From assembly GCA_003600225.1 (NCBI GenBank), contig QZFT01000056.1, positions 62,001-126,000 on the forward strand: a stretch of 64,000 bases of DNA. Direction: 5' to 3'. Positions 1 through 64,000 of this stretch are shown here, in pieces. The translations under genes were made by a program, and so were the position numbers. The notes beneath the pieces were generated by a model. That model ran no database searches, was not told the DNA's origin, and worked only from the letters and a program-made list of their open reading frames with translations. Position 1 is the stretch's first letter, and every line of letters starts with the position of its first letter. Source of the stretch: Pseudonocardiaceae bacterium YIM PH 21723 (GTDB lineage: Bacteria > Actinomycetota > Actinomycetes > Mycobacteriales > Pseudonocardiaceae).

Positions 1-2
1 GC

Positions 3-254
3 GAGACCCAGCGCGTCCTGCGTGATCATTTCACCGTCCAGGCGGACAATCTGACCAGGTCACTGGCCGAAGCGGTGCGTGCCGCGCAGCAGGCACTGCA
101 GACCGGGGAGAGCGAGCGGGCGAAGCGGATTCAGGACATCCGGGCGGAACTGGAGCGGGTGGGCGCACTCGAGGAGGTGGCCAGGCAACTGGTCCTCCCC
201 GTGCAGCGGGCCACGCCGGTATTGGGCGGAGTGATGCATGACGCAAGAGCCTGA
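3..254 (+). CDS. C-terminal end of a dynamin-like GTPase (IniA-type), partial
   Basis: This open frame runs in from the left edge and stops at a TGA at 252-254. The visible 83 residues are strongly helical and rich in Gln, Glu, Arg and Leu, as in the C-terminal stalk of bacterial dynamin-like proteins; no GTPase motif is inside the window. Its stop lies 17 bases inside the next gene, which is a clear dynamin-family GTPase, so the two are translationally coupled. In mycobacteria IniA and IniC are encoded as such a pair. The IniA-type label rests on this context and the coiled-coil look, not on a motif. Confidence 0.6.
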   Translation, partial: ETQRVLRDHFTVQADNLTRSLAEAVRAAQQALQTGESERAKRIQDIRAELERVGALEEVARQLVLPVQRATPVLGGVMHDARA

Positions 255-1758
255 TCTCAGCATCGGTGGGCGCACCCGGACGCTGCTCAAGAACGCCATC
301 GAGGCCTACCGGCACGACCCGGAGGCGGTGCCCATCCTCATACGTCACCTGGACCGGCTCGACGGCCCGCTGCGGGTCGCGCTCGCCGGACGGGTCAAGG
401 CGGGCAAGTCCACCCTGCTCAACGCCCTGGTGGGCGAGCAGATCGCGCCGACCGATTCCGGCGAGTGCACCAAGGTCGTCACCTGGTACCGGGCGGCCAC
501 CGAGCGGCGGATCACCGTGCACTCGGTCACCGGCCGGGCCATCGGGCTGCCGGTGATCACCCGGCAGGGTGGCCTGGTCATCGAGCTGAACCAGCTGCCG
601 CTGGCCGAGATCGACCGGGTCACCGTGGACTGGCCGGCCGCCGGACTGCGCGCGGCGACGCTGATCGACACCCCCGGTACCTCGTCCACCACCGGACACA
701 CCTCGGCGCGGTCGGTCACCCTGCTGTCCACCGACGAGAAGCCGAGCGACGCCGACGCCGTCGTCTACCTGATGCGGCACCTGCACACCAGTGACCTGCG
801 GCTGCTGGAGTCGTTCCACACCAACACCCGGCACGGCACCATGCAGACGACCCCGGGCGGCAACGCGGTCAGCCCGATCAACTCCATCGCCGTGCTGTCC
901 AGGGCCGACGAGATCGGCGCCGGCCGGATCGACGCCCTGCAGTCGGCCAAGCGCATCGCCCGCCGCTACCGCGACGACCGGGAGCTGTCCCGGCTGTGCC
1001 AGACGGTGGTCCCGGTGGCCGGGCTGCTCGCGCAGACCGGTCGCACACTACGGGCGGGCGAGTTCGCCACCCTGCTGGACCTGACCAGGGCCAACCGGCA
1101 TCGGGTGGAGGCCTCACTGCTGTCGGTGGACCGGTTCACCAGCACCGCGCCCACCGCCGACGAGCGGCAGACCCGCGCCGACCTGCTGTCCCGCTTCGGC
1201 CTCTACGGCATCAGGCTGGCGCTGACCCTCATCCGGCAGGGCTACGACGACCTGCCCAGGCTGGCCGGGGAACTGGTCCGGCGCAGCGGCCTGGAGGAAC
1301 TGCAGCAGGTCCTCGCCACCCAGTTCACCGAACGCGCCGAGCTGCTGAAGTCCCGCTCCGCGTTGCTGGCGGTCAACCAGGTGCTGCGCACCCGGCCCAA
1401 CGACCGGTCCGCGGCGCTGCTGTCCGACCTGGAACGGATCTACTCCGGCGCCCACGAGTTCGCCGAGCTCCGGCTGCTGTCCGCGCTGCGCTCCGGGGCG
1501 CTGATCCTGCCCCAGGAACTGAACAGCGAGGCGCTACGGCTGCTGGGCTGGTCCGGCCGCGACTCCTGGGCCCGGCTGGCGCTGGAGCCCTACGCCGACG
1601 CTCCCCTGGTCCGCCGGGCGGCACTGGCCACCTTGGACCGCTGGCGGCGCACGGCGGAGAATCCGATGTCCCGGCGGGCCGAGGTACAGGCGGCGCAGGT
1701 GATCATCCGCTCCTGCGAGGGGATGCTCGCCGAACTGCCCACCCAGCGGAGCCGGTAG
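238..1758 (+). CDS. Dynamin-like GTPase (IniC-type)
   Basis: The 506-residue protein has a G1/P-loop at residues 51-59 (GRVKAGKST), a G3 motif DTPG near 143-146 and a G4-like SRAD near 220, followed by a long helical region: the layout of bacterial dynamin-like proteins. Mycobacterial IniC, induced by cell-wall drugs, is of similar length. The family binds and remodels membranes and helps maintain envelope integrity under antibiotic stress. The ATG at 238 overlaps the upstream gene's end, fitting a two-subunit machine like IniA/IniC. It ends only 2 bases from the convergent gene at 1761. Family assignment is firm; the drug-stress role is inferred from the mycobacterial relatives. Confidence 0.85.
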   Translation: MTQEPDLSIGGRTRTLLKNAIEAYRHDPEAVPILIRHLDRLDGPLRVALAGRVKAGKSTLLNALVGEQIAPTDSGECTKVVTWYRAATERRITVHSVTGRAIGLPVITRQGGLVIELNQLPLAEIDRVTVDWPAAGLRAATLIDTPGTSSTTGHTSARSVTLLSTDEKPSDADAVVYLMRHLHTSDLRLLESFHTNTRHGTMQTTPGGNAVSPINSIAVLSRADEIGAGRIDALQSAKRIARRYRDDRELSRLCQTVVPVAGLLAQTGRTLRAGEFATLLDLTRANRHRVEASLLSVDRFTSTAPTADERQTRADLLSRFGLYGIRLALTLIRQGYDDLPRLAGELVRRSGLEELQQVLATQFTERAELLKSRSALLAVNQVLRTRPNDRSAALLSDLERIYSGAHEFAELRLLSALRSGALILPQELNSEALRLLGWSGRDSWARLALEPYADAPLVRRAALATLDRWRRTAENPMSRRAEVQAAQVIIRSCEGMLAELPTQRSR

Positions 1759-1760
1759 CC

Positions 1761-3398
1761 CTACCCGACCGGTACCGGCACGGGTCCCTCAGCGCGCATC
1801 TGGAACACCGGCGGCAGCAGCTTCGACTGCCCCTGGCAGTAGCCGGGCGCGACCTGACGATCACCCCGGTTGTCGAAGCAGAAGCCGCCGCCTGCCCCGG
1901 ACCAGACCGGCAGCGCCCCCGCTCCGCGCAGGATGTCCCGGGTGGCGGTGAACACCTCCCTGGCGGTCAGCGGGCGCTTGCGCTCGGTGGTGAAGGTGAT
2001 CCACTTGGAGACCACGGTCAACGCGTCCCAGGCATTGATGGCGTAGCCGGTGTCCAGGTCGCTGTCCGGGTAACCGAGTTCCTGGAACTGCCGGTGCAGC
2101 AGCTCGTACGCGGGCTCCGCCTTCGAGGTGATCGGGCTGGCCAGGGGCACGTAGTACAGCGACACCCGGCCATCCGCGAGGGCCTTCTTCCCCTCCAGGA
2201 CCCGCCATCGGGGCTGTTCCGCCGCCTCCCGGTCGCTGATCGACAGCACGGCGGCGTCGGAAATGCTGATCACCGTGACCTTGGAGCACTTGTTCGAGGT
2301 CTGCAGCTGCTGCAACAGGATGGACAGGTACAGCGAGCGGCCGGAATAGAAGACGGTCCCGGAGCCGCCGGAGGCCCCGCAGAGTGTCAGGGCGAGCGAC
2401 TCGAAGGACGGATCGTTCGCCGGACGGTAGTTGTCGTCGTAGGGACCGAAATCCCGGGGCTCCTGCCGCCTGGGCAACTGGTCCTTGAAGTCGTTGTTCA
2501 ACAGCTCGGCCATCAGCGTGGCCGCACCACGGGAGTACCCGTCATCGCGATTGCCACTGCGCAGGACCACGACGTTCTCGAAGGACGCGCCGATCGCGGG
2601 CAGCGCCTTCATCAACGCGTTCACCTGCAGCGAGTTCGCGTAGGCGACCCGGTAGAAGCCCGGCGTGGGCTCCGGGCCGGTGATGTCGTCGCCGGTCGCG
2701 ATGTCGGCGACCATCGGGATCTGATGATCGGACAGCACCCGCGCCATCGGGGCCATCTCCGGCCGGCTGAGTCCGAGGCCGACGACCGCGACCAGCGGAT
2801 GCACCGGATCCGCGCTCAGTTCGACCACCTGGTCGACTGCGGTCCGCCACTGCTGTTCCAGGGCGCCGATGTTGCCGAGCACCAGCCGGATCGGGGTGAC
2901 CGGCTGCGCGTTGATGTGCCGCTGCGCGGCGGCGTACCCCTCCAGCGAGTGGATGAGCCGGGCACCGAACAACGCCGAGTCGATCGGGACCAGCACGGCG
3001 ACGGTGAGATAGGGAGCGTCGTCGGCCAGCTTGGCGTTCTCGCCGGTGATCGCGTCCTGCACGGCGTCCATCCGCTGCCGGGCCCGGTCCCCGGAGCTCT
3101 CCCCCAGCTCACCGGAGAAGTGCCGGCCGCTGCCGGTGACACCCACGCATTCGCCCTGCTCGGAACGGATGGCGGTGTCGAACCCGCCGCCGAAGCAGGC
3201 GACCCGGCTCCAGGCCAGTCCGGCGGATCCCAGTGGCAACGCGATCAACGCGATCGCCAGCACCACGATGGCCGGGCGGCTCAGGTGCCGGTGAATGCGG
3301 GTGGTGGTCCGGCACCAGAACGCGTGCCGCCACACGGCGAACCAGATCAACCCGATCCAGCAGAGCAGCAGGACAAGCGCCACTGTCAACGCGATCAT
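1761..3398 (-). CDS. Membrane-anchored periplasmic-binding-fold sensor protein
   Basis: The 545-residue product starts at the ATG at 3396-3398, preceded by GGAGGT at good spacing. Two hydrophobic helices (about residues 1-23 and 42-63) are followed by a large extracytoplasmic domain. That domain has alternating strands and helices resembling a type-1 periplasmic binding fold (segments such as TVAVLVPI, VAVVGLGLSRPE, VVVLRSG and GTVFYSGRS). There is no lipobox, and no permease or ABC ATPase gene is adjacent, so it is unlikely to be a transporter subunit. It lies 7 bases after the large NTPase gene and is surely co-transcribed with it, suggesting an extracellular ligand sensor coupled to a cytoplasmic NTPase. 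The ligand is unknown. Confidence 0.65.
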   Translation of the reverse strand: MIALTVALVLLLCWIGLIWFAVWRHAFWCRTTTRIHRHLSRPAIVVLAIALIALPLGSAGLAWSRVACFGGGFDTAIRSEQGECVGVTGSGRHFSGELGESSGDRARQRMDAVQDAITGENAKLADDAPYLTVAVLVPIDSALFGARLIHSLEGYAAAQRHINAQPVTPIRLVLGNIGALEQQWRTAVDQVVELSADPVHPLVAVVGLGLSRPEMAPMARVLSDHQIPMVADIATGDDITGPEPTPGFYRVAYANSLQVNALMKALPAIGASFENVVVLRSGNRDDGYSRGAATLMAELLNNDFKDQLPRRQEPRDFGPYDDNYRPANDPSFESLALTLCGASGGSGTVFYSGRSLYLSILLQQLQTSNKCSKVTVISISDAAVLSISDREAAEQPRWRVLEGKKALADGRVSLYYVPLASPITSKAEPAYELLHRQFQELGYPDSDLDTGYAINAWDALTVVSKWITFTTERKRPLTAREVFTATRDILRGAGALPVWSGAGGGFCFDNRGDRQVAPGYCQGQSKLLPPVFQMRAEGPVPVPVG

Positions 3399-3405
3399 GG
3401 TGCCC

Positions 3406-5340
3406 CTACCTCCAGTGACCGTTACGGAGCACCGACCGCCAGAGCCGCACGGCCGTCTGCTGGTGTTCACTGCACTCCACGAACGCCGCGAACCCGCCCT
3501 GCGCGCGGCTGGCGAGGGCCATCAGTTCGGTGGTCAGCACCCCGTACATGTCGGCCCGCCCGGCCACCGCGAACGGATCGTTGACCGCCTGACCGGCGAT
3601 GATCACCCGGGTGACCACGGCCAGCAGCGGCGGTTCTTCGCGCCCCGACTCGGGTTTCGGCGCCCAGTCCGCGAGCAGCAGCCCCCAGTCGGTGGGCAGC
3701 GCGGGCGCCTCCGTCAGCGCCCTGGCCTCCCGCAGCCAGGTCTCACCGTCCACTTCGGACAGCCGGATGAGCATCCGCCGGGCGACCACCTCGACATCGC
3801 CCAGCGACAGCAGATGCGGCAGCCCGCCCACCTCCGGACTGAGGTCGGCCGCCGTCTCGGCGAGGTAGCCGAACACCGCCTGCCAGGAGGCGTAGTGCCC
3901 GCTCGGCCTGCTCGCCAGCAGGCACAACAGCAGCCTGCGCAGCACCGGGTGCATGACCCGGTCGCCCTGGGCGTCGACGGTGGCGAAGGCCAGGCTGAGC
4001 AACTCGGCGCGATCGCGATCCGGGCTGGTCAGCAGCCGCGACTGGGCCAGGCTCTGCGCCTCCCGCCAGTTGCGGGCAGCGGCCAGCACCGCCAGGTCGC
4101 TGCGCTGCCGTTCGCCCAGCTCACCGAGCAACATCCGCAACAGCGAATCGAGCACCGGCCGGCGATCCTCATCCTCGTTGTCGGGCAGGGCCAGCAACTG
4201 CCGAAGACCGAGCGTGGCGCCACCCGCGGCCGCGGCGACCCGCATCACCATGCTGGTCGCGCCCGGATGCCCCTTCGTCAGCATGCCGAGCACCAATACC
4301 GAACTGAGCAGCCGCTCGTCCCGGATCTCCGCTCGCTCGGCGAGCGTGAACATCTCCGTCTCGGACAGGTCCCGGAACTGCACCGCGATCCACGGCAGCA
4401 CCGGCAGCTGGTCACCGGCCAGGGCCCGGTGCACGTCCAGATCCGTCCACGGCCTGCCGTTCACCTGGAGCCGGTCCAGCAGCGCGGACCGGCCGGCGGC
4501 CACCACGGTCAACCGGTCCGGCGCCGGCACCGCCCGCAGCCCGAACCGGGTCCGGTCCAGCATGGTCAGGAAGTCGATCGCGACCGGATGATCGGCGTTG
4601 TCCAGCAGCAGGACCGGATCGACCGTGTACCGGTAGCCGGCCGCCTCGCGCAGGTCCGCCAGCAACGCGCCGAACAACACCCGGTCCAGCTCATCGCGTT
4701 CGCTGGGGCCACCGTAGGACTTCAACGTGTTGAGCCGGACCAGCTCCTGAATGGGATCGCGCCGGCGCCCCGCGGTGTCCTGATGCGCGTACCAGGACAT
4801 CCCCGAGCGCAGGGTCACCCGCCGGGTGAACGGATGCCGGGTCAGGCTGTTCAGCACGGCCTGGACCAGCGCGTGCAGCGACTCCGGGGACAGGGTGATG
4901 CCCGCCGCCCGCATCACCGGGGTGATCACACCGGCCAGCGTCGCGGGGTCCCGGAACCGGCGCAGCTCGGCGAGCACCCTGGCCTGCGCGGCCTCCGGAT
5001 CGTTGGACGGCAACGACATCGCGGCCACCAGCCTGCCGACCAGGAACCGGCGGAACCGCCAGCGGCGCGAGGACACCCGGGCGAACTCGACCACGATGCT
5101 GGTCAGCAGGTCCAGCACGGACGCCGAGTCCATCGCCGCCGCGTCGATGACGACGTGCGGTTGCTCGCCGAGTTGCTCGGCGAGTTCACCCAGCGTGGCC
5201 GTCCGGCCGGAGCCACCCGTGCCCAGCAACAACAGGGTCGATCGTCGTTCACGTCCACCGCCGCGCGTCGAGCGACCGGACACCGAACCGGTCTCGATCA
5301 GTCGGCGCGCGAGGACAAGCACCAGCTCACGTCCCAGCAT
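3406..5340 (-). CDS. STAND/AAA-like NTPase with degenerate P-loop
   Basis: The 644-residue protein starts at the ATG at 5338-5340, with GGGGGA 7-8 bases upstream; an upstream in-frame GTG at 5370 is the alternative. Residues 40-47 read GTGGSGRT, a Walker A motif whose lysine is replaced by arginine. A later LLLDNADH looks like Walker B and sensor strand VVAAGRS follows. The rest is helical, without a recognisable effector domain. The arrangement resembles STAND-type signalling ATPases, where nucleotide binding controls assembly. It is the first gene of a unit with the membrane-anchored binding-fold protein. Whether it hydrolyses ATP is doubtful given the Lys-to-Arg change. I do not recognise a named family. 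Confidence 0.55.
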   Translation of the reverse strand: MLGRELVLVLARRLIETGSVSGRSTRGGGRERRSTLLLLGTGGSGRTATLGELAEQLGEQPHVVIDAAAMDSASVLDLLTSIVVEFARVSSRRWRFRRFLVGRLVAAMSLPSNDPEAAQARVLAELRRFRDPATLAGVITPVMRAAGITLSPESLHALVQAVLNSLTRHPFTRRVTLRSGMSWYAHQDTAGRRRDPIQELVRLNTLKSYGGPSERDELDRVLFGALLADLREAAGYRYTVDPVLLLDNADHPVAIDFLTMLDRTRFGLRAVPAPDRLTVVAAGRSALLDRLQVNGRPWTDLDVHRALAGDQLPVLPWIAVQFRDLSETEMFTLAERAEIRDERLLSSVLVLGMLTKGHPGATSMVMRVAAAAGGATLGLRQLLALPDNEDEDRRPVLDSLLRMLLGELGERQRSDLAVLAAARNWREAQSLAQSRLLTSPDRDRAELLSLAFATVDAQGDRVMHPVLRRLLLCLLASRPSGHYASWQAVFGYLAETAADLSPEVGGLPHLLSLGDVEVVARRMLIRLSEVDGETWLREARALTEAPALPTDWGLLLADWAPKPESGREEPPLLAVVTRVIIAGQAVNDPFAVAGRADMYGVLTTELMALASRAQGGFAAFVECSEHQQTAVRLWRSVLRNGHWR

Positions 5341-5464
5341 CGGCGTTTCCCCCACCACGTCCCAGCCCACTCCAGAAAGTGACGGCTGCCACTTTTCGCA
5401 TGGTAATGACGCGGTACCCGCGGTGTCCGGTTATGGCGACAACGCGGGACAAAGCAGGCCGAAT

Positions 5465-6106
5465 TCACCCATCGGACCTGTTGGAGAACCACCTATAAGC
5501 CGGGTAGACCACTACGGCGAGTAACTGCACCATCGGCACGGGGGCGCCGAGCAGTGCCCAGGTGAGGGCGTAGTCGGCGAACGGGAGCGCACAGGCCGCC
5601 AGCAACAGCCACACCGGAGCGGTGGGCGGCTTGACGGAAGCCGCCCAGGGTGTCCTCTTCCACGGTTTCGCGATGGACAGCCAGGCCTGGAAGGCGATGG
5701 CACTGACCATCAGCGAGGCGCCCGCCACCGACAACGGCCCGATGGCACCGCGTTGCAACTGGCCACTGAGCACGAAGATGCCCAGGTACAGCTGGGTGAG
5801 GGTGATGACGAACTTCAGCAGCACCCACCAGTACCGGAAGAAGCCCCACGGGGTCATCGCGGCCAGCATGATCCCGGTGAAGGCGGAGGCGTTGGCCAGG
5901 TGCATCAGCACCGTGTGGTCGAGCACCCGGGCCATGGCGAGGCCGGCCGGGTCCCGGGTGGACAGCGTGTAGGCCTGGAGGGCGACCAGCGCGAGGGCCT
6001 GGCTCATCCAGGCAACCGAGGTCAGCACGTGCAACCAGACCAGCAGATCGCGAGCGGTTCGGGAGGACATACCGATGAGCCTGGAACCGGCCGGGATCCA
6101 GCGCAT
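5465..6106 (-). CDS. Multi-pass membrane protein (DUF2269-like)
   Basis: The product has about 213 residues and five to six hydrophobic helices (for example around LLVWLHVLTSVAWMSQALAL, LANASAFTGIMLAAMTPWGFF, VSAIAFQAWL and VWLLLAACALPFADYAL). An HVLTS-type first helix and a WWVLLKF segment recall integral membrane proteins annotated DUF2269. Two starts are possible: the codon at 6106 preceded by GGGGAT, or an ATG at 6070 (MSSRTARD). It is divergent from the methyltransferase gene at 6160, and they share a short promoter region. No function can be assigned. Confidence 0.6.
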   Translation of the reverse strand: MRWIPAGSRLIGMSSRTARDLLVWLHVLTSVAWMSQALALVALQAYTLSTRDPAGLAMARVLDHTVLMHLANASAFTGIMLAAMTPWGFFRYWWVLLKFVITLTQLYLGIFVLSGQLQRGAIGPLSVAGASLMVSAIAFQAWLSIAKPWKRTPWAASVKPPTAPVWLLLAACALPFADYALTWALLGAPVPMVQLLAVVVYPAYRWFSNRSDG

Positions 6107-6159
6107 CGGGGTGCATCCCCTACACTCACCAGGGTTTTTACGACAGAAAGATAACGCGA

Positions 6160-7128
6160 GTGGCCGAACTCCCCGACGGGTTGCGCGACGCCCTGGACGC
6201 CGCGCTGGCCCGGAGCCCCGCGGCGGATCTGCGGCGCTCGGTGGACTATCTGATCGAGCGGTACCGCAGCGGCAAGGCGGCCCCCGAGGCGATCATGAGC
6301 TCGGACACCGATGTCGACGCCTACGCCGCGTACCGGATGCCGGCCACCTGCGCCGCCGTGCTGTCCCTGCTGGACCGCTTCGCCGAGTCGGCCCCGGACT
6401 TCGAGCCACGGTCCCATGTGGACATCGGCGGCGGAACCGGCGCCGCGGTGTGGGCGGCGGCCGAGGTCTTCCCATCCCTGGAGCGGACAACGGTCCTGGA
6501 ACGGGTACCGCAGGTGATCTCCCTGGGCTCCCGGCTGGCCCAGGACAGTCCCTATCGGACCGTCCACTCAGCACAGTGGAAACAGTTCACCATCGGCCCG
6601 AAGCCGGAGCTGCCCACAGCGGACCTGGTCACCATGTCCTATGTGCTCGGTGAGCTCCCGGAACCCCTGCGCGAACCGGTGATCGCCGAGATGGCGGCCA
6701 AGGCGACGGTGGTGGTGCTGATCGAGCCCGGTACCCCACTGGGCCACGATCGGATCCTGGCGGCGCGTTCCTGGCTGGTCGGCGCCGGGCTGACCGTGGC
6801 CGCGCCCTGCCCGCATTCGACGGACTGCCCGCTGCCGACCGGCCGCGACTGGTGCCACTTCGCCGCCCGGGTCAACCGCAGCACCCTGCACCGCACGGTC
6901 AAGGGCGGCAGCCTGGGCTACGAGGACGAGAAGTTCTCCTACGTCGTCGCCACCCGGCTACCGATCTCCCCCGCACCGGGCCGGGTGCTCCGCCACCCCC
7001 AGCGCCGCAAGGGCGCCGTCGGACTCACGCTGTGCACAGTGGACGGTGTGCAGCAGACGACGGTGGCCAAGTCCCAAGGCGACCGCTACAAGGTCGCCAA
7101 GGACCTCGACTGGGGCGACTCCTTCTAG
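6160..7128 (+). CDS. Small-ribosomal-subunit Rsm22-family methyltransferase
   Basis: The 322-residue protein has a Rossmann methyltransferase core with the SAM loop DIGGGTGAAVW near residues 87-97 and an SYVLGEL strand. It then has the family-specific cysteine cluster with CPHSTDCPLP and DWCHFAARV near residues 213-235. This cysteine pattern marks Rsm22/mitoribosome-assembly proteins, in which the cysteines probably hold an Fe-S cluster. Length fits the bacterial members. Translation starts at a GTG with a weak GAAAG upstream. A perfect hairpin at 7135-7182 follows its stop. Likely role: assembly or modification of the small ribosomal subunit. Confidence 0.8.
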   Translation: MAELPDGLRDALDAALARSPAADLRRSVDYLIERYRSGKAAPEAIMSSDTDVDAYAAYRMPATCAAVLSLLDRFAESAPDFEPRSHVDIGGGTGAAVWAAAEVFPSLERTTVLERVPQVISLGSRLAQDSPYRTVHSAQWKQFTIGPKPELPTADLVTMSYVLGELPEPLREPVIAEMAAKATVVVLIEPGTPLGHDRILAARSWLVGAGLTVAAPCPHSTDCPLPTGRDWCHFAARVNRSTLHRTVKGGSLGYEDEKFSYVVATRLPISPAPGRVLRHPQRRKGAVGLTLCTVDGVQQTTVAKSQGDRYKVAKDLDWGDSF

Positions 7129-7134
7129 CTCCAT

Positions 7135-7182
7135 CCGAAGTTGGCGATGTTCGCGGCAGAGCCCGAACATCGCCAACTTCGG
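7135..7182. repeat. Convergent-gene inverted repeat, copy 1 of 5
   Basis: Perfect 19-bp arms (7135-7153 CCGAAGTTGGCGATGTTCG, and its complement at 7164-7182) flank a 10-base loop. It sits between the stop codons of the Rsm22-type gene (+) and the GNAT gene (-). Related copies lie at 39316, 46230, 56813 and 59621. It has no U-tract, so if it is a terminator it is a bidirectional, actinobacterial-type one. Confidence 0.85.
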
Positions 7183-7193
7183 GACGCCATCGG

Positions 7194-7640
7194 TCAGGCG
7201 TCCAGCCGGTACACAGGGTGCTCACCGGATTCCTGCCGGATCACCCGGAAGCCGTGCTTCTCCAGCAGCCGGACCGAGGCGGTGTTCCCACGGTAGGGGT
7301 CGGCGAACAGCGGACGGTTCCGCTCCGCCTGGAGAAACAAGCCGAGCGCCCGGGTTCCGATGCCCCGACCCCAAAATTGGCGACCGAGCCAGTAGCCGAG
7401 AAAGCGCTGCTCCCCCGCCCACCAGGCCACGATGTTGCCTGCCAGTTCACCGTTGACCGTGACCGCCTGGACAAACCCCGTGGTATCGCCCATGACCTTG
7501 GTCCTCCAGTGGGTCATGAACGCATCCCGTTCCCGGGCGGGGAACTCCGCACGGCGAACGGCCTCCGGATCGCACGCCTGCTGGAAGAAGGTCTCCAGGT
7601 CCGCTTCCACCACGTCGCGTAGCCGCACCTCATCGCTCAT
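7194..7640 (-). CDS. GNAT-family N-acetyltransferase
   Basis: The 148-residue protein starts at the ATG at 7638-7640 ([10 protein letters not shown]). It has a typical GNAT order: an N-terminal [14 protein letters not shown] segment, a beta-4 strand with [16 protein letters not shown] giving the acetyl-CoA-binding R/Q-x-x-G-x-G/A loop, and a C-terminal [18 protein letters not shown] helix-strand. This last part resembles RimJ/RimL-type enzymes. The substrate is unknown. It is transcribed divergently from the P450 gene. Confidence 0.85.
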
Positions 7641-7765
7641 GGCGCCCGAGTGTGCCACCGGGCACCGACATCTGTCCGGAACCGGACGTCCGCCATCCGG
7701 CCGCCGCCGGGCGGAGCACACTGTCCTGCATCGATCACCGCAGTCGTGATTCCTGGGAGGACACT

Positions 7766-9001
7766 GTGGACAGTCGAACCGACGTCACCGCCTTCGCCAT
7801 CGACCCCAGCGGCCAGGACATCTTCGGCGAGGCCGCACGCATTCGCGCCCTCGGTCCGGCCACCCGGGTCACGCTGCCCGGTGGCGTCGCCGCCTGGGCG
7901 GTCAGTGATCACGCGCTGCTCAAACGACTCCTCGTCGATCCACGGGTCTCCAAGGACTCCTACCAGCACTGGTCGGCGTGGCGAGCCGGGGAGATCGGCA
8001 CCGACTGGCCACTGTTCGCCTGGGTCGCGGTGCGCAACATGTTCACCGCGTACGGCCCGGATCACCGCAGGCTGCGCGGCCTGATCTCCGGCGCCTTCAC
8101 CCCGCGCCGGGTCGCCGCGTTACGGCCCCGGATCGAGGCGATCACCGAATCCCTGCTGACCGAACTCGCCGCGCTGCCACCGGAAGCACCCGTTGACCTG
8201 CGGGAGCACTACACGTACCAGATTCCGGTGAACGTGATCTGCGAACTGTTCGGCATCGATGACGAGTCGAGCCGTCGAGACCTCGCCCGCTGCGTGGACC
8301 TGATCTTCGACACCAGGCCGGGCTCCGAGGAGCAGGTGGCGGCGTACCCCAGAATGCAGGAGCTCCTCCGGGAACTGATCAGCGCCAAACGCCGTCATCC
8401 CGGCGACGACCTGTCCAGCGCGCTGATCGCCGCCCGCGAGGACGACACCAGGCTCTCCGAGCAGGAGCTGGTCGACACCCTGGTCCTGCTGATCTCCGCA
8501 GGTCACGAGACCACGGTCAACCTGCTCGGCAATGCGATCACCGCGCTGCTGACCCACCCGGGGCAACTCGACCAGGTCCGCGGCGGTGAACTCGGCTGGG
8601 AGGCGGTGATCGAGGAGACGCTGCGCAACCGGCCGCCGGTGCCGAACCTGCCGCTGCGCTACGCCGTGGCGGACATCCCCGTCACCGAGGACATCACCCT
8701 CCGCGCGGGCGAGGCGATCCTCGCCTGCCTGGGTGCCGCCGGCCGGGACCCGCTCGTGCACGGTCCGACCGCCGACCAGTTCGACGCCACCCGCCCGCTC
8801 AAGGAGCACCTGACCTTCGGGCACGGTGTGCACTACTGCCTCGGCGCGCAGCTGGCCAAGCTGGAGGCCATGATCGCGCTGCCCGCGTTGTTCAGCCGCT
8901 TCCCGGACCTGGCGCCGGCCGTCGGAACCGGCGAGCTACTGCCGCTGGAATCCTTCGTGTCCCACGGTTTCCAGACGCTGCCCGTTCGCCTCCGGCCTTG
9001 A
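7766..9001 (+). CDS. Cytochrome P450
   Basis: A 411-residue bacterial class P450. Visible motifs are the I-helix oxygen-activation sequence AGHETT (about residues 245-250), the K-helix EETLR (ExxR) and the heme loop [15 protein letters not shown] with the cysteine ligand at about residue 358. The GTG start at 7766 has GGGAGG five bases upstream. No ferredoxin or reductase gene is next to it, so it must use partners from elsewhere. Its last 110 bases overlap the 3' end of the convergent MmpL gene. The family oxidises small molecules, often natural products; the substrate cannot be told. Confidence 0.93.
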
Positions 9002-12000
9002 ACGGCGACCACCAGTTCCACTTCCCGAGCAGCACCGCCACCGCCGGGACGACCAGGGTGCGCACCACGAAGGTATCCAGCAGCAGGCCGACGCCGATCA
9101 TGAAGCCCACCTGGGACATGGTCAGCGCGTCCCCGGCGATCAACGCGAACATCGACGCCGCGAAGATGACTCCGGCCGAGGTGATCACGCCGCCGGTGGC
9201 GGTCAGCGCGCGCCGGATGCCGTCCCGGGAACCGTCCGGGGCCTCCTGCTGGATGCGGCTCATCAGCAGCAGGTTGTAGTCGGCGCCGACCGCGACCAGG
9301 ATGATGAACGCGATCGGCTGCACCGTCCAGTCCACGTCCCGGCCCAGCAGGTCCTGCCAGACCAGTACGCCGATGCCCATGGTCGTGGCGAAGGACAGCA
9401 GCACCGAGGCGAGCAGGTACAGCGGCGCGATCAGGCTGCGCAGCAGGAACATCAGGATCAGCAGCACACCGATCAGGCCGAAGGTCGCCATCCGGGCGAA
9501 GTCCCGGTTGGACATGTCGTCGATGTTCGCGTTGATGCTGGGCAGTCCGGCGCCGCGCACCGACGCCGCCGTCAGTGGGGTGTCGTGGAAGCCGCGTCGC
9601 ACCGCCTCGGTCATCACACCGGCTCGTTCCATCGCGTCCCGGCTGGCCAGGGGGCTGTCCTCGGTGATCATCATCCGTACCGAGCGGCCGTCCTGGGACA
9701 TGAAGAATCCGCTGGCCAGGGCGAATTTCGGGTCGGCGAGGGCGTTGGCGGGCAGGTAGAAGCCGCCGACCTTCGGGTCGTGCGCCTCCTTTCCGGTGGT
9801 CAGCAGGAACTCCGCCGCCTTGGCCAGGCCCGCCTGTAGTTCCTGCACGGATCCGGCGAATTGTCCGGTACCGGCGGCGATCTGGTCGGCCCCGCCTTGG
9901 AGTTGCCCGGCGCCTCCGGCCAGCCGCCCGGCCCCGCCCGCCAGCTCGCCCATCTTGCTCTTGAACAGCCTCTGGCCGTCGGACAACTGGACGATGCCTT
10001 CTCTGGCCTTGGCGAGTCCGGACTTCAGGTCTCCGACGCCGTCCGCCAATTGCGCGTTGCCGTCGGCGATCTTGCGGGCGCCCGCGGCGGCCTGCCGCAT
10101 GCCGGGCAGCAGCTGATCACGCTCGCCGTCCCAGATCTGCTTGATCCCGGCCCGCGCGCTGTTGCAGACCGGATCCAGGGTGCACACCGGGTCCGCGGCG
10201 AGGGCGTTGTAGGCCAGCCCCAACCCGTCCACCGCGAGCTGGGCCTGGCCGAGTCCGGCTTCCAGGCCGTCGGCCAGCTGTCCGGCACCGGCGGCCAGTT
10301 GCCGGGCGGCATCGGACGCCTGACCGCTGCCGTCCACCGCCTTGCCCAGCCCGGCGTACTCCTCGTTCAGGCCCTGCAGCAGCCGGTCCGCGCCGCCGAT
10401 CGCCTGCTGCGCCCCGGACGCGAGTTGACCGGCTCCGTTCGCCAACTGCCCGGCACCGCCGGCCAGTTGTCGGCCGCCCTCGGTCAGCCTGTCCGTCTGG
10501 TTCGCCCCGTCCGCGATCTTGTCGCTCGCCTCGTCGAGGCGTTTGCCCACCTCGCCGGCCTGGTAGCCGAGGGAGGCCTCCTCGATGGTGCTGCCCAGCG
10601 GGCGGCTCACCGTACGGACCACGCGCACCCCGGGCACGGCGGCCACATTCCCGGCCGCCCGTTCGATGGCGGCCAGATCCTGAGCGTTGCGCAGGTCGTG
10701 GTCGGCCTGGATCAGGATGAAGTCCGGGTTCATCGTGTTCAGGTCGAAGTGCCTGCCGATCAGGGCGTATCCCCGGTTGCTGTCGGTCCAGGACGGCTGC
10801 ATCACCGACTGGTCCAGGTTGGTCCGCAGCCGCGGGTAGAACGAGCCGATCGAGAGGAGCAGCAGCAATCCGACCAGCAGTACCGGGAGCGGCCTGCGCA
10901 CCACGAGCCCGGCGATCCGGGCCCAGCGGCCCTCGGTGGGCGGCGCGGCGGGCCGGACGAAGCCGCGCGCCGCCGCCATGGCGAGCAGGGCCGGGCTGAG
11001 GGTGATCGCCACCGCGAGGGTGATCAGGATGCTCAGCGCGATGGCCGGACCGGTGGTCCAGAAGATGCCGAGCTCGGCGAGCGCCATGAAGCCGGTGGTC
11101 ACCGCGACGGTCAGCGCGGATCCGGCGATCACCCCGGAGATCTGCCTGGTGGAGGCGATCGCCGCGTCCAGCGGCTCGGCGCCCTGTGCGAGGAGCTCCC
11201 GCATCCGGCCGATCAGGAAGACGCTGTAGTCGGTGCCCGCGCCGAGCACGATCGCGGTCAGGAAGGAGCCGGTGAACGGGGACAGGGTGAACACGTGCAG
11301 ACCGAAGAACGCGGTGATCGCCCTGGCCGCGCCCAGCGCGACGCCGATGGTCAGCAGCACCACGGCGGCGATCACCACCGAGCGGTACATCACCAGCAGG
11401 ATCAGGCTGATCAGGCCGATGGTGAGCAGGGTGATCACCAGCAGGCTGTGGTCGACCATGGTCTGCAGGTCGATGATCGTGGCGGGTGTGCCGGTGACCT
11501 CGACGAGGGTTCCGGCGGGTCGTCCCTGCTGGGCTTGGGCTTTCACCTCGCGCAGCTGGTCGATCGCCGCCGCGGATCCCGCCGCGCCGGTGAGGCTGAC
11601 CATGGAGACCAGGGACTTGCCGTCCTCGCTGGCCAGGGCCTTGGTCAGTTCGGGACGGGAGACGACGTCCTGTACCGCGGTCACGTAGGGCATCGCGCGC
11701 AGCCGGGTCGCCAGGTCGCCGTAATAGCGGCGGTCGGCGTCGGTGATGCCGGATTCGTGTTCCACGGCGACGAAAACCACGCCCCGGGTGCCGTTTCCGC
11801 CGAACTGCTTGTCCATTTCGGCGAAGGCGGCCATGGCCGGTGCGGAATCGGGCAGCATCGGAACTCCGCTGCCCGCCACCACCTTTTCCAGCTGTGGCAC
11901 AGCCATATTCAGCACGATGGCGATCAGCACCCAGGCCAGCGTCACGAGCCCGCAGCGACGCACCACCGTCCTGCTCAACCAGCCCAGAGCCCTGCCGCCC

Positions 12001-12011
12001 TCGTGTGCCAT
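8892..12011 (-). CDS. MmpL/RND-family exporter 1
   Basis: A 1039-residue membrane protein with the two-fold MMPL layout: one N-terminal helix, an extracytoplasmic loop, a five-helix block containing [16 protein letters not shown], a second large loop and a C-terminal helix block with [16 protein letters not shown]. The second loop carries many GGAGQLA/GADQLA-type heptad-like repeats (about residues 500-720), typical of actinobacterial members. These proton-driven transporters export lipids or drugs. The ATG has GGGAGG five bases upstream. A close paralogue lies immediately upstream at 12196-15273. Its C-terminal tail, rich in Arg and Pro, is encoded antisense to the P450 3' end. Confidence 0.92.
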
Positions 12012-12042
12012 GTTCGCCTCCCGCTAACTCCTGCTAGCGGGG

Positions 12043-12110
12043 ACGCTGTCAACAGTGAGACAAGGCGTCAACAAGGTCGGGACCGGAGTCACATACCGAC
12101 GGTACGTGAC
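12043..12110 (-). promoter_or_regulatory. Promoter and dyad operator of MmpL gene 1
   Basis: Read on the minus strand, a -35 TTGACG (12066-12071) and a -10-like CAGCGT (12043-12048) are separated by 17 bases. Sixteen bases upstream of the -35 is a 23-bp dyad (12088-12110): GTCACATAC, five bases, then GTACGTGAC on the plus strand. The same dyad at the same distance precedes the second MmpL gene, and a third is upstream of the DUF4360 gene. Position upstream of -35 suggests an activator site. A 7-bp-arm stem at 12020-12041 lies in the leader. Confidence 0.65.
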
Positions 12111-12141
12111 GCGAATTGTTTCTACTGACCGGTAAATGGGC

Positions 12142-12180
12142 CGTCACCGGAATCGCTGGGCTCGATTCCGGTGACGGCTG
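12142..12180 (-). terminator. Hairpin after MmpL gene 2
   Basis: Perfect 16-bp arms (12142-12157 and 12165-12180, GCCGTCACCGGAATCG and its complement) with a 7-base loop lie just beyond the stop of the MmpL gene ending at 12196. There is no U-tract, as is common for high-GC actinobacterial terminators. Confidence 0.7.
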
Positions 12181-12195
12181 TCCCCCATTCCCCGG

Positions 12196-15100
12196 CTAAG
12201 AGGCCTGCGCTCCCGAGAGCGCGAGGTCTTCTTGTCGCCGGGCCGGCTCTGCGCCGCCGGAGGCGGGCCACCAGTTCCACCGGCCGAGCAACGCCGCCGT
12301 AGCCGGAACGATCAGAGTGCGCACCACGAAGGTGTCCAGCAAAAGGCCAACACCGATCATGAAGCCCAGCTGGGACAACGTGAGCCCATCCCCGGCCATC
12401 AGGGCGAACATGCTCGCCGCGAAGATCAGGCCGGCCGCGGTGATCACGCCACCGGTGGCGGACAGCGCCCGCGCGATCCCCGCCCGGGAACCGTCCGGAG
12501 CCTCCTGTTTGATCCGGCTCATCAGCAGCAGGTTGTAGTCCGCGCCCACCGCCACGAGGAGGATGAACGCGATCGGCGGGATGCTCCAGTCCACGTCGAG
12601 GCCGAGCAGGTCCTGCCAGATCAGCACGCCGATACCCATGGTGGAGGCGTAGGACAGCACCACCGAGCCGAGCAGGTAGATCGGTGCGATCAGGCTGCGC
12701 AGCAGGAACATCAGGATCAGGAACACGCCGATCAGGCCGATGGTCGCGACCCGGGCGAAGTCGGAGTTGACCAGGCTGCGCAGGTCCAGGTTGACGTGGG
12801 ACATCCCGGTGCCGTTCACCGTGGCGCCCTCCAGCGGGGTGTCCTTCAACGCCTGTTTCGTGGCCACCATGGTGGCCGTGGCGGTCTCCATCGCCGGGCG
12901 GCTGCCCACCGGGTGCGAACCGGCGACGATCAGCCGCGCCGACTTGCCGTCCTCGGACAGGAAGAACCCCTTGGCGAGCAGGATCCGCGGGTCGGCGAGC
13001 GCGTCGGCGGGCAGGTAGAAGCCACCGATCTTGGGGTCGCGTGCCTCCTTGCCGGTGGTCAGCAGGAAGTCCGCGGCCTTGGCCAGGCCATCCTGGAGTT
13101 CCTTGATCGACCCGGTGAACTGACCGGTGCCGTCCGCGATCTGGTTCGCGCCACCCTTCAACAGCCCGGCCCCGCCGGCCAGCCGGTCGGCGCCGTTCGC
13201 CATCTCGCCCATCTTGGTCTTGAACAGCCGCTGCCCGTCGGACAGCTGCACGATGCCGTCCTTCGCCTTGATCAGTCCGGCCTTCAACTCGGTGGTTCCG
13301 TCGGCCAGCTGCCCGTTGCCGTCGGCGATCCGCCGGGCCCCGGCTGCGGCCTGCTGCATGCCGGGCAGCAGCTGGTCCCGCTCGCCGATCCAGATCTGCC
13401 GGATACCGGCCCGCGCCGCGTTGCACACCGGGTCCAGGGTGCAGACCGGGTCGGCGGCGAGGGCGTTGTAGGCCAGGCCCAACCCGTCGACCGCGAGTCT
13501 GACCTGGCCCAATCCTGCTTCCAGGCCATCGGCCAGCTGGCTGGCTCCCGCCTTCAGCTGCTGCGCGCCGTCATTCAGCCGGCCGGTGCCGTCCACCGCC
13601 TGGCCCAGGCCTGCGTGCTCCTCGTTCAGGCCCTGGAGCAGCCGGTCGGCCCCGGCGATCGCCTGCTGCGCGCCGGCCGACAGCTGCCCGGCCCCGTCCG
13701 CCAGCTGTCCCGCTCCACCGGCCAGCCGCCGGCCGCCGTCCTGCAACCGGCCGGTCGCCTCGACGCCCTCACTGACCCGGTCCTTGGCCTCATCCAGGCG
13801 TTTGCCCAGCTCACCGGCCTGATAGCCGAGCGAGGCCTCCTGGATGGTGCTGCCCAGCGGCCGGGTCACCGACCGCACGTAGCTCACCCCGGGCACGGTC
13901 GCCACCTGGCCGGACACCCGTTCGATCGCAGCGAGGTCCTTCGGGTTCCGCAGATCGTGGTCGGACTGGATCATGACGAAGTCGGGGTTCATCGCGCTCA
14001 GGTCGAAGTGCTTGCCGACCAGCGCGAGCCCCTTGTTGCTGTCGGTGTAGCCGGGCTGCATGACCGACTGGTCGTAGTTGAGTCGCATCTTCGGGTAGAA
14101 GGCGCCGATCGAGACCAGCAACAGCAGCCCGGCAAGCAGGACCGGAACCGGGCGGCGCACGACGAGGTCCGCGATCCGGGCCCACCGGCCACCCGCCGCG
14201 GTCGGTGTACTCGGCCTGACCAGGCCCCAGGAGCCGATGATCGCCATCGCCGCGGGGCTCAGCGTGATGGACACCGCGAGGGTGACCAGGATGCTCAACG
14301 CGATGGCCGGGCCGGTGGTCCAGAACATGCCGATCTCGGTCAGTGCCATGAATCCGGTGGTGATCGCGACGGTCAGCGCGGAACCGGCGACCACCCCGGA
14401 GATCTGCTTGGTGGCCTCGATCGCGGCGTCCAGTGGCTTCAGCCCGTCGCCCAGCAACTCCCGCATCCGGCCGATCAGGAAGACGCTGTAGTCGGTGCCC
14501 GCACCGAGCACCACCGCGGTCATGAAGGAGGCGGTGAACGGCGAGAGGCTGAAGACGTTCAATCCGCAGAAGGCGGTGACCGCGCGGGCCGTGGCGAGGG
14601 CGATGCCGATGGTCATCAGGACCACGCCGGCGGTGAGGATCGAGCGGAAGATCAGCAGCAGGATCAACGCGATCACGCCGACGCTGACCACGGTGATGAT
14701 GATCAGGCTCTTGTCGACGACGACCTGCATGTCGGAGATGGTCGCGGACGGGCCGGTGACATAGGCCTCGACGTCGGCCGGTTTGCTTTTGGCCACCTCG
14801 GTACGGATATCGCGCACCGACTGGATGGACGCGGCCGAGCCGACGTCCGGACCGACGGAGATCAACGCGTACAGCGCCTTGCCGTCCTGGCTGGCCAGGC
14901 CGGTGGCGAACTCCGGCTGGGAGATGACGTCCTGGACCGAGGTGACGCCCTTGGTCTTCCGCAGCCGTTCGGAGATGTCGCCGTACCACTTCCGATCGGC
15001 CTCGGTGAGCCCCTGCTCGTTGGCCATGATCAGGAACAGCACACCCCGGCTGCCCTGGCCGCCGAACTGCTTGTCCATCTCCGCCAGGGTGTTCACCGAA

Positions 15101-15273
15101 GGGGCGTAAGCGGGCACCATCGGCTCGCCGCTGTGCTCGATCACCTTCTCCAGTTGCGGAATGCCGAGGTTGAGCCCCGCGGCCAGCAGCACCCAGACGA
15201 TGGAGACGAGCCATCGCCGCTTCACGACCACCCGGCTGAGCCAGCCGAGCACCTTGCCGCCCTCGTGCGCCAT
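12196..15273 (-). CDS. MmpL/RND-family exporter 2
   Basis: A 1025-residue paralogue of the downstream MmpL protein, alignable over its whole length, including MAHEGGKVLGWLSR at the N terminus, [16 protein letters not shown] in the first helix block and [16 protein letters not shown] in the second. The second extracytoplasmic loop again has [13 protein letters not shown]-type repeats. The ATG is preceded by GGAGGGGCG. The two genes are in tandem but each has its own promoter and operator, so they look like a duplication with kept regulation. Likely proton-motive-force export of a lipid or hydrophobic compound. Confidence 0.92.
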   Translation of the reverse strand: MAHEGGKVLGWLSRVVVKRRWLVSIVWVLLAAGLNLGIPQLEKVIEHSGEPMVPAYAPSVNTLAEMDKQFGGQGSRGVLFLIMANEQGLTEADRKWYGDISERLRKTKGVTSVQDVISQPEFATGLASQDGKALYALISVGPDVGSAASIQSVRDIRTEVAKSKPADVEAYVTGPSATISDMQVVVDKSLIIITVVSVGVIALILLLIFRSILTAGVVLMTIGIALATARAVTAFCGLNVFSLSPFTASFMTAVVLGAGTDYSVFLIGRMRELLGDGLKPLDAAIEATKQISGVVAGSALTVAITTGFMALTEIGMFWTTGPAIALSILVTLAVSITLSPAAMAIIGSWGLVRPSTPTAAGGRWARIADLVVRRPVPVLLAGLLLLVSIGAFYPKMRLNYDQSVMQPGYTDSNKGLALVGKHFDLSAMNPDFVMIQSDHDLRNPKDLAAIERVSGQVATVPGVSYVRSVTRPLGSTIQEASLGYQAGELGKRLDEAKDRVSEGVEATGRLQDGGRRLAGGAGQLADGAGQLSAGAQQAIAGADRLLQGLNEEHAGLGQAVDGTGRLNDGAQQLKAGASQLADGLEAGLGQVRLAVDGLGLAYNALAADPVCTLDPVCNAARAGIRQIWIGERDQLLPGMQQAAAGARRIADGNGQLADGTTELKAGLIKAKDGIVQLSDGQRLFKTKMGEMANGADRLAGGAGLLKGGANQIADGTGQFTGSIKELQDGLAKAADFLLTTGKEARDPKIGGFYLPADALADPRILLAKGFFLSEDGKSARLIVAGSHPVGSRPAMETATATMVATKQALKDTPLEGATVNGTGMSHVNLDLRSLVNSDFARVATIGLIGVFLILMFLLRSLIAPIYLLGSVVLSYASTMGIGVLIWQDLLGLDVDWSIPPIAFILLVAVGADYNLLLMSRIKQEAPDGSRAGIARALSATGGVITAAGLIFAASMFALMAGDGLTLSQLGFMIGVGLLLDTFVVRTLIVPATAALLGRWNWWPASGGAEPARRQEDLALSGAQAS

Positions 15274-15330
15274 CGCCCCTCCGCAACATTCCTACATTAT
15301 GTGTATCCACATAGCCTTACCCTGAAAACG

Positions 15331-15399
15331 AAGGTGTCAGCTGTGAGACACGGCGTCAACAACGATGTGTCGGGAGTCACATACCGTGAGTACGGAGTC
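15331..15399 (-). promoter_or_regulatory. Promoter and dyad operator of MmpL gene 2
   Basis: On the minus strand a -35 TTGACG (15354-15359) and a -10-like CACCTT (15331-15336) are 17 bases apart. A dyad at 15376-15399 (GTCACATAC, five bases, GTACGGAGTC) is 16 bases upstream of the -35, as for MmpL gene 1. The stretch between dyad and -10, including TGAGACA and GGCGTCAAC, is conserved between the two promoters. A further TATGTG/CACATA stem lies at 15298-15313 in the leader. Confidence 0.65.
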
Positions 15400-15699
15400 G
15401 TGAAGATTCCCGCTGAGCAGCACAAAGTCCGCCACCTGCTCGGTAGCGGGCCCTAGGCGATCTCGCCGAAGATGACCCTGGTCAATGGGTCGCCATCGGG
15501 ACCGTGGCGGGTGGCCCCGGTGGCGACATCCCCCAGTCAGTCGCCCGACCACCGGCGGCACCGGCCGGACAGGGTGGTGACGACCAGCCCGTTGATCATG
15601 GCCTGCGGCCGGCCGCGCCACAATGACGGGCGCTCGCGGCAGGCGATCGGAACCATCGATCGCCTGCCGCGCCCCCGCAGACAACAGGACGTGATGCGC
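15400..15699. other. Intergenic stretch with a hairpin and a possible gene remnant
   Basis: No convincing gene is present. A perfect 13-bp-arm hairpin occupies 15636-15670 (GCGGCAGGCGATC and its complement around 9 bases). On the minus strand 15453-15599 reads as a short frame broken once by TGA, ending in DPLTRVIFGEIA; this could be the remnant of a lost gene, but it matches nothing I recognise. Confidence 0.35.
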
Positions 15700-15772
15700 G
15701 TCACATACCACCAGTATGGCGTCATGAATTCCGTTTTCCGGAATTGCATTGTTCTGGGCCCATCACAATATT
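15700..15772 (+). promoter_or_regulatory. Dyad operator and promoter upstream of the DUF4360 gene
   Basis: The third copy of the shared dyad lies at 15700-15723 (GTCACATAC, CACCA, GTATGGCGTC; the CATAC/GTATG core is perfect). Twenty bases further is TTGCAT (15744-15749), 17 bases, then AATATT (15767-15772), a plausible promoter for the gene starting at 15901. Confidence 0.55.
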
Positions 15773-15900
15773 CGAAGGCGCTATCCAGCATATTCACGGA
15801 AAGCATTGCTCCACTTGGCGGCACAGAATTCTCACAGCCCGGGTACGGTGATGCTCGCCCTCGATTTAGCCACACAAAAGAAGCCTTTGGAGGGACACTA

Positions 15901-16521
15901 ATGCTCAACTCATTTGCCGCTGCGGGTGTGGCCATGTCGATGCTGGCACCCGCGGTGCCGGCGGACGTGCCAGTGGTGCCACCACCCGGCGAGAAGATCA
16001 CGGTGGACGTGTTGACCGTGAACGGCTCCGGTTGCCCTGCGGGCACCGCGGACGTCATCGAGTCACCGGACAACACCGGCTTCCGTATCTACTACGACAA
16101 TTACCTCGCCCGCAATGGCGGCTCGTCGGCGCCGACCGATTTCCGAAAGAACTGCCAGATCGGCCTGAAAGTGCATGTCCCCCAGGGATACAGCTACTCG
16201 ATCACCAAGGTCGACTACCGGGGATACGCCAGACTCGGCGACGGTTCGCACGCCCTGCAGCGGGCGAACTACTACTTCCAGGGCGACTCGGCGAACAACT
16301 ACCAGGACCACGTGCTGGACGGACCGCTGTCTGGTTCCTGGCGTACGACCGACTTCACCGCGGACGAGAACCTGGTGTGGTCACCCTGTGGCGAGGACCG
16401 CAACCTGAACATCAACACCGAACTGCGGGTCTACGGCGACGGCGCCAACTGGATCAACATGAGCTCGACCGGCGGCAAGATCTACACCGTCTACGAATTC
16501 TCCTGGAAGACCTGCCCCTGA
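15901..16521 (+). CDS. Secreted DUF4360 protein
   Basis: The ATG at 15901 is preceded by GGAGGG. The 206-residue product begins with a hydrophobic Ala-rich segment (residues 1-20) ending in APAVPA, a likely signal peptide. Then comes the DUF4360 signature VNGSGCPAGTADV near residues 40-53, followed by a beta-rich domain with paired cysteines (CQIG, CGED and a C-terminal CP). DUF4360 proteins are small secreted actinobacterial proteins without known activity. The gene carries the same upstream dyad as the two MmpL genes, so it may be co-regulated with envelope export. The open frame extends upstream to 15472, but without a ribosome site. Confidence 0.8.
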   Translation: MLNSFAAAGVAMSMLAPAVPADVPVVPPPGEKITVDVLTVNGSGCPAGTADVIESPDNTGFRIYYDNYLARNGGSSAPTDFRKNCQIGLKVHVPQGYSYSITKVDYRGYARLGDGSHALQRANYYFQGDSANNYQDHVLDGPLSGSWRTTDFTADENLVWSPCGEDRNLNINTELRVYGDGANWINMSSTGGKIYTVYEFSWKTCP

Positions 16522-16540
16522 AATTCACAGCACTTCTTTT

Positions 16541-16575
16541 TTCGGGACCGATGAACCCAGTTCATCGGTCCCGAA
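16541..16575. terminator. Hairpin between DUF4360 gene and glmS
   Basis: Perfect 16-bp arms (TTCGGGACCGATGAAC at 16541-16556, complement at 16560-16575) with a 3-base loop lie between convergent genes. A run of six T residues directly precedes the first arm, so the plus transcript has T before and A after the stem. It probably serves both genes. Confidence 0.75.
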
Positions 16576-16615
16576 AGCATTCCAGGGGGAATAACCTCCA
16601 GCGATCGCGCTGCGG

Positions 16616-18439
16616 CTATTCGACGGTGACGGACTTCGCCAGGTTCCGCGGCTTGTCGATGTCCCGGCCCAGCTTGGTGGCCACGTGGTAGGCGAACAGC
16701 TGCAGCGGGATGTTCAGCAGCACCGGGTCCAGCTCGGGCTCGGACTTCGGCACGGTGATCACCGCGTCGCACAGCCCCTCGGGCAGCGTGGTGTTGGTGA
16801 TCGCGATGACCGCGCCGCCGCGCGCCTTGATCTGCTCGATGGAGCTGATGTTCTTGGCAAGGAGCTCGTCGTCGGGGATGACGATGACGCTCGGGCAGGT
16901 CTCGTCGATCAGAGCGAGGGGCCCGTGCTTGAGCTCGCCTGCCTGGTAGGCCTCGGCGTGGATGTAGGAGATCTCCTTGAGCTTCAACGCACCTTCGCGG
17001 GCGATCGGCCAGCAGCGGTTCCGGCCGATGTAGAACATGTGCGAGGAACCCGCGTACTGCGCGGCGACCTGCTCGACAGCGGCCGACTGCTGCAGGATCT
17101 CGGTGATCTGCCCGGGCAACGCGCGCAGGCCGGTGACCATCCGCTTGCCGGAGGCGACCGACAGGTCACGCACCCGGCCGAGCATCAGGCCGAGCATGGC
17201 GAACGACACCATCATGTTGGTGAACGCCTTGGTGGAGGCCACCGAGACCTCCGGGCCGCTGTGCAGGAACACACCGCTGCCGCACTCGCGGGCGATGGCG
17301 CTGCCGATCACGTTGACGGCGCCCATCACCTTGCCGCCCTTGCGCTTCAGCTCGGTGATCGCCGCCAGGGTGTCCAGGGTCTCGCCGGACTGGCTGATCG
17401 CCACGTACAGGCAGTCGGGGTCGACGACCGGGTTGCGGTAGCGGAACTCGGAGGCGGGCTCGGCGTCCGCCGGGATGCGGGCGAGCTCCTCGACCAGGTT
17501 CGCCCCGACCATGCCCGCGTAGTAGGAGGTGCCGCAGCCGAGGAACTTGACCCGCTGGATGGTGCGCAGCTCGTGCGGGTCCAGGCCGATGCCGCCGAGG
17601 CGCACGGTGGCGAACTGCTCGTCCAGCCGGCCACGCAGTGCGCGGTCGACGGCGGCGGGCTGCTCGTGCAGTTCCTTGGAGAAGAAGTCGGGGAAGGTAC
17701 CCAGCTGGTACTCGTCGTCGCTCGCGTCCACCAGGGTCGGTTCCTTGGTGGTGGAGCTGGCGTCGAGGGTGAAGGTGCGGAAGTCACCGGCCCGCACGAC
17801 GGCCATCTCGCCGTCGTCCAGGAACACCACGCGCTGGGTGTGCCGGACCAGCGCCGCCACGTCGGAGGCCACGAACATCTCGCCGTCGCCGACGCCGAGC
17901 ACGATCGGGCTGCCGTTGCGGGCGACCACCAGCTCCTCGGGCTTGCGCGGGTCCATCACGACCAGGCCGTAGGTGCCCTCGACGCGGCGCAGCGCGGTGC
18001 GCACCGCCTCCTCCAGGGAGATCCCGTCGAGGTAGCAGCTGCCGACCAGGTGGGCGAGCACCTCGGTGTCGGTCTCCGACTTGAACTGCGCACCCGCTTC
18101 GAGCAGCTGGGCCTTGAGGTCCTCGTAGTTCTCCACGATGCCGTTGTGCACCAGCACGATCCGGCTGTCGGCGTCGGTGTGCGGGTGGGCGTTGGCATCG
18201 GTGGCCGGGCCGTGAGTCGCCCAGCGGGTGTGCGCGATGCCGATGGTGGAGGGGGCGTCGGTACCGACCAGGTTGCGCAGCTCGTTGACCCGGACCGCGG
18301 CCTTGGTGATCTTCAGGCGCCCCTTGTTGACCAGCGCGACGCCTGCGGAGTCGTAGCCCCGGTATTCCAGCCGGTGCAGACCCTCCAGCAGTACCGGTGC
18401 CGCTTCCTTACTTCCCACGTATCCGACGATGCCGCACAT
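16616..18439 (-). CDS. glmS: Glutamine--fructose-6-phosphate aminotransferase (isomerizing)
   Basis: A 607-residue GlmS with an N-terminal glutaminase domain beginning MCGIVGYVG (Cys after the initiator Met is the nucleophile) and containing HTRWATHG and HNGIVENY. Two SIS sugar-isomerase domains follow, with GCGTSYYAG, ISQSGET and the C-terminal KSVTVE ending. It makes glucosamine-6-phosphate, the first step towards peptidoglycan precursors. Length is standard. No glmS ribozyme is expected in this phylum, and I see none in the short upstream gap. The small gene upstream at 18455 is 16 bases away and probably co-transcribed. Confidence 0.97.
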   Translation of the reverse strand: MCGIVGYVGSKEAAPVLLEGLHRLEYRGYDSAGVALVNKGRLKITKAAVRVNELRNLVGTDAPSTIGIAHTRWATHGPATDANAHPHTDADSRIVLVHNGIVENYEDLKAQLLEAGAQFKSETDTEVLAHLVGSCYLDGISLEEAVRTALRRVEGTYGLVVMDPRKPEELVVARNGSPIVLGVGDGEMFVASDVAALVRHTQRVVFLDDGEMAVVRAGDFRTFTLDASSTTKEPTLVDASDDEYQLGTFPDFFSKELHEQPAAVDRALRGRLDEQFATVRLGGIGLDPHELRTIQRVKFLGCGTSYYAGMVGANLVEELARIPADAEPASEFRYRNPVVDPDCLYVAISQSGETLDTLAAITELKRKGGKVMGAVNVIGSAIARECGSGVFLHSGPEVSVASTKAFTNMMVSFAMLGLMLGRVRDLSVASGKRMVTGLRALPGQITEILQQSAAVEQVAAQYAGSSHMFYIGRNRCWPIAREGALKLKEISYIHAEAYQAGELKHGPLALIDETCPSVIVIPDDELLAKNISSIEQIKARGGAVIAITNTTLPEGLCDAVITVPKSEPELDPVLLNIPLQLFAYHVATKLGRDIDKPRNLAKSVTVE

Positions 18440-18454
18440 TGAGCGGTGGTCTCC

Positions 18455-18739
18455 TCACCCGTAGACGATGCGTCGCAGCTGGCGCTCGGTCAGTTCCGCC
18501 GCCCGCACCGGCCGGTTCGCCAGTTCCCCGGCGATCACCGGCCAGATGCGTGCGTTGCGGACATCGCGCCGTTGCAGTTCGGCGTGCCTGCGCCGGACGA
18601 ACTGCTCCGTCGTCTCGGTGAAGTACTCGATCACGTCGGACACCACCCGGGCCGCCGTGCCAGGCGGCAGCCCGGTGGAGGCCACCACGTGGGCGACGAG
18701 GTCACTCGGCACGCCTTGTTGCGCGGGCAACCGTGACAT
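18455..18739 (-). CDS. Small conserved helical protein upstream of glmS
   Basis: The ATG at 18737-18739 has GGAG six bases upstream; a GTG four codons earlier (18751) overlaps that ribosome site and is less likely. The 94-residue product is mostly helical and charged, with VVSDVIEYFTETTEQFVRRR and a C-terminal ELTERQLRRIVYG. It has no transmembrane segment and no recognisable domain. It is directly upstream of glmS in the same direction. Function unknown. Confidence 0.6.
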   Translation of the reverse strand: MSRLPAQQGVPSDLVAHVVASTGLPPGTAARVVSDVIEYFTETTEQFVRRRHAELQRRDVRNARIWPVIAGELANRPVRAAELTERQLRRIVYG

Positions 18740-18790
18740 CGTCGTCTCCACGAGGCAAGTTTTCTGCCCGATTTCGGGCAGGAAACCAGA

Positions 18791-20209
18791 TTAACCCACC
18801 AACAGGGTGGACTGGCGTTCCCGGACCGGCACGTTGACGCCGGTCGCGACGGCGCTCAGGATCGCGGTGATCCGGGCGACGACGCTGTTCAGCACGCTCG
18901 CCGAGGTCGCCGTCTCCGGGTACCGGGTCCACATGTAGAGCTCTTCGTGGGTGCGGTTGAACCACAGGTGCGGCTCGTCCGCCTGGGACACGGCGCCGAT
19001 GGCCCGGAAGTCCTGCTCACGGTGCTTCTCGGAGTTCGGCATGATCCGGAAGTCCATGTAGGAGATCATCGAGAACATGTCGCGCTTGTTGGTCTGGAAC
19101 ATGTCGGCCAGCTGCACGGCGACCTTGCCCAGCGGCACCTTGCCGAGGGCGAAGGACTCCTTGGTGGCGGCCCGGGCCCGGCGCATGATCTCGCCGAAGT
19201 CCCTGGCGCCTTCCAGCTGGAGCTCCAGCGGCACGACGTTGATCAGCCAGCCGAGGGTGGCGGCCAGATCCGTGGAGTTGCGGGTGTGCACCGGCATCAC
19301 CGTGCGGTACTCGTCGATACCGCCCAGCTCCTGGAAGGTCATCGCGATCGCGGCGACCAGGCCGGGGAACATGCCGCCGCCGAGCTCCTTGCAGGCCTTC
19401 TCGAACCGGGCGGCCGTGCCGGCGTCCAGGATCGAGTAGAACTCGGAGATCTGCGGGTACAGCTGTCCGGGCGTGACACCCAGATCGAGGGGGAAGGTGG
19501 ACAGCTGGCCGTCTCCGCTGCGGACGAAGTTGGTCCAGCGGCGGATGCTCAGCTCGTCCAGCTCGGCGTTGTTCTCGGTGCGCTCACGGACGCAGAAGTC
19601 CACGAAGCTGCCCGCGTCGCGGACCTTGGCCTCGCGCTGCTCCAGGCGTGCCCGGTACAGCTCCTCGATCTCCGAGGCGAGCATGCCCATGGACAGGCCG
19701 TCGGTGTTCGAGTGGTCGAACATGACGTAGACGGTGGAGGAGTCCTCCCGCTGCAGCACACCGGTGACGGTGCACGGCCAGGTGGACGGGTCGGTGGCCT
19801 CGTTGAAGCGATCCTGGAGTAAGGCGAGCAGGCCCTCGGTGGTGGGCTGCTCCCCCAGGTCGTGCAGGTCGAGGGAGATGTCCTCGGCCGGGACCATGAA
19901 GCGGCTCATGTCCTGCCGGAAACCACTGCGCAGGGTGTCGTGGCGGTTGATCCAGTCCAGGAAAGCGGCGCCCATGGCGTCCAGGTCGACCGCGCCGGGG
20001 ATCTCGAAGACGGCACCGAGCCAGGACGGCGCGTTGATGCCCGCAGCCTTCTGGGCACGGCCGCACATGATGTGCACGGCCTGGTTGTACGAGGGCGGGG
20101 CGGGGTGCACGGGGGCGGAGGCGGCGACGGCCTGGGTCGCGGCACTGACGCGCCATTCGAACACCCGGGCCGGCCGGGGCTGGTACTGCGGGAAACCGGT
20201 CATCAACAT
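18791..20209 (-). CDS. Condensation-domain acyltransferase-like protein
   Basis: A stand-alone condensation-fold protein of about 472 residues. The catalytic HHxxxDG-type motif appears as DHSNTDG near residue 160, so the second His and the Asp are kept while the first position is Asp. A C-terminal region with WFNRTHEELYMWTRYP resembles the floor loop of such enzymes. These proteins form esters or amides from acyl carriers, as in PapA-type lipid acyltransferases. I chose the ATG at 20207-20209 (MLMTGFPQYQ) because GAAGGG precedes it; the ATG at 20269 would add a Pro-rich leader. It is divergent from the terpene operon across a 0.57-kb gap. Substrate unknown. Confidence 0.75.
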   Translation of the reverse strand: MLMTGFPQYQPRPARVFEWRVSAATQAVAASAPVHPAPPSYNQAVHIMCGRAQKAAGINAPSWLGAVFEIPGAVDLDAMGAAFLDWINRHDTLRSGFRQDMSRFMVPAEDISLDLHDLGEQPTTEGLLALLQDRFNEATDPSTWPCTVTGVLQREDSSTVYVMFDHSNTDGLSMGMLASEIEELYRARLEQREAKVRDAGSFVDFCVRERTENNAELDELSIRRWTNFVRSGDGQLSTFPLDLGVTPGQLYPQISEFYSILDAGTAARFEKACKELGGGMFPGLVAAIAMTFQELGGIDEYRTVMPVHTRNSTDLAATLGWLINVVPLELQLEGARDFGEIMRRARAATKESFALGKVPLGKVAVQLADMFQTNKRDMFSMISYMDFRIMPNSEKHREQDFRAIGAVSQADEPHLWFNRTHEELYMWTRYPETATSASVLNSVVARITAILSAVATGVNVPVRERQSTLLVG

Positions 20210-20780
20210 GGCGCCGATCCCTTCGGGGTTGAGCGGGTGCGGGGGGCGAGGTGGTGAAGGCGGCGTCATTGCCTGGGCGAACCTCTGCTGAGGCGTGGAT
20301 CGCTGTGCTTACACCAGGGAATGTGCGCGGGCCGGAGATAACAAGAGCCGCCAAACGAGTCTCCGGTCACATGCGCACCTAGGCTTGTAAAGCCTTTACC
20401 TGGCGCTAACACAATTTGTCCCGTCGGACATTTGAAAGGAAACCTGAGAAACCCTCTTACATGCAAGTTTATCCGGCTGTTATATGCAACATCACACGTT
20501 CGGGCGGCCCCACTTGACCGGGTTCTGGCTGGTCAGGAAACACGCCGTTAACAGTCGATTCGATCACAATAGATTCGTCGACTATCAGTTGAAAGCTCAA
20601 CAGTTCACCCATTTGGGCTACACTTCACCCCTGGTACAAACGGGGGAAATTAGGTAGCGGACCACGAATTTGTCTCCTGCGTCACCCGGTCCAGCGTTGA
20701 CGGCTCAGGGAAACCCCGAGCAAGGTCGTCAATTGCTCACAAACAGGACGTGAAAAATTCCGAGAAAGGTTCACCTGGAA
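20210..20780. promoter_or_regulatory. Long, AT-richer divergent regulatory region
   Basis: No gene is supported here. The region is clearly less GC-rich than its surroundings and separates the condensation-protein gene (-) from the terpene operon (+). A stem with TTGACG (20697-20702) and CGTCAA (20727-20732) encloses GCTCAGGG-AAA-CCCCGAGC, about 50 bases before the cyclase start; it could be an operator or leader structure. No known operator consensus is recognised. Confidence 0.4.
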
Positions 20781-22019
20781 ATGTCTCGGTTGTCGTCACT
20801 GTTCGTATCCCCGTCCACGCATTCCGTAGCCGCATTCGTCGAGTCGGTACTGGCCGACATTCGCCAAGCACCACCGTCTGCATTGGCCGAACTACTCAAC
20901 GTGCCACATACAGAAGTACGGCAGGACCCTTCGGCCACTACCGCACTGAGTGGGCTCGGAACCGCGGCGGCCCGGATGTTCTTTCCAGACCTGGCGAGGC
21001 CGCGGGTCGACCCGACTGCGTTGATCACTCTACCGGATGACGATTCCGAGCTGTTCTGCCCGGGTCCCGTCCGGGACGATCCGGCCCTGGGTGAACTGGT
21101 GAACGAGCAGCTCGTGGCATGGGCGGGCGAGATGGGCATCTATCCCGACCGGCTCGACCACCTGCGACGCTGCGGATTCGGCCGGATGATCATGCTCGCC
21201 CATCCGGGTTGCGATGATCCAGATCGACTACTCGCGGCGACCAAGGTCATGGTCGCCGAATGGGCCTCCGACGACTACTACCTGGACGAGTCCGAGGTGG
21301 GCGCCGATCCCGCCACGACGGCCGCCAAGTTCGGCCTCCTCTACGGCGTGGTCGACCCGGTGGCCCTGCCGGCCAGGTACACGTCCGCGGAACAGCGGTA
21401 CCTCCAGGAGGAGCCCATCGCGCGGGCCTTCCGGGACTCGATGGAACACCTGGCGCAGTACACGACCACGGCCCAGATGGCCCGGTTCCAGCACCAGATG
21501 GCCATCCTGTTCACCACGCTCGACCAGAACGCCAGCTGGCGGCACTCGGGGGCTCGCCCGAAGGCCTGGGAGTACCTGTCGCACCGGCAGCACAACAGCT
21601 ACCTGCCGCCGATGATCCTCTGCGACGTGCTCTCCGGCTACGAACTGTCTCCGCAGGAGTTCTACTTCCCGCCGGTGCGCCGCGCCGTGCTGATGATCGG
21701 CCTGGCCGCGGTGCTGATCAACGACATCCACTCGGCGGCCAAGGAGCACGACGACGACATCAGCCTGCCCGAGGCGATCTCCGAGGAGGAGAACTGCTCC
21801 CTGGAGCAGGCCGTGCGGGAAACGGTGGCGGTGCACAACGAGCTGATGAAGGCCTTCGTCGCGGAAGCGACCGTGCTCAGCGCCGCCGGGTCACCGGCAC
21901 TGCGCCGGTTCTTCACCGATCTCTGGGCGTGGTGTGGGGGCAGCAGGGAGTGGCACGCCACGACCCTGCGATATCGCTCAGAACAGTCGTCCGACCGGGA
22001 ACCGGCCCCGGCGGTCTAA
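20781..22019 (+). CDS. 2-Methylisoborneol-synthase-type terpene cyclase
   Basis: A 412-residue class I terpene synthase. The first metal-binding motif is DDYYLDE at about residues 164-170, the form seen in 2-methylisoborneol (MIB) synthases. The NSE motif is NDIHSAAKE at about 314-322, followed by an acidic HDDD. The SYLPPMILCDVLSGYEL segment also fits that family. It is slightly shorter than usual because the Pro-rich N-terminal extension is missing. The next gene, 15 bases later, is a geranyl-diphosphate C-methyltransferase, the diagnostic partner: together they turn GPP into 2-methyl-GPP and then MIB. The ribosome site is weak (GAAAGG, 11 bases from ATG). Confidence 0.88.
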   Translation: MSRLSSLFVSPSTHSVAAFVESVLADIRQAPPSALAELLNVPHTEVRQDPSATTALSGLGTAAARMFFPDLARPRVDPTALITLPDDDSELFCPGPVRDDPALGELVNEQLVAWAGEMGIYPDRLDHLRRCGFGRMIMLAHPGCDDPDRLLAATKVMVAEWASDDYYLDESEVGADPATTAAKFGLLYGVVDPVALPARYTSAEQRYLQEEPIARAFRDSMEHLAQYTTTAQMARFQHQMAILFTTLDQNASWRHSGARPKAWEYLSHRQHNSYLPPMILCDVLSGYELSPQEFYFPPVRRAVLMIGLAAVLINDIHSAAKEHDDDISLPEAISEEENCSLEQAVRETVAVHNELMKAFVAEATVLSAAGSPALRRFFTDLWAWCGGSREWHATTLRYRSEQSSDREPAPAV

Positions 22020-22034
22020 GGAAAGGGAACCCCC

Positions 22035-22886
22035 ATGACGGTCACGGCGACCACCGCTGATGTCCTCAAGACCCCCTACCAGCGATCGATCGCGGACTAT
22101 TGGGACAAGGAGAAGGACCCCGTCAACATCCGCCTCGGTGAGGTCGACGGGCTCTACCACCATCACTACGGCATCGGACCGGTCGACGAGTCGGTGCGTG
22201 GCGGCACCGACGAACAGATCATCGCCGAGCTGCACCGCCTGGAGACCGACCAGGCGGACTTCCTCATCGACCACCTCGGCGACCTCACACCCACCGACCG
22301 GGTCCTGGACGCGGGCTCGGGACGCGGCGGCAGCAGCATCATGGTGAACCAGCGCTTCGGCTGCCAGGTGGACGGCGTGAGCATCTCCCAGCAGCAGGTC
22401 GACTTCGCGAACGGCCAGGCGCAGCAGCGCGGCGTGGCCGACCAGGTGCGCTTCCACTTCAAGAACATGCTGCACACCGGCATCGAGGACGGTTCGCTGT
22501 CCGCGATCTGGACCAACGAGACCACGATGTACGTGGACCTGTTCGAGCTGTTCGGCGAGTTCTCCCGGATGCTCAAGTTCGGCGGTAGATATGTGTGCAT
22601 CACCGGCTGCTGGAACGACCTCACCGGTGGCAGGTCGAAGGCGGTCATCCAGATCGACGAGCGCTACACCTGCAACGTGCACCCGCGCAGCGAGTACTTC
22701 CGGGCACTCGCCGCCCACGGACTGGCACCCATCTCCGTGTTCGACCTGACCCCGGCGACGATCCCCTACTGGGAGCTCCGGGAGACATCGTGCGTGGCTA
22801 CCGGTGTAGAGGTCCCGTTCCTCCAAGCCTACAGAGAAAGTAGCTTTCACTATCTGATGATCGTGGCGGACAAGGTACGCCCCTGA
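22035..22886 (+). CDS. Geranyl diphosphate 2-C-methyltransferase
   Basis: The 283-residue SAM-dependent methyltransferase has motif I LDAGSGRGGSS near residues 93-103, a distinctive YHHHYGIGPVD segment near 42-52 and TNETTMYVDLFELF near 157-170, all typical of the GPP C-methyltransferase of MIB operons. It methylates C2 of geranyl diphosphate. GGAAAGGG precedes the ATG, and the gap to the cyclase is only 15 bases, so one operon is clear. A 14-bp-arm hairpin follows the stop. No gene for the encapsulin-like cyclic-nucleotide-binding protein, often first in such operons, is present. Confidence 0.9.
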   Translation: MTVTATTADVLKTPYQRSIADYWDKEKDPVNIRLGEVDGLYHHHYGIGPVDESVRGGTDEQIIAELHRLETDQADFLIDHLGDLTPTDRVLDAGSGRGGSSIMVNQRFGCQVDGVSISQQQVDFANGQAQQRGVADQVRFHFKNMLHTGIEDGSLSAIWTNETTMYVDLFELFGEFSRMLKFGGRYVCITGCWNDLTGGRSKAVIQIDERYTCNVHPRSEYFRALAAHGLAPISVFDLTPATIPYWELRETSCVATGVEVPFLQAYRESSFHYLMIVADKVRP

Positions 22887-22895
22887 CCTCTGATA

Positions 22896-22926
22896 ACGCC
22901 CTGCTGACACACTGTCAGCAGGGCGT
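22896..22926 (+). terminator. Terminator hairpin of the terpene operon
   Basis: Perfect 14-bp arms, ACGCCCTGCTGACA at 22896-22909 and its complement at 22913-22926, with a 3-base loop, lie 10 bases after the methyltransferase stop. No U-tract follows. Confidence 0.8.
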
Positions 22927-23023
22927 CAAGAGGTGAAACTCGTCCTTTACTGGCCAGTAGTTACCAGCCTATGGTGTGCCTTGCGTAACAGGCCGGTTTC
23001 GCCAACTGTGGGACGAGTCCTGA

Positions 23024-23908
23024 ATGACCTCAGCACGACCAGCACGCCCCGCCTCCCTCCGATCCCGAATTGCCAGATCGGAGCTGGTCAGGCGTGTTCT
23101 CACCCCCCAAGTCAGCATCACCGACGACGCCTTGCGGCAGGCAGTATCCGGCACAGTGGTCTTGATCACCGGGGCCTCCTTCGGCATCGGTGAGTCCACC
23201 GCGCGCCGGGTCGCCGCAGCGGGCGCCACCACCCTCCTGGTGGCCCGGACCGCCGAGGTCCTGGAAGAGGTCGCCGAGAAGATCACCGCCGACGGCGGCA
23301 TCGCCCACGCCTACCCTGCCGACCTCACCGACGCCGACCAGGTGGACGACCTGGTCCAGCGGGTGCTGGCCGAGCACGGTCACGTGGACTTCCTGGTGAG
23401 CAACGCGGGCCGGTCCATTCGCCGGCTGCTGTCGAAGTCCTACGACCGGTTCCACGACTTCCAGCGCACCATCGACATCAACTACCTGGGCCCGGTGCGC
23501 CTGGTGCTCGGCCTGTTGCCGAGCATGCGGGAACGCAAATCCGGCCATCTGGTGAACATCTCCACCTGGGCCGCGCTACTGCCGCCCAGCGCGGGCTGGT
23601 CCGCCTACGTTGCCTCGAAGTCGGCGTTCGACGTCTTCTTCCGGACCGTAGGCGTGGAGAGCAGCCAGGACAACGTCACCACGTCCACGATCTACATGAC
23701 ACTGGTACACACCCGGATGAGCGCGCCGACCGAGGCACTGCGGCACGCGCCAGGCCTGACGCCCGACGAGGCGGCGGAACTGGTGATCAAGGCAATCGTT
23801 GAGCGTTCACAGAGCATCACCTCCTGGTACACGTGGGCCGGCAACGTCGGGTTCACCGCGGTACGTGCACCGTTGGAAAAGTTCCTGAGCTGGCGAAGGG
23901 GTCGTTGA
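23024..23908 (+). CDS. Short-chain dehydrogenase/reductase
   Basis: A 294-residue SDR with the cofactor loop TGASFGIG near residues 48-55, DLTD, the NAG motif (VSNAGRS) and the active site YVASK near 190. An N-terminal extension of about 40 residues precedes the Rossmann fold, and the C terminus ends in a basic helix, as in membrane-associated lipid-type SDRs. Its TGA overlaps the ATG of the acyl-CoA ligase gene by one base, so the two are coupled. Together they may reduce or modify an acyl chain. The substrate is unknown. Confidence 0.85.
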   Translation: MTSARPARPASLRSRIARSELVRRVLTPQVSITDDALRQAVSGTVVLITGASFGIGESTARRVAAAGATTLLVARTAEVLEEVAEKITADGGIAHAYPADLTDADQVDDLVQRVLAEHGHVDFLVSNAGRSIRRLLSKSYDRFHDFQRTIDINYLGPVRLVLGLLPSMRERKSGHLVNISTWAALLPPSAGWSAYVASKSAFDVFFRTVGVESSQDNVTTSTIYMTLVHTRMSAPTEALRHAPGLTPDEAAELVIKAIVERSQSITSWYTWAGNVGFTAVRAPLEKFLSWRRGR

Positions 23909-25500
23909 TGAGCATTGCGATGTTGGCGTCGGCTGCACGTGCTTTCTGGGGAAGCGGCATGATCACCCAGACCCGCCCGTGGCATCTGCCCGGCATGGCC
24001 AAGGCTCGGTGGAGCACCGGCAGCTCCGCCGCTCTGCCACTGGCCCTCGCCGCGAGCAGGCAGGGTGACAAGGTCGGCCTGGTCGACGACCGGGGCGAGA
24101 TCAGCTACCGGCAGCTGGACGATGCGGCGTCCCGGCTGGCCGCCGGCATCTCCGCCGCCACCGAACTGGGTACCGAGCCGAAGATCGCGGTGATGTGCCG
24201 CAACCACCGCTACTTCCTGATCGCGATGGGCGCCGCCGGGCGGCTCGGCGCGAACCTGATCTTCCTAAACACCGAGTTCTCCGGTCCGCAGCTGACCAAC
24301 ATGTTCAAGAACATCACGCCGGACTACATCATCGCCGACGAGGAGTTCCTGCCCCGCCTCGGCGACGCCCCCTGCCCGGTGGTCGCGGCGTGGACCGACT
24401 CGGCACTGCCCGGGCAGACCACGGTCGACCAGGTCGTGGCCCGGAACAAGCCGACCAGTGTGCTGAAGCCGGCCAGCACCGGCAAGGTCACCATCCTGAC
24501 CTCGGGCACCACCGGCACCCCCAAGGGCGCGTCCCGGTCCACCGGACCCAAGGCCGTGCTGGCGATCTTCTCCACGCTGATGATCCGCTGCGGCGTGAAG
24601 GCGGGCGACACCACGCTCATCGCCCCGCCGGCCTTCCACGGTGTCGGCCTGATGGGCCTGCACCTGTCGCTGGTGCTCGGCAACCCGATCATCATGCGTC
24701 GCAAGTTCAAGCCGGAGCAGGTGCTCAAGGACATCGACCAGTACAAGGTCCGATGTATCGTCGGCGTCCCGGTGATGTACCAGCGGATGGTCGAGCTGCC
24801 CGCCGAGACGCGGGACAGGTACGACCACTCCACCCTGGAAATGGTGCTGTCCAGCGGTTCCGCGCTGCGGCCCGAGCTGTTCCGCCGGTTCACCGAGGCC
24901 TTCGGCCCGGTGCTCTACAACGCCTACGGCTCCAGCGAGTGTGGTTTCGCCGCGATCGCCACGCCCACCGACATGCTGGAGGCTCCCGGCACCGTCGGCC
25001 AGCCGAGCATCGGCATCCCGGTGCAGGTGCTGCGGGACGGCGCGCCGGTCTCCGCTGAGGAGTCCGGCACCATCTACGTCGGCGGTCCGCAGGTGATCAG
25101 CCAGTACATGGGCGGCGGCGCCAAGCAGGTGATCAACGGCCTGGTGAACACCGGCGACGTCGGCCACTTCGACACCAGCGGCCGGCTGTACGTCGACGGC
25201 CGCGAGGACGACATGATCGTCTCCGGCGGGGAGAACGTGTACCCGCAGGAGGTCGAGGACCTGCTGTCCAAGCACCCGAGCATCACCGAGGCGGCCGTGG
25301 TCGGCGTCGAGGACGAGCAGTACGGGCAGCGGCTGGTCGCCTACGTGGTTCCGCGCGGGTCGCAGCCGGACACCGATGAGCTGCTGGCGTACGTGAAGGA
25401 CAACCTGGCCCGGTACAAGGTGCCTCGGCAGGTCGTTTACCTGGAGGAGCTGCCGCGGAACGCCACTGGGAAGGTTCTGCGGCGGGTTCTGGGTAAGTAG
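23908..25500 (+). CDS. Acyl-CoA ligase (AMP-binding, FadD-like)
   Basis: A 530-residue ANL-superfamily enzyme. The P-loop-like motif TSGTTGTPKG is near residues 194-203, the A5 region YGSSECG near 340, the hinge motif with DGREDDMIVSGGENVYP near 430, and the catalytic Lys in RNATGKVLRR near the C terminus. It activates a carboxylic acid as acyl-AMP and transfers it to CoA. The start ATG overlaps the stop of the SDR gene (TGATG), showing translational coupling. DUF222-HNH element A begins seven bases after its stop codon. Confidence 0.92.
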   Translation: MSIAMLASAARAFWGSGMITQTRPWHLPGMAKARWSTGSSAALPLALAASRQGDKVGLVDDRGEISYRQLDDAASRLAAGISAATELGTEPKIAVMCRNHRYFLIAMGAAGRLGANLIFLNTEFSGPQLTNMFKNITPDYIIADEEFLPRLGDAPCPVVAAWTDSALPGQTTVDQVVARNKPTSVLKPASTGKVTILTSGTTGTPKGASRSTGPKAVLAIFSTLMIRCGVKAGDTTLIAPPAFHGVGLMGLHLSLVLGNPIIMRRKFKPEQVLKDIDQYKVRCIVGVPVMYQRMVELPAETRDRYDHSTLEMVLSSGSALRPELFRRFTEAFGPVLYNAYGSSECGFAAIATPTDMLEAPGTVGQPSIGIPVQVLRDGAPVSAEESGTIYVGGPQVISQYMGGGAKQVINGLVNTGDVGHFDTSGRLYVDGREDDMIVSGGENVYPQEVEDLLSKHPSITEAAVVGVEDEQYGQRLVAYVVPRGSQPDTDELLAYVKDNLARYKVPRQVVYLEELPRNATGKVLRRVLGK

Positions 25501-25523
25501 GTTTTGGGGCGGCTTTTGAGGGT

Positions 25524-25598
25524 GAGGCGCTGGTCTGCGGCTGTCAAAACCCAGCTGTGGGCTTCTGGCTGTGGTTGACAGCCGCAGCCCAGCACCTC
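25524..25598 (-). other. Conserved 3' hairpin of DUF222-HNH element A
   Basis: Arms 25524-25547 and 25575-25598 pair at 22 of 24 positions around a 27-base loop; the core is CTGCGGCTGTCAA. The same stem occurs after the HNH gene of element B, with loop sequence changed. It may be a terminator, an RNA element or a recognition site. Confidence 0.7.
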
Positions 25599-25725
25599 CT
25601 TGGAGCCTTGCGCCCCATCTCCGCTGTTGGCCCCCGGAACAGGGGGAAGATCCATGAGTGCTCCTTGTTTCGGGTGGGGACACACCGGGGTTGGGTGCGG
25701 CCCCACTTCGGCTTGGGATCGGGGT

Positions 25726-26850
25726 TCAATTGCGTTTGTGGGGCCTCAGCGGTTTCGTCAAAACCCGGCCCTCATCGGTTGTCCACCGCACGGAACCATC
25801 CGGATTCTTGATGTAGCTCCAGTTGCCCTCATCCTTGAGTCGATGGTGGTGTCGGCACAGCGGCAAGAGGTTGCAGATGCAGGTTCTGCCGCCATCCTCA
25901 TGGCGCCGGCAATGGTCGATGTCGCAGGTCACCGCTGCCGCCATGCAGAACGGTGCCGAACACGTTCTGTGCGTCGAAGTCAGCAATCTGCGCATCCCCG
26001 GGGTCGGGAACCGTGACTTGGTCTCGGCTTTGATCCCGACACCGGTGACCGGGTCTTCGACCAGCCGATACCAATCACCCTTCGCCGCGTAATCGCGCGG
26101 GACCTGGGCTGGGATCGGTCCCATTCCCGCGACCTGCGCCGGAGCATCCGAGAACCCAGCCACAACATCAGGCGTGAGATGGATGATGATCTCCGCCTTC
26201 ACCTCCCTGGCACCCTCGAACGTCCCCAACAACAGCTGCTGGGAGATGTCGCAGCGCAGCTGATCCATCTCCCGCTCATCACCCTCACGCCGCAACTTCT
26301 TCGCCAGCGCTCCGACATGCTGGGGGATCGCGTGATTGGTCGCTTCATCCCCGGTGATCGCCAACGTCGACACACCATCAGAACCTGTGCGGTGCTTCAA
26401 CTTTCGTTGATGCATCCGCCGCGACTTCCGATCCGCGTACCCATCCGGATCAACCCGCAGGATCTCCTCGTCCATGATCCCGGCGAGTTCCCGCGGTGAG
26501 GACCACAAGGCGTTGTCCAACGCGACCTGCTCCACCGCCGCAACCTTGTCCGCCGACAACCACTGAGTCTTCGAATAGATCGCCTGCATCCGCTCCTCGC
26601 AGATCTCCCCAGCCAGCAAAGCCTCGAACGTGGACCGCAACGGACCATCCAACGCCTGAGCGACCTCCAACCAGTTGGACGCACGAGGAGACATCCCCAT
26701 CACCTCACCGACCACATCCGCGACGAACTCATAATCACCCCGCTCCTCGGCCATCCGAGCCGCATACGAGCGCATCACAGCGGCGTCCTTGCGGTGCCGT
26801 TTGACCAGCACCTCAAACCCGTCCGCCGTGTACTCGTAGCTCTCGCTCAT
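25726..26850 (-). CDS. DUF222 plus HNH endonuclease-domain protein (13E12-like), copy A
   Basis: A 374-residue protein beginning MSESYEYTADGFEVL at the ATG at 26848-26850. The N-terminal two thirds are the helical DUF222 domain. The C-terminal HNH domain has the metal-binding pattern CDIDHCRRH, then CNLLPLCRHHHRLKDEG near residues 320-350. Family members are abundant and often multicopy in actinobacteria. A TAATAT box lies directly before the start, and the transcript may be leaderless. It differs from copy B at scattered residues, including RASN in place of RRAAN. Nuclease activity is predicted; biological role unknown. Confidence 0.88.
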   Translation of the reverse strand: MSESYEYTADGFEVLVKRHRKDAAVMRSYAARMAEERGDYEFVADVVGEVMGMSPRASNWLEVAQALDGPLRSTFEALLAGEICEERMQAIYSKTQWLSADKVAAVEQVALDNALWSSPRELAGIMDEEILRVDPDGYADRKSRRMHQRKLKHRTGSDGVSTLAITGDEATNHAIPQHVGALAKKLRREGDEREMDQLRCDISQQLLLGTFEGAREVKAEIIIHLTPDVVAGFSDAPAQVAGMGPIPAQVPRDYAAKGDWYRLVEDPVTGVGIKAETKSRFPTPGMRRLLTSTHRTCSAPFCMAAAVTCDIDHCRRHEDGGRTCICNLLPLCRHHHRLKDEGNWSYIKNPDGSVRWTTDEGRVLTKPLRPHKRN

Positions 26851-26961
26851 GTCTTCGATATTACTCGCACACAATGCTGATATCGAATCCACACAATAAC
26901 CCACATGGGTGTAAAACTGGGGCTCCACAGTCACCTAAAACCCCGAAAAAGACCGTTCAAG

Positions 26962-27327
26962 CTAAGGCCGGGTAAGCACCTCCAGCCAATGCCCGCTCGG
27001 GTCCTGGAAGTAGAACCCCCGGCCGCCGTTCATGTCGTTGACCTCGTTCTCCCGCGTCGCGTACGGATCCGCCCAATACGACTGCTTCGCGCTCACCCGC
27101 TCCAGGATCCCCTCGAAGTCCTCATCGTCGATCTGGAACGCGAGGTGCTGCTGCGTGATCTTCTCGTCGTCCACGGTCAGGTAGTCGAGTTGCAGGTTGT
27201 TCGCCAGCGGGATCGCCTGAAACGGGCCGACTGCAACGGGTTCCGGCAAACCGAGAACCGCGGCCAGATACCGCGACGCCTCAAGAGCGTCCTTGGACCG
27301 GACAATGGTGTGATTGAGTTGAATCAT
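26962..27327 (-). CDS. VOC (glyoxalase/bleomycin-resistance fold) protein
   Basis: A 121-residue protein of the vicinal-oxygen-chelate fold, starting MIQLNHTIVRSKD and ending GRGFYFQDPSGHWLEVLTRP. His at position 5, the central QQHLAFQID strand and Glu in the C-terminal HWLEV are placed like the metal ligands of the family. No ribosome site is present: a -10 TAGCCT ends six bases before the ATG, so the mRNA is probably leaderless. The promoter is of MerR type (separate entry), suggesting induction by redox stress, a metal or a drug. Confidence 0.85.
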   Translation of the reverse strand: MIQLNHTIVRSKDALEASRYLAAVLGLPEPVAVGPFQAIPLANNLQLDYLTVDDEKITQQHLAFQIDDEDFEGILERVSAKQSYWADPYATRENEVNDMNGGRGFYFQDPSGHWLEVLTRP

Positions 27328-27333
27328 GAATTC

Positions 27334-27364
27334 AGGCTAGGACCTCTACTTAACTAGAGGTCAA
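27334..27364 (-). promoter_or_regulatory. MerR/SoxR-type promoter of the VOC gene
   Basis: On the minus strand, -35 TTGACC (27359-27364) and -10 TAGCCT (27334-27339) are 19 bases apart, the long spacer typical of MerR-family activation. A 22-bp palindrome (27341-27362, arms GACCTCTA and TAGAGGTC around a TTAA centre) lies across the spacer and -35. It resembles the SoxR box, CCTCAAG-TTAA-CTTGAGG in form. No MerR gene is in the window. Confidence 0.75.
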
Positions 27365-27398
27365 TAAACCAATTGCCCGGTAGCCTAACCTCGTATTC

Positions 27399-27923
27399 GT
27401 GATCCACTTTGTCACCACCGAGGACGGGCAACGGCTGAAGGAACTCCGGCTCGAGGCCCTCAAAGACACGCCGCTGGCCTTCGCCGAGCACTACGCCGAG
27501 GCCGCCCAGCTACCCGACGACCACTGGGACCAGCGGGTGGTCCGCTTCTGTCAGCCGGACCGGGTTCTCCTGGTCTCGGACGACGAGGACGGCCGCTGGA
27601 CAGGGATGATCGGCGCCTTCACCGAGGCCGTCTGGCAGACCAAACCGGACGAACTTCACCCACCAGTGGAAGCCCCCTGGACGATGCTCTACAGCGTCTA
27701 CGTGCGCCCGGAACACCGCGCATCAGGGGTTGCCGACGAGCTCATGGCGGCCGCCCTGGACTGGAGCAAAGATCACGGTGGGCACGTGATTCTGCAGGTC
27801 CTGGAGGACAATCAGCGGGCGATCCGGTTCTATCAACGGCACGGTTTCCAGCTCACCGACGCGCGTAGCCCTTACCCGCTAGACCCGGATTACTCCGAGG
27901 TCTACATGATTCGTCCCACCTGA
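27399..27923 (+). CDS. GNAT-family N-acetyltransferase
   Basis: A 174-residue GNAT starting at a GTG. The core has MLYSVYVRPEHRASGVADELMAAA (acetyl-CoA pyrophosphate loop R-A-S-G-V-A) and the C-terminal NQRAIRFYQRHGFQLTD. It diverges from the VOC gene, and the palindrome at 27341-27362 lies in the shared gap, about 37 bases from its start, so a MerR-type regulator might affect both. No clear ribosome site. Substrate unknown. Confidence 0.85.
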   Translation: MIHFVTTEDGQRLKELRLEALKDTPLAFAEHYAEAAQLPDDHWDQRVVRFCQPDRVLLVSDDEDGRWTGMIGAFTEAVWQTKPDELHPPVEAPWTMLYSVYVRPEHRASGVADELMAAALDWSKDHGGHVILQVLEDNQRAIRFYQRHGFQLTDARSPYPLDPDYSEVYMIRPT

Positions 27924-27932
27924 ATTCAGGGA

Positions 27933-28574
27933 ATGAACTGGGCATACCGGCGGTTTGCTACGTACATGTATGGCGAGGAGACCGTCCCCAGCGAGCGGAC
28001 CCGAGTGAAGATCAAATTCGCTCGGGAAGCCGCCGGCGAGGCCGAGCTGGTGACCTTCAATGGTCTGGCCGACAGTGCCGAGCACGTTGCCATCGTGTTC
28101 GAGCCGGTCGGCGTCGTGCCCCAGGTACGGGTGCACTCCGAGTGTTTCACCGGGGACATCTTCGGCTCCATGCGCTGCGACTGCGGTCCGCAACTGGACG
28201 AGGCGATCCGCGAGTTCGGCGAGTCCGGCGGCATCCTGCTGTACCTGCGCCAGGAAGGCCGGGGCATCGGGCTGTACAACAAGATCGACGCGTACGCCCT
28301 GCAGGACCAGAACCTGGACACGTACGAGGCGAACCTGAAGCTGGGTCGCGGCGCCGACGAGCGTGATTACCTGGTTGCCGCCCAGATGCTGCGGGCGCTG
28401 GGACACGAGACCATCCGGCTGACCACCAACAATCCGGACAAGGTGAGCCAGCTGCGGACCCACGGGATCGACGTGACCGAGGTGCGGCCCACCGGCGTTT
28501 ACGTCAACCCCAGTAACCGTGCGTATCTGGAAGCGAAGGTGCGCACCACCGGGCACACCCTGCACGTCGCCTGA
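27933..28574 (+). CDS. GTP cyclohydrolase II (stand-alone RibA-type)
   Basis: A 213-residue single-domain GTP cyclohydrolase II. Visible are the zinc site HSECFTGDIFGSMRCDC (Cys about residues 70, 81 and 83), the catalytic YLRQEGRGIGLYNKI segment and TNNPDKV. It opens GTP to the diaminopyrimidine used for riboflavin. In many actinobacteria this domain is fused to RibB; a stand-alone copy outside a rib operon often belongs to secondary metabolism or is a spare. The start at 27933 has AGGGA too close; an ATG at 27966 is an alternative. It follows the GNAT gene by 9 bases and is probably co-transcribed. Confidence 0.88.
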   Translation: MNWAYRRFATYMYGEETVPSERTRVKIKFAREAAGEAELVTFNGLADSAEHVAIVFEPVGVVPQVRVHSECFTGDIFGSMRCDCGPQLDEAIREFGESGGILLYLRQEGRGIGLYNKIDAYALQDQNLDTYEANLKLGRGADERDYLVAAQMLRALGHETIRLTTNNPDKVSQLRTHGIDVTEVRPTGVYVNPSNRAYLEAKVRTTGHTLHVA

Positions 28575-28575
28575 C

Positions 28576-28619
28576 CTGAAAGACTCTTTCAGTACCACTG
28601 GGGACTGAAAGAGTCTTTC
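28576..28619. repeat. Two nested palindromes between the RibA-type and XRE genes
   Basis: CTGAAAGACTCTTTCAG (28576-28592) is itself a perfect odd palindrome. A second copy of its core, GAAAGAGTCTTTC, lies at 28607-28619. Together they also form one hairpin with 16-bp arms (28578-28593 and 28604-28619). This can be a terminator for the RibA-type gene or a double operator for the XRE regulator that follows. Confidence 0.7.
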
Positions 28620-28688
28620 CACGTAACAATATCCGTCTCCGCATATGCTCCAATGTGGTCGTTCGCCTGAGGAACAAGAACGGTCACT

Positions 28689-29519
28689 GTGAGTAATACA
28701 CCCAATCCGCGGCAGCGCCGGCTCGGGACCGAGCTGCGCGTGCTCCGGGAATCCGCCGGACTCAGCCAGGCAGACGCGGCAGGACGCCTGGGCTTCGAGC
28801 GGCGAAAGATCGCCCGGATGGAGAGCGGCGCCTCTCCCCCGCGTAAGCCGGAGCTCTCCTTTCTGCTGGACCTCTACGGTGTCCGGCCGGACACCCCCAC
28901 CAGACGGGCACTGGAGAACCTGGCCGACCGGATGCACGACGCCGGCTGGTGGGAGGAGTTCGGCGACGTCGTCGACGACGAGTTCCCCACCCACATGGAC
29001 TGGGAGTCCGATGCCACGGCGATCCGCGAGTGGGCGCCGACCCTCATTCCCGGCCTGCTGCAGACCCCGGACTACGCCCGGGCGATCATCGGCGGGGCGC
29101 TGACCGAGGAGCAGACGGCCGTCGGTACTGCCCTGCGACTGCGCAGGCAACGGCGGCTGACGGAGCTGGACTACACGGCGATCATCTGGGAACCGGCGCT
29201 GCGCGCTCCGGCGGGTGGGCCTGCCGTGATGCGTGAACAGCTCAACGCGTTGCTGCGAATGGCGGCCCGGAGGAACATCGGGGTCCACGTACTACCAACG
29301 GGCACTTCTGCCCATTTCGCCATGGTCGGGCCGTTCACCGTGTTCGAATTCCCCTATGGCGGCAAGGCCGCACTGGAGACGTTGGTCGGTTCTCGCTACG
29401 CCGATGGGGGCGAAGGCGTTCAGTGGTGCAACGAGGGCTTTGCCGCCATCCATGATCTTGCGCTGGACCAGGAGCGGTCCGCGCACCTGATCACGTCGAT
29501 CGCGGAGGAGTTCGGATGA
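28689..29519 (+). CDS. XRE-family regulator with DUF5753 domain
   Basis: A 276-residue regulator starting at GTG. Residues 10-70 are a Cro/CI-type helix-turn-helix (LGTELRVLRESAGLSQADAAGRLGFERRKIARMESG, key positions seen), and the remainder is the DUF5753 domain with IPGLLQTPDYARAI near 120 and a C-terminal region ending in SIAEEFG. This is the WhiJ-like class of actinomycete regulators, which nearly always pairs with a DUF397 protein, as here: its TGA overlaps the ATG of that gene. Likely controls development or secondary metabolism; targets unknown. Confidence 0.92.
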   Translation: MSNTPNPRQRRLGTELRVLRESAGLSQADAAGRLGFERRKIARMESGASPPRKPELSFLLDLYGVRPDTPTRRALENLADRMHDAGWWEEFGDVVDDEFPTHMDWESDATAIREWAPTLIPGLLQTPDYARAIIGGALTEEQTAVGTALRLRRQRRLTELDYTAIIWEPALRAPAGGPAVMREQLNALLRMAARRNIGVHVLPTGTSAHFAMVGPFTVFEFPYGGKAALETLVGSRYADGGEGVQWCNEGFAAIHDLALDQERSAHLITSIAEEFG

Positions 29520-29692
29520 ACACCCGATGGTTCAAATCCAGCCACAGCGGCGCGAAGAACAACTGCGTCGAGTGCTGTCACTTATCCGGGGGAATCGCCG
29601 TGCGTGATTCCAAGGCACCACAGCTGGTCCTCAGCTTCGCCGACCACGCCTGGACCGTGTTCCTCGGCGCCCTGCAGCGCCGCTTCAGATAG
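29516..29692 (+). CDS. DUF397 small partner protein
   Basis: A 58-residue protein ([19 protein letters not shown] at the start). The WFKSSHSG and NNCVEC motifs, then VAVRDSK-like (IAVRDSKAP) and a C-terminal [13 protein letters not shown], are the complete DUF397 signature. Its ATG overlaps the stop of the XRE gene (ATGA), so it is translationally coupled. In Streptomyces such pairs behave as regulator plus small modulator, with a toxin-antitoxin-like relation proposed for some. The gene is well formed despite its size. Confidence 0.93.
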
Positions 29693-29705
29693 TCGCGATC
29701 CGGCC

Positions 29706-29736
29706 TTGCCTGGAGCGCGCTCCAGGTCGTTAGCGT
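29706..29736 (+). promoter_or_regulatory. MerR-type promoter of the aldo/keto reductase gene
   Basis: -35 TTGCCT (29706-29711) and -10 TAGCGT (29731-29736) are 19 bases apart. The 18-bp palindrome CCTGGAGCGCGCTCCAGG (29709-29726) overlaps the -35 and fills the spacer, exactly the geometry of MerR-family activated promoters. The cognate MerR protein is not encoded in the window. Confidence 0.78.
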
Positions 29737-29765
29737 GGCTGACGAACACAGGAGAGGTGGAACGA

Positions 29766-30755
29766 ATGCGAAGCGTGCTGCTTGGCGACAAGCTGGAGGT
29801 ATCCGCACAGGGACTGGGCTGTATGGGCATGTCGGCCTTCTACGGTCCGGGCAACGACGAGGAGTCGGTGGCCACGCTGAACCGGGCCCTCGAACTCGGT
29901 GTCACCTTCTGGGACACCTCCGACATGTACGGCCCGCACACCAATGAGCGGCTGCTGTCCCGGGTCCTCCAGGACCGGCGGGACGAGGTCCAGCTGGCGA
30001 CCAAGTTCGGCTTCCTGACCAACCCGGACGGCACCCACGGCATTCGGGGCGACGCGGCTTACGTGCGTGCGGCGGTGGACGGCAGCCTGCAGCGGCTGGG
30101 CACCGACCGGATCGACCTGTACTACCAGCACCGGCAGGACCCGAACACGCCGATCGAGGAGTCGGTCGGCGCGATGGCCGAACTGGTCAAGGCGGGAAAG
30201 GTGCTGCACCTGGGCCTGTCCGAGGTGACCGGCGACGAGCTGCGCCGGGCGCGCGCCGTGCACCCGATCGCGGCGATCCAGCCGGAGTGGTCGCTGTGGA
30301 CCAGGGACATCGAGGCGGAGGTCGTGCCGGTGGCCCGGGAACTGGGCGTGGGCATCGTGCCCTACTCCCCGCTGGGCCGTGGTTTCCTCACCGGACAGCT
30401 GTCCGATGTGGACGATCTGGCCCCGGATGACTTCCGGCGCGCCGCCCCGCGGTTCGCCGAGGAGAACCGGCAGGCGAACGTGGCGCTCATCCAGACCATC
30501 GAAGAGATCGCGAGCGCGCACGGTGCCGCCAAGGCACAGGTGGCCCTGGCGTGGGTGCACCAGCGGTCCGAGGTACACGGCCTGCCGGTCGTACCGATCC
30601 CCGGTACCCGCCGGATCAAGTGGCTGGAGCAGAACGTCGGCGGGCTGGACGTGGCGCTGTCCGCCGAGGAACTGTCCACTCTGGACACCATCGCGGACCG
30701 GGTGGCGGGCGCGCGCTACCCGAGCATGGCGAGCACCTTCAACTCCCGCGCCTAG
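29766..30755 (+). CDS. Aldo/keto reductase
   Basis: A 329-residue TIM-barrel reductase with the AKR signatures: FWDTSDMYG (catalytic Asp and Tyr), LATKFG (catalytic Lys), [14 protein letters not shown] (His position) and the C-terminal NADPH-binding [14 protein letters not shown]. The ATG has GGAGAGG upstream. It reduces aldehydes or ketones with NADPH. The gene stands alone, controlled from a MerR-type promoter, which suggests induction by electrophiles or drugs. A hairpin with a UUCG loop begins four bases after the stop. Confidence 0.92.
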
Positions 30756-30758
30756 GGA

Positions 30759-30798
30759 TCAGGCCCTGAAGGGCACTTCGGTGTCCTTCAGGGCCTGA
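30759..30798. terminator. UUCG-loop hairpin between convergent genes
   Basis: Arms 30759-30776 and 30781-30798 pair over 18 positions with one G-T. The loop is TTCG closed by C-G, the very stable cUUCGg tetraloop in the plus transcript. The second arm includes the stop codon of the minus-strand gene (30788-30790), so the terminator is shared with coding sequence. Confidence 0.85.
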
Positions 30799-31669
30799 AC
30801 TTCTTCTCCATGTCGTCCATGGCGCGGCTGAAGTCCTCGCTGTCGGCGTTGCGGAACTTGAGGAAGAAGATGTCCGGCACCCGGGCCACCTTGAGCCGGG
30901 AGAGGAACAACGCGTCCTCCACCTCGCCGGCGAAGCGCAGCAGTTCCTGTTCGTCGGTCTGCCCCGCGACCCGGTTACGCAGCAGCGCGAGGACCCGCAT
31001 GCGCTCGCCCGCCACGTCCCGGTGATTGCGGTAGGCGTCCAGGCCGAACAGCAGCGCGCCCAGTGAGGGCACGTACCAGCGCATCAGCAGCTGGACGACG
31101 GTGAGGTTCGCCAGACCGCCGATCAGCAGGCCCAGCAGTGCCCAGGCCAGCACCACGACCAGCAGCAGGTTCGCGTACCGCAGCCGGATCCTTGCGCCCC
31201 AGCCCAGGCTCTGCATCTGGCAGGCCAGCACGTCGTACGGACGGGGAAAGTCGCGGACCTCGAAGTAGCCGAAGACCATCTCGTCCGGCGCGGTGGACTG
31301 CTTGGCCAGCCGGTTGATCTCCTCCTGGCCGATCGGATCACCGAACAGCACCGGGTTCCACGGCAGGTCGAACAGCTTGGCGCACAGCATCTGCTGGATG
31401 ACCGCCGCCCGGCGCAGTTCCCGGCCGAGCACGGCGGCGAAACCCGCCGAGTACAGGAATCCCCAGATCACACCGAGGACCGCCACCGGAATGGCGATGC
31501 TGCTGACGAACGCGGCCACCAGACCGGCGACGGCGGTGGCCACGGAGATCCCGGTGCGCAACCCTTCCCACCGCTGGGCCCGCGCGTTCGAGGTGAACAT
31601 CGCCCGGATCAGCATGATCATCTCGGGTTGGTCCTGCCGCTCCCGAATAGGCGACTGCGCCACTGCCAT
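30788..31669 (-). CDS. S-4TM-type putative pore-forming membrane protein
   Basis: A 293-residue protein starting MAVAQSPIRERQDQPEM. Four hydrophobic segments are seen in two pairs (about residues 42-62 and 63-80; 166-187 and 190-206), with LFDLPWNPVLFG between them and a charged cytoplasmic C terminus. The RQ-x-x-P N-terminal motif, the LPWN motif and the 2+2 helix layout fit the S-4TM family, predicted pore-forming effectors found with nucleotide-signalling and STAND conflict systems. It is divergent from a kinase-fold gene, fitting a defence context. No nucleotidyltransferase is present. Assignment is by pattern memory, so moderately sure. Confidence 0.6.
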   Translation of the reverse strand: MAVAQSPIRERQDQPEMIMLIRAMFTSNARAQRWEGLRTGISVATAVAGLVAAFVSSIAIPVAVLGVIWGFLYSAGFAAVLGRELRRAAVIQQMLCAKLFDLPWNPVLFGDPIGQEEINRLAKQSTAPDEMVFGYFEVRDFPRPYDVLACQMQSLGWGARIRLRYANLLLVVVLAWALLGLLIGGLANLTVVQLLMRWYVPSLGALLFGLDAYRNHRDVAGERMRVLALLRNRVAGQTDEQELLRFAGEVEDALFLSRLKVARVPDIFFLKFRNADSEDFSRAMDDMEKKFRP

Positions 31670-31817
31670 CCCTCCGTCGAGTGTCCCGTGATCACTCTTC
31701 CTCGCGGCGCGGGCCGCTGTCCAGCGTCACGAATCCACCGATCGGGTTCACGGAGTGCAGTCATTCGAGTACCTTCCGGTAGCGCACGGCCTAATCTGAC
31801 CGGACAGGGGAGCACCG

Positions 31818-33392
31818 TTGGACTCCGACGAGTTGGCCGCTGTGATCGAGGATGCCGAGGTGGTGGCGGCATTACGCAGGTTCGCCGAGCTCAATCACCT
31901 GTCTCTGGCCCCGTCCAGCGACAGCTGGAAACGGAAGGGCGACTACACCGGCGCCAGGCTGCACACCTTGGCGGTAGGCGGCGATCAGCTGGTGCTGAAG
32001 ATCTGTCCCGCGGGCGAACACCGCGAAGCGGGGCGAGCCAGACAAGCGGCCGAGCTGCACGGCACCTTCGCCAAGAATCACCTTGTCTCCCAAGCCCATT
32101 ACCCGGTCCCGATGCCCGACGGGCGAGTGCTGATGTTCCTCCGGATCAACGGCAGCCTGCGATTCACCCGGCCGTTCGGGGACGACGACATGGGCGATCA
32201 GCTGGCCGAACTGTGCCCGAAGGTGATCGCCTCCCTGCACAAGCACTGGCAGTCCAACACCCTTGGGCCCACACGGATGTCCGCCGCCGAGCTCGTACAG
32301 GAAGAGCTTGATCATGGACTCGGCGACGACCAGGCCGCCGATCTGTGGGCGCGGAACCACGGACTGGACACCGCGACCCAGCTGCCCTTCGCTCCTGGAA
32401 TCCCCAATCCCTATCACCTGCTCCGCAGCGACGACCTGGCCGGCGTGGACGTCGATGTACTGCGCGGCGGAGCGCATGGGGACCTGCACCTGAACAACAT
32501 TCTGCTGGTCGCGGACAGCGCCAGGCGCGGACTCAACTGGCGGCTGATCGACCTGTCCGAGTACTCCGACTCGGCACCACGCAGCCGGGACGTGGTGCAG
32601 TTGATGTTGTCCTGCTGTGCCCGCTACCTCAGTGAACTGAACCTGGACGCCGAACGGCCGTCAACCGCGTTGATCGACCAGTTGGTGCTTCGGCAGGCAC
32701 CGAAGAACCCACCCCTGGATCCCGAATCCATCAAGACTCTCAACGGCATCTACGGCGCCGCGTTGAAGGGATTGCCTGGCGGCAGGGAGGATTCCTGGCG
32801 GGATCAGTACCTGCTCTCCCTGGCCGGCAAATCTCTGGTGCATACGTCCTATGTGGACCTCGGCGAGGAGCGACGCCGCTGGTTCGCCCGGCTTGCGGGA
32901 CGAGCCGTCGAGGAGTTCCTTGGCGAGCGGGACGTCCCACTGCCCCAGGCGGAAAGTCCGAAGGCGGTGTCGGCCATGGCCATCAGGCGTCTGCATTCCG
33001 TGGACCTGGGTCCTCGTCCACCGTCGTCGGATACGGGTGAGCTGAGTGGGCTCGCCGCCGAGCTCGCGCTGGCAGCCGATGAACTTGCCGAGGCGTCGGA
33101 CCCGGCGGCCGTTCTCGGCCTGGCATTCCCGTTGCACCGCACGGTCGTGCAGGCCGGTGCCCTGCTCGCTGACATGAAACGGACGTCGCGCGTGGACCTG
33201 CCGTTCGCGGTGCGAATCCGGCGGGAAGGCGCGCTGGGGGCGGCCTTGTCGGCCGTCCGCCGGTTGCAGGAGGCCTGCCCGGCAACGGAAATCCAGGCCC
33301 GATTCGTTTCGGCGGGAGAGCTCGCACAACTGGCGCAGGAGGCCGAGGCCGCCATCGGCACGATGGTGCGGTTCATCCGCGAGAACCAGTAG
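31818..33392 (+). CDS. Kinase/phosphotransferase-fold protein with helical C-terminal domain
   Basis: A 524-residue protein starting at a TTG with AGGGGAG upstream. Residues 30-290 have an APH/choline-kinase-like fold: QLVLKICP (strand Lys), EHREAGRARQAAE (helix Glu), the catalytic loop GAHGDLHLNNILL and WRLIDLSEY (metal-binding Asp). The C-terminal 220 residues are helical without a known motif. It could be a small-molecule or protein kinase, or a kinase-like partner domain as in predicted STAND-linked conflict systems (TCAD9-like). It is followed after 6 bases by a small helical protein and is divergent from the S-4TM-type gene. Confidence 0.6.
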   Translation: MDSDELAAVIEDAEVVAALRRFAELNHLSLAPSSDSWKRKGDYTGARLHTLAVGGDQLVLKICPAGEHREAGRARQAAELHGTFAKNHLVSQAHYPVPMPDGRVLMFLRINGSLRFTRPFGDDDMGDQLAELCPKVIASLHKHWQSNTLGPTRMSAAELVQEELDHGLGDDQAADLWARNHGLDTATQLPFAPGIPNPYHLLRSDDLAGVDVDVLRGGAHGDLHLNNILLVADSARRGLNWRLIDLSEYSDSAPRSRDVVQLMLSCCARYLSELNLDAERPSTALIDQLVLRQAPKNPPLDPESIKTLNGIYGAALKGLPGGREDSWRDQYLLSLAGKSLVHTSYVDLGEERRRWFARLAGRAVEEFLGERDVPLPQAESPKAVSAMAIRRLHSVDLGPRPPSSDTGELSGLAAELALAADELAEASDPAAVLGLAFPLHRTVVQAGALLADMKRTSRVDLPFAVRIRREGALGAALSAVRRLQEACPATEIQARFVSAGELAQLAQEAEAAIGTMVRFIRENQ

Positions 33393-33398
33393 TCCGCG

Positions 33399-33857
33399 GT
33401 GTCCTCCTGGGAGGCCCGGGATCTCGCCAGGCGGCTCGATGACCTTATCTCCACGGCGAGCGATACGTTCAACACGCTGAACCAGGATTTCGATCAGGCA
33501 AAAGGCTCTTTGCGGCCCCTGGAACGGGAATTCGGCGGCTGCCTGACTCAGCTGAACCAACTGCACAACAAACCGGGTGGTGCGTTGAAGGAAGCCGAGG
33601 TGGACGCACTCGTGCTCGCCGCCTTACCCGTACAGCGCACGATCAAGCTACTCATGGACGAGATCGGCAAGACCACTCACCGAGAACCCACCTCCAGCCG
33701 CTACTCGACCGCACTGGGTAACTACTACAAGCAGGTCCGGAACCTGCAGAAAGTCGCCCAGCCACTGCTGCGGCGGCTACGCCAGCAGTCATCACTGAAA
33801 CGGCCGGAACAACGTGGCCCGACGGTCCATGCGCGCCTCGACCGGGACGCCGGCTGA
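33399..33857 (+). CDS. Small helical protein coupled to the kinase-fold gene
   Basis: The 152-residue protein begins at a GTG six bases after the stop of the kinase-fold gene and has no own promoter. It is almost entirely helical with long amphipathic stretches (LARRLDDLISTASDTFNTLN and YSTALGNYYKQVRNLQKVA), a likely coiled-coil bundle, and ends in a basic tail. No domain is recognised. Position suggests an adaptor or regulator of the preceding protein. Confidence 0.6.
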   Translation: MSSWEARDLARRLDDLISTASDTFNTLNQDFDQAKGSLRPLEREFGGCLTQLNQLHNKPGGALKEAEVDALVLAALPVQRTIKLLMDEIGKTTHREPTSSRYSTALGNYYKQVRNLQKVAQPLLRRLRQQSSLKRPEQRGPTVHARLDRDAG

Positions 33858-34059
33858 CCGGCCGAAGTCCGCCCGAATGGGCTCCCCCGAGCTTGTGAAA
33901 GTGGGCACTTTCGGCCAGCCGGACTGTGTCCGCTCGGTTAATCCAGGGTAAATTAGCTGGTCAGCTCATCGCAGTGTCAGCGGTGAGTACAGCCGACGCC
34001 TCGACCCGTGACTCGCACACCGGGCGGAGGACCAGCGTCGGACTAGCCCCGGAGGCCGA
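33858..34059 (+). promoter_or_regulatory. Promoter region of the Pls-like NRPS gene
   Basis: A short stem GAAAGTG-GG-CACTTTC (33897-33912) may end the preceding operon. A TAAATT box at 33949-33954 is a possible -10 element, without a good -35. GGAGG at 34051-34055 is the ribosome site for the GTG at 34060. Confidence 0.45.
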
Positions 34060-37000
34060 GTGACCACGCTGAGCGACACAGCTCTGTTGGAACCGCCCAC
34101 AGCAGTATCACCGCAGCACCCAGCCGTTTTCCGGGCCGGCGCCACGCCGGCCCGGCGCACCCTGCTGGACATCCTGGAGGACACCGCGCGCCGGCACCCC
34201 GGCGCACCCGCCATCGACGACGGCACGCGCGTGCTGACCTACCGCGCGTTGCTGGCCGAGGTCGGGGAGATGCGCCGCGCCCTGCACGCGCAGGGCATCG
34301 GGCTCGGCGACCGGGTGGGGATCCGGGTGCCCTCGGGCACCATCGACCTGTACGTGTCCATCCTGGGCACCCTGGCCGCGGGCGCCGCCTACGTCCCGGT
34401 GGACTTCGAGGACCCGGACGAGCGCGCCAACACCGTCTTTACCGAAGCCGACGTCTGCGCCGAGCTCGGCGAGGACCGGAAGCTCACCATGCGCGGGGTC
34501 GCGCTGAACCTGTGCGACCGGCCGGATCCGGCCGATGACGCATGGATCATCTTCACCTCCGGTTCCACCGGCAAGCCCAAGGGCGTCGCGGTCACCCACC
34601 ACTCGGCCGCCGCCTTCGTGGACGCCGAGGCGCGGATCTTCCTCCAGGAAGAGCCGATGGGTCCCGGCGACCGGGTCCTGGCCGGGCTGTCGGTGGCCTT
34701 CGACGCCTCCTGCGAGGAGATGTGGCTCGCCTGGCGGCACGGAGCCTGCCTGGTGCCCGCTCCCCGCGCGCTGGTGCGCACCGGCATGGACCTGGGCCCC
34801 TGGCTGGCCGAGCGGGAGATCACCGTCGTGTCCACGGTGCCGACGCTGGCCGCGCTGTGGCCGGTGGAGGCCCTGGACGAGGTGCGGCTGCTCATCTTCG
34901 GCGGCGAGGCCTGCCCGCCGGAGCTCGCCGAGCGGATGGCCGTCGAGGGCCGCGAGGTGTGGAACACCTACGGCCCCACCGAGGCCACCGTCGTGGCCTG
35001 CGCCGCGCAGCTGACCGGTGACGAGCCGATCCGGATCGGCCTGCCCCTAGATGGCTGGGAACTGGCCGTCGTCGGTGCCGATGGGCGGCCGGTGGAGATG
35101 GGCGAGAGCGGCGAGCTGGTCATCGGTGGCGTCGGCCTGGCCCGCTACCTGGACGCCGACAAGGACGCCGAGAAGTACGCGCCACTGCCCTCGATGGGCT
35201 GGGATCGCGCCTATCGCAGCGGTGACCTGGTCTGCGCGCAGCCCGAGGGCCTGCTGTTCCTGGGCCGCGCCGACGAGCAGGTCAAGCTCGGCGGCCGCCG
35301 CATCGAACTCGGCGAGGTCGACTCCGCGTTGCAGGCGCTGCCCAATGTGGCCGGTGCGGCCGCCGCCGTACGAACCACCAAGGGCGGCAACCAGATCCTC
35401 GTCGGATACGTCGTTCCCGCCGACGACAAGTTCGATCAGGCCGAAGCGCTGGAGATCCTGCGCGCGGAACTGCCCGCCGCGCTGGTCCCGCTACTGGCCA
35501 CAGTGGACACCCTGCCCACCAAGACCTCCGGGAAGGTGGACCGGGCCGCGTTGCCCTGGCCCCTGCCCAACCTGAATCCCACCACGGAGAAGACCGGGGA
35601 ACTCACTCCGCTGCAGGCCTGGCTGGCCGAGCAGTGGGGTGAGGTCCTCGGCCTCCCGCCCGGTGACGCGCAGGCCGACTTCTTCGGTTCCGGTGGCACG
35701 AGCCTGAGCGCCGCGCGGCTGATCTCGCTGGTGCGCACCCGCTACCCGGCGATCTCGGTCAGCGACCTGTACCAGCGGCCCGTGCTGGCCGCGCAGGCCG
35801 AATACCTGGGTCAGTTCGACACCGAGACCACGAAGATCAAGAAGGTCCGGCCGACCAAGACCAAAGCCAAGGTCCTGCAGACCATGGCCATGCTGCCGTT
35901 GCTGACCGTCGTCGGTGCCCGCTGGGTGGTGGGCCTGGCGGTGATCAACAACCTGCTGGCGCTGACCGGGACCTTCGCCTGGGCACCGACAGTGCCGTGG
36001 CTGTACGTCGGCCTCGGCTGGCTGCTGCTGGTCAGCCCGCCCGGACGGATCGCCATGACCGTCATCGCGGCGAAGCTGTTGCTGCGCAACGTGAAACCGG
36101 GCAACTACAAGCGTGGCGGCCGGATCCACATGCGACTGTGGACCGTCGAACGCATCGCCGAACTGACCGGAGCCGGCAACCTGCCCGGCGTCTGGAACAC
36201 CGTGTACGCCCGCCGGCTCGGCGTGAAGGTCGGCGACGGCGTCGACCTGCACTCCCCTCCCCCGGTCACCGGCATGCTGAAGCTGGGCAAGGGCTGCGCC
36301 ATCGAGCCCGAGGTGGACCTGTCCGGCCACTGGCTGGACGGCGACACCCTGCGCATCGGCCGCATCCGGGTGGGCGCCGGCGCGACCGTGGGCTCCCGCA
36401 GCACCCTGCTGCCCGGCGCCCGGGTCGGCAAGCACGCCGAGGTGGCCCCCGGCTCCGGCGTCATCGGTTCCGTTCGCCCCGGCACCCGCGTGGCCGGCGT
36501 TCCCGCCGCCCGCACCGGCAAGGCCTCGCAGAACTGGCCCAGCCGCAAGGCGCCGCGACTGCGTCGCTGGCAGGCCATCTACGCGCTCACCTCGATGGCC
36601 CTGGGCGGCCTGCCCGTGGTGGCCATGGCCGCTCCGCTGTACATCGTCGGATCGTTCCTGAGTGGACAGTCCACTCTGGGCGGTGCGACGCAACAGGCGC
36701 TGCTGGCCGTTCCGCTCGCCACGGTGGCCTGGTTCGCCTCCTACGCGCTGCTGATCCTGGTATCCGTGCGACTGCTGAGCATCGGGCTGAAAGCCGGTTA
36801 CCACCCGGTGCACAGCCGGGTCGCCTGGCAGGCCTGGGCCACCGAGCGGCTGATGGACGCCGCCCGCCAGTCGCTGTTCCCGATGTACGCCAGCCTGGCC
36901 ACCCCGGTGTGGCTGCGGGCGCTGGGCATGAAGGTGGGCCGCCGCGTGGAGGCCTCCACCGTGCTCGCGCTGCCGAAGATGACCACCGTCGGCGACGGCG

Positions 37001-37944
37001 CGTTCCTGGCCGACGACACGATGGTCGCCTCCTACGAACTGGGCGGCGGCTGGCTGCACATCGCCTCGGCCAAGATCGGCAAGAAGGCCTTCCTGGGTAA
37101 CTCCGGCATGACGGCCGCCGGGCGCAGCGTGCCCAACCGCGGCCTGGTCGGCGTGCTGTCCTCCACCCCGAAGGGGGCCAAGCGCGGCGACTCCTACCTC
37201 GGCATGCCGCCGATGTTGCTGCCGCGCGCCGCCGACAAGGCGGACAACAGCCGTACGTTCAACCCGCCCGCGTACCTGATGTGGGCCCGCGGCCTGGTCG
37301 AGGCCTGCCGGATCCTGCCGGTGATGTGCACCGTCGCGCTGCTGGTGCTGGCGGCCGCGACCGGCGAGTGGCTGCTCGGCAAGATCGGTCCACTGTGGAC
37401 CATCGCGGCCGGTGGCGGGATCCTGCTCGCCGGCGGACTGGTCGCCTGCACGATCGCGGTGGCCGCCAAGTGGATCCTGGTCGGCCGGTTCCGCGCCGTG
37501 GAGCATCCACTGTGGAGCGGGTTCGTCTGGCGCAACGAGCTGGCCGACACCTTCATCGAGGTCCTCGCGGTGCCGTGGCTGGTCCGCGCCGTCAGCGGCA
37601 CCCCACTGATGTCGATGTGGCTGCGGGCGCTCGGCGCCCAGGTCGGCCGCGGCGTGTGGTGCGAGAGCTACTGGCTGCCCGAGTCGGACCTGGTCACCCT
37701 GGGCGATGGCGCCACGGTGAACCGGGGCTGCGTCGTGCAGACCCACCTGTTCCACGACCGGATCATGCGGATGGACACCGTCACCCTCGAGCCGGGCTCG
37801 ACCCTCGGGCCGCACGGTATCGTGCTTCCGGGAGCGGCCATCGGCGCACACACCACCGTCGGCCCCGCCTCGCTGGTCATGCGTGGCGAGTCGGTCCCGT
37901 CGGGTACCCGGTGGATCGGTAACCCCATTACGTCCTGGCGCTAG
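34060..37944 (+). CDS. Pls/PosA-type membrane NRPS (epsilon-poly-lysine-synthetase-like)
   Basis: A 1294-residue single-module enzyme. An adenylation domain (about 1-515; TSGSTGKPKG, YGPTEAT, TSGKVDRAAL) is followed by a thiolation domain (FFGSGGTSLSA, Ser548). Then three pairs of transmembrane helices (near 607-675, 830-905, 1080-1145) alternate with three soluble domains containing hexapeptide-like turns. This is the architecture of epsilon-poly-L-lysine synthetase, which polymerises an amino acid through iso-peptide bonds at the membrane. By eye the pocket residues read D-A-E-S-I-G-T-V-V-K, a pattern close to lysine-type codes. The M1 peptidase gene follows 17 bases later. Family is firm; lysine is inferred. 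Confidence 0.88.
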   Translation: MTTLSDTALLEPPTAVSPQHPAVFRAGATPARRTLLDILEDTARRHPGAPAIDDGTRVLTYRALLAEVGEMRRALHAQGIGLGDRVGIRVPSGTIDLYVSILGTLAAGAAYVPVDFEDPDERANTVFTEADVCAELGEDRKLTMRGVALNLCDRPDPADDAWIIFTSGSTGKPKGVAVTHHSAAAFVDAEARIFLQEEPMGPGDRVLAGLSVAFDASCEEMWLAWRHGACLVPAPRALVRTGMDLGPWLAEREITVVSTVPTLAALWPVEALDEVRLLIFGGEACPPELAERMAVEGREVWNTYGPTEATVVACAAQLTGDEPIRIGLPLDGWELAVVGADGRPVEMGESGELVIGGVGLARYLDADKDAEKYAPLPSMGWDRAYRSGDLVCAQPEGLLFLGRADEQVKLGGRRIELGEVDSALQALPNVAGAAAAVRTTKGGNQILVGYVVPADDKFDQAEALEILRAELPAALVPLLATVDTLPTKTSGKVDRAALPWPLPNLNPTTEKTGELTPLQAWLAEQWGEVLGLPPGDAQADFFGSGGTSLSAARLISLVRTRYPAISVSDLYQRPVLAAQAEYLGQFDTETTKIKKVRPTKTKAKVLQTMAMLPLLTVVGARWVVGLAVINNLLALTGTFAWAPTVPWLYVGLGWLLLVSPPGRIAMTVIAAKLLLRNVKPGNYKRGGRIHMRLWTVERIAELTGAGNLPGVWNTVYARRLGVKVGDGVDLHSPPPVTGMLKLGKGCAIEPEVDLSGHWLDGDTLRIGRIRVGAGATVGSRSTLLPGARVGKHAEVAPGSGVIGSVRPGTRVAGVPAARTGKASQNWPSRKAPRLRRWQAIYALTSMALGGLPVVAMAAPLYIVGSFLSGQSTLGGATQQALLAVPLATVAWFASYALLILVSVRLLSIGLKAGYHPVHSRVAWQAWATERLMDAARQSLFPMYASLATPVWLRALGMKVGRRVEASTVLALPKMTTVGDGAFLADDTMVASYELGGGWLHIASAKIGKKAFLGNSGMTAAGRSVPNRGLVGVLSSTPKGAKRGDSYLGMPPMLLPRAADKADNSRTFNPPAYLMWARGLVEACRILPVMCTVALLVLAAATGEWLLGKIGPLWTIAAGGGILLAGGLVACTIAVAAKWILVGRFRAVEHPLWSGFVWRNELADTFIEVLAVPWLVRAVSGTPLMSMWLRALGAQVGRGVWCESYWLPESDLVTLGDGATVNRGCVVQTHLFHDRIMRMDTVTLEPGSTLGPHGIVLPGAAIGAHTTVGPASLVMRGESVPSGTRWIGNPITSWR

Positions 37945-37961
37945 AGAGGACCCTCCCGCGG

Positions 37962-39305
37962 GTGAGCCGCAAGCACCACGAGCCCCACAGTCCTGGTTTG
38001 AGCATGTCCACCGACTCGTACCTGCCGGAACACGGAAACGGCGGGTACCACGTCAAGCACTACGACCTGGAGATCGACTACCGGGTCGCCACCAACCGGC
38101 TGGCCGGCAAGGCCGGGCTGAAGGCGGTCGCCGACCAGGCGCTCGTCCGGTTCAGCCTGGACCTGGGCAGCGGCTTCCGGGTGGAGCGGGTCACGGTGAA
38201 CGGCAAGGCCGTCCGCTACGCCCACCGGCTGCAGAAGCTGCAGGTGACGCCGGCCAAGCCGCTACCCGCCGGGGAGCGGTTCACCGTCGATGTGCGGTAC
38301 ACGGGCACCCCGCAGCCCGTTCGCAGCCGGTGGTGGGGCGAGATCGGCTGGGAGCAGCTGGAGGACGGCGCCATGGTCGCCAGCCAGCCCATCGGCGCGC
38401 CCTCCTGGTTCCCGTGCAACGACCACATCGCGAACAAGGCCACGTACCGGATGTCGGTCACCACGGCCTCGCCGTACGCGGTCCTCGCGACCGGGCAGTT
38501 CGTCTCGGCGCGCACCAAGGCGTCCACCACGACCTGGGTATACGACCAGAAGGTGCCGACCCCGACGTACCTGGCCGGGGTGCAGATCGGGCAGTACGAC
38601 CTGGTCGAGCTGATGGGCGGCACCGTGCCGCAGCGCGCGGGGGTGCCGCAGCAGCTGGTGACCTGTTTCCGGCATGACTTCGGCCGGCAGCCGGACATGA
38701 TGGACGTGTTCATCCGGAGCTTCGGCCCGTACCCGCACCCCAGTTACACGGTGGTCGTGGTGGACGAGGAGCTGGAGATCCCGATCGAGGCGCAGGGCCT
38801 GTCGGTGTTCGGCGCCAACCACGTCGACGGGCTGCGCACCGCGGAGAACCTGGTCGCGCACGAGCTGGCCCACCAGTGGTTCGGCAACTCGCTGACCATC
38901 GCCGACTGGCGGCACATCTGGTTGCACGAGGGGTTCGCCACCTACGCGGAGTGGCTGTGGTCGGAGAGTTCCGGCGGCGTGCCGGCGTTCGTGCTGGCCG
39001 GCCGGGCGCACCTGGCATTGTCCCGGCAGCCGAGGGACATCCGGGTCGCGGATCCGGGTGTGCGGCGGATGTTCGACGACCGGGTGTACCAGCGTGGCGC
39101 GCTCACGCTGCACGCCCTGCGGGCGACGCTCGGGGATCACGCCTTCTTCGCGCTGCTGCACGAGTGGACGACGACGAACCGGCATGGCCTGGTGACCACC
39201 GAGGACTTCACCGCCATGGCCGCACGGCACTCGAAGCACCCCCTGGACGGGCTGTTCGCCGCCTGGCTCTACTCCCCCGCCCTCCCGGCGCTGCCCAAGC
39301 CTTGA
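37962..39305 (+). CDS. M1-family zinc metallopeptidase
   Basis: A 447-residue short M1 peptidase with the zinc site HELAHQWFGN and the third ligand Glu in WLHEGFATYAEW, 18 residues later. The usual GAMEN exopeptidase loop is replaced by EAQGLS, normal for short actinobacterial members. No signal peptide is evident. Following the Pls-like gene by 17 bases, it parallels the poly-lysine-degrading aminopeptidase (Pld) known from producers, so it could trim or detoxify the polymer. GTG at 37962 is the likely start; an ATG at 38004 is the alternative. Confidence 0.85.
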   Translation: MSRKHHEPHSPGLSMSTDSYLPEHGNGGYHVKHYDLEIDYRVATNRLAGKAGLKAVADQALVRFSLDLGSGFRVERVTVNGKAVRYAHRLQKLQVTPAKPLPAGERFTVDVRYTGTPQPVRSRWWGEIGWEQLEDGAMVASQPIGAPSWFPCNDHIANKATYRMSVTTASPYAVLATGQFVSARTKASTTTWVYDQKVPTPTYLAGVQIGQYDLVELMGGTVPQRAGVPQQLVTCFRHDFGRQPDMMDVFIRSFGPYPHPSYTVVVVDEELEIPIEAQGLSVFGANHVDGLRTAENLVAHELAHQWFGNSLTIADWRHIWLHEGFATYAEWLWSESSGGVPAFVLAGRAHLALSRQPRDIRVADPGVRRMFDDRVYQRGALTLHALRATLGDHAFFALLHEWTTTNRHGLVTTEDFTAMAARHSKHPLDGLFAAWLYSPALPALPKP

Positions 39306-39315
39306 AACCCGTGCT

Positions 39316-39364
39316 CCGAAGTTGGCGATGTTCGGGTGCTCTTCCCGAACATCGCCAACTTCGG
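39316..39364. repeat. Convergent-gene inverted repeat, copy 2 of 5
   Basis: Perfect 21-bp arms (39316-39336 and 39344-39364) with a 7-base loop, containing the same 19-base core as copy 1. It lies between the convergent M1 peptidase (+) and GNAT (-) genes. Confidence 0.85.
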
Positions 39365-39375
39365 GACTCCTTGGC

Positions 39376-40029
39376 CTAGCGGAGGTGCTGGACCTGCCAG
39401 TGCCGGCCGCGCCGGCGACGCCAGTGCCGGCCGCGGCCGGCCATGGCCATCGGCCGCAACGCGGTGCGGTGGACGGGCAGGCCGGTGAACTGCGCCGCCT
39501 CGATGCCGAGCTGCACCACGTAGTTCACGCTGCCCGGACGCAGCTCGGTGTCCCGCAGCCGGGAGCGCTCCAGGAACCCGAGGGCGCCATGGAGGGTCAG
39601 CGAGGCGAGGTTGCCGCCGTGCACGCTCACCTCACAGGTGCGGTAGCCCCGGTCGGTGAACATGTGCCCGAGCAGCACCGAGATGGCGTCGGAGGCGTAG
39701 CCGCAGCGCCGGTGGGCCGAGCCGATACCGATGCCGTAGCTGAACCAGCCGGTACGCGGGCCGGCCTGGACCACCCACATCGAGCCGACCACGAGACGGC
39801 TGTGCACCGTCTCGATCACGTACTGCGCGGCATCGCCCGGACAGGCACGATGCGCGGCCCAGTGCTGGAATCCGCCGACCGAAGAGCCGGAATCCCGGTC
39901 GAACCGGGCGAGTGTGTGTCGGTCGGTGGAGTCGATCTCCCGCAGCCGGACTTTGGCGCCGGCCAATCCGGACCGAATGGGGCGCCAGATCATCGAGCCG
40001 AATGCTATAGGCGCCTGGTGTGCCGACAA
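39376..40029 (-). CDS. GNAT-family acetyltransferase with basic tail
   Basis: A 217-residue protein with a RimJ/RimL-like GNAT core: KVRLREIDSTDRHTLARF, FSYGIGIGSAHRRCGYASDA (acetyl-CoA loop) and NLASLTLHGALGFLE. The last 20 residues are very basic and contain GRHW twice, produced by a direct repeat of GCCAGTGCCGGCCGCG with a 24-base period at 39396-39435. The tail may bind nucleic acid or simply reflect slippage. An ATG at about 39993 (MIWRPIRSG) is an alternative start. Confidence 0.78.
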   Translation of the reverse strand: MSAHQAPIAFGSMIWRPIRSGLAGAKVRLREIDSTDRHTLARFDRDSGSSVGGFQHWAAHRACPGDAAQYVIETVHSRLVVGSMWVVQAGPRTGWFSYGIGIGSAHRRCGYASDAISVLLGHMFTDRGYRTCEVSVHGGNLASLTLHGALGFLERSRLRDTELRPGSVNYVVQLGIEAAQFTGLPVHRTALRPMAMAGRGRHWRRRRGRHWQVQHLR

Positions 40030-40048
40030 CAGGATACGGTCTGACTGA

Positions 40049-40459
40049 TCACAAAGAATGTGCTGCCAGGAACCGGTCTACGCCGTCCAGCACCTGCTCG
40101 GTTCCGGGCAGGATCAGGTCATAGGTTTCCTGCAGGAACTCGCAGGTCGTCTCGGCGTCGAACTCCAGTGCCGCGTACCCACCCGGGTTGGACAGCTCGA
40201 GCCGAACCGTGAACAGACCCATCGGGCTGATCCGGACGTCACCGGAACCGGCCTCGGCGATCAGGCCGTCGGCGAGCAGGTCGCGGGCGAACGCCCACTC
40301 CACCCACTCGTCCCGGCCGGCCTGGATGAACACCTGGACCGCCAGCGGGTCACCCGTGCTGTACTCCCACCGGGTCCGCACCGTCGCGGGCCGAGAGAGC
40401 CGTCGCGCACCGCCGTGAGCGGTGATCGCGCCGTCGATGTACTTCACTACGTGCGTCAT
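40049..40459 (-). CDS. SsgA-like sporulation/cell-division regulator (SALP)
   Basis: A 136-residue protein with the SALP pattern throughout: TRWEYSTGDPLAVQVFI, EWAFARDLLADGL, GSGDVRI and the C-terminal FLQETYDLILPGTEQ. SALPs occur only in morphologically complex actinomycetes, where they guide septum placement and peptidoglycan maturation during sporulation. It is single here and divergent from the sirtuin gene. Which subgroup it belongs to cannot be said by eye. Confidence 0.92.
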   Translation of the reverse strand: MTHVVKYIDGAITAHGGARRLSRPATVRTRWEYSTGDPLAVQVFIQAGRDEWVEWAFARDLLADGLIAEAGSGDVRISPMGLFTVRLELSNPGGYAALEFDAETTCEFLQETYDLILPGTEQVLDGVDRFLAAHSL

Positions 40460-40622
40460 GTCGCCTCCCCACCTGCTTATCGCCGGAACGCCCGCGAGGG
40501 TTGCAGTATTTGATTACCCCTTTGGGTGTTCTCCCTATCCACGCTCACCCGAAGGATTCGCAGCCACTCGGCGTGTCGGATTGGACACCCTCTGCGCACG
40601 CCTACTCACGTACGCTGTCCGC

Positions 40623-41495
40623 GTGCGCACCAGACCCACGCTGAACTGGACTTCCACCGGTACCGCCCGGCCCGCGACCGAGAGCCTCGACGAGGTCACC
40701 GAGGCACTCGCGGGCGGAAATGTGCTCGTACTCAGCGGAGCGGGGCTGTCCACCGAATCGGGAATCCCGGATTACCGGGGCGAGACCGGCAGCCTGCGCA
40801 CGCACACCCCGATGACCTACGAGGAGTTCACCGGCAGCGAGCCGGGCAGGCAGCGTTACTGGGCGCGCAGCCACCTCGGTTGGCAGACGATCGCCCGGTC
40901 CACGCCCAATTCCGGGCACCACGCCGTGCAGGCGCTGCGTGGCCGGGGACTGGTGTCCGGCGTCATCACGCAGAACGTGGACGGGCTGCACCACGCGGCG
41001 GGCACCCTCGACGCCGTGGAGCTGCACGGAAATCTGGACCGGGTGATCTGCCTGGGCTGCCGCCGGCTGAGCCCGCGCATGGCGCTGCACGAGCGGCTGC
41101 TGGCGGCGAACCCGGAGTTCACCGCCGAGGTGACCCGGATCAACCCGGACGGCGACGCGGAACTGGACGCCGCCGTGGTGCGCGGGTTCCACCCGGTGTC
41201 CTGTGTGGACTGCGACGGCGTGCTGAAGCCGGATGTGGTGTTCTTCGGCGAGAACGTGCCCCGCGACCGGGTGGAGCTGTGTTACTCCCTGGTGGACGCG
41301 GCGGCGGCCGTGCTGGTGCTCGGCTCCTCGCTCACGGTCATGTCCGGCCTGCGTTTCGTCCGCCGCGCGGCTCGGGCCGGGACACCGGTACTGATCATCA
41401 ACCGGGGCGAGACCCGGGGTGACCAGCACGCCCGGGTGCGCGTGGACCTGCCGCTGGGCGTGGCCCTGGGCGAACTGGTCGCGCGCCTGCCTTAA
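40623..41495 (+). CDS. Sir2-family NAD-dependent deacylase
   Basis: A 290-residue sirtuin starting at the GTG at 40623. It has GAGLSTESGIPDYRG (NAD loop), TQNVDGLHHAAG, the catalytic His in ELHGN, four zinc cysteines (CLGC and CVDC) and GSSLTV. The sequence resembles class II sirtuins. A TACGCT -10 box ends six bases before the GTG, so the transcript is probably leaderless; the frame is open upstream to 40422 but would overlap the SsgA-like gene. Likely removes acyl groups from protein lysines. Confidence 0.92.
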   Translation: MRTRPTLNWTSTGTARPATESLDEVTEALAGGNVLVLSGAGLSTESGIPDYRGETGSLRTHTPMTYEEFTGSEPGRQRYWARSHLGWQTIARSTPNSGHHAVQALRGRGLVSGVITQNVDGLHHAAGTLDAVELHGNLDRVICLGCRRLSPRMALHERLLAANPEFTAEVTRINPDGDAELDAAVVRGFHPVSCVDCDGVLKPDVVFFGENVPRDRVELCYSLVDAAAAVLVLGSSLTVMSGLRFVRRAARAGTPVLIINRGETRGDQHARVRVDLPLGVALGELVARLP

Positions 41496-41499
41496 GAGG

Positions 41500-41566
41500 A
41501 GCAGTTTCCATGGAAACTGCTGTCGGTCAGGGGTTCTTCTGGTCGGGAGCAGTTTCCATGGAAACT
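41500..41566. repeat. Duplicated NcoI-centred palindrome
   Basis: A 22-bp perfect palindrome at 41500-41521 (centre AGTTTCCATGGAAACT) is repeated as a 16-bp palindrome at 41551-41566; both are preceded by GAGC. The first lies just after the sirtuin stop. The second encodes SMET in the C-terminal end of the EF-hand protein. It may be a terminator pair or a protein-binding site. Confidence 0.8.
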
Positions 41567-42108
41567 CGTCCGAAGAGGTAGGAGCCCGCTGAGTCCGGGT
41601 CGTCGCCGTGATAGAAGTCGTGCAGCGCGGCCAGGTATTCGGCCTCGCTGATCACACCGTCCCGGTTGGCGTCCAGCTTGTCGAACATGATGTCCACATC
41701 GGACTCGGCGACACCCAGCGTGGTGGCCATTTTGGACACTTCCGCCCGGTCAAGGCAGCCGTCCCCGTTGCCGTCCATGGCATCGAACAACGCCTTCATC
41801 GTGCGGGCCACGCACAGCTGATACCCCTGCGGATTGCCCACCACGTGCGCCTCGAGGGCCTGCACGTACTCCTGCAGCGAGATCCGGTGATCACCGTCGT
41901 GGTCGGCGAGGGGCACCAGCATTCCCCACAGGTACCGGTGGCTGTCGTACACCGCGCGCCGCTGGTCCGCGGAGTCCGCCGGGAGCAGCTCGTCGCACAG
42001 CCGCTGCGCGGTGACCTCCAGGTCGCGCTTGTCCAGGTAGCCGTCCCGGAGCGCGTCCAGCTGGCCGAATCGGAGTTCGAGCTTGGACTGTTGGAAGTTG
42101 GTCAGCAT
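41527..42108 (-). CDS. EF-hand calcium-binding protein (calerythrin-like)
   Basis: A 193-residue cytosolic protein with three canonical EF-hand loops, DHDGDHRISLQE, DGNGDGCLDRAE and DANRDGVISEAE, plus a degenerate first hand (LDALRDGYLDKRDLE). The length and the four-hand layout match calerythrin-type calcium sensors and buffers of actinomycetes. Convergent with the sirtuin gene. The last ten residues overlap the second copy of the 16-bp palindrome. Confidence 0.93.
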   Translation of the reverse strand: MLTNFQQSKLELRFGQLDALRDGYLDKRDLEVTAQRLCDELLPADSADQRRAVYDSHRYLWGMLVPLADHDGDHRISLQEYVQALEAHVVGNPQGYQLCVARTMKALFDAMDGNGDGCLDRAEVSKMATTLGVAESDVDIMFDKLDANRDGVISEAEYLAALHDFYHGDDPDSAGSYLFGRVSMETAPDQKNP

Positions 42109-42183
42109 GACCGGTCCCCTCGCGCGTCATTGCGTCGGCCCAATCGTAGCCACACGTCGTGAGGCGAGTCACCCGAACATCAG

Positions 42184-42235
42184 TTGAGCGATCGCTCAAA
42201 TCCGCCTATGGTCTGAGTTGAGCGATCGCTCAACT
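42184..42235 (+). promoter_or_regulatory. Double TetR-type operator of the SRPBCC/DUF4166/TetR operon
   Basis: TTGAGCGATCGCTCAA occurs at 42184-42199 and again at 42218-42233, where it extends to the 20-bp palindrome AGTTGAGCGATCGCTCAACT. A TATGGT box lies between them. The TetR gene ends this operon, so autoregulation is likely. Confidence 0.85.
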
Positions 42236-42245
42236 GGGGGTGGAG

Positions 42246-42917
42246 ATGAAGCACAGCACCGCGTTGTACGTGGAGACCCGGATACGGGCGGACATCGAGC
42301 GGGTGTGGCACCACACGCAGGACCCGGCACGGCACCAGCGCTGGGACCTCCGGTTCACCCGGATCGAGTACCTGCCCCGGGACACCCAGACGGCACAGCG
42401 ATTCCGCTACGCCGCCTGGGGCGTCCACGGCACCGGCATCACGCTCGGCGAACGCCGCCGGGCCGACGGCAGCCGGACCTCGGCGCTGCGCTTCATCTCC
42501 CGCCACCCGCTCTCCCCCATCCGTGAGGGCTCCGGGTACTGGCGTTACGTGCCCACCCCGGACGGGATCCGCTTCCTGACCGGCTACGACTACACCGGCG
42601 GCCGGCTGGACGTCCTGGTCCGGCCGCTGCTCGGCTGGGCGACCGCGTGGTCGTTCGACCGGCTACGGCTGTGGCTGGAACACGGGCTCACCCCGGAGAC
42701 CACCCGCAACCGCGCACTGCTCGAATTGACCCTGCGCGCGGCGGCGATCGCCGGCGCGTGGTGGCTCACCGCCCCGGCCGCCACCGCGATCACCGCGCTG
42801 GCCGTACTACTGCCGCCCTCCGCGCGGTGCCCGGCGGCCCGTCGCTGCCTGCGCACCCCTCCGGATCGGCGCGGCGCCACGGCACCGTCCACCCTGCACA
42901 CCCTGGAGCAGCCATGA
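42246..42917 (+). CDS. SRPBCC/polyketide-cyclase-like protein with membrane helices
   Basis: A 223-residue protein (MKHSTALYVETRIRADIERVW). Residues 1-150 match the START/SRPBCC fold: VETRIRADIERVWHHTQDPARHQRWD is the typical first strand-helix. Residues 150-200 contain two hydrophobic helices and a basic tail. It probably binds a hydrophobic ligand near the membrane. GGGGG lies five bases before the ATG, right after the second operator. The stop overlaps the next ATG (ATGA). Confidence 0.75.
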   Translation: MKHSTALYVETRIRADIERVWHHTQDPARHQRWDLRFTRIEYLPRDTQTAQRFRYAAWGVHGTGITLGERRRADGSRTSALRFISRHPLSPIREGSGYWRYVPTPDGIRFLTGYDYTGGRLDVLVRPLLGWATAWSFDRLRLWLEHGLTPETTRNRALLELTLRAAAIAGAWWLTAPAATAITALAVLLPPSARCPAARRCLRTPPDRRGATAPSTLHTLEQP

Positions 42918-43573
42918 CCTCGATCTTCCGCCTGGCGCTCGGCGCCGACTTCGACCGCCTGCACCCGGCCATGCAGGCCCGGTTCGATGTACACAGTGGA
43001 CGGTCCTGCACCGGGACCGGCGTGATGAACCGGGTATGGCGGGGTGGCGCGTTCACCCGGCCGTTCCTGGCCTTCGGCGCGATGCGGAACATTCTGTGCG
43101 ACCGGGTCGGGACCGACGTGCCGTTCATCATCCGGAACCATTCCTATGTGGACTCCTTTGGCAGGGAGACGGTGACCTTCGCGCGCACCTTCGTCTTCAA
43201 CCGGCCACATCGATGGGATGCCACGATGATCTACAGCCCGGAGCGGGGGTGCATCGTGGACTATCTGGGCACCCACCAGCATCTGGCGGTGGACCTGCAT
43301 CACCGGGTGGACGACCGCGGTGGCCTGGAGATCAGGTCCGGCGAGTACCGCATTCACGAGGGCCCGCTGCGCGGCCGGGTGCCGGAGCTGATCACCGGGC
43401 AGGCCCGGCTGCGGGAATGGTGGGACGGCGAGCGGTTCCAGATCCGGGTGGCCGTGGTCAACCGGTACTTCGGCCCGCTGTTCGGCTACGAGGGCGCGTT
43501 CACCGTGCGATACGACGAGAGTGGCCCGGTTCCGGCGGAGCTACGACCGATCCGGGAGAATGCGTTGATGTGA
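42914..43573 (+). CDS. DUF4166 protein
   Basis: A 219-residue protein (MTSIFRLALGADFDRLHPAMQARF). The start, the GTGVMNRVWRG segment, FNRPHRWDATMIYSPERG and YFGPLFGYEGAFTV follow the DUF4166 pattern, elsewhere found fused to saccharopine-dehydrogenase-like or epimerase proteins. Function unknown. It is translationally coupled at both ends: ATGA with the SRPBCC gene and a GTGA overlap with the TetR gene. Confidence 0.82.
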   Translation: MTSIFRLALGADFDRLHPAMQARFDVHSGRSCTGTGVMNRVWRGGAFTRPFLAFGAMRNILCDRVGTDVPFIIRNHSYVDSFGRETVTFARTFVFNRPHRWDATMIYSPERGCIVDYLGTHQHLAVDLHHRVDDRGGLEIRSGEYRIHEGPLRGRVPELITGQARLREWWDGERFQIRVAVVNRYFGPLFGYEGAFTVRYDESGPVPAELRPIRENALM

Positions 43574-44274
43574 GCGAGCCTGCGAGCGAACCATTCAACA
43601 CAGCACACCCGCGAAGCGACACCCGGACCAAATTGATGCAAGGCGCGCTGATCACCCTGCGCGAACGCGGGATCGCCGGGGTGTCCGCGCGCACCATCGC
43701 CGCCGCGGCCGGGGTCAACCAGGGTCTGGTCTTTTACCACTTCGGCAGCGTGGACGAGCTCCTGGCAGCCGCCTGCTCCTGGGGCGCCGAGCAGCTGATC
43801 ACGGAGCTGCGGCCGCGATTCGCCGACATCCAGACGATCACCGAACTCCTCGACTTCGGGCTCGAACTGAACGAGGGCTACCGGCGCAGCGGCGACGTGG
43901 TGATGCTCGCCCAGGCCCTGGCCGGCGCGCAGACCGACCCGAAGCTGCGTCCGGCGGCCGCGCAGGCCATGGACCTGTGGGTGGCCGAGATCGAGGCCGT
44001 GCTGCGCCGGGTGCTGGGCGACTCCGTGCTGAACCCGCTGCTGGACCTGCCCGCGTTGTCCCGGTTCCTCACCTATTCCTTCGTGGGCTACCAACTGGCG
44101 GAGGGCGTCGACGAGGAGTCCGCGCACCGGGCGATCGCCGCGCTGCGCCCGCTGGGTGAGCTCCTCGGCGTCATCGACGACCTGGGACCGGTGGCCACCC
44201 GGGTACTGCGGCACAAGATCCGTGATCTTGCCGGTCCGCTCAGCGGCACGAAAAACCACAGGTCAGAGGCCTAA
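43570..44274 (+). CDS. TetR-family repressor
   Basis: A 234-residue regulator starting at the GTG overlapping the DUF4166 stop. The HTH is GVSARTIAAAAGVNQGLVFYHFGS, near residues 40-63, followed by a helical ligand domain ending in a basic tail. The twin TTGAGCGATCGCTCAA operators at the head of this operon are the obvious target. The ligand may be the hydrophobic compound handled by the SRPBCC and DUF4166 proteins. Confidence 0.9.
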   Translation: MSEPASEPFNTAHPRSDTRTKLMQGALITLRERGIAGVSARTIAAAAGVNQGLVFYHFGSVDELLAAACSWGAEQLITELRPRFADIQTITELLDFGLELNEGYRRSGDVVMLAQALAGAQTDPKLRPAAAQAMDLWVAEIEAVLRRVLGDSVLNPLLDLPALSRFLTYSFVGYQLAEGVDEESAHRAIAALRPLGELLGVIDDLGPVATRVLRHKIRDLAGPLSGTKNHRSEA

Positions 44275-44292
44275 GACCTAGTATCACTAGGC

Positions 44293-45411
44293 GTGATCGA
44301 TTCCATCCGGGTGGGCGTGCTGCACTCCAGCACCGGCCCCGTCGCGCTGTCTGCCAAGCCGAACACCGACGCCACGCTGCTGGCCATCGAGGAACTCAAC
44401 TCCGGTGGCGGGCTGCTCGGCAGGCCCATCGAGCCGATCGTGGTCGACGGCCATTCGGACTGGCAACTGTTCGCCGACGAGGTGCGCGCGCTGGTCGCTG
44501 TGGAGCAGGTCAATGCGATCTTCGGCGGGTGCACCCCGGAGAGCAGGCGCACCATCGTGCCGATCGTCGAGGAACTGGGCAGCCTGCTGCTGTACCCGGC
44601 GAGCTACGAGGGCGGCGACACCTCGCGGCACGTGGTGTACACCGGCGCGGCGCCGAACCAGTTCATCGTGCCCGCGGTGCGCTGGTTCTTCGGCAACCAC
44701 GGGCGGCGGCACTTCCTGGTCGGCTCGGAGGGCGTGTTCTCCCGGATGGCGAACGCGATCGTCCGGGATCAGCTCACCGAACTGTGGGGCTTCACCGCGG
44801 GCGAGGAATACCTGGGTGACCCCGCGGTCGTCGCGCGGCGGATCCGGGAGGCCGAACCGGACGCGATCATCAGCACCGTGGTGGGCGACCGGAACCTGGA
44901 CCTGCTGCACGCGTTGCGCGCCGAGGGCATCTCACCGTCGACGACGCCCATGCTGTCGCTGACCGTCTCCGAGGCGGAACTGGAGCATGTCGGCCCGGAC
45001 GAGATCGCGGGCCTGCACCTGGGCCTGACCTACTTCCAGAGCCTGGCCGCCGAGCGGAACTTCGCCTTCCTGGCCCGGTTCCGTGAGCGGTACGGCGCGC
45101 ACCGGGTGCTCACCGACGCCGCCTGCGCCGCGTACGCCGGCGTCCGGCTGTGGGCCCAGGCGGTGGAGCGGGCGGGCAGCGTGACGGCAGCCGAGGTGGT
45201 GGGCGCGATCCGGGGCCAGCGCTTCGACAGCACCTATGTGGACGACAACCTGCACACCTGGCGCCGCGCCCGGATCGCCACGGTGCAGCCGGACGGGCAA
45301 CTGCGGGTGGCGTGGACCTCGGACGCGGTGATCCAGCCCATCCCCTACCCGACCACCCGCAGCCGGGCCGCCTGGGATGACCTGGCGAAATCGCTGCACG
45401 GCACCGGTTAG
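44293..45411 (+). CDS. AmiC/UrtA-like cytosolic amide/urea-binding protein
   Basis: A 372-residue type-1 binding-fold protein (IRVGVLHSSTGPVALSAKPN), with IFGGCTPESRRTIVPIVEE and LLYPASYEGGDTSRHVVYTGAAPNQ, typical of the AmiC and urea-transporter UrtA group. It has no signal peptide or lipobox, so it acts in the cytoplasm like AmiC, the amide sensor. No AmiR, amidase or transporter is next to it. A TAGTAT box ends eight bases before the GTG, so the message is probably leaderless. Ligand probably a short amide or urea, by family only. Confidence 0.8.
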   Translation: MIDSIRVGVLHSSTGPVALSAKPNTDATLLAIEELNSGGGLLGRPIEPIVVDGHSDWQLFADEVRALVAVEQVNAIFGGCTPESRRTIVPIVEELGSLLLYPASYEGGDTSRHVVYTGAAPNQFIVPAVRWFFGNHGRRHFLVGSEGVFSRMANAIVRDQLTELWGFTAGEEYLGDPAVVARRIREAEPDAIISTVVGDRNLDLLHALRAEGISPSTTPMLSLTVSEAELEHVGPDEIAGLHLGLTYFQSLAAERNFAFLARFRERYGAHRVLTDAACAAYAGVRLWAQAVERAGSVTAAEVVGAIRGQRFDSTYVDDNLHTWRRARIATVQPDGQLRVAWTSDAVIQPIPYPTTRSRAAWDDLAKSLHGTG

Positions 45412-45531
45412 GCATACCTACTGAGTATTTCTACGGTCATTCCCCAGGTGGTATTTGAGTAGTTAGCCGGGTGCAACAATTTCGTTGTCGTGTGCCGGAC
45501 AACGCCGGATTACTTCTCGGCCAAAATTACG

Positions 45532-45560
45532 TTGCAGGGTTAGATCGAACCCGGCATAAT
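45532..45560 (+). promoter_or_regulatory. Strong sigma70-like promoter
   Basis: TTGCAG (45532-45537), 17 bases, CATAAT (45555-45560): the best consensus-like promoter seen in the window. A start codon follows six bases after the -10, so transcription probably starts at or next to it. Confidence 0.7.
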
Positions 45561-45566
45561 GTAGGC

Positions 45567-45629
45567 ATGTTGGCGACACTGGGGCGGGGGCTCGTAGATA
45601 TGCTCATGACCTCACCGGCAACCTACTGA
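45567..45629 (+). CDS. Candidate 20-residue leaderless peptide
   Basis: MLATLGRGLVDMLMTSPATY, directly behind a near-consensus promoter, with a TGA stop. It is hydrophobic at first and could be a leader peptide or a membrane-active small protein. No relative is recognised. Support is the promoter-to-ATG geometry only. Confidence 0.35.
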   Translation: MLATLGRGLVDMLMTSPATY

Positions 45630-45904
45630 GGGAACCGTCGTCTTAGCGCATCCCGGTCAGCTTGGGGACTGACTGGGTCTGGGTGGTGCGAAGGCGAGTT
45701 ACACACCGGGTCTGTCCCGGATCATGGTCGGCCTTGTGCTGGTAGAGCCATGTTCCGGCAGCCCGAATGATCATCGGCGCACATGTCATGGGGGCCATGT
45801 GCGATCCGGAGGCCCCGATTGTCGGCTCCGCGGACTTCGCCATGCCCGGAAATAGTGGAAAGCACCATAAGTTCAAGATCGACGATCAACGGAAAGGAGG
45901 GAAC

Positions 45905-46153
45905 ATGGATTTCTCTCTCACTCTCGCGGCGCGCTCAGGCGTGCGAGGACCAGCGATGGCGTGCATTCACGTCAAGGGACCTGCTATTTATCGCGAAACT
46001 GGGGAAAGTGAGGTTGAAAGTGTTTGTGGCGATTTGTCAGCGCATGGTCCCTCCGTTCTGGGGAACGGACGGATCCGACGACTCGTGGTGATCACCGATC
46101 CCCGCCGCTCGGGGCGGCAGGGCGCGGTGCGGGCGGTCACCGGACTCCGGTAA
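45905..46153 (+). CDS. Candidate 82-residue protein with a perfect ribosome site
   Basis: AAAGGAGG (45893-45900) lies four bases before the ATG at 45905, an unusually complete Shine-Dalgarno sequence. The product (MDFSLTLAARSGVRGPAMAC...) has two to three cysteines and a basic Arg-rich end; no domain is recognised. Base composition changes within the frame from AT-richer to GC-rich near 46060, so it may be a truncated or chimeric gene. A GC-rich terminator follows at 46185. Confidence 0.4.
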   Translation: MDFSLTLAARSGVRGPAMACIHVKGPAIYRETGESEVESVCGDLSAHGPSVLGNGRIRRLVVITDPRRSGRQGAVRAVTGLR

Positions 46154-46184
46154 CCGCTTGTGACCACTTCAGGTATGGCATTCA

Positions 46185-46221
46185 GAGGGGCCCCGCACTC
46201 ATGCGGGGCCCCTCGCCTTTT
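46185..46221 (+). terminator. Rho-independent terminator
   Basis: Arms GAGGGGCCCCGC (46185-46196) and GCGGGGCCCCTC (46203-46214) with a 6-base loop, followed by GCCTTTT. The only terminator in the window with a real T-run; it ends the transcript of the 82-residue frame. Confidence 0.9.
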
Positions 46222-46229
46222 CCTGCGCT

Positions 46230-46284
46230 CCGAAGTTGACGATGTTCGCGGCGAGGAACGAGCAGCGAACATCGTCAACTTCGG
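46230..46284. repeat. Convergent-gene inverted repeat, copy 3 of 5
   Basis: Arms 46230-46249 and 46265-46284 pair perfectly over 20 bp. Compared with copy 1 the arm reads GTTGACG instead of GTTGGCG, and the other arm changes to match (CGTCAAC), a compensated pair. It lies between the terminator at 46185 and the amidohydrolase stop. Confidence 0.85.
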
Positions 46285-46291
46285 GAACCGG

Positions 46292-47866
46292 TCAGTCCAG
46301 GGAGCCGTGGGCTTCGGTGCCGCCGAGGACGGTGGCCAGAATCGGAATGCCGGCGATCCGATCGACCGGAACCGCCAGCGGATCCTCGGCCAGCACGACC
46401 AGATCGGCCAGCTTTCCCGCAGTGACGCTGCCCAGGTCGTGTTCCCAGTGACAGGCCCACGCGGCGTCCACCGTGTACGCCCGCAACGCGTCGTACACGA
46501 ACATCGCCTCGGCCGGCCCCAACGAATGCCCGTGCCTGGTCTGCCGGTTCACCATGAACTGGATGTTGCGCAGCGGCGCACCCTCGGTCACCGGTCGATC
46601 GGAGCTGGCCACCAGTCGCACCCCCGCGTCCAGGAATCCCTGGCCGCGATACAGCCACGGCGCCCGCCGCTCTCCCATGATCACCGCGTAGTCATCACCC
46701 AGGTAGTACAGGAAATTGGGCTGCACCACGGCGGTCACCCCGAGCTCGGCGAACCGGCTCAGCTGGTCGGGCCGCACCAGACCGGCGTGCTCGATGCGGT
46801 GCCGGGCCTCCGGCCGCGGCTTCTCCCGCTGAGCACGGTCGATCGCGTCCAGGGCCACGTCCACCGCACGGTCGCCGATGGCATGCACGGCGAGCTGCCA
46901 ACCGGCCCGGTGGCCGGCGAGGACCAGTTCCTCCATTGCGGCAACGGAATCGAACAACTGTCCACTGTGGTCCAACCCGGTATAGGGCTCGCTGAGCGCC
47001 GCCGTGCGGGCCATCATGCCGCCGTCGGTGAAGATCTTCATCGCGCCGATGTTGAGCCGGTCGCCGCCGAATCCGGTGCGCAGCCCCAGATCCAGGCCCG
47101 CCGGGATGTCGTCGGCGGGATGCGCGCCCAGTGGGTGGGTGGCCACGCCGGCGACCATCAGCTGGGTGCGCACCGGCAACCTGCCGTCGTCCGACGCGCG
47201 CTGGTAGGCGGCCAGTTCGGCCGGGCTGTAGCTGATCAGGCCGCCGCCGATGCCCGCCTCGGCCACGGCGGTGATTCCCTGCGCCAGACACACGTTTCCG
47301 GCATGTTCGATGGCGTCGATCATCTCGGTCTGCGAGTACGGCTGCCGCAACGCGCGCACCGCGGCCATGCCGCTCTCGGCCAGGAATCCGTCGTCATGCG
47401 GCACATCCGGCGGCAATAGCTCCAGCACGGCCGTGTTCACCACGCAGGCGTGCCCGGAGTCATGCACCAGGAACACCTTGCGCCCGGCGCTGACCGTGTC
47501 CAGTTCGGCGGCGGTCAGATGCCTGCCGAGCGGGCGCTGGTCGTACCCGGCCAGGTCCACCCACTCCCCGACCGGTCGCGCGGCGGCCGCCACGCGCACG
47601 GCGGCCAGTACGTCGTGCACATCGGTACAGGGTGCGACGGTCGCTCCGGTGGCGGCCATCCCGGCCCAGACCTGGTGCACATGGGCGTCCAGGAAGGCGG
47701 GCAGCACCACCGCCCCACCGAGATCCACCTGTCTGCGGGCGGGCATCCCGTTCACGTCGTCGTCCAGGCCGACGATCCGGTCCCGCCAGACCCCGATCGC
47801 GGAGGCCGTCGGACGAGCCGGGTCCATGGTGATCACGCGTGCGTTGTAGAGCAGCAGATCCAACAT
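46292..47866 (-). CDS. YtcJ-like metal-dependent amidohydrolase
   Basis: A 524-residue amidohydrolase-superfamily protein. It starts LLLYNARVITMDPARP and has the metal-binding DAHVH, a conserved VHAIGDRAVD, HRIEHAG and the late Asp in SSDRPVTEGAPL. It ends in GSVTAGKLADLVVLAEDPL, the returning beta-sandwich typical of the family. YtcJ/LAF3-type enzymes hydrolyse amides or exoenzyme substrates that are mostly unknown. The AmiC-like amide sensor 0.9 kb away on the other strand makes an amide substrate attractive, but this is inference. Confidence 0.88.
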   Translation of the reverse strand: MLDLLLYNARVITMDPARPTASAIGVWRDRIVGLDDDVNGMPARRQVDLGGAVVLPAFLDAHVHQVWAGMAATGATVAPCTDVHDVLAAVRVAAAARPVGEWVDLAGYDQRPLGRHLTAAELDTVSAGRKVFLVHDSGHACVVNTAVLELLPPDVPHDDGFLAESGMAAVRALRQPYSQTEMIDAIEHAGNVCLAQGITAVAEAGIGGGLISYSPAELAAYQRASDDGRLPVRTQLMVAGVATHPLGAHPADDIPAGLDLGLRTGFGGDRLNIGAMKIFTDGGMMARTAALSEPYTGLDHSGQLFDSVAAMEELVLAGHRAGWQLAVHAIGDRAVDVALDAIDRAQREKPRPEARHRIEHAGLVRPDQLSRFAELGVTAVVQPNFLYYLGDDYAVIMGERRAPWLYRGQGFLDAGVRLVASSDRPVTEGAPLRNIQFMVNRQTRHGHSLGPAEAMFVYDALRAYTVDAAWACHWEHDLGSVTAGKLADLVVLAEDPLAVPVDRIAGIPILATVLGGTEAHGSLD

Positions 47867-47967
47867 GGGATCAAACTTAGCCTCGCCTCACTTATCGAGC
47901 CGAGATTCGATACCCATATCTTCCGGAATATACGTGACACCGAAACTGTCAGAGAGGCCTTCGCGGT

Positions 47968-48375
47968 ATGGGCTCTTGGGGCGACGACCCGTTCGACAAC
48001 GACCCGGCGCAGGACTGGAGCACGGCCCTGCACGAGTGCGCCCCCGAACGGAGACTCGCGCTGGTGCTGGACACCCTGCGGGCGGTGGACACCCCGCACT
48101 TCGTGGACGGCGACCTGGCCATGGCGGCCGTCGCCGCCGCGGCCGTGGTGCACGCCGCACTCGATGGCCGGCGTCCGACCTCGCCCTACGCACCCCGATT
48201 CCTGGCGGCGGGCGAGCCCTTCGACTTATGCCCGGAAACCCGGCGGCTGGCGTTGATCGCCCTGGACCGGGTGGTCGCGGAGAACTGCGAGTGGACCGAC
48301 CTGTGGGACCAGACCGACTCCCTGACGGAGGCCCTCCGCACGGTGCAGGCGTTGCGGGATGGGCTCGCGGGCTAG
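47968..48375 (+). CDS. DUF4259 protein
   Basis: A 135-residue protein starting MGSWGDDPFDNDPAQDW, the hallmark N terminus of DUF4259, followed by a helical body. It is of unknown function, common in bacteria and sometimes associated with secretion or contact systems. GAGAGG is ten bases upstream. The methyltransferase gene follows after 12 bases. Confidence 0.88.
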   Translation: MGSWGDDPFDNDPAQDWSTALHECAPERRLALVLDTLRAVDTPHFVDGDLAMAAVAAAAVVHAALDGRRPTSPYAPRFLAAGEPFDLCPETRRLALIALDRVVAENCEWTDLWDQTDSLTEALRTVQALRDGLAG

Positions 48376-48387
48376 ACCCTGGACGAT

Positions 48388-49122
48388 GTGACCCAGACCA
48401 TCACGCGCAGCGGCCCGAACTCGACCTGGCTGGACCGGCTGTGGGAGACCGAGCGACCCGAGTACCTCGACCGGGACGATGTGTCCCCGGAGGTCCACCA
48501 GAAGATCATCCACGGCCTGGACCGGCTGATGCGGGTGAGCGGGCTGTACGAGTCCTTCGTGCGCTGGACGCTGCGCCCGGTGGCCGGCATCGCCCGGCCG
48601 CGCATCCTGGAACTGGGCGCCGGCCACGGCGCGCTCTCCAGAGCGCTGCTGGACAAGGCACCGAACGCGCTGGTCACGGCCAGCGACGTGTATCAGGCCT
48701 CGGTGGACGACATGCTGGCCGGTCCGCTCGGCACACACCCCCGCGCCGAGGTGAAGCTGATCGACGCCACCGCGATCGACGAACCGGACGGCACCTACGA
48801 CCTGGCGGTCTTCTGCCAGTCACTGCACCACCTGCCGCCGTCGATGATCGGTGATGTGCTGCGTGAGGGCACCCGCGTCGCCCGCAAACTGGTGATCATC
48901 GACGGCTATCGGATGCCGTGGTGGGCCGTCCCGGCCATGCTGGCCTTCTTCGTACCGACCGCGCTGGCGATGAACGGCTTCCACTTCACCCACGATGGCG
49001 TGGTCAGCCTGCGCAAGATGTACAGCGCCGACTCCCTCCAGCAGATAGCCGCCGGTGCCGGCCTCCGCCTGCACACCCGCTTCGAGCCCCCGTTCCACCT
49101 GGTGGCCACCGCCACCCGCTAA
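48388..49122 (+). CDS. SAM-dependent class I methyltransferase
   Basis: A 244-residue enzyme starting at GTG, with motif I LELGAGHGALS near residues 74-84, DVYQASVDDML and LAVFCQSLHHLPP for motifs II-IV. A hydrophobic helix around WWAVPAMLAFFVPTALAM (about 175-192) suggests membrane contact or a lipid substrate. The last four bases overlap the end of the convergent gene at 49119. Substrate unknown. Confidence 0.85.
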   Translation: MTQTITRSGPNSTWLDRLWETERPEYLDRDDVSPEVHQKIIHGLDRLMRVSGLYESFVRWTLRPVAGIARPRILELGAGHGALSRALLDKAPNALVTASDVYQASVDDMLAGPLGTHPRAEVKLIDATAIDEPDGTYDLAVFCQSLHHLPPSMIGDVLREGTRVARKLVIIDGYRMPWWAVPAMLAFFVPTALAMNGFHFTHDGVVSLRKMYSADSLQQIAAGAGLRLHTRFEPPFHLVATATR

Positions 49123-49508
49123 CGCAACCAGCGGACCGGGATCGTCAGCGTCTCATCGTGCGGCAGGTTGACCAGCGCGCCGGTCGCTCCGTCCCGGACC
49201 ACACCGTCGACCACGTACCGCACCGAGTCGGGCAGTCCCATCCGCGCGGCCAGCTCGGCGGGCAACGGGGTGCGCACCCGCGCGCTCTCGGTGATCCGCA
49301 CGCCGGTCACCGCGGGCTCACCACCCATGTCGTGCCCGGTGCCGGTGACGGTGAACTCGAACTCGCTGCCCTCGCTGAGCGACAGCGCGAACAGGCTCAG
49401 GTCCAGCGCAGACCGCGCCGGGTCACCGGTGAGGTACTGCGCCGGGTTGTCCCGGGTCGTGATGCGCACCCGGTAGGTCTGGCCGACCTCGATCTCCTCT
49501 GGACGCAT
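49119..49508 (-). CDS. Small beta-rich hypothetical protein
   Basis: A 129-residue soluble protein (MRPEEIEVGQTYRVRITTRDNP). Alternating strands (FEFTVTGTGHDM, VTGVRITESARVRTPLP) suggest a small beta-barrel. No known domain. It follows the DJ-1/PfpI frame (ending 49525) by 16 bases in the same direction and may share its transcript. Confidence 0.65.
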   Translation of the reverse strand: MRPEEIEVGQTYRVRITTRDNPAQYLTGDPARSALDLSLFALSLSEGSEFEFTVTGTGHDMGGEPAVTGVRITESARVRTPLPAELAARMGLPDSVRYVVDGVVRDGATGALVNLPHDETLTIPVRWLR

Positions 49509-49524
49509 ACCGTCCAGGATGCCT

Positions 49525-50163
49525 CTATTCCGCGCTGCGGAACCGGGATTGGGCCCGAAGTGTGCGCACGACCTCAGCCGGCGCCTTGTCCGGCGACCCC
49601 GCGTCGTAGGGCGGTTGCGGGTCGTACTCGATCGTCAGCTGAACCCGCTGGGCCACCTCGTCACCGGCGATCCGGCCGACCAGGTGCAACGCCATGTCGA
49701 TGCCCGAGGAAACGCCCGCCGCGGTGACGTACTTGCCGTCGAACACCACCCGCTCCCCCGTCGGCTCGACCCCGAAATCACGCAGCCGGTCCAGGCTCAG
49801 CCAGTGCCCGGTCGCCCGGCGTCCGGTCAGCAGCCCGGCCGCCCCCAGTACCCGGGAGCCCGTGCACACCGACGTGGTCCACACGCTGCTCCGGTCCGCC
49901 TGACGCAGCCAGTCCAGCAGCGGCTCGCTCTCAAGGGCCCGATCCGTACCCGGCCCACCGGGCACCAGGATGATGTCCGGGTCCGGCAGATCCGCGAGCA
50001 GTGCGTCGGCGGTCAACCCGAGCCGTCCGGTGTCTGTCCGGTGCTCCCCCACCCGCTCGGCGACGAACGTGATCTCGGCCCCCGGCATGCGGCTGAGTAC
50101 CTAGTAGGGGCCGATCGCATCCAAAGCCGTGACCCCGTCGAACAATACGATCGCGATTCGCAT
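49525..50163 (-). pseudogene. DJ-1/PfpI-family gene broken by an in-frame TAG
   Basis: From the ATG at 50161-50163 the frame reads MRIAIVLFDGVTALDAIGPY, then TAG (50101-50103), then VLSRMPGAEITFV and a complete DJ-1/PfpI domain with the nucleophile elbow TSVCTGSRVLGAAGLL. In intact relatives the interrupted position is Glu of GP-x-E-V, the conserved acid beside the catalytic Cys; GAG to TAG is one base. Restarting at the next Met (50088) would remove the first strand and that Glu. Either a pseudogene or a sequencing error. It begins back-to-back with the ion-channel-like gene. Confidence 0.8.
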
Positions 50164-50185
50164 GATCACGATTATGCTGCCGATC

Positions 50186-51859
50186 GTGGCGGAACGACTG
50201 GGGACCAAGCGAAACAGGCATTTCATCGTCTGCGGGGACACCCCGCTCGCGCGCCGCCTGGTGAGCCAGCTGGTCGATCAGATGGGCGCGCAGGTCACGG
50301 TGATCGTGCCGGATCTGACCTCCGGGCACGCCCCGGAGATCGCCGCGCTGCCCCGGGTGCGCATCCTCAAGGCCGCGACCCTCACCGAGGAGGCGTTCCG
50401 CAAGGCGGGCATCACCACCGCCTCCGCCCTGGCCCTCGTCGCGCAGGACGACCTCGGCAATGTGCACGCCGCACTCCGTGCCCACGACCTGAATCCGGAC
50501 ATCCGGCTGGTCATCCGGATGTTCAAGATGAACCTCGCCCAACGCCTGCGCAGCCTGTTCGCCGACTGCGCCGTCATGTCCGACTCCGACCTCGCCGCAC
50601 CGGGTTTCGTGTCGGCCGCCCTCGGCGAATCCACGCCCAACCACATCCGGCTGCCCGGCCGGACCCTCTACGTCGCCACCCGGGAGGAAGTCGGTGACCG
50701 GGCCAGGGTGGTCTGCGACATCACCGGCATCGACTACTCCGACCAGCCACGCCTCTGGCCACCCCATCACGCGGAATCCAAGCTCGTGCTGGCGCTGGCC
50801 GAGACCACCCGGCTGTCCTCGGTCACCAAACAGGGCTGGCTGAACCGCTGGGCGAGCCAGATCCGGGCCGTCTTCAACCGGCGCATCGGCATCGCCCTGT
50901 TCGGCCTTTTCGGCCTGCTGTTGCTGAGCACCACGCTGTTCGCCACCGTCGGCGGCCACACGTGGGCGGACGCCGTCTACCTGACCCTGCTGGACGCGGC
51001 CGGCGCGGCGGAACCGGACCCGAAGATGTCCGACGCCAACAAGCTCACCCAGGTCATGGTCACCCTGGTCGGCATCTCGGTGATCCCGCTGATCACCGCC
51101 ATCGTGGTGGACAGCGTGGTGACCGCTCGGCTGAACTCCGAGCTGGGACCGAGACGGCCCGCGTACCGCAACCACATCGTCCTGGTCGGCCTCGGCAACC
51201 TGGGTACCCGGGTACTCGGCCTGCTGCACGACCTCGGCCTGCCGGTCGTGGCCATCGAAGCGAACCCGGACGCCCCCGGCGTGGCCTTCGCCCGGCGGCT
51301 GGGCGTTCCCGTCCTGATCGGCAACGCCACCCGGGAGGAGACGCTGCGGCAGGCGCGGCTGGACCGGAGCCGCGCGCTGCTCGCCCTGACCCACGACGAC
51401 GTGACCAACCTGCAGGTCACGCTGCACGCCCAGGAGTTCAACCGCGAACTGCGCACCGTGCTCCGGATGTTCGACGACGACCTGGCGTCCCGGGTCGAAT
51501 CGGCCTTCGGTATCGCGGTGTCCCGCAGTGTGTCCTCACTGGCCGCCCCCGCCTTCGCCGCCGCCATGCTGGAACGGCGGGTGATGGGCACGATCGCCGT
51601 CAACCGGCGGGTCCTGCTCATCGCGGAGGTCCCGGTGGCGGAGGGCTCCGCGCTGACCGGCGTCCGGCTGACCTCGATCAACGCGCACGGCGAAGCGTAT
51701 GTACTGGCGAAGCGGTTACCCGGCTCGCAGTGGCTGGACTGGCAGCCCGATCTTGAACATGCGCTGCTGCCGGAGGACCGGATACTGATCGTGGCGACCC
51801 GCTCCGGCCTGAGCGACATCCTCAGCCGCAGCGTCGGCAATGGGCTGGCCGCCGGCTGA
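50186..51859 (+). CDS. Two-Rossmann (RCK/TrkA-N) ion-channel-like protein
   Basis: A cytosolic NAD-binding domain (FIVCGDTPLARRL, then DLGNVHAALRAHDLNP) precedes a two-helix membrane unit (RIGIALFGLFGLLLLSTTLF and VTLVGISVIPLITAIVVDSV). A second Rossmann domain follows (HIVLVGLGNLGTRVLGLL). The loop where a K+ channel would carry TVGYG reads AAGAAEPD, so this is not a normal potassium filter; CASTOR/POLLUX-like or orphan channel regulators are alternatives. I prefer the GTG at 50186, since TATGCT ends seven bases before it; an ATG at 50162 would overlap the divergent gene's start codon. Confidence 0.75.
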   Translation: MAERLGTKRNRHFIVCGDTPLARRLVSQLVDQMGAQVTVIVPDLTSGHAPEIAALPRVRILKAATLTEEAFRKAGITTASALALVAQDDLGNVHAALRAHDLNPDIRLVIRMFKMNLAQRLRSLFADCAVMSDSDLAAPGFVSAALGESTPNHIRLPGRTLYVATREEVGDRARVVCDITGIDYSDQPRLWPPHHAESKLVLALAETTRLSSVTKQGWLNRWASQIRAVFNRRIGIALFGLFGLLLLSTTLFATVGGHTWADAVYLTLLDAAGAAEPDPKMSDANKLTQVMVTLVGISVIPLITAIVVDSVVTARLNSELGPRRPAYRNHIVLVGLGNLGTRVLGLLHDLGLPVVAIEANPDAPGVAFARRLGVPVLIGNATREETLRQARLDRSRALLALTHDDVTNLQVTLHAQEFNRELRTVLRMFDDDLASRVESAFGIAVSRSVSSLAAPAFAAAMLERRVMGTIAVNRRVLLIAEVPVAEGSALTGVRLTSINAHGEAYVLAKRLPGSQWLDWQPDLEHALLPEDRILIVATRSGLSDILSRSVGNGLAAG

Positions 51860-51876
51860 TCCACCTGGAGGGGAAC

Positions 51877-52851
51877 ATGGCCCGCGACCTGCGCATCCTG
51901 CCCAAGGCGAACCTGCACCTGCATCTCTCGGGCTCGATGCGACCGGCCACGCTGGCCGAACTGGCCCAGCGCTACGGGCTGGCCGTTCCCCCCGCGTTGG
52001 ACACCGGTATCCCGCACGAATGGGTGGCGTTCCAGACTCGGTACGACACCGCCCGGGATGTCCTGCGTACGCCGGCCGATGTGCGCCGGGTCGTCCTGGA
52101 GGCGGCCGAGGACTGCGCGGCCGACGGCTGCGGCTGGCTGGAGATCCAGGTCGACCCGACCGGAATCGGCGTCGCGCTGGGTGGCGTGCAGCCCGCGCTG
52201 GAGGCGGTACTGGGTGCGACCGCCGACGCGTTGATCCCCACGCGGGTGGTGGTCGCGTCCTCGTGGGCGAGATCCGGTGATCACGCGTTGATGCTGGCCA
52301 AGCTGGCGATCAGGTACATCGACTCCGGGGTCGTCGGTTTCGGCCTGTCCAACGACGAGCGGATGGGTTCCGTCGGCGACTTCATTCCGGCGTGCGATCT
52401 GGCCGCGAAGGCGGGACTGCTGGTGAACCCGCACTCGGGGTTCTACACGGGAGCCGATCACGTGCTGGACTGCGTGACGCTCCTGGGAGCCGGGCGGATC
52501 GGGCACGGAACGTCGGCGGCGTACTCGGCGGCGGTGATGGATGTGCTGGCCTCGCGGATCATCCCGTTGGAGATCTGTCCGATGTCGTATCCGCCGCTGG
52601 GCGTGCACACGCTGTCCTCGCTGCCAGTTCGGGAACTGCTCGATGCCGGCGTGCCGATTGCGATCGGGTCGGATGATCCGCTGCTTTTCGGGGTCGGGTT
52701 GGCTGGGCAGTATGAGCTGCTCCGGGAGCATCTGGGGTTGTCGGATGCCGAGCTGGCGCGGATTGCGGTGGAGGGGGTCATGGCCTCGACGGCGCCGGAT
52801 TCGGTGAAGGCGGAATTGGCGGGTGGGGTGGCGGGGTGGATGGGGGTTTAG
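51877..52851 (+). CDS. Adenosine-deaminase-like protein with altered active site
   Basis: A 324-residue TIM-barrel protein with ADA-family landmarks: KANLHLHLSGS (zinc ligands), the RIGHGTSA loop and AIGSDDPLLFG (zinc Asp and neighbour). However, the catalytic HAGE motif reads HSGF, so the general-acid Glu is missing, and CPTSN is CPMSY. GGAGG precedes the ATG. It may deaminate another nucleoside-like compound by another residue, or be inactive. Upstream is the channel-like gene, 17 bases away. Confidence 0.8.
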   Translation: MARDLRILPKANLHLHLSGSMRPATLAELAQRYGLAVPPALDTGIPHEWVAFQTRYDTARDVLRTPADVRRVVLEAAEDCAADGCGWLEIQVDPTGIGVALGGVQPALEAVLGATADALIPTRVVVASSWARSGDHALMLAKLAIRYIDSGVVGFGLSNDERMGSVGDFIPACDLAAKAGLLVNPHSGFYTGADHVLDCVTLLGAGRIGHGTSAAYSAAVMDVLASRIIPLEICPMSYPPLGVHTLSSLPVRELLDAGVPIAIGSDDPLLFGVGLAGQYELLREHLGLSDAELARIAVEGVMASTAPDSVKAELAGGVAGWMGV

Positions 52852-53033
52852 GGGCTTCTGGCTTTTATTCGAAGGATGGCTTTGGAGGAGAGAGGGGATG
52901 GGTCTTTCCTTGTGGGTTGTCCCGTTGTGGGCGTTTTCGGGGTCTTAGGCGACTGTGGGGCCCCATTTGTTTCACCCATGTGGGTTATTGTGTGGATTCG
53001 ATATTAGCATTGTGTGCGAGTAATATCGAAGGC

Positions 53034-54161
53034 ATGAGCGAGAGCTACGAGTACACAGCGGACGGGTTTGAGGTGCTGGTCAAACGGCATCGCAAAGACG
53101 CCGCTGTGATGCGCTCGTACGCCGCCCGCATGGCCGAGGAACGCGGTGATTACGAGTTCGTCGCTGATGTGATCGGTGAGGTGATGGGGATGTCTCCTCG
53201 TCGTGCGGCGAACTGGTTGGAAGTCGCTCAGGCGTTGGATGGTCCGTTGCGGTCCACGTTCGAGGCCTTGCTGGCTGGGGAGATCTGCGAGGAGCGGATG
53301 CAGGCCATCTATTCGAAAACCCAGTGGCTGGCGGCGGACAAGGTTGCGGCGGTGGAGCAGGTCGCGTTGGACAACGCCTTGTGGTCCTCACCGAGGGAAC
53401 TCGCCGGGATCATGGATGAGGAGATCCTGCGCGTCGATCCCGATGGGTACGCGGACCGGAAGTCGCGGCGGATGCATCAACGAAAATTGGAGCACCGCAC
53501 AGGATCCGACGGCGTCTCCACGTTGGCGATCACTGGTGATGAAGCGACCAATCACGCGATCACCCAGCACGTGGGCGCACTCGCGAAGAAGTTGCGGCGC
53601 GACGGCGATGAGCGCGAGATGGATCAGCTGCGCTGCGACATCTCCCAACAGTTGCTGCTGGGGACGTTCGAGGGTGCCGGTGAGGTGAAGGCGGAGATCA
53701 TCATCCACCTCACACCCGACATCCTCGCCGGATTCTCCGACGCACCCGCGCAAGTGGCGGGAATGGGTCCGATCGCAGCTGAGGTCGCGAGGGATTATGC
53801 GGCGAAGGGTGATTGGTACCGGCTGGTCGAGGATCCGGTGACCGGAGTCGGGATCAAAGCCGAGACCAAGTCACGGTTCCCCACACCGGGAATGCGAAGA
53901 CTGCTGTTCTCCACTCACAAGACCTGCTCCGCACCGTTCTGCATGGCGGCCGCGGTGACCTGCGACATCGACCATTGCCGACGCCACGACGACGGCGGCA
54001 AAACCTGCATCTGCAACCTGCTACCCCTGTGCCGACACCACCACCGACTCAAAGACGAAGGCAACTGGAACTACACCAAAAACCCGGATGGTTCGGTCAA
54101 GTGGACAACCGACGAAGGCCGCGTGATCACCAAACCGCTCAGGCCCCACAAACGCAACTGA
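53034..54161 (+). CDS. DUF222 plus HNH endonuclease-domain protein (13E12-like), copy B
   Basis: A 375-residue near copy of the protein at 25726-26850, starting MSESYEYTADGFEVL, with the DUF222 helical region and an HNH site (CDIDHCRRHDDGGKTC, then CNLLPLCRHHHRLKDEG). The longer open frame back to 52836 is not conserved in copy A, so the ATG at 53034 is the start. The TAATAT of the 5' dyad ends seven bases before it, fitting a leaderless message whose promoter is inside an inverted repeat, perhaps for autoregulation. Confidence 0.88.
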   Translation: MSESYEYTADGFEVLVKRHRKDAAVMRSYAARMAEERGDYEFVADVIGEVMGMSPRRAANWLEVAQALDGPLRSTFEALLAGEICEERMQAIYSKTQWLAADKVAAVEQVALDNALWSSPRELAGIMDEEILRVDPDGYADRKSRRMHQRKLEHRTGSDGVSTLAITGDEATNHAITQHVGALAKKLRRDGDEREMDQLRCDISQQLLLGTFEGAGEVKAEIIIHLTPDILAGFSDAPAQVAGMGPIAAEVARDYAAKGDWYRLVEDPVTGVGIKAETKSRFPTPGMRRLLFSTHKTCSAPFCMAAAVTCDIDHCRRHDDGGKTCICNLLPLCRHHHRLKDEGNWNYTKNPDGSVKWTTDEGRVITKPLRPHKRN

Positions 54162-54313
54162 ACCCCGACCAGAGCCGGAGTGGGGCCGGACCCAACCCCG
54201 GTGTGCCCCCACCCAAAACAAGGAGACCTGATGTCCTCTCCCCATCAATCCGGGGACAACAGGGAAAGAAGGGGCACCGCGAAGCCAAAGCGGATGGGGC
54301 GCGCGGCCCCCAG

Positions 54314-54388
54314 GAGGTGCTGGGCTGCGGCTGTCAACCACCACCCAAAGCACCCCGCCCAGTTTTGACAGCCGCAGCCCAGCGCCTC
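54314..54388 (+). other. Conserved 3' hairpin of DUF222-HNH element B
   Basis: Arms 54314-54337 and 54365-54388 pair at 23 of 24 positions around a 27-base loop; the loop differs from element A while the stem is kept. It lies 150 bases after the HNH stop codon. Confidence 0.72.
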
Positions 54389-54438
54389 ACCCTCAAAAGC
54401 CGCCCTACCCGCCCCAATCCCCCATATCCTCTAAACCG

Positions 54439-56808
54439 ATGCCTCTCCCAGACCTCCCCATCCGCCCCCACCTCGAAGCCATCACCGAACAACTGACCAA
54501 CAGCAATAGCTTGGTCCTGGTAGCCCCACCCGGCACCGGCAAAACCACCCTCGTCCCCCTTGCCCTCCTGACAGCCACCACAGGCAAGATCGTCGTAGCC
54601 GAACCACGACGCCTGGCAGCCCGAGCGGCCGCCGGCCGGATGGCCGCGATCCTGGGCGAACCGGTCGGCCGGACAGTGGGCTACGCGGTGCGCGGCGACC
54701 GCAAGACCAGCAAGGACACTCGGATCGAGGTGGTGACCTCAGGCCTGCTGGTCCGCCGCCTGCAGTCCGACCCCGAGCTCCCCGGTACGGATGTCGTGCT
54801 GCTGGACGAGTGCCACGAACGCCACCTGGACGCCGATCTGCTGCTGGCCCTGCTCCTCGACACCCGAGCGGCCCTGCGCCCGGACCTCAAGATCCTCGCC
54901 ACCTCGGCCACGGTGGCCACCGGCCGGTTGAACGAGATCCTCGACGCCCCGGTGCTCGCGGTCGACGGCAGCACCTACCCGGTGCAACAGCGCTACCTGC
55001 CACCGAATCCACGAGAGCGGCTCGAACACACCGTCGCCCGGGCCATCCGCGCCGCACTGTCCGAATCGGACGGTGACGTGCTGGCCTTCCTGCCCGGCGC
55101 CGGAGAGATCCGCCGGACCGCGGCGCTGCTCACCGATCTCCCGGTGTTCCCGCTGCACGGCCGGCTGTCCACCCAGGAACAGGACGCCGCCCTCCGGCCC
55201 GGTGGCGAGCAGCGGGTCATCCTGTCGACCGCGGTCGCCGAATCCAGCCTGACCGTGCCGGGCGTGCGCGCCGTGGTGGACAGCGGCATGGCACGAACGT
55301 CCCGAATGGACCATCGCCGGGGCCTGGCCGGGCTCGTCACCATCCGGGTGTCCGCCGCCGTCGCCGATCAACGCACCGGACGGGCCGGCCGACAGGGACC
55401 GGGCATCGCGTATCGCTGCTGGCCGGAACACGAGCAGTCCACCCTGCCGCGTTATCCGGAACCGGAGATCGCCACCACCGACCTCACCTCCCTCGCCCTG
55501 CAACTGGCCTGCTGGGGCAGCCCCGACGGCAGCGGCCTGACCTGGTGGGACGCTCCCCCACCGGGGCCGCTGGCAGCGGGCCGGGAGACGCTGACGGCGC
55601 TCTCCGCAGTGGACGACAAGGGCAACGCGACCTCGCGTGGCCGGGAGATCAATCGGCTCGGCCTGCATCCCCGGCTCGGGCGTGCGCTGCTGGACGGCGC
55701 CCCACAGATCGGCAGCACGGCGGCGACCGAGGTCGTCGCGCTGCTGGATGGGGACATTCCCAGCGGTGACCTGCAGGAGGCGCTGCGATCGGCCCGGCGG
55801 GAACACCAATGGCAGCGCGAGGTTTCCCGGCTGAGCAGGCTCATCGACCAGACCCCGCGAACCGGCCCGGCGGACCCGGCGCTGATCCTGGCGCTGGCCT
55901 ACCCGGAGTGGCTCGCCCGGCGCCGCGAAGCCGGGAGCCGGACCTATCTGATGGCGGGCGGTACCGCGGTCGACGCGGACTCCGACGCCGGCGAGTGGCT
56001 CGCCATCGGCCGGGTGGACCGGGAACCCGGGCGGGCCCACGGCCGGATCCGGCTGGCCGCGCGGGCCGATCGGGAGCTCGCCGAGCGGGCCGCCCCCGGG
56101 CTGCTGTCCACCGTGGACGAGGTGTTCTGGGACAACGACGTGGTCGCCCGGCGGATCACCAAGCTCGGCCAGATCGTGTTGAAGGAACAACGGCTCACCG
56201 ACCCGCCGCGGGATCAGCTGACCGCCGCGTTGCTGGACGGCCTGCGCTCCGAGGGCCTCGAACTCCTGCGTTGGACGTCCGCGGCGATCGCGTTGAACTA
56301 CCGGCTGGCCTTCCTGCACCGCAACCTCGGCGCCCCTTGGCCGGACATGGATCGGCTGCTCGACACGGTGCAGGTGTGGCTCGGTCCAGAACTCGCGAAG
56401 GCGAGGAAGCGCGCCGATCTGGAACGGGCGGACCTGCACCAGGCGCTCTCCCGGCTGCTGCCCTGGCCCGAGGCCGCCAGGATGGACGAGCTGGCCCCGG
56501 AGCGGCTGGCCGTGCCCTCCGGTTCCCGGATCACCGTCGACTACTCCGGCGACAAGCCGGTGCTGGCGGTGAAGCTGCAGGAGACCTTCGGCTGGATCGA
56601 GACGCCGACCCTGGCCGGGGTGCCGGTGCTGCTGCACCTGCTGTCCCCGGCGGGGCGGCCGGTCGCGGTCACCGGCGACCTGGCTTCGTTCTGGCGCGAC
56701 GGCTACCGGCAGGTACGCGGCGAACTGCGGGGCCGGTATCCGAAGCATCCCTGGCCGGAGGATCCGCTGACCGCGACCGCCACGCGACGGGCGAATCCAC
56801 GCCGCTAG
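54439..56808 (+). CDS. hrpB: ATP-dependent RNA helicase HrpB
   Basis: A 789-residue DEAH-type helicase: motif I APPGTGKTT (about residues 29-37), motif II DECH, motif III SAT (ATSATV) and motif VI QRTGRAGRQGPG. The long HrpB-specific C-terminal region ends in a basic HrpB_C segment (GRYPKHPWPEDPLTATATRRANPR). The length fits. Its biological role is unclear in actinobacteria. A TATCCT box ends eight bases before the ATG, so it may be leaderless. The start is 30 bases after element B. Confidence 0.93.
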   Translation: MPLPDLPIRPHLEAITEQLTNSNSLVLVAPPGTGKTTLVPLALLTATTGKIVVAEPRRLAARAAAGRMAAILGEPVGRTVGYAVRGDRKTSKDTRIEVVTSGLLVRRLQSDPELPGTDVVLLDECHERHLDADLLLALLLDTRAALRPDLKILATSATVATGRLNEILDAPVLAVDGSTYPVQQRYLPPNPRERLEHTVARAIRAALSESDGDVLAFLPGAGEIRRTAALLTDLPVFPLHGRLSTQEQDAALRPGGEQRVILSTAVAESSLTVPGVRAVVDSGMARTSRMDHRRGLAGLVTIRVSAAVADQRTGRAGRQGPGIAYRCWPEHEQSTLPRYPEPEIATTDLTSLALQLACWGSPDGSGLTWWDAPPPGPLAAGRETLTALSAVDDKGNATSRGREINRLGLHPRLGRALLDGAPQIGSTAATEVVALLDGDIPSGDLQEALRSARREHQWQREVSRLSRLIDQTPRTGPADPALILALAYPEWLARRREAGSRTYLMAGGTAVDADSDAGEWLAIGRVDREPGRAHGRIRLAARADRELAERAAPGLLSTVDEVFWDNDVVARRITKLGQIVLKEQRLTDPPRDQLTAALLDGLRSEGLELLRWTSAAIALNYRLAFLHRNLGAPWPDMDRLLDTVQVWLGPELAKARKRADLERADLHQALSRLLPWPEAARMDELAPERLAVPSGSRITVDYSGDKPVLAVKLQETFGWIETPTLAGVPVLLHLLSPAGRPVAVTGDLASFWRDGYRQVRGELRGRYPKHPWPEDPLTATATRRANPRR

Positions 56809-56812
56809 CCTC

Positions 56813-56857
56813 CGAACCTGGCGATGTTCGGCTTGAGCCCGAACATCGCCAGGTTCG
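56813..56857. repeat. Convergent-gene inverted repeat, copy 4 of 5
   Basis: Perfect 19-bp arms (56813-56831 CGAACCTGGCGATGTTCGG, and 56839-56857) with a 7-base loop. AACCTGG replaces AAGTTGG of copy 1, with matching changes in the other arm. It lies between convergent hrpB (+) and the N-hydroxylase gene (-). Confidence 0.85.
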
Positions 56858-56869
56858 CGGGGGTTGCCG

Positions 56870-58210
56870 CTAGCTCGCGTACGCGCCCTGCATCGGCACC
56901 CTGGCCGGCGTGCGACCGACGACCGACTCCAGGATCTCCCCGGCGCGGATCGCGACGTTCGACAGCAGCGACGAGGTGATGCCGTGCGTGTGCTCGGTAC
57001 TGCCCTGGACGTAGATGCCGCAGTCCACATCGGACTTGGTGAACAGGCGGTAGTCGCGGGACACCGCGATCCGGCCCTGATCGTCGCGCAGGCACTTGGT
57101 CCCGAGGTCGCCGAGCATCTCGGTCGGGTCGCCCGAGCGGTATCCGGTGGAGTACACGACCGCGTCGGCCTGCAGCTCGGTCTCCAGGCCGCGGATCAGC
57201 GATTCCACCGTCACCCGGACACCATCCGGTCCGTCGACAACGTTGGCGACCCGCGACACGTTGAGCATCCGCAGCCGCTGTGTGCCCAGCACCTTCTCCT
57301 GGTAGACCCGGCGGTACAGGTCCTCGATGAGCTCGCCGTCCACCACCGCGTAGTTGGTGTTGGCGTGATAGTTCATCATCATCTGCTTCACCTGGTCCGG
57401 CGCGACGTAGTACTCGTCCACCGCCGCCGGGTCGAAGATCCGATTGGCGAACGAGCTGTCGTCGGCCGGGCTGTAGCCATACCGGGAGAACACCGCACAC
57501 ACCTCGGCGTCGGCGAAGGTGCGGTGCAGATAGGCGACGGCCTCGGCCGCGCTCTGCCCGGCACCGACCACGACGAATCGTTTCGGCGTGGCCTTGGATT
57601 CGCGCAGTTTCGCCACATTGGTCAGCAGATCCCGGTTGTGCCAGATCCGCTCGCTGATGGTGATGCCGTCGGGCAGTTTCGGCCGGAGGCCGGTGCCCAG
57701 TACGACATTCCGCGCCCGGCGCACCGTCGATTCACCGGTGGCCGAACGGGTTTCCACATCCAGGTAGGCGACGACACCGTCCTGCTCAACGGGGCGCACC
57801 GACACGACTTCCTGTCCATAGTGGACGACGTCGCGCACCCGGGCCGCGGCCCATTCCAGATAGTCGTGGAATTCAATTCGCAGCGGAAACAGATTCTTGT
57901 GATTGACGAAGTCGATGAGCCGACCCCGGTCCTGAAGATAGGATAAAAATCCAAAATCACTAGTTGGGTTGCGTAGCGTTACCAGGTCTTTGAGGAAAGA
58001 GACCTGCATCGTGGCGTCATCAATGAGCATGCCCCGGTGCCAGCCGAAGCTCTTCTGCCGCTCCAAGAACAGGGCGTTTGTCACATTTTGCTGCGCCACA
58101 CCCGCATTGCGTTCGGCGACCGCGATCGCCAGGGCCAGGTTGGACGGTCCGAATCCCACCCCGATCAGGTCGTACACCGGAACGTCCGACTCCGCAGACA
58201 CGTGCGACAT
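56870..58210 (-). CDS. L-ornithine N5-/lysine N6-monooxygenase (siderophore)
   Basis: A 446-residue flavin N-hydroxylase: FAD site GVGFGPSNLALA near residue 17, substrate region MQVSFLKDLVTLRNP, NADPH site VVGAGQSAAEAV near 212 and the C-terminal STGYRSGDP. It hydroxylates the side-chain amine of ornithine or lysine for hydroxamate siderophores. I chose the ATG at 58208-58210; a TTG at 58231 is weaker. It is divergent from a formyltransferase across two iron boxes, so the product is probably N5-formyl-N5-hydroxyornithine. Confidence 0.93.
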   Translation of the reverse strand: MSHVSAESDVPVYDLIGVGFGPSNLALAIAVAERNAGVAQQNVTNALFLERQKSFGWHRGMLIDDATMQVSFLKDLVTLRNPTSDFGFLSYLQDRGRLIDFVNHKNLFPLRIEFHDYLEWAAARVRDVVHYGQEVVSVRPVEQDGVVAYLDVETRSATGESTVRRARNVVLGTGLRPKLPDGITISERIWHNRDLLTNVAKLRESKATPKRFVVVGAGQSAAEAVAYLHRTFADAEVCAVFSRYGYSPADDSSFANRIFDPAAVDEYYVAPDQVKQMMMNYHANTNYAVVDGELIEDLYRRVYQEKVLGTQRLRMLNVSRVANVVDGPDGVRVTVESLIRGLETELQADAVVYSTGYRSGDPTEMLGDLGTKCLRDDQGRIAVSRDYRLFTKSDVDCGIYVQGSTEHTHGITSSLLSNVAIRAGEILESVVGRTPARVPMQGAYAS

Positions 58211-58241
58211 CACTGTCCCATCTCCCACCAACGTTATCGTT

Positions 58242-58260
58242 TGAAGTTAGGCTAACTTGA
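58242..58260. promoter_or_regulatory. IdeR/DtxR-type iron box 1
   Basis: TGAAGTTAGGCTAACTTGA agrees with the IdeR consensus TTAGGTTAGSCTAACCTAA at 15 of 19 positions by my count and is almost perfectly palindromic. It lies 31 bases upstream of the N-hydroxylase start codon. Confidence 0.85.
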
Positions 58261-58271
58261 CCTATGTGAAG

Positions 58272-58290
58272 ATAGGTAACGCTAACCTAA
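58272..58290. promoter_or_regulatory. IdeR/DtxR-type iron box 2
   Basis: ATAGGTAACGCTAACCTAA agrees with the IdeR consensus at 16 of 19 positions by my count. It is 42 bases upstream of the formyltransferase start, so iron should repress both divergent genes. Confidence 0.85.
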
Positions 58291-58332
58291 CTTCCCAAAG
58301 CTAATGGCGCTGTACACGCAGGAGGAGGATTT

Positions 58333-59280
58333 ATGAGGGTGGTCATGTTCGGGTATCAGACCTGGGGGCACCGAACCCTGCAGGCTCTGCTGGATTCCGA
58401 GCACGATGTGGTGGCGGTGATCACCCACCCGAAGAGCGACCACGCCTACGAGAAGATCTGGTCCGACTCGGTGGCCGATCTGGCGACTGAGCACCAGGTT
58501 CCGGTGCTGCTGGCGAACCGGATGGACATCGCCGAGGTCACCGGTCTGCTGGACGAGGTCAAGCCGGACATCATCGTGGCGAACAACTGGCGCACCTGGA
58601 TCCCGCCGGAGATCTACAACTACCCGCGGTACGGCACGCTGAACATCCACGACTCGCTGCTGCCCAAGTACACCGGCTTCTCCCCGCTCATCTGGGCCCT
58701 GATCAACGATGAGCAGGAGGTGGGCCTGACCGCCCACCTGATGGACGAGGAGCTGGACGCCGGCCCGATCGTCATGCAGAAGGCGATCCCGGTCGGCCCG
58801 CAGGACACCACCACCGACCTGTTCCACCGCACCATCGACCTCATCGCGCCGGTCACCGTGGAGGCGCTGAACCTCATCGCCACCGGCAAGACCGACTGGA
58901 CGGTGCAGGACCGGTCACAGGCCAGCTTCTTCCACAAGCGCGCCGCGGAGGACAGCCGGATCCACTGGACCTGGTCGGCGGAGTTCATCGAGCGGTTCGT
59001 CCGGGCCCAGCCCGACCCGTACCCGAACGCGTTCTGCTTCTTCAAGGGTGAGCGGATCCGCATCCTGAAGGCCTCCGTCTCGCAGGCCTGCTACGGCGGA
59101 ACCCCGGGCCGGGTCTTCATCAAGGAGGGCGACGGCATCGTCATCGTGGCCGGGCCCAACGCGCACACCGGCCGGGAGAAGGGCCTCGTCGTCGAGCGGG
59201 TCCGCCTGGACGACGGCACCGAGCTGGACGCGGGCGAGTTCTTCGTCAAGATGGGTGGGTACCTGACCTCCCACCCGTAG
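58333..59280 (+). CDS. N-hydroxyornithine formyltransferase-like protein
   Basis: A 315-residue formyltransferase of the methionyl-tRNA-formyltransferase fold. The N10-formyl-THF site NIHDSLLPKYTG (about residues 100-111) with the conserved Asn in VANNW and Asp in MDEELDAGP is intact, and a C-terminal domain follows. In coelichelin-type clusters such an enzyme formylates N5-hydroxyornithine. AGGAGGAGG is an excellent ribosome site. It is paired through the iron boxes with the N-hydroxylase gene. No NRPS or siderophore transporter lies nearby, so the rest of the pathway is elsewhere. Confidence 0.88.
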   Translation: MRVVMFGYQTWGHRTLQALLDSEHDVVAVITHPKSDHAYEKIWSDSVADLATEHQVPVLLANRMDIAEVTGLLDEVKPDIIVANNWRTWIPPEIYNYPRYGTLNIHDSLLPKYTGFSPLIWALINDEQEVGLTAHLMDEELDAGPIVMQKAIPVGPQDTTTDLFHRTIDLIAPVTVEALNLIATGKTDWTVQDRSQASFFHKRAAEDSRIHWTWSAEFIERFVRAQPDPYPNAFCFFKGERIRILKASVSQACYGGTPGRVFIKEGDGIVIVAGPNAHTGREKGLVVERVRLDDGTELDAGEFFVKMGGYLTSHP

Positions 59281-59295
59281 GTCAGTGATTGATCC

Positions 59296-59457
59296 CTAAG
59301 GGAGTGTCTCAGCGCCGAGGACCGCGACTCCGACCAGCGCCGCCAGGAAGTGGCCAGTGAATCGGAGCGCGGTCCACGCGCCATGGCCGACGGTCTTGGC
59401 TGCGGTGGCAACGGCGGTGACGGGCACTGCGGGGGCAGGGATGGTGTTGGCGACCAT
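59296..59457 (-). CDS. Small single-helix membrane protein
   Basis: A 53-residue frame with the ATG at 59455-59457 and AAAGGA eight bases upstream. The product starts MVANTIPAPAVPVTAVATAA and has one hydrophobic segment (FTGHFLAALVGVAVLGAE). Good ribosome site, amphipathic start and a single helix make it credible, but no family is recognised. It ends close to the stop of the convergent formyltransferase gene. Confidence 0.5.
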   Translation of the reverse strand: MVANTIPAPAVPVTAVATAAKTVGHGAWTALRFTGHFLAALVGVAVLGAETLP

Positions 59458-59620
59458 GGCGGTGATCCTTTCGTCTCTACGGGGTCTCCCCGGCGATGAC
59501 TCAAGACTGCCTACCCATGCCCATCCCCCGCGTCAGCTTGGCGGCCAGAACCGGACCGGCCATCCGGCTGACCTGCGAAAAGATCAACTCATCCCGGAGG
59601 ATTACGCCACCCTGAGGGGG

Positions 59621-59675
59621 CCGAAGTCGGCGATGTTCGGGGCTCGTTTCTCGCCGCGAACATCGCCAACTTCGG
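59621..59675. repeat. Convergent-gene inverted repeat, copy 5 of 5
   Basis: Arms 59621-59639 and 59657-59675 pair at 18 of 19 positions. The single C/A mismatch on the plus strand becomes a G-U wobble in the minus-strand transcript, that is, in the RNA of the OYE-type gene ending at 59682, so the structure looks selected in that direction. Confidence 0.8.
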
Positions 59676-59681
59676 AGGGGG

Positions 59682-60893
59682 CTACTTCGGGATGAACAGC
59701 TGCTTGGCCCCCGCCGCGTTCAGCCTGGCCAGCGAGCGGAGCACCGAGCCGTAGCCGGGCTTGGCGGCGGGGGTGCGGCCGTCGGCGATGCGGTGCAACT
59801 GGTCGGCGTGCGCGGCCAGCTGGAAGTAGCCGTCCATGCCCCGGTGCCCCAGTGGTCGCGGCCCGCTGGAGATCTCCGGCTCGTACTCGCCCTTGATGAT
59901 CCGCTCCGGGTAGTCCGGGTAGACGGCCATCGGCCGGGCGATGCCGATCACGTCGATGCCCGCCTCGACCAGGTCCTCCATCACCGCCCGGCTGCGGATG
60001 CCGCCGGTGAGCATGATCGGAATGGCGATCTGGGCGCGGACCTGCTCGGCGTAGGACCGGAAGTAGGCCTCGCTCCGGTCGAGCTGATACATACCGACCT
60101 GGGCCGGGGCGGCGTAGTTGCCGCCGGAGATCTCCAGCAGGTCGATGCCCGCGTCGGCCAGGGCCTTCGCCACGTCCAGGGACTCCTGCTCCTGGAAACC
60201 GCCGTACTGGAAGTCCTTGGAGTTGAGCTTCACGCCGATCGGCACCGCCGGGCCTACGGCCTCGCGGACCGCGGTGACGACTTCGAGGAGCAGTCTGCGC
60301 CGCCCGGCCGCGTCGCCGCCGTACTGGTCGGTGCGCACATTGGCCAGCGGTGACAGGAACTGGCTCAGCAGGTACCCGTGTGCCGCGTGGATCTGCACAC
60401 CGTCGAAGCCGCCGTCCACGGCCAGCCGCGCCGTGCGGGCGAACCGGCGGATGATGGCCTGAATATCCCGGCCGGTCAGTTCGCGGGGTTTGCGCAGGTT
60501 GAAGCCAGGCACCGGCTCGCGGATCGCCGAGGGCGCGACCGGGTTGTGGTTGATCGGCAGCGTCTGCACCCGGCCGGGGTGGTTGATCTGCATCCAGATC
60601 GCGGTATCCCGCTCGTGTACGGCGGCGGTCCAGGCCCTCAGCTCCGCCTGGCCCCGGTCGTCGTCCAGGATGATGTTGCCGGGCTCGACGATGGCCCGGC
60701 GGTCGATCACCGCGTTGCCGGTGATCAGCAGGCCGGCGCCGCCCCGGGTCCAGGTCGCGTAGAGCCGGCGCAGGGCGTCGGTCGCGCGGCCGTCCCTGGT
60801 ACCGAGTTGCTCGCTCATACCGGACTTGGCGATGCGATTACCCAGGACCGCCCCGCAGGGCAGGGTCACGTGTTGCGAGAGCAGATCGGACAT
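59682..60893 (-). CDS. NADH:flavin oxidoreductase (old yellow enzyme type)
   Basis: A 403-residue FMN TIM-barrel: QINHPGRV near residue 100, the active-site region GVQIHAAHGYLLSQFLSP near 168-185, DQYGG and the FMN-phosphate loop MLTGGIRS and IGIARPM. It has no C-terminal Fe-S/FAD extension, so it belongs to the single-domain OYE group that reduces enones. Its ATG overlaps the stop of the ADC-like gene (ATGA). It is last in a four-gene operon, and a hairpin (copy 5) follows. Confidence 0.9.
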   Translation of the reverse strand: MSDLLSQHVTLPCGAVLGNRIAKSGMSEQLGTRDGRATDALRRLYATWTRGGAGLLITGNAVIDRRAIVEPGNIILDDDRGQAELRAWTAAVHERDTAIWMQINHPGRVQTLPINHNPVAPSAIREPVPGFNLRKPRELTGRDIQAIIRRFARTARLAVDGGFDGVQIHAAHGYLLSQFLSPLANVRTDQYGGDAAGRRRLLLEVVTAVREAVGPAVPIGVKLNSKDFQYGGFQEQESLDVAKALADAGIDLLEISGGNYAAPAQVGMYQLDRSEAYFRSYAEQVRAQIAIPIMLTGGIRSRAVMEDLVEAGIDVIGIARPMAVYPDYPERIIKGEYEPEISSGPRPLGHRGMDGYFQLAAHADQLHRIADGRTPAAKPGYGSVLRSLARLNAAGAKQLFIPK

Positions 60894-61642
60894 CAGAGCA
60901 CCCTTGGCCTCAGGCGGCTCGCCGCGAACAGCGGCGAGAGCGGACGAACGGGGAACAGGACACGGCTGGTGGGCAGGTCGACCCGGTGCAGCCGGGCCTC
61001 GATGACCCGGCCCAGGCCCATCTGGTCGATCGGGTCACGCTCCGAGCCGGTGACGGTCAGCTGGAAGTCCTCGACCCGGCGGACCTCGATCGGCCGCTCC
61101 TTCGGGGTGAAGGCCCGGATGCTGCCGAATCCACCGAGCAGGCTCACCGCGTTGCGGTGCGGCCTGCCGATGATCGGCGGAGCGGAGGCGGTGATGACCT
61201 CGCCGAGGGTGCCGCTCATGCTGATCAGCCGGGTGCCCTTGCGGCCCGCCGTGGCGTGGATGTGATCGCCGTCCAGGGACCACTCGATGTCGGCCCACTT
61301 CTTGGGGTAGCCGAGCATCTCCCGGCCGAGGATGAGTGCGACGTCGTCGTTCACAATGATCCACGGGCAGTGGATTCCGGTGCCGCGCACCGTCTTGATG
61401 TGCACGAACAGCCCGGCCTCCTCGTACACCGAGCCGTAGTTGCAGTCCGGGAAGTGCGCGGTGAACAGGTCGGCGCGCGGCGGACCGGCCGGCTTGATGC
61501 CCGGCGGCAGCCACTGCTTCATCTGCTTCGGATCCACCTCCACCGTGGCGGTGAAGTAGTGCGCATCCCGGTAGATCAGGCCATCCCCGGTATCGCTCAG
61601 TCTCCAGGCCCGGCGCAGGTCGGATCGGAGGTCTCGTCCCAT
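60893..61642 (-). CDS. Acetoacetate-decarboxylase-family protein
   Basis: A 249-residue protein starting MGRDLRSDLRRAWRL. The REMLGYPKKWADIEW segment contains the Lys that forms the Schiff base in true acetoacetate decarboxylases, preceded by CPWIIVNDDVALILGRE. It may decarboxylate or act as an aldolase-dehydratase-like enzyme on a keto acid. It is two bases from the upstream SDR gene and overlaps the downstream OYE gene, so it is one translationally linked operon. Confidence 0.87.
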   Translation of the reverse strand: MGRDLRSDLRRAWRLSDTGDGLIYRDAHYFTATVEVDPKQMKQWLPPGIKPAGPPRADLFTAHFPDCNYGSVYEEAGLFVHIKTVRGTGIHCPWIIVNDDVALILGREMLGYPKKWADIEWSLDGDHIHATAGRKGTRLISMSGTLGEVITASAPPIIGRPHRNAVSLLGGFGSIRAFTPKERPIEVRRVEDFQLTVTGSERDPIDQMGLGRVIEARLHRVDLPTSRVLFPVRPLSPLFAASRLRPRVL

Positions 61643-61644
61643 GG

Positions 61645-62445
61645 CTACTTCACCTTCCGGTAGACCCGGCGCAGCAGCGGTCCGGCGACGCCCCGCGGGC
61701 CGTACAGGCCGCCCAGGGTCTGCGCCTTGGCGAACGGCCCCGGTACCACCCGGCGTTTGTTGCGTTCCAGGCCGTCGATGGCTTGCCGTGCGGCGTCCTC
61801 GGCGCTCACCCACAGCGGGCCGGGTACCAGTTTGTCCAGATTGGACACTTCGGCGGCCTCGGCGAACTCGGTGCGCACCGGGCCGGGAGCCAGCAGGGTG
61901 CAGCCGACTCCGGTGCCGGACAGTTCGGAGTGCAGTGACTCGGCGAAGGTGTTGGCGAAGGCCTTGGTCGCGGCGTAGGTGGTGTTGCCGGGCCCAGGTT
62001 GGTTTCCGGCGGTGGAGCCGGTGATCAGGATGGTGCCCGCCTTGCGTTCCAGCATGCCGGGCAGCACGGCGAGGGTCAGGTGGTGCACGGCGGTGGCGTT
62101 CAGCTCCACCTGCCGCAGCTCCCTGGTCCGGTCCAAGGTGGACAGATCGCCGTAGGTGGCGTAACCGGCGTTGTTGGCCAGGATTGCCACGTCCAGGGTG
62201 GACAGTTCGGCGGCGAGGATGAGCCGGGCGGCCGGGTCGGCGAGATCGCAGACCCGGATCTCGGCGGTGACCTTGTACTGCTCGGCGAGCCGATCGGCCA
62301 GCGCGGCCAGCCGGTCCTCGCGGCGGGCGACCAGGATCAGCGAGTAACCCTTGGCGGCGAACTGCTCGGCCAGGGCTTCGCCGATGCCGGAGGAGGCTCC
62401 GGTGATCACCGCGCGATTGCGTGGGGTAGGTGGGGGCAGGCTCAT
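61645..62445 (-). CDS. Short-chain dehydrogenase
   Basis: A 266-residue SDR with TGASSGIG near residues 15-22, DLADP, NNAG, and the active site STYAATK-like (TTYAATK) near 160. The shape fits SadH/DltE-type dehydrogenases often found next to FAD monooxygenases. Its ATG overlaps the monooxygenase stop by four bases. Probably oxidises the alcohol or reduces the ketone in the pathway. Confidence 0.9.
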   Translation of the reverse strand: MSLPPPTPRNRAVITGASSGIGEALAEQFAAKGYSLILVARREDRLAALADRLAEQYKVTAEIRVCDLADPAARLILAAELSTLDVAILANNAGYATYGDLSTLDRTRELRQVELNATAVHHLTLAVLPGMLERKAGTILITGSTAGNQPGPGNTTYAATKAFANTFAESLHSELSGTGVGCTLLAPGPVRTEFAEAAEVSNLDKLVPGPLWVSAEDAARQAIDGLERNKRRVVPGPFAKAQTLGGLYGPRGVAGPLLRRVYRKVK

Positions 62446-63782
62446 GACACGGCCTCCTTCTCCGGGATGGGCTGGGCGGGAGCGGTATTGAGGCGCTGCA
62501 CGGTCCAGGTGCCCGCACCGGCGCCGAGCAGCCGGGCGGTCCAGGCGGCAAGCCGGAGAAGGCGCCGGGCGATCCGGGTCCGCATGACGATCGCGTTCTG
62601 CGACGACAGGATGTTGCTGTCCGCCGGGACATGGCGGGTGAGCAGATCGGACAGCGGGACCGGGAACAGCCGCTGGGTCCTGACCACCTCGGCGAGGAAG
62701 TCGGCACCGACCGAGATGAGCTTTCCGGCACCGGAACGCGGCGCGACCAGGCCCCAGATGTAGATGTTCGCGTAGCGGGGCACCAGCACGTGCTCGGCGA
62801 GGATCGGCTGGCCGTCCTCCCAGACGAACATCGACTCGTCCAGCATCGGGAACCGGGTGTGGAAGCCGGTGGCCCAGGCGATGGTGTCGTACTCGCCGGA
62901 GGTCCCGTCCACGAAGTGCACGGTGTTGCCGTCGAACCGGGAGATCTCCGGCCGGGGCCGCACCTTGCCGTGGTCCAGCGCGTAGAACAGCGAGGACGTG
63001 ACGGTGATGTCCTTCGAGTAGAGCTCGTGGTCCGGCTTACGCAGTCCGTAGCGCCGGTAATCGCCCACGTTCACCCGGAGCGCGAACTTGGAGAAGGCCC
63101 GCACCACCGGTTTCGGCAGCCAGAACCGCTCGATCTCGCCCGACGGGAGGCCGAACACGGTTTTCGGGATGAACCAGTAGCCACCCCGCATGGACAGATC
63201 CGACTTCCCGAAGGTGGCCGCGGCCTCCACGGCGAGGTCGCTGCCGGAGTTGCCCGCTCCGACCACCAGTACCCGGCCACCCGCACCGAAGTCCTCGGGT
63301 CGTTTGTAGGCCTTGGAGTGGATCTGCCGGCCGGTGAACTCCCCCGGATAGCTGGGGATCTTCGGGGCGAAGTAGTGGCCGTTCGCGATCATCACTCCGG
63401 CGTACTCCCGGACTTCGCCGGTGGAGAGTTCGACACTCCAGCCGGCCAGGCCGGTGCGGTCCAGCGGGCGGACCCTGGTGACCTCGGTGTTGAAGGTGAT
63501 GTTCTCGCGCAGCCGGAAATGGTCCGCGTAGTCGTTCAGGTAGGCCAGCATCTGCGCCGCGCTGGGGAAAGTCGGGTAGTGCGCGGGCATCGGGTATTCC
63601 GGGTACTGCGTGACCTTCTTCGAGCTGATCAGGTGTGTCGAGTCGTAGACACCGTGCGACCAGTTCCCGCCGATCGCCCCGGTGGCCTCGAAGTGGTCGT
63701 ACGGGATCCCGGCCTGTTTCAGGGCCCGGGCGAGACCGTTCCCGGCGTAACCGGCTCCGATCAGGCAGTACCGCGCTGTCAT
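62442..63782 (-). CDS. Flavin-containing (FMO/Baeyer-Villiger-type) monooxygenase
   Basis: A 446-residue FAD/NADPH enzyme: IGAGYAGNGLARAL (FAD) near residue 7, the FMO-identifying FTGRQIHSKAY and the second nucleotide site VVGAGNSGSDLAVE. It oxygenates ketones or soft nucleophiles. First gene of the operon monooxygenase-SDR-ADC-OYE, somewhat like the mycobacterial mymA locus. The ATG at 63780-63782 lies just below the TetR operators; longer frames upstream would run through them. Confidence 0.9.
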   Translation of the reverse strand: MTARYCLIGAGYAGNGLARALKQAGIPYDHFEATGAIGGNWSHGVYDSTHLISSKKVTQYPEYPMPAHYPTFPSAAQMLAYLNDYADHFRLRENITFNTEVTRVRPLDRTGLAGWSVELSTGEVREYAGVMIANGHYFAPKIPSYPGEFTGRQIHSKAYKRPEDFGAGGRVLVVGAGNSGSDLAVEAAATFGKSDLSMRGGYWFIPKTVFGLPSGEIERFWLPKPVVRAFSKFALRVNVGDYRRYGLRKPDHELYSKDITVTSSLFYALDHGKVRPRPEISRFDGNTVHFVDGTSGEYDTIAWATGFHTRFPMLDESMFVWEDGQPILAEHVLVPRYANIYIWGLVAPRSGAGKLISVGADFLAEVVRTQRLFPVPLSDLLTRHVPADSNILSSQNAIVMRTRIARRLLRLAAWTARLLGAGAGTWTVQRLNTAPAQPIPEKEAVS

Positions 63783-63802
63783 GGACAGTTCCCATCCACC
63801 AA

Positions 63803-63836
63803 AGCTACGTCTAATGTAGCTACATTGAATGTAGCT
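63803..63836. promoter_or_regulatory. Two overlapping TetR-type operators
   Basis: AGCTACATTGAATGTAGCT (63818-63836) is a perfect 19-bp palindrome. A second, weaker copy with the same AGCTAC/GTAGCT ends lies at 63803-63821 and overlaps it by four bases. They sit between the monooxygenase operon (-) and the TetR gene (+), so both are probably repressed. Confidence 0.85.
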
Positions 63837-63880
63837 TGCCTGGCGGGTTACGAACCTGTCAAGACGGATAAGGTGATCCA

Positions 63881-64000
63881 GTGACCGAGCCATCCACCCG
63901 CCGCAACCGGCCGTATGCCCCGCGCATGTCACCGGAGGAACGGCGTGAGCAGCTGCTGGACGCGACCCTCCAGGTCATCGTCACGCAGGGCATTCACAAG
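63881..64000 (+). CDS. TetR-family regulator, N-terminal part
   Basis: The frame starts at GTG (AAGG upstream) and runs off the right edge. The 40 visible residues (SPEERREQLLDATLQVIVTQG) are the first helix of a TetR DNA-binding domain. It is divergent from the monooxygenase operon across two operators, so it is the likely local repressor. Confidence 0.85.
   Translation, partial: MTEPSTRRNRPYAPRMSPEERREQLLDATLQVIVTQGIHK

Follow-up and report, generated by a model that had tools for sequence, protein, structure and literature searches.

Sharply bordered DUF222-HNH units dispersed in a Pseudonocardiaceae genome: a possible homing-like mobile element with palindromic DNA ends

Two near-identical genes for DUF222-HNH proteins in a 64,000-nucleotide stretch of the genome of Pseudonocardiaceae bacterium YIM PH 21723 (hereafter, the window) were found to belong to a sharply bordered repeated unit, termed A-type, which is dispersed between genes in unrelated contexts. 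Dispersal as bounded units and purifying selection on the protein were observed directly; gain or loss at orthologous sites and homogenisation of copies were observed in related units of genus g11, not in A. Because borders are sharp, unit ends palindromic, sites gained or lost, copies constantly rewritten and the nuclease under selection, we consider there to be an even chance that these units are a homing-like mobile element consisting of a single gene for a DNA-binding HNH nuclease with palindromic DNA ends.

The earlier note on this DNA had described two near-identical genes on opposite strands, and this was confirmed. The gene of copy 1 lies on the minus strand (25726..26850; 374 aa from a conserved ATG at 26850, stop at 25726-25728, frame open up to a GTG at 26934), that of copy 2 on the plus strand (53034..54161; ATG at 53034, stop at 54159-54161, 375 aa), and the proteins are 95% identical. 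Similarity beyond the reading frame, likewise claimed in the note, was evident from BLAST of window positions 23000-31000 against the whole genome, by which the borders were defined: the unit extends ~99 bp 5' of the ATG and 221 bp 3' of the stop. Copy 1 occupies 25505..26949 (minus strand), with borders matching within 3 bases in 5 other intact copies including copy 2 (25505, in one case 25507, to 26948-26950); copy 2 spans 52934..54405 by its BLAST-match borders (plus strand; C46:114934-116405). One further, diverged copy (75%) matched over a shorter stretch, and another copy is probably split in two, which would account for a pair of partial matches at contig ends. The unit is thus more than the mere pair that the note had seen, there being 8 A-type copies in the genome (7.6 Mb) and 45 DUF222 matches at 44 places.

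Localisation of the gene neighbours agreed with the view that the units fill spaces between genes and break none. Copy 1 starts 4 bp beyond the stop codon of a gene for an AMP-binding enzyme and at its far end stops 12 bp before the stop of a convergent 121-aa ORF, for which no Pfam match was obtained at 1e-5, and copy 2 is flanked by an adenosine deaminase gene and a HrpB-like helicase gene. Immediately left of copy 2 lies a partial “head” of an abundant inverted-repeat element (52857..52910, plus strand; C46:114857-114910, E 5e-7), which is discussed below. Searches of the family with A-unit DNA and protein found no A unit in other genomes (with five candidates scored in each, 1 of 386 genomes passed E<=1e-60), one of these searches matching mainly the neighbouring genes; no relatives appeared in a scan of genome contigs, from which near records may be missing, and none in plasmids. 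Since no relative was found outside, the mobility of A rests on dispersal inside one genome.

A 5' dyad, TTCGATAT-N18-ATATCGAA, is matched exactly at 26854..26887 in copy 1 and at 52997..53030 in copy 2 (no strand assigned), and none of 100 shuffles contained it. The 3' stem-loop is located at 25524..25598 in copy 1 (minus strand; arms 25575-25598 and 25524-25547), its outer edge ~20 bp inward of the unit border, and at 54314..54388 in copy 2 (plus strand; arms 54314-54337 and 54365-54388). The stem comprises 24 pairs including one G-T wobble; copy 2 forms every pair, and copy 1 has one G.A mismatch. Folding z-scores were -7.1 and -9.0 for the window copies and ranged from -7.1 to -9.0 over the 4 copies tested. 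That the stem is kept while the loop drifts, as had been noted, was supported by a gap-free alignment of 7 A copies (85 columns), in which the 24-pair stem is 97.6% paired, a figure that falls to 36-47% if the pairing partner is shifted by 1-3 columns. Two pairs changed on both sides, pair 18-68 (TA in 4 copies, CG in 2, TG in 1) and pair 20-66 (CG in 4, GC in 3). The covariation score was equalled in 0 of 500 shuffles, and the number of doubly changed pairs in 318 of 500, with 7 sequences only. Two covarying pairs in seven related sequences are modest evidence that does not separate RNA from DNA, and arm-to-arm exchange within the palindrome could mimic selection on the stem. The alignment of A copies contains single-base and other indels, in keeping with the lack of a conserved reading frame across the 3' part.

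The stem might simply be an ordinary, possibly bidirectional terminator that travels with the gene and forms no special end structure, and we regard this as rather unlikely. It is indeed very stable and shortly past the gene, copy 1 is situated between convergent gene ends, and several unit-free sites in sister genomes of g11 (site L102, below) show other long palindromes by eye. However, in 7 copies no T-run adjoins the stem at either end, on either strand. The earlier note had named occurrence behind unrelated genes as a sign of a terminator; the genome search with the stem arm pattern gave 7 matches (14 on both strands together; reversed-pattern control 0), all located at A-type units (in one case at a contig end) and 0 of 7 behind an unrelated gene. 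The diverged A copy L039 is without the stem pattern. Moreover, two of the other subfamilies speak against a terminator, B being devoid of conserved 3' structure and C bearing its module before the gene too. Most likely, the 3' hairpin is one folded DNA end of a mobile unit and not a guide-like RNA.

By flank and protein we grouped 41 of the DUF222 matches into subfamilies of our own definition, A (8), B (11), C (14 plus the diverged L027) and D (7); L012, L043 and L044 are fragments. Subfamily representatives share 24-33% identity, and copies are 87-97% identical to one member of their own subfamily, with the exceptions of L039 (73%) and L027 (49%). Each of the four has its own repeated flanks, which move together with the gene. 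The expectation that a 3' stem is general to DUF222-HNH units was not upheld: B units end at the stop codon, the units read in two other genera, g9 and g22, end at or near it, and C and D carry palindromes of other kinds. A 5' hairpin is common to the B units, which show no conserved 3' structure in 9 aligned copies, L003 and L004 with altered C-termini being left out. D units have a 5' flank in common; by eye, TGTCCG-N7-CGGACA hairpins were seen 3' of D genes (L028, L029, L036), repeated in some copies, and in L030, L033 and L036 the 3' palindromic region contains, at one shared position, identical foreign sequence that is probably an IS.

In C units, a 170-bp module of nested stems stands before the gene (plus) and inverted after it (minus), similarly to terminal inverted repeats. 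Both modules are present in 11 of the 12 C copies with both sides on the contig, one left module being in two pieces; on the left side of the remaining copy 55 positions of the module are found, and the C-like L027 is without it. In G212, from another genus, a homologous module precedes DUF222 genes. Over the two genera, 10 of 44 predicted pairs were kept through both-side changes, and several predicted pairs are broken in two G212 rows. No clear target-site duplication was found in C flanks or at the empty sites described below.

The head core has 289 matches in the genome (reversed control 1). A head was found at the start of 9 of the 10 B units with enough upstream sequence (nhmmer E<=1e-17; weak in L003), of 6 of 7 D units (nhmmer E<=0.002) and of 4 of 8 A units. 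Elsewhere the head occurs in inverted pairs that form elements of 346-505 bp; 21 distinct pairs, two cut at the locus end, were counted in the loci read. These abundant elements consist of two inverted ~110-bp heads with variable inner palindromes (e.g. L119-L138; C1:12268-12651, C46:176002-176506), gave no Rfam match in the 2 loci scanned (L121, L133) and resemble miniature inverted-repeat elements. On the right side of B and D units, the search for an inverted head found none. At the right end of A, two patches collinear with the inverted head gave marginal scores, reached by 5 to 422 of 500 shuffles in 6 copies; this sequence similarity is a hint that the A right end may be an inverted head, and no terminal inverted repeat was established for A by that comparison.

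A related structured, branched palindromic module with a conserved GTGAGCCTC-like strand, R1 (e.g. L207-L235), matched in 140 of 390 family genomes at E<=1e-6 in a survey that scored at most 10 matches per genome and was not an unbiased sample. R1-type modules gave no Rfam match at L014 or L019. A DUF222 gene adjoins R1 at 9 of 10 loci in G212 (5 by tblastn of loci, 4 by comparing coordinates; at the tenth there is a DUF222 fragment only, 78 bp, >1 kb away), at all 8 examined of 10 matches in G228, and at 2 of 9 examined in G379, one ~840 bp off, the other 7 being 10-330 bp from a contig end and uninformative. R1 is often without a DUF222 match within about 1.5-2 kb: none of 20 loci in G277, G308, G282, G169 and G017 has one beside it, and 27 of 30 one-per-genome loci lack it, the three with a match being those of the own genome, G212 and G228. 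In G176, R1 matched at least 10 times, and DUF222 gave nothing at E<=1e-10. Because of such R1 loci and of G176, R1 as a strict partner of DUF222 was dropped.

Some weight, at a similarly low level as for the terminator, is due to the explanation that another enzyme moves palindromic inverted-repeat elements and the units travel as their passengers. The head core far outnumbers DUF222 genes (289 against 45), R1 occurs in G176 without a DUF222 match, and B and D have the head at one end only. On the other hand, the DUF222 ORF takes up ~1.14 kb of a C unit of 1.6 kb, at least 21 of the 24 genome matches to the C module pattern are in C-unit loci, and purifying selection on the protein is strong in each of the four subfamilies. 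The median dN/dS there is 0.06-0.09 and the median dS 0.53-0.64 (sets of 7, 9, 12 and 6 copies); given this dS, the copies are old, with no recent burst.

The DUF222 domain (PF02720) of the copy 1 protein was detected with E 9.4e-14 and 51.9 bits against a cut-off of 24.4. Pfam names DUF222 alone in 5 of 5 proteins at E<=0.01, with no HNH family and no RuvC. Residues C297, C302, H313, C332, H335 and H336 are at least 90% conserved in 31 proteins. An AlphaFold2 model built on the 31-sequence alignment (pLDDT 76.9, pTM 0.43) was compared with known structures. Foldseek on its own yielded no match at E<=0.001, and the domains are read from VIA-align, where a Z below 8 (below ~13 in the case of helical bundles) can reflect no more than a frequent arrangement of elements. 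Of the eight best rows, seven were ParB/Noc proteins (Z 7.3-8.9, over about residues 18-135) and one was a designed protein, and HNH nucleases (TagI, IscB, EcoKMcrA) aligned to about residues 275-371 with Z about 7. Among solved sequences, IscB was nearest to the HNH part (E 0.0024; structure Z 7.1). The modelled N-terminal part thus resembles a ParB/Noc-type DNA-binding domain and the C-terminus an HNH nuclease. ParB and Noc bind palindromic sites, and by analogy this would fit the palindromic unit ends, which is no proof. As to a transposase, Pfam names only DUF222 in the gene product; DUF222-HNH may be an undescribed kind of transposase. A broader idea, to which we give little credence, is that DUF222-HNH is the enzyme of a separate mobile-element class, in which a ParB-like palindrome-binding domain and an HNH nuclease copy palindromic intergenic DNA with the gene inside or not, head and module repeats being non-autonomous partners.

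DUF222 units of ~1.3 kb with similar borders (query about 1204-2502) were found in many g11 genomes, three candidates being scored per genome. The units are gained or lost at the orthologous sites L100, L102, L166 and L168. At L102 the unit is present in G134 and in 0 of 10 other genomes in which both flanks were found; the insert in G134 also contains a 1,083-bp element repeated elsewhere in that genome, plus further sequence. This element (99.6-100% identical), apparently an IS, adjoins three different DUF222 units of G134 (L099, L102, L103). The unit-free L102 sites of sisters (L179-L188) hold sequence that varies by species and is often palindromic by eye, hence this intergenic spot changes quickly. 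L100 carries a unit in G134 and G097 and is empty in G161 and G086; L166 carries one in G161, G134, G145 and G110 and is empty in G091 and G122, G129 (no unit, other sequence between the flanks) being left out of the count. At L168, G161, the one genome with both flanks, is without the unit, 5 further genomes being left out of account. L169 has a unit match in 5 of 5 genomes, the ORF of G134 being shortened, and L101, filled in 11 of 11, is uninformative on gain. Shortly 5' of the assumed start, 23 of 24 g11 rows (e.g. L100, L169) show GTTCGA, with the consensus CACAGGTGTTCGA, which resembles one half of the SOS-box consensus; the dyad of A units differs from this motif.

Strong concerted evolution was observed in g11. 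Among 28 units, which were best matches to a query and not a random draw, paralogues within a genome are 90.9% identical (28 pairs), same-site orthologues 81.6% in the median (69 pairs), and units from different sites and different genomes 81.3% (281 pairs). The set is without L194 and L201 (short frames) and without the diverged group L099 and L102-L105, whose members are 87-92% alike within G134 and 73-75% to L104 of G110. The mean within-genome identity of 90.1 was reached in 0 of 2000 shuffles of genome labels (maximum 84.0). For 22 of 28 units the nearest neighbour comes from the own genome (22 of 26 when genomes with a single unit are set aside). At L101, flanking pieces are mostly 85-97% identical and the unit 75-83%. 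Since paralogues exceed same-site orthologues in identity, units are rewritten from other copies of their own genome. Ordinary recombination between repeats can also give concerted evolution. Frequent gene conversion, with hotspots, is described for the REP13E12 loci of M. tuberculosis in PMC13061034.

Another proposal, less probable than those above, is that DUF222-HNH is a multicopy host repair or defence family homogenised by ordinary repeat recombination. It would accord with the low dN/dS and with the mismatch-repair role that PMC4181829 proposes for LexA-controlled 13E12 HNH genes. Gain or loss at orthologous sites argues against it, as do flanks that move together with the gene, four subfamilies with at least 7 copies each in one genome, and PADLOC, which returned no match for 4 of 5 proteins and weak matches to the HNH region only for the fifth. 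Of the role that the earlier note had suggested for the hairpin, a structured RNA or a recognition site serving the nuclease, the DNA half (recognition or end structure) is plausible and the RNA half unsupported because structures differ by subfamily, C modules are inverted on the two sides and related modules occur without a nearby DUF222 match. Conserved structures working as RNAs with the nuclease, as in IscB, are hence highly improbable, since, in spite of the closeness of the HNH part to IscB and of the C-module pairs kept through double changes in two genera, no structure common to the subfamilies was seen, C modules are inverted on both sides, the five proteins show no RuvC in Pfam, the window and 7 loci gave no Rfam match at gathering scores, modules occur with no DUF222 match nearby, and several pairs break in two G212 rows.

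In the homing-like reading that we prefer, the protein would recognise palindromic DNA at intergenic sites, its HNH nuclease would cut the recognised site, and host repair of the break would copy the unit in. Such copying would seed new sites and also overwrite older copies, as homing endonucleases do, with many dispersed target sites rather than one cognate site. In subfamily A, the 3' stem would be the right end, ~20 bp inside the border.

Within this bacterial family DUF222/13E12 genes are widespread, 129 of 200 genomes giving a DUF222 match at E<=1e-10. If the nuclease drives copying and conversion, a cause would be found for the REP13E12 conversion hotspot of M. tuberculosis; furthermore, with multicopy palindrome-ended units and with empty sites already located, the idea is open to direct tests in non-pathogenic relatives. 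The mobile look of 13E12 repeats is already in print: PMC5005354, citing earlier work, ascribes mobile-element characteristics and LexA regulation to the 13E12 genes of the LexA regulon. New are the palindromic ends, the repeats sharing those ends and the strong concerted evolution. The portions of the DUF222/13E12 literature that we consulted describe neither palindromic ends nor partner repeats nor a ParB-like domain, which agrees with the earlier note in that a role of the 3' hairpin is undescribed for these repeats.

Several known systems share features with the units. The mycobacterial 13E12 repeats (REP13E12), as far as the sources seen in part describe them, are likewise multicopy, of the DUF222 family, subject to gene conversion between copies and mobile-like; they are set apart by description, these same sources mentioning no palindromic end modules or partner repeats. 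IscB/OMEGA systems (HEARO) have an HNH domain of similar fold and structured elements beside the gene, whereas here no RuvC, no Rfam match and no structure shared by subfamilies was found. Set beside a classical insertion sequence, the units give a mixed picture: inverted repeats stand at the two ends of C, none was established for A, and no inverted head was found right of B. REP/RAYT systems also comprise genome-wide palindromic repeats sharing an end with a nuclease-gene element; there the enzyme is a Y1 transposase, here DUF222-HNH, and G176 is against a simple version of this parallel. Free-standing homing endonuclease genes, too, are gained or lost between genes and have sequence overwritten between copies, while the units described here differ from them by many dispersed sites per genome and by palindromic ends.
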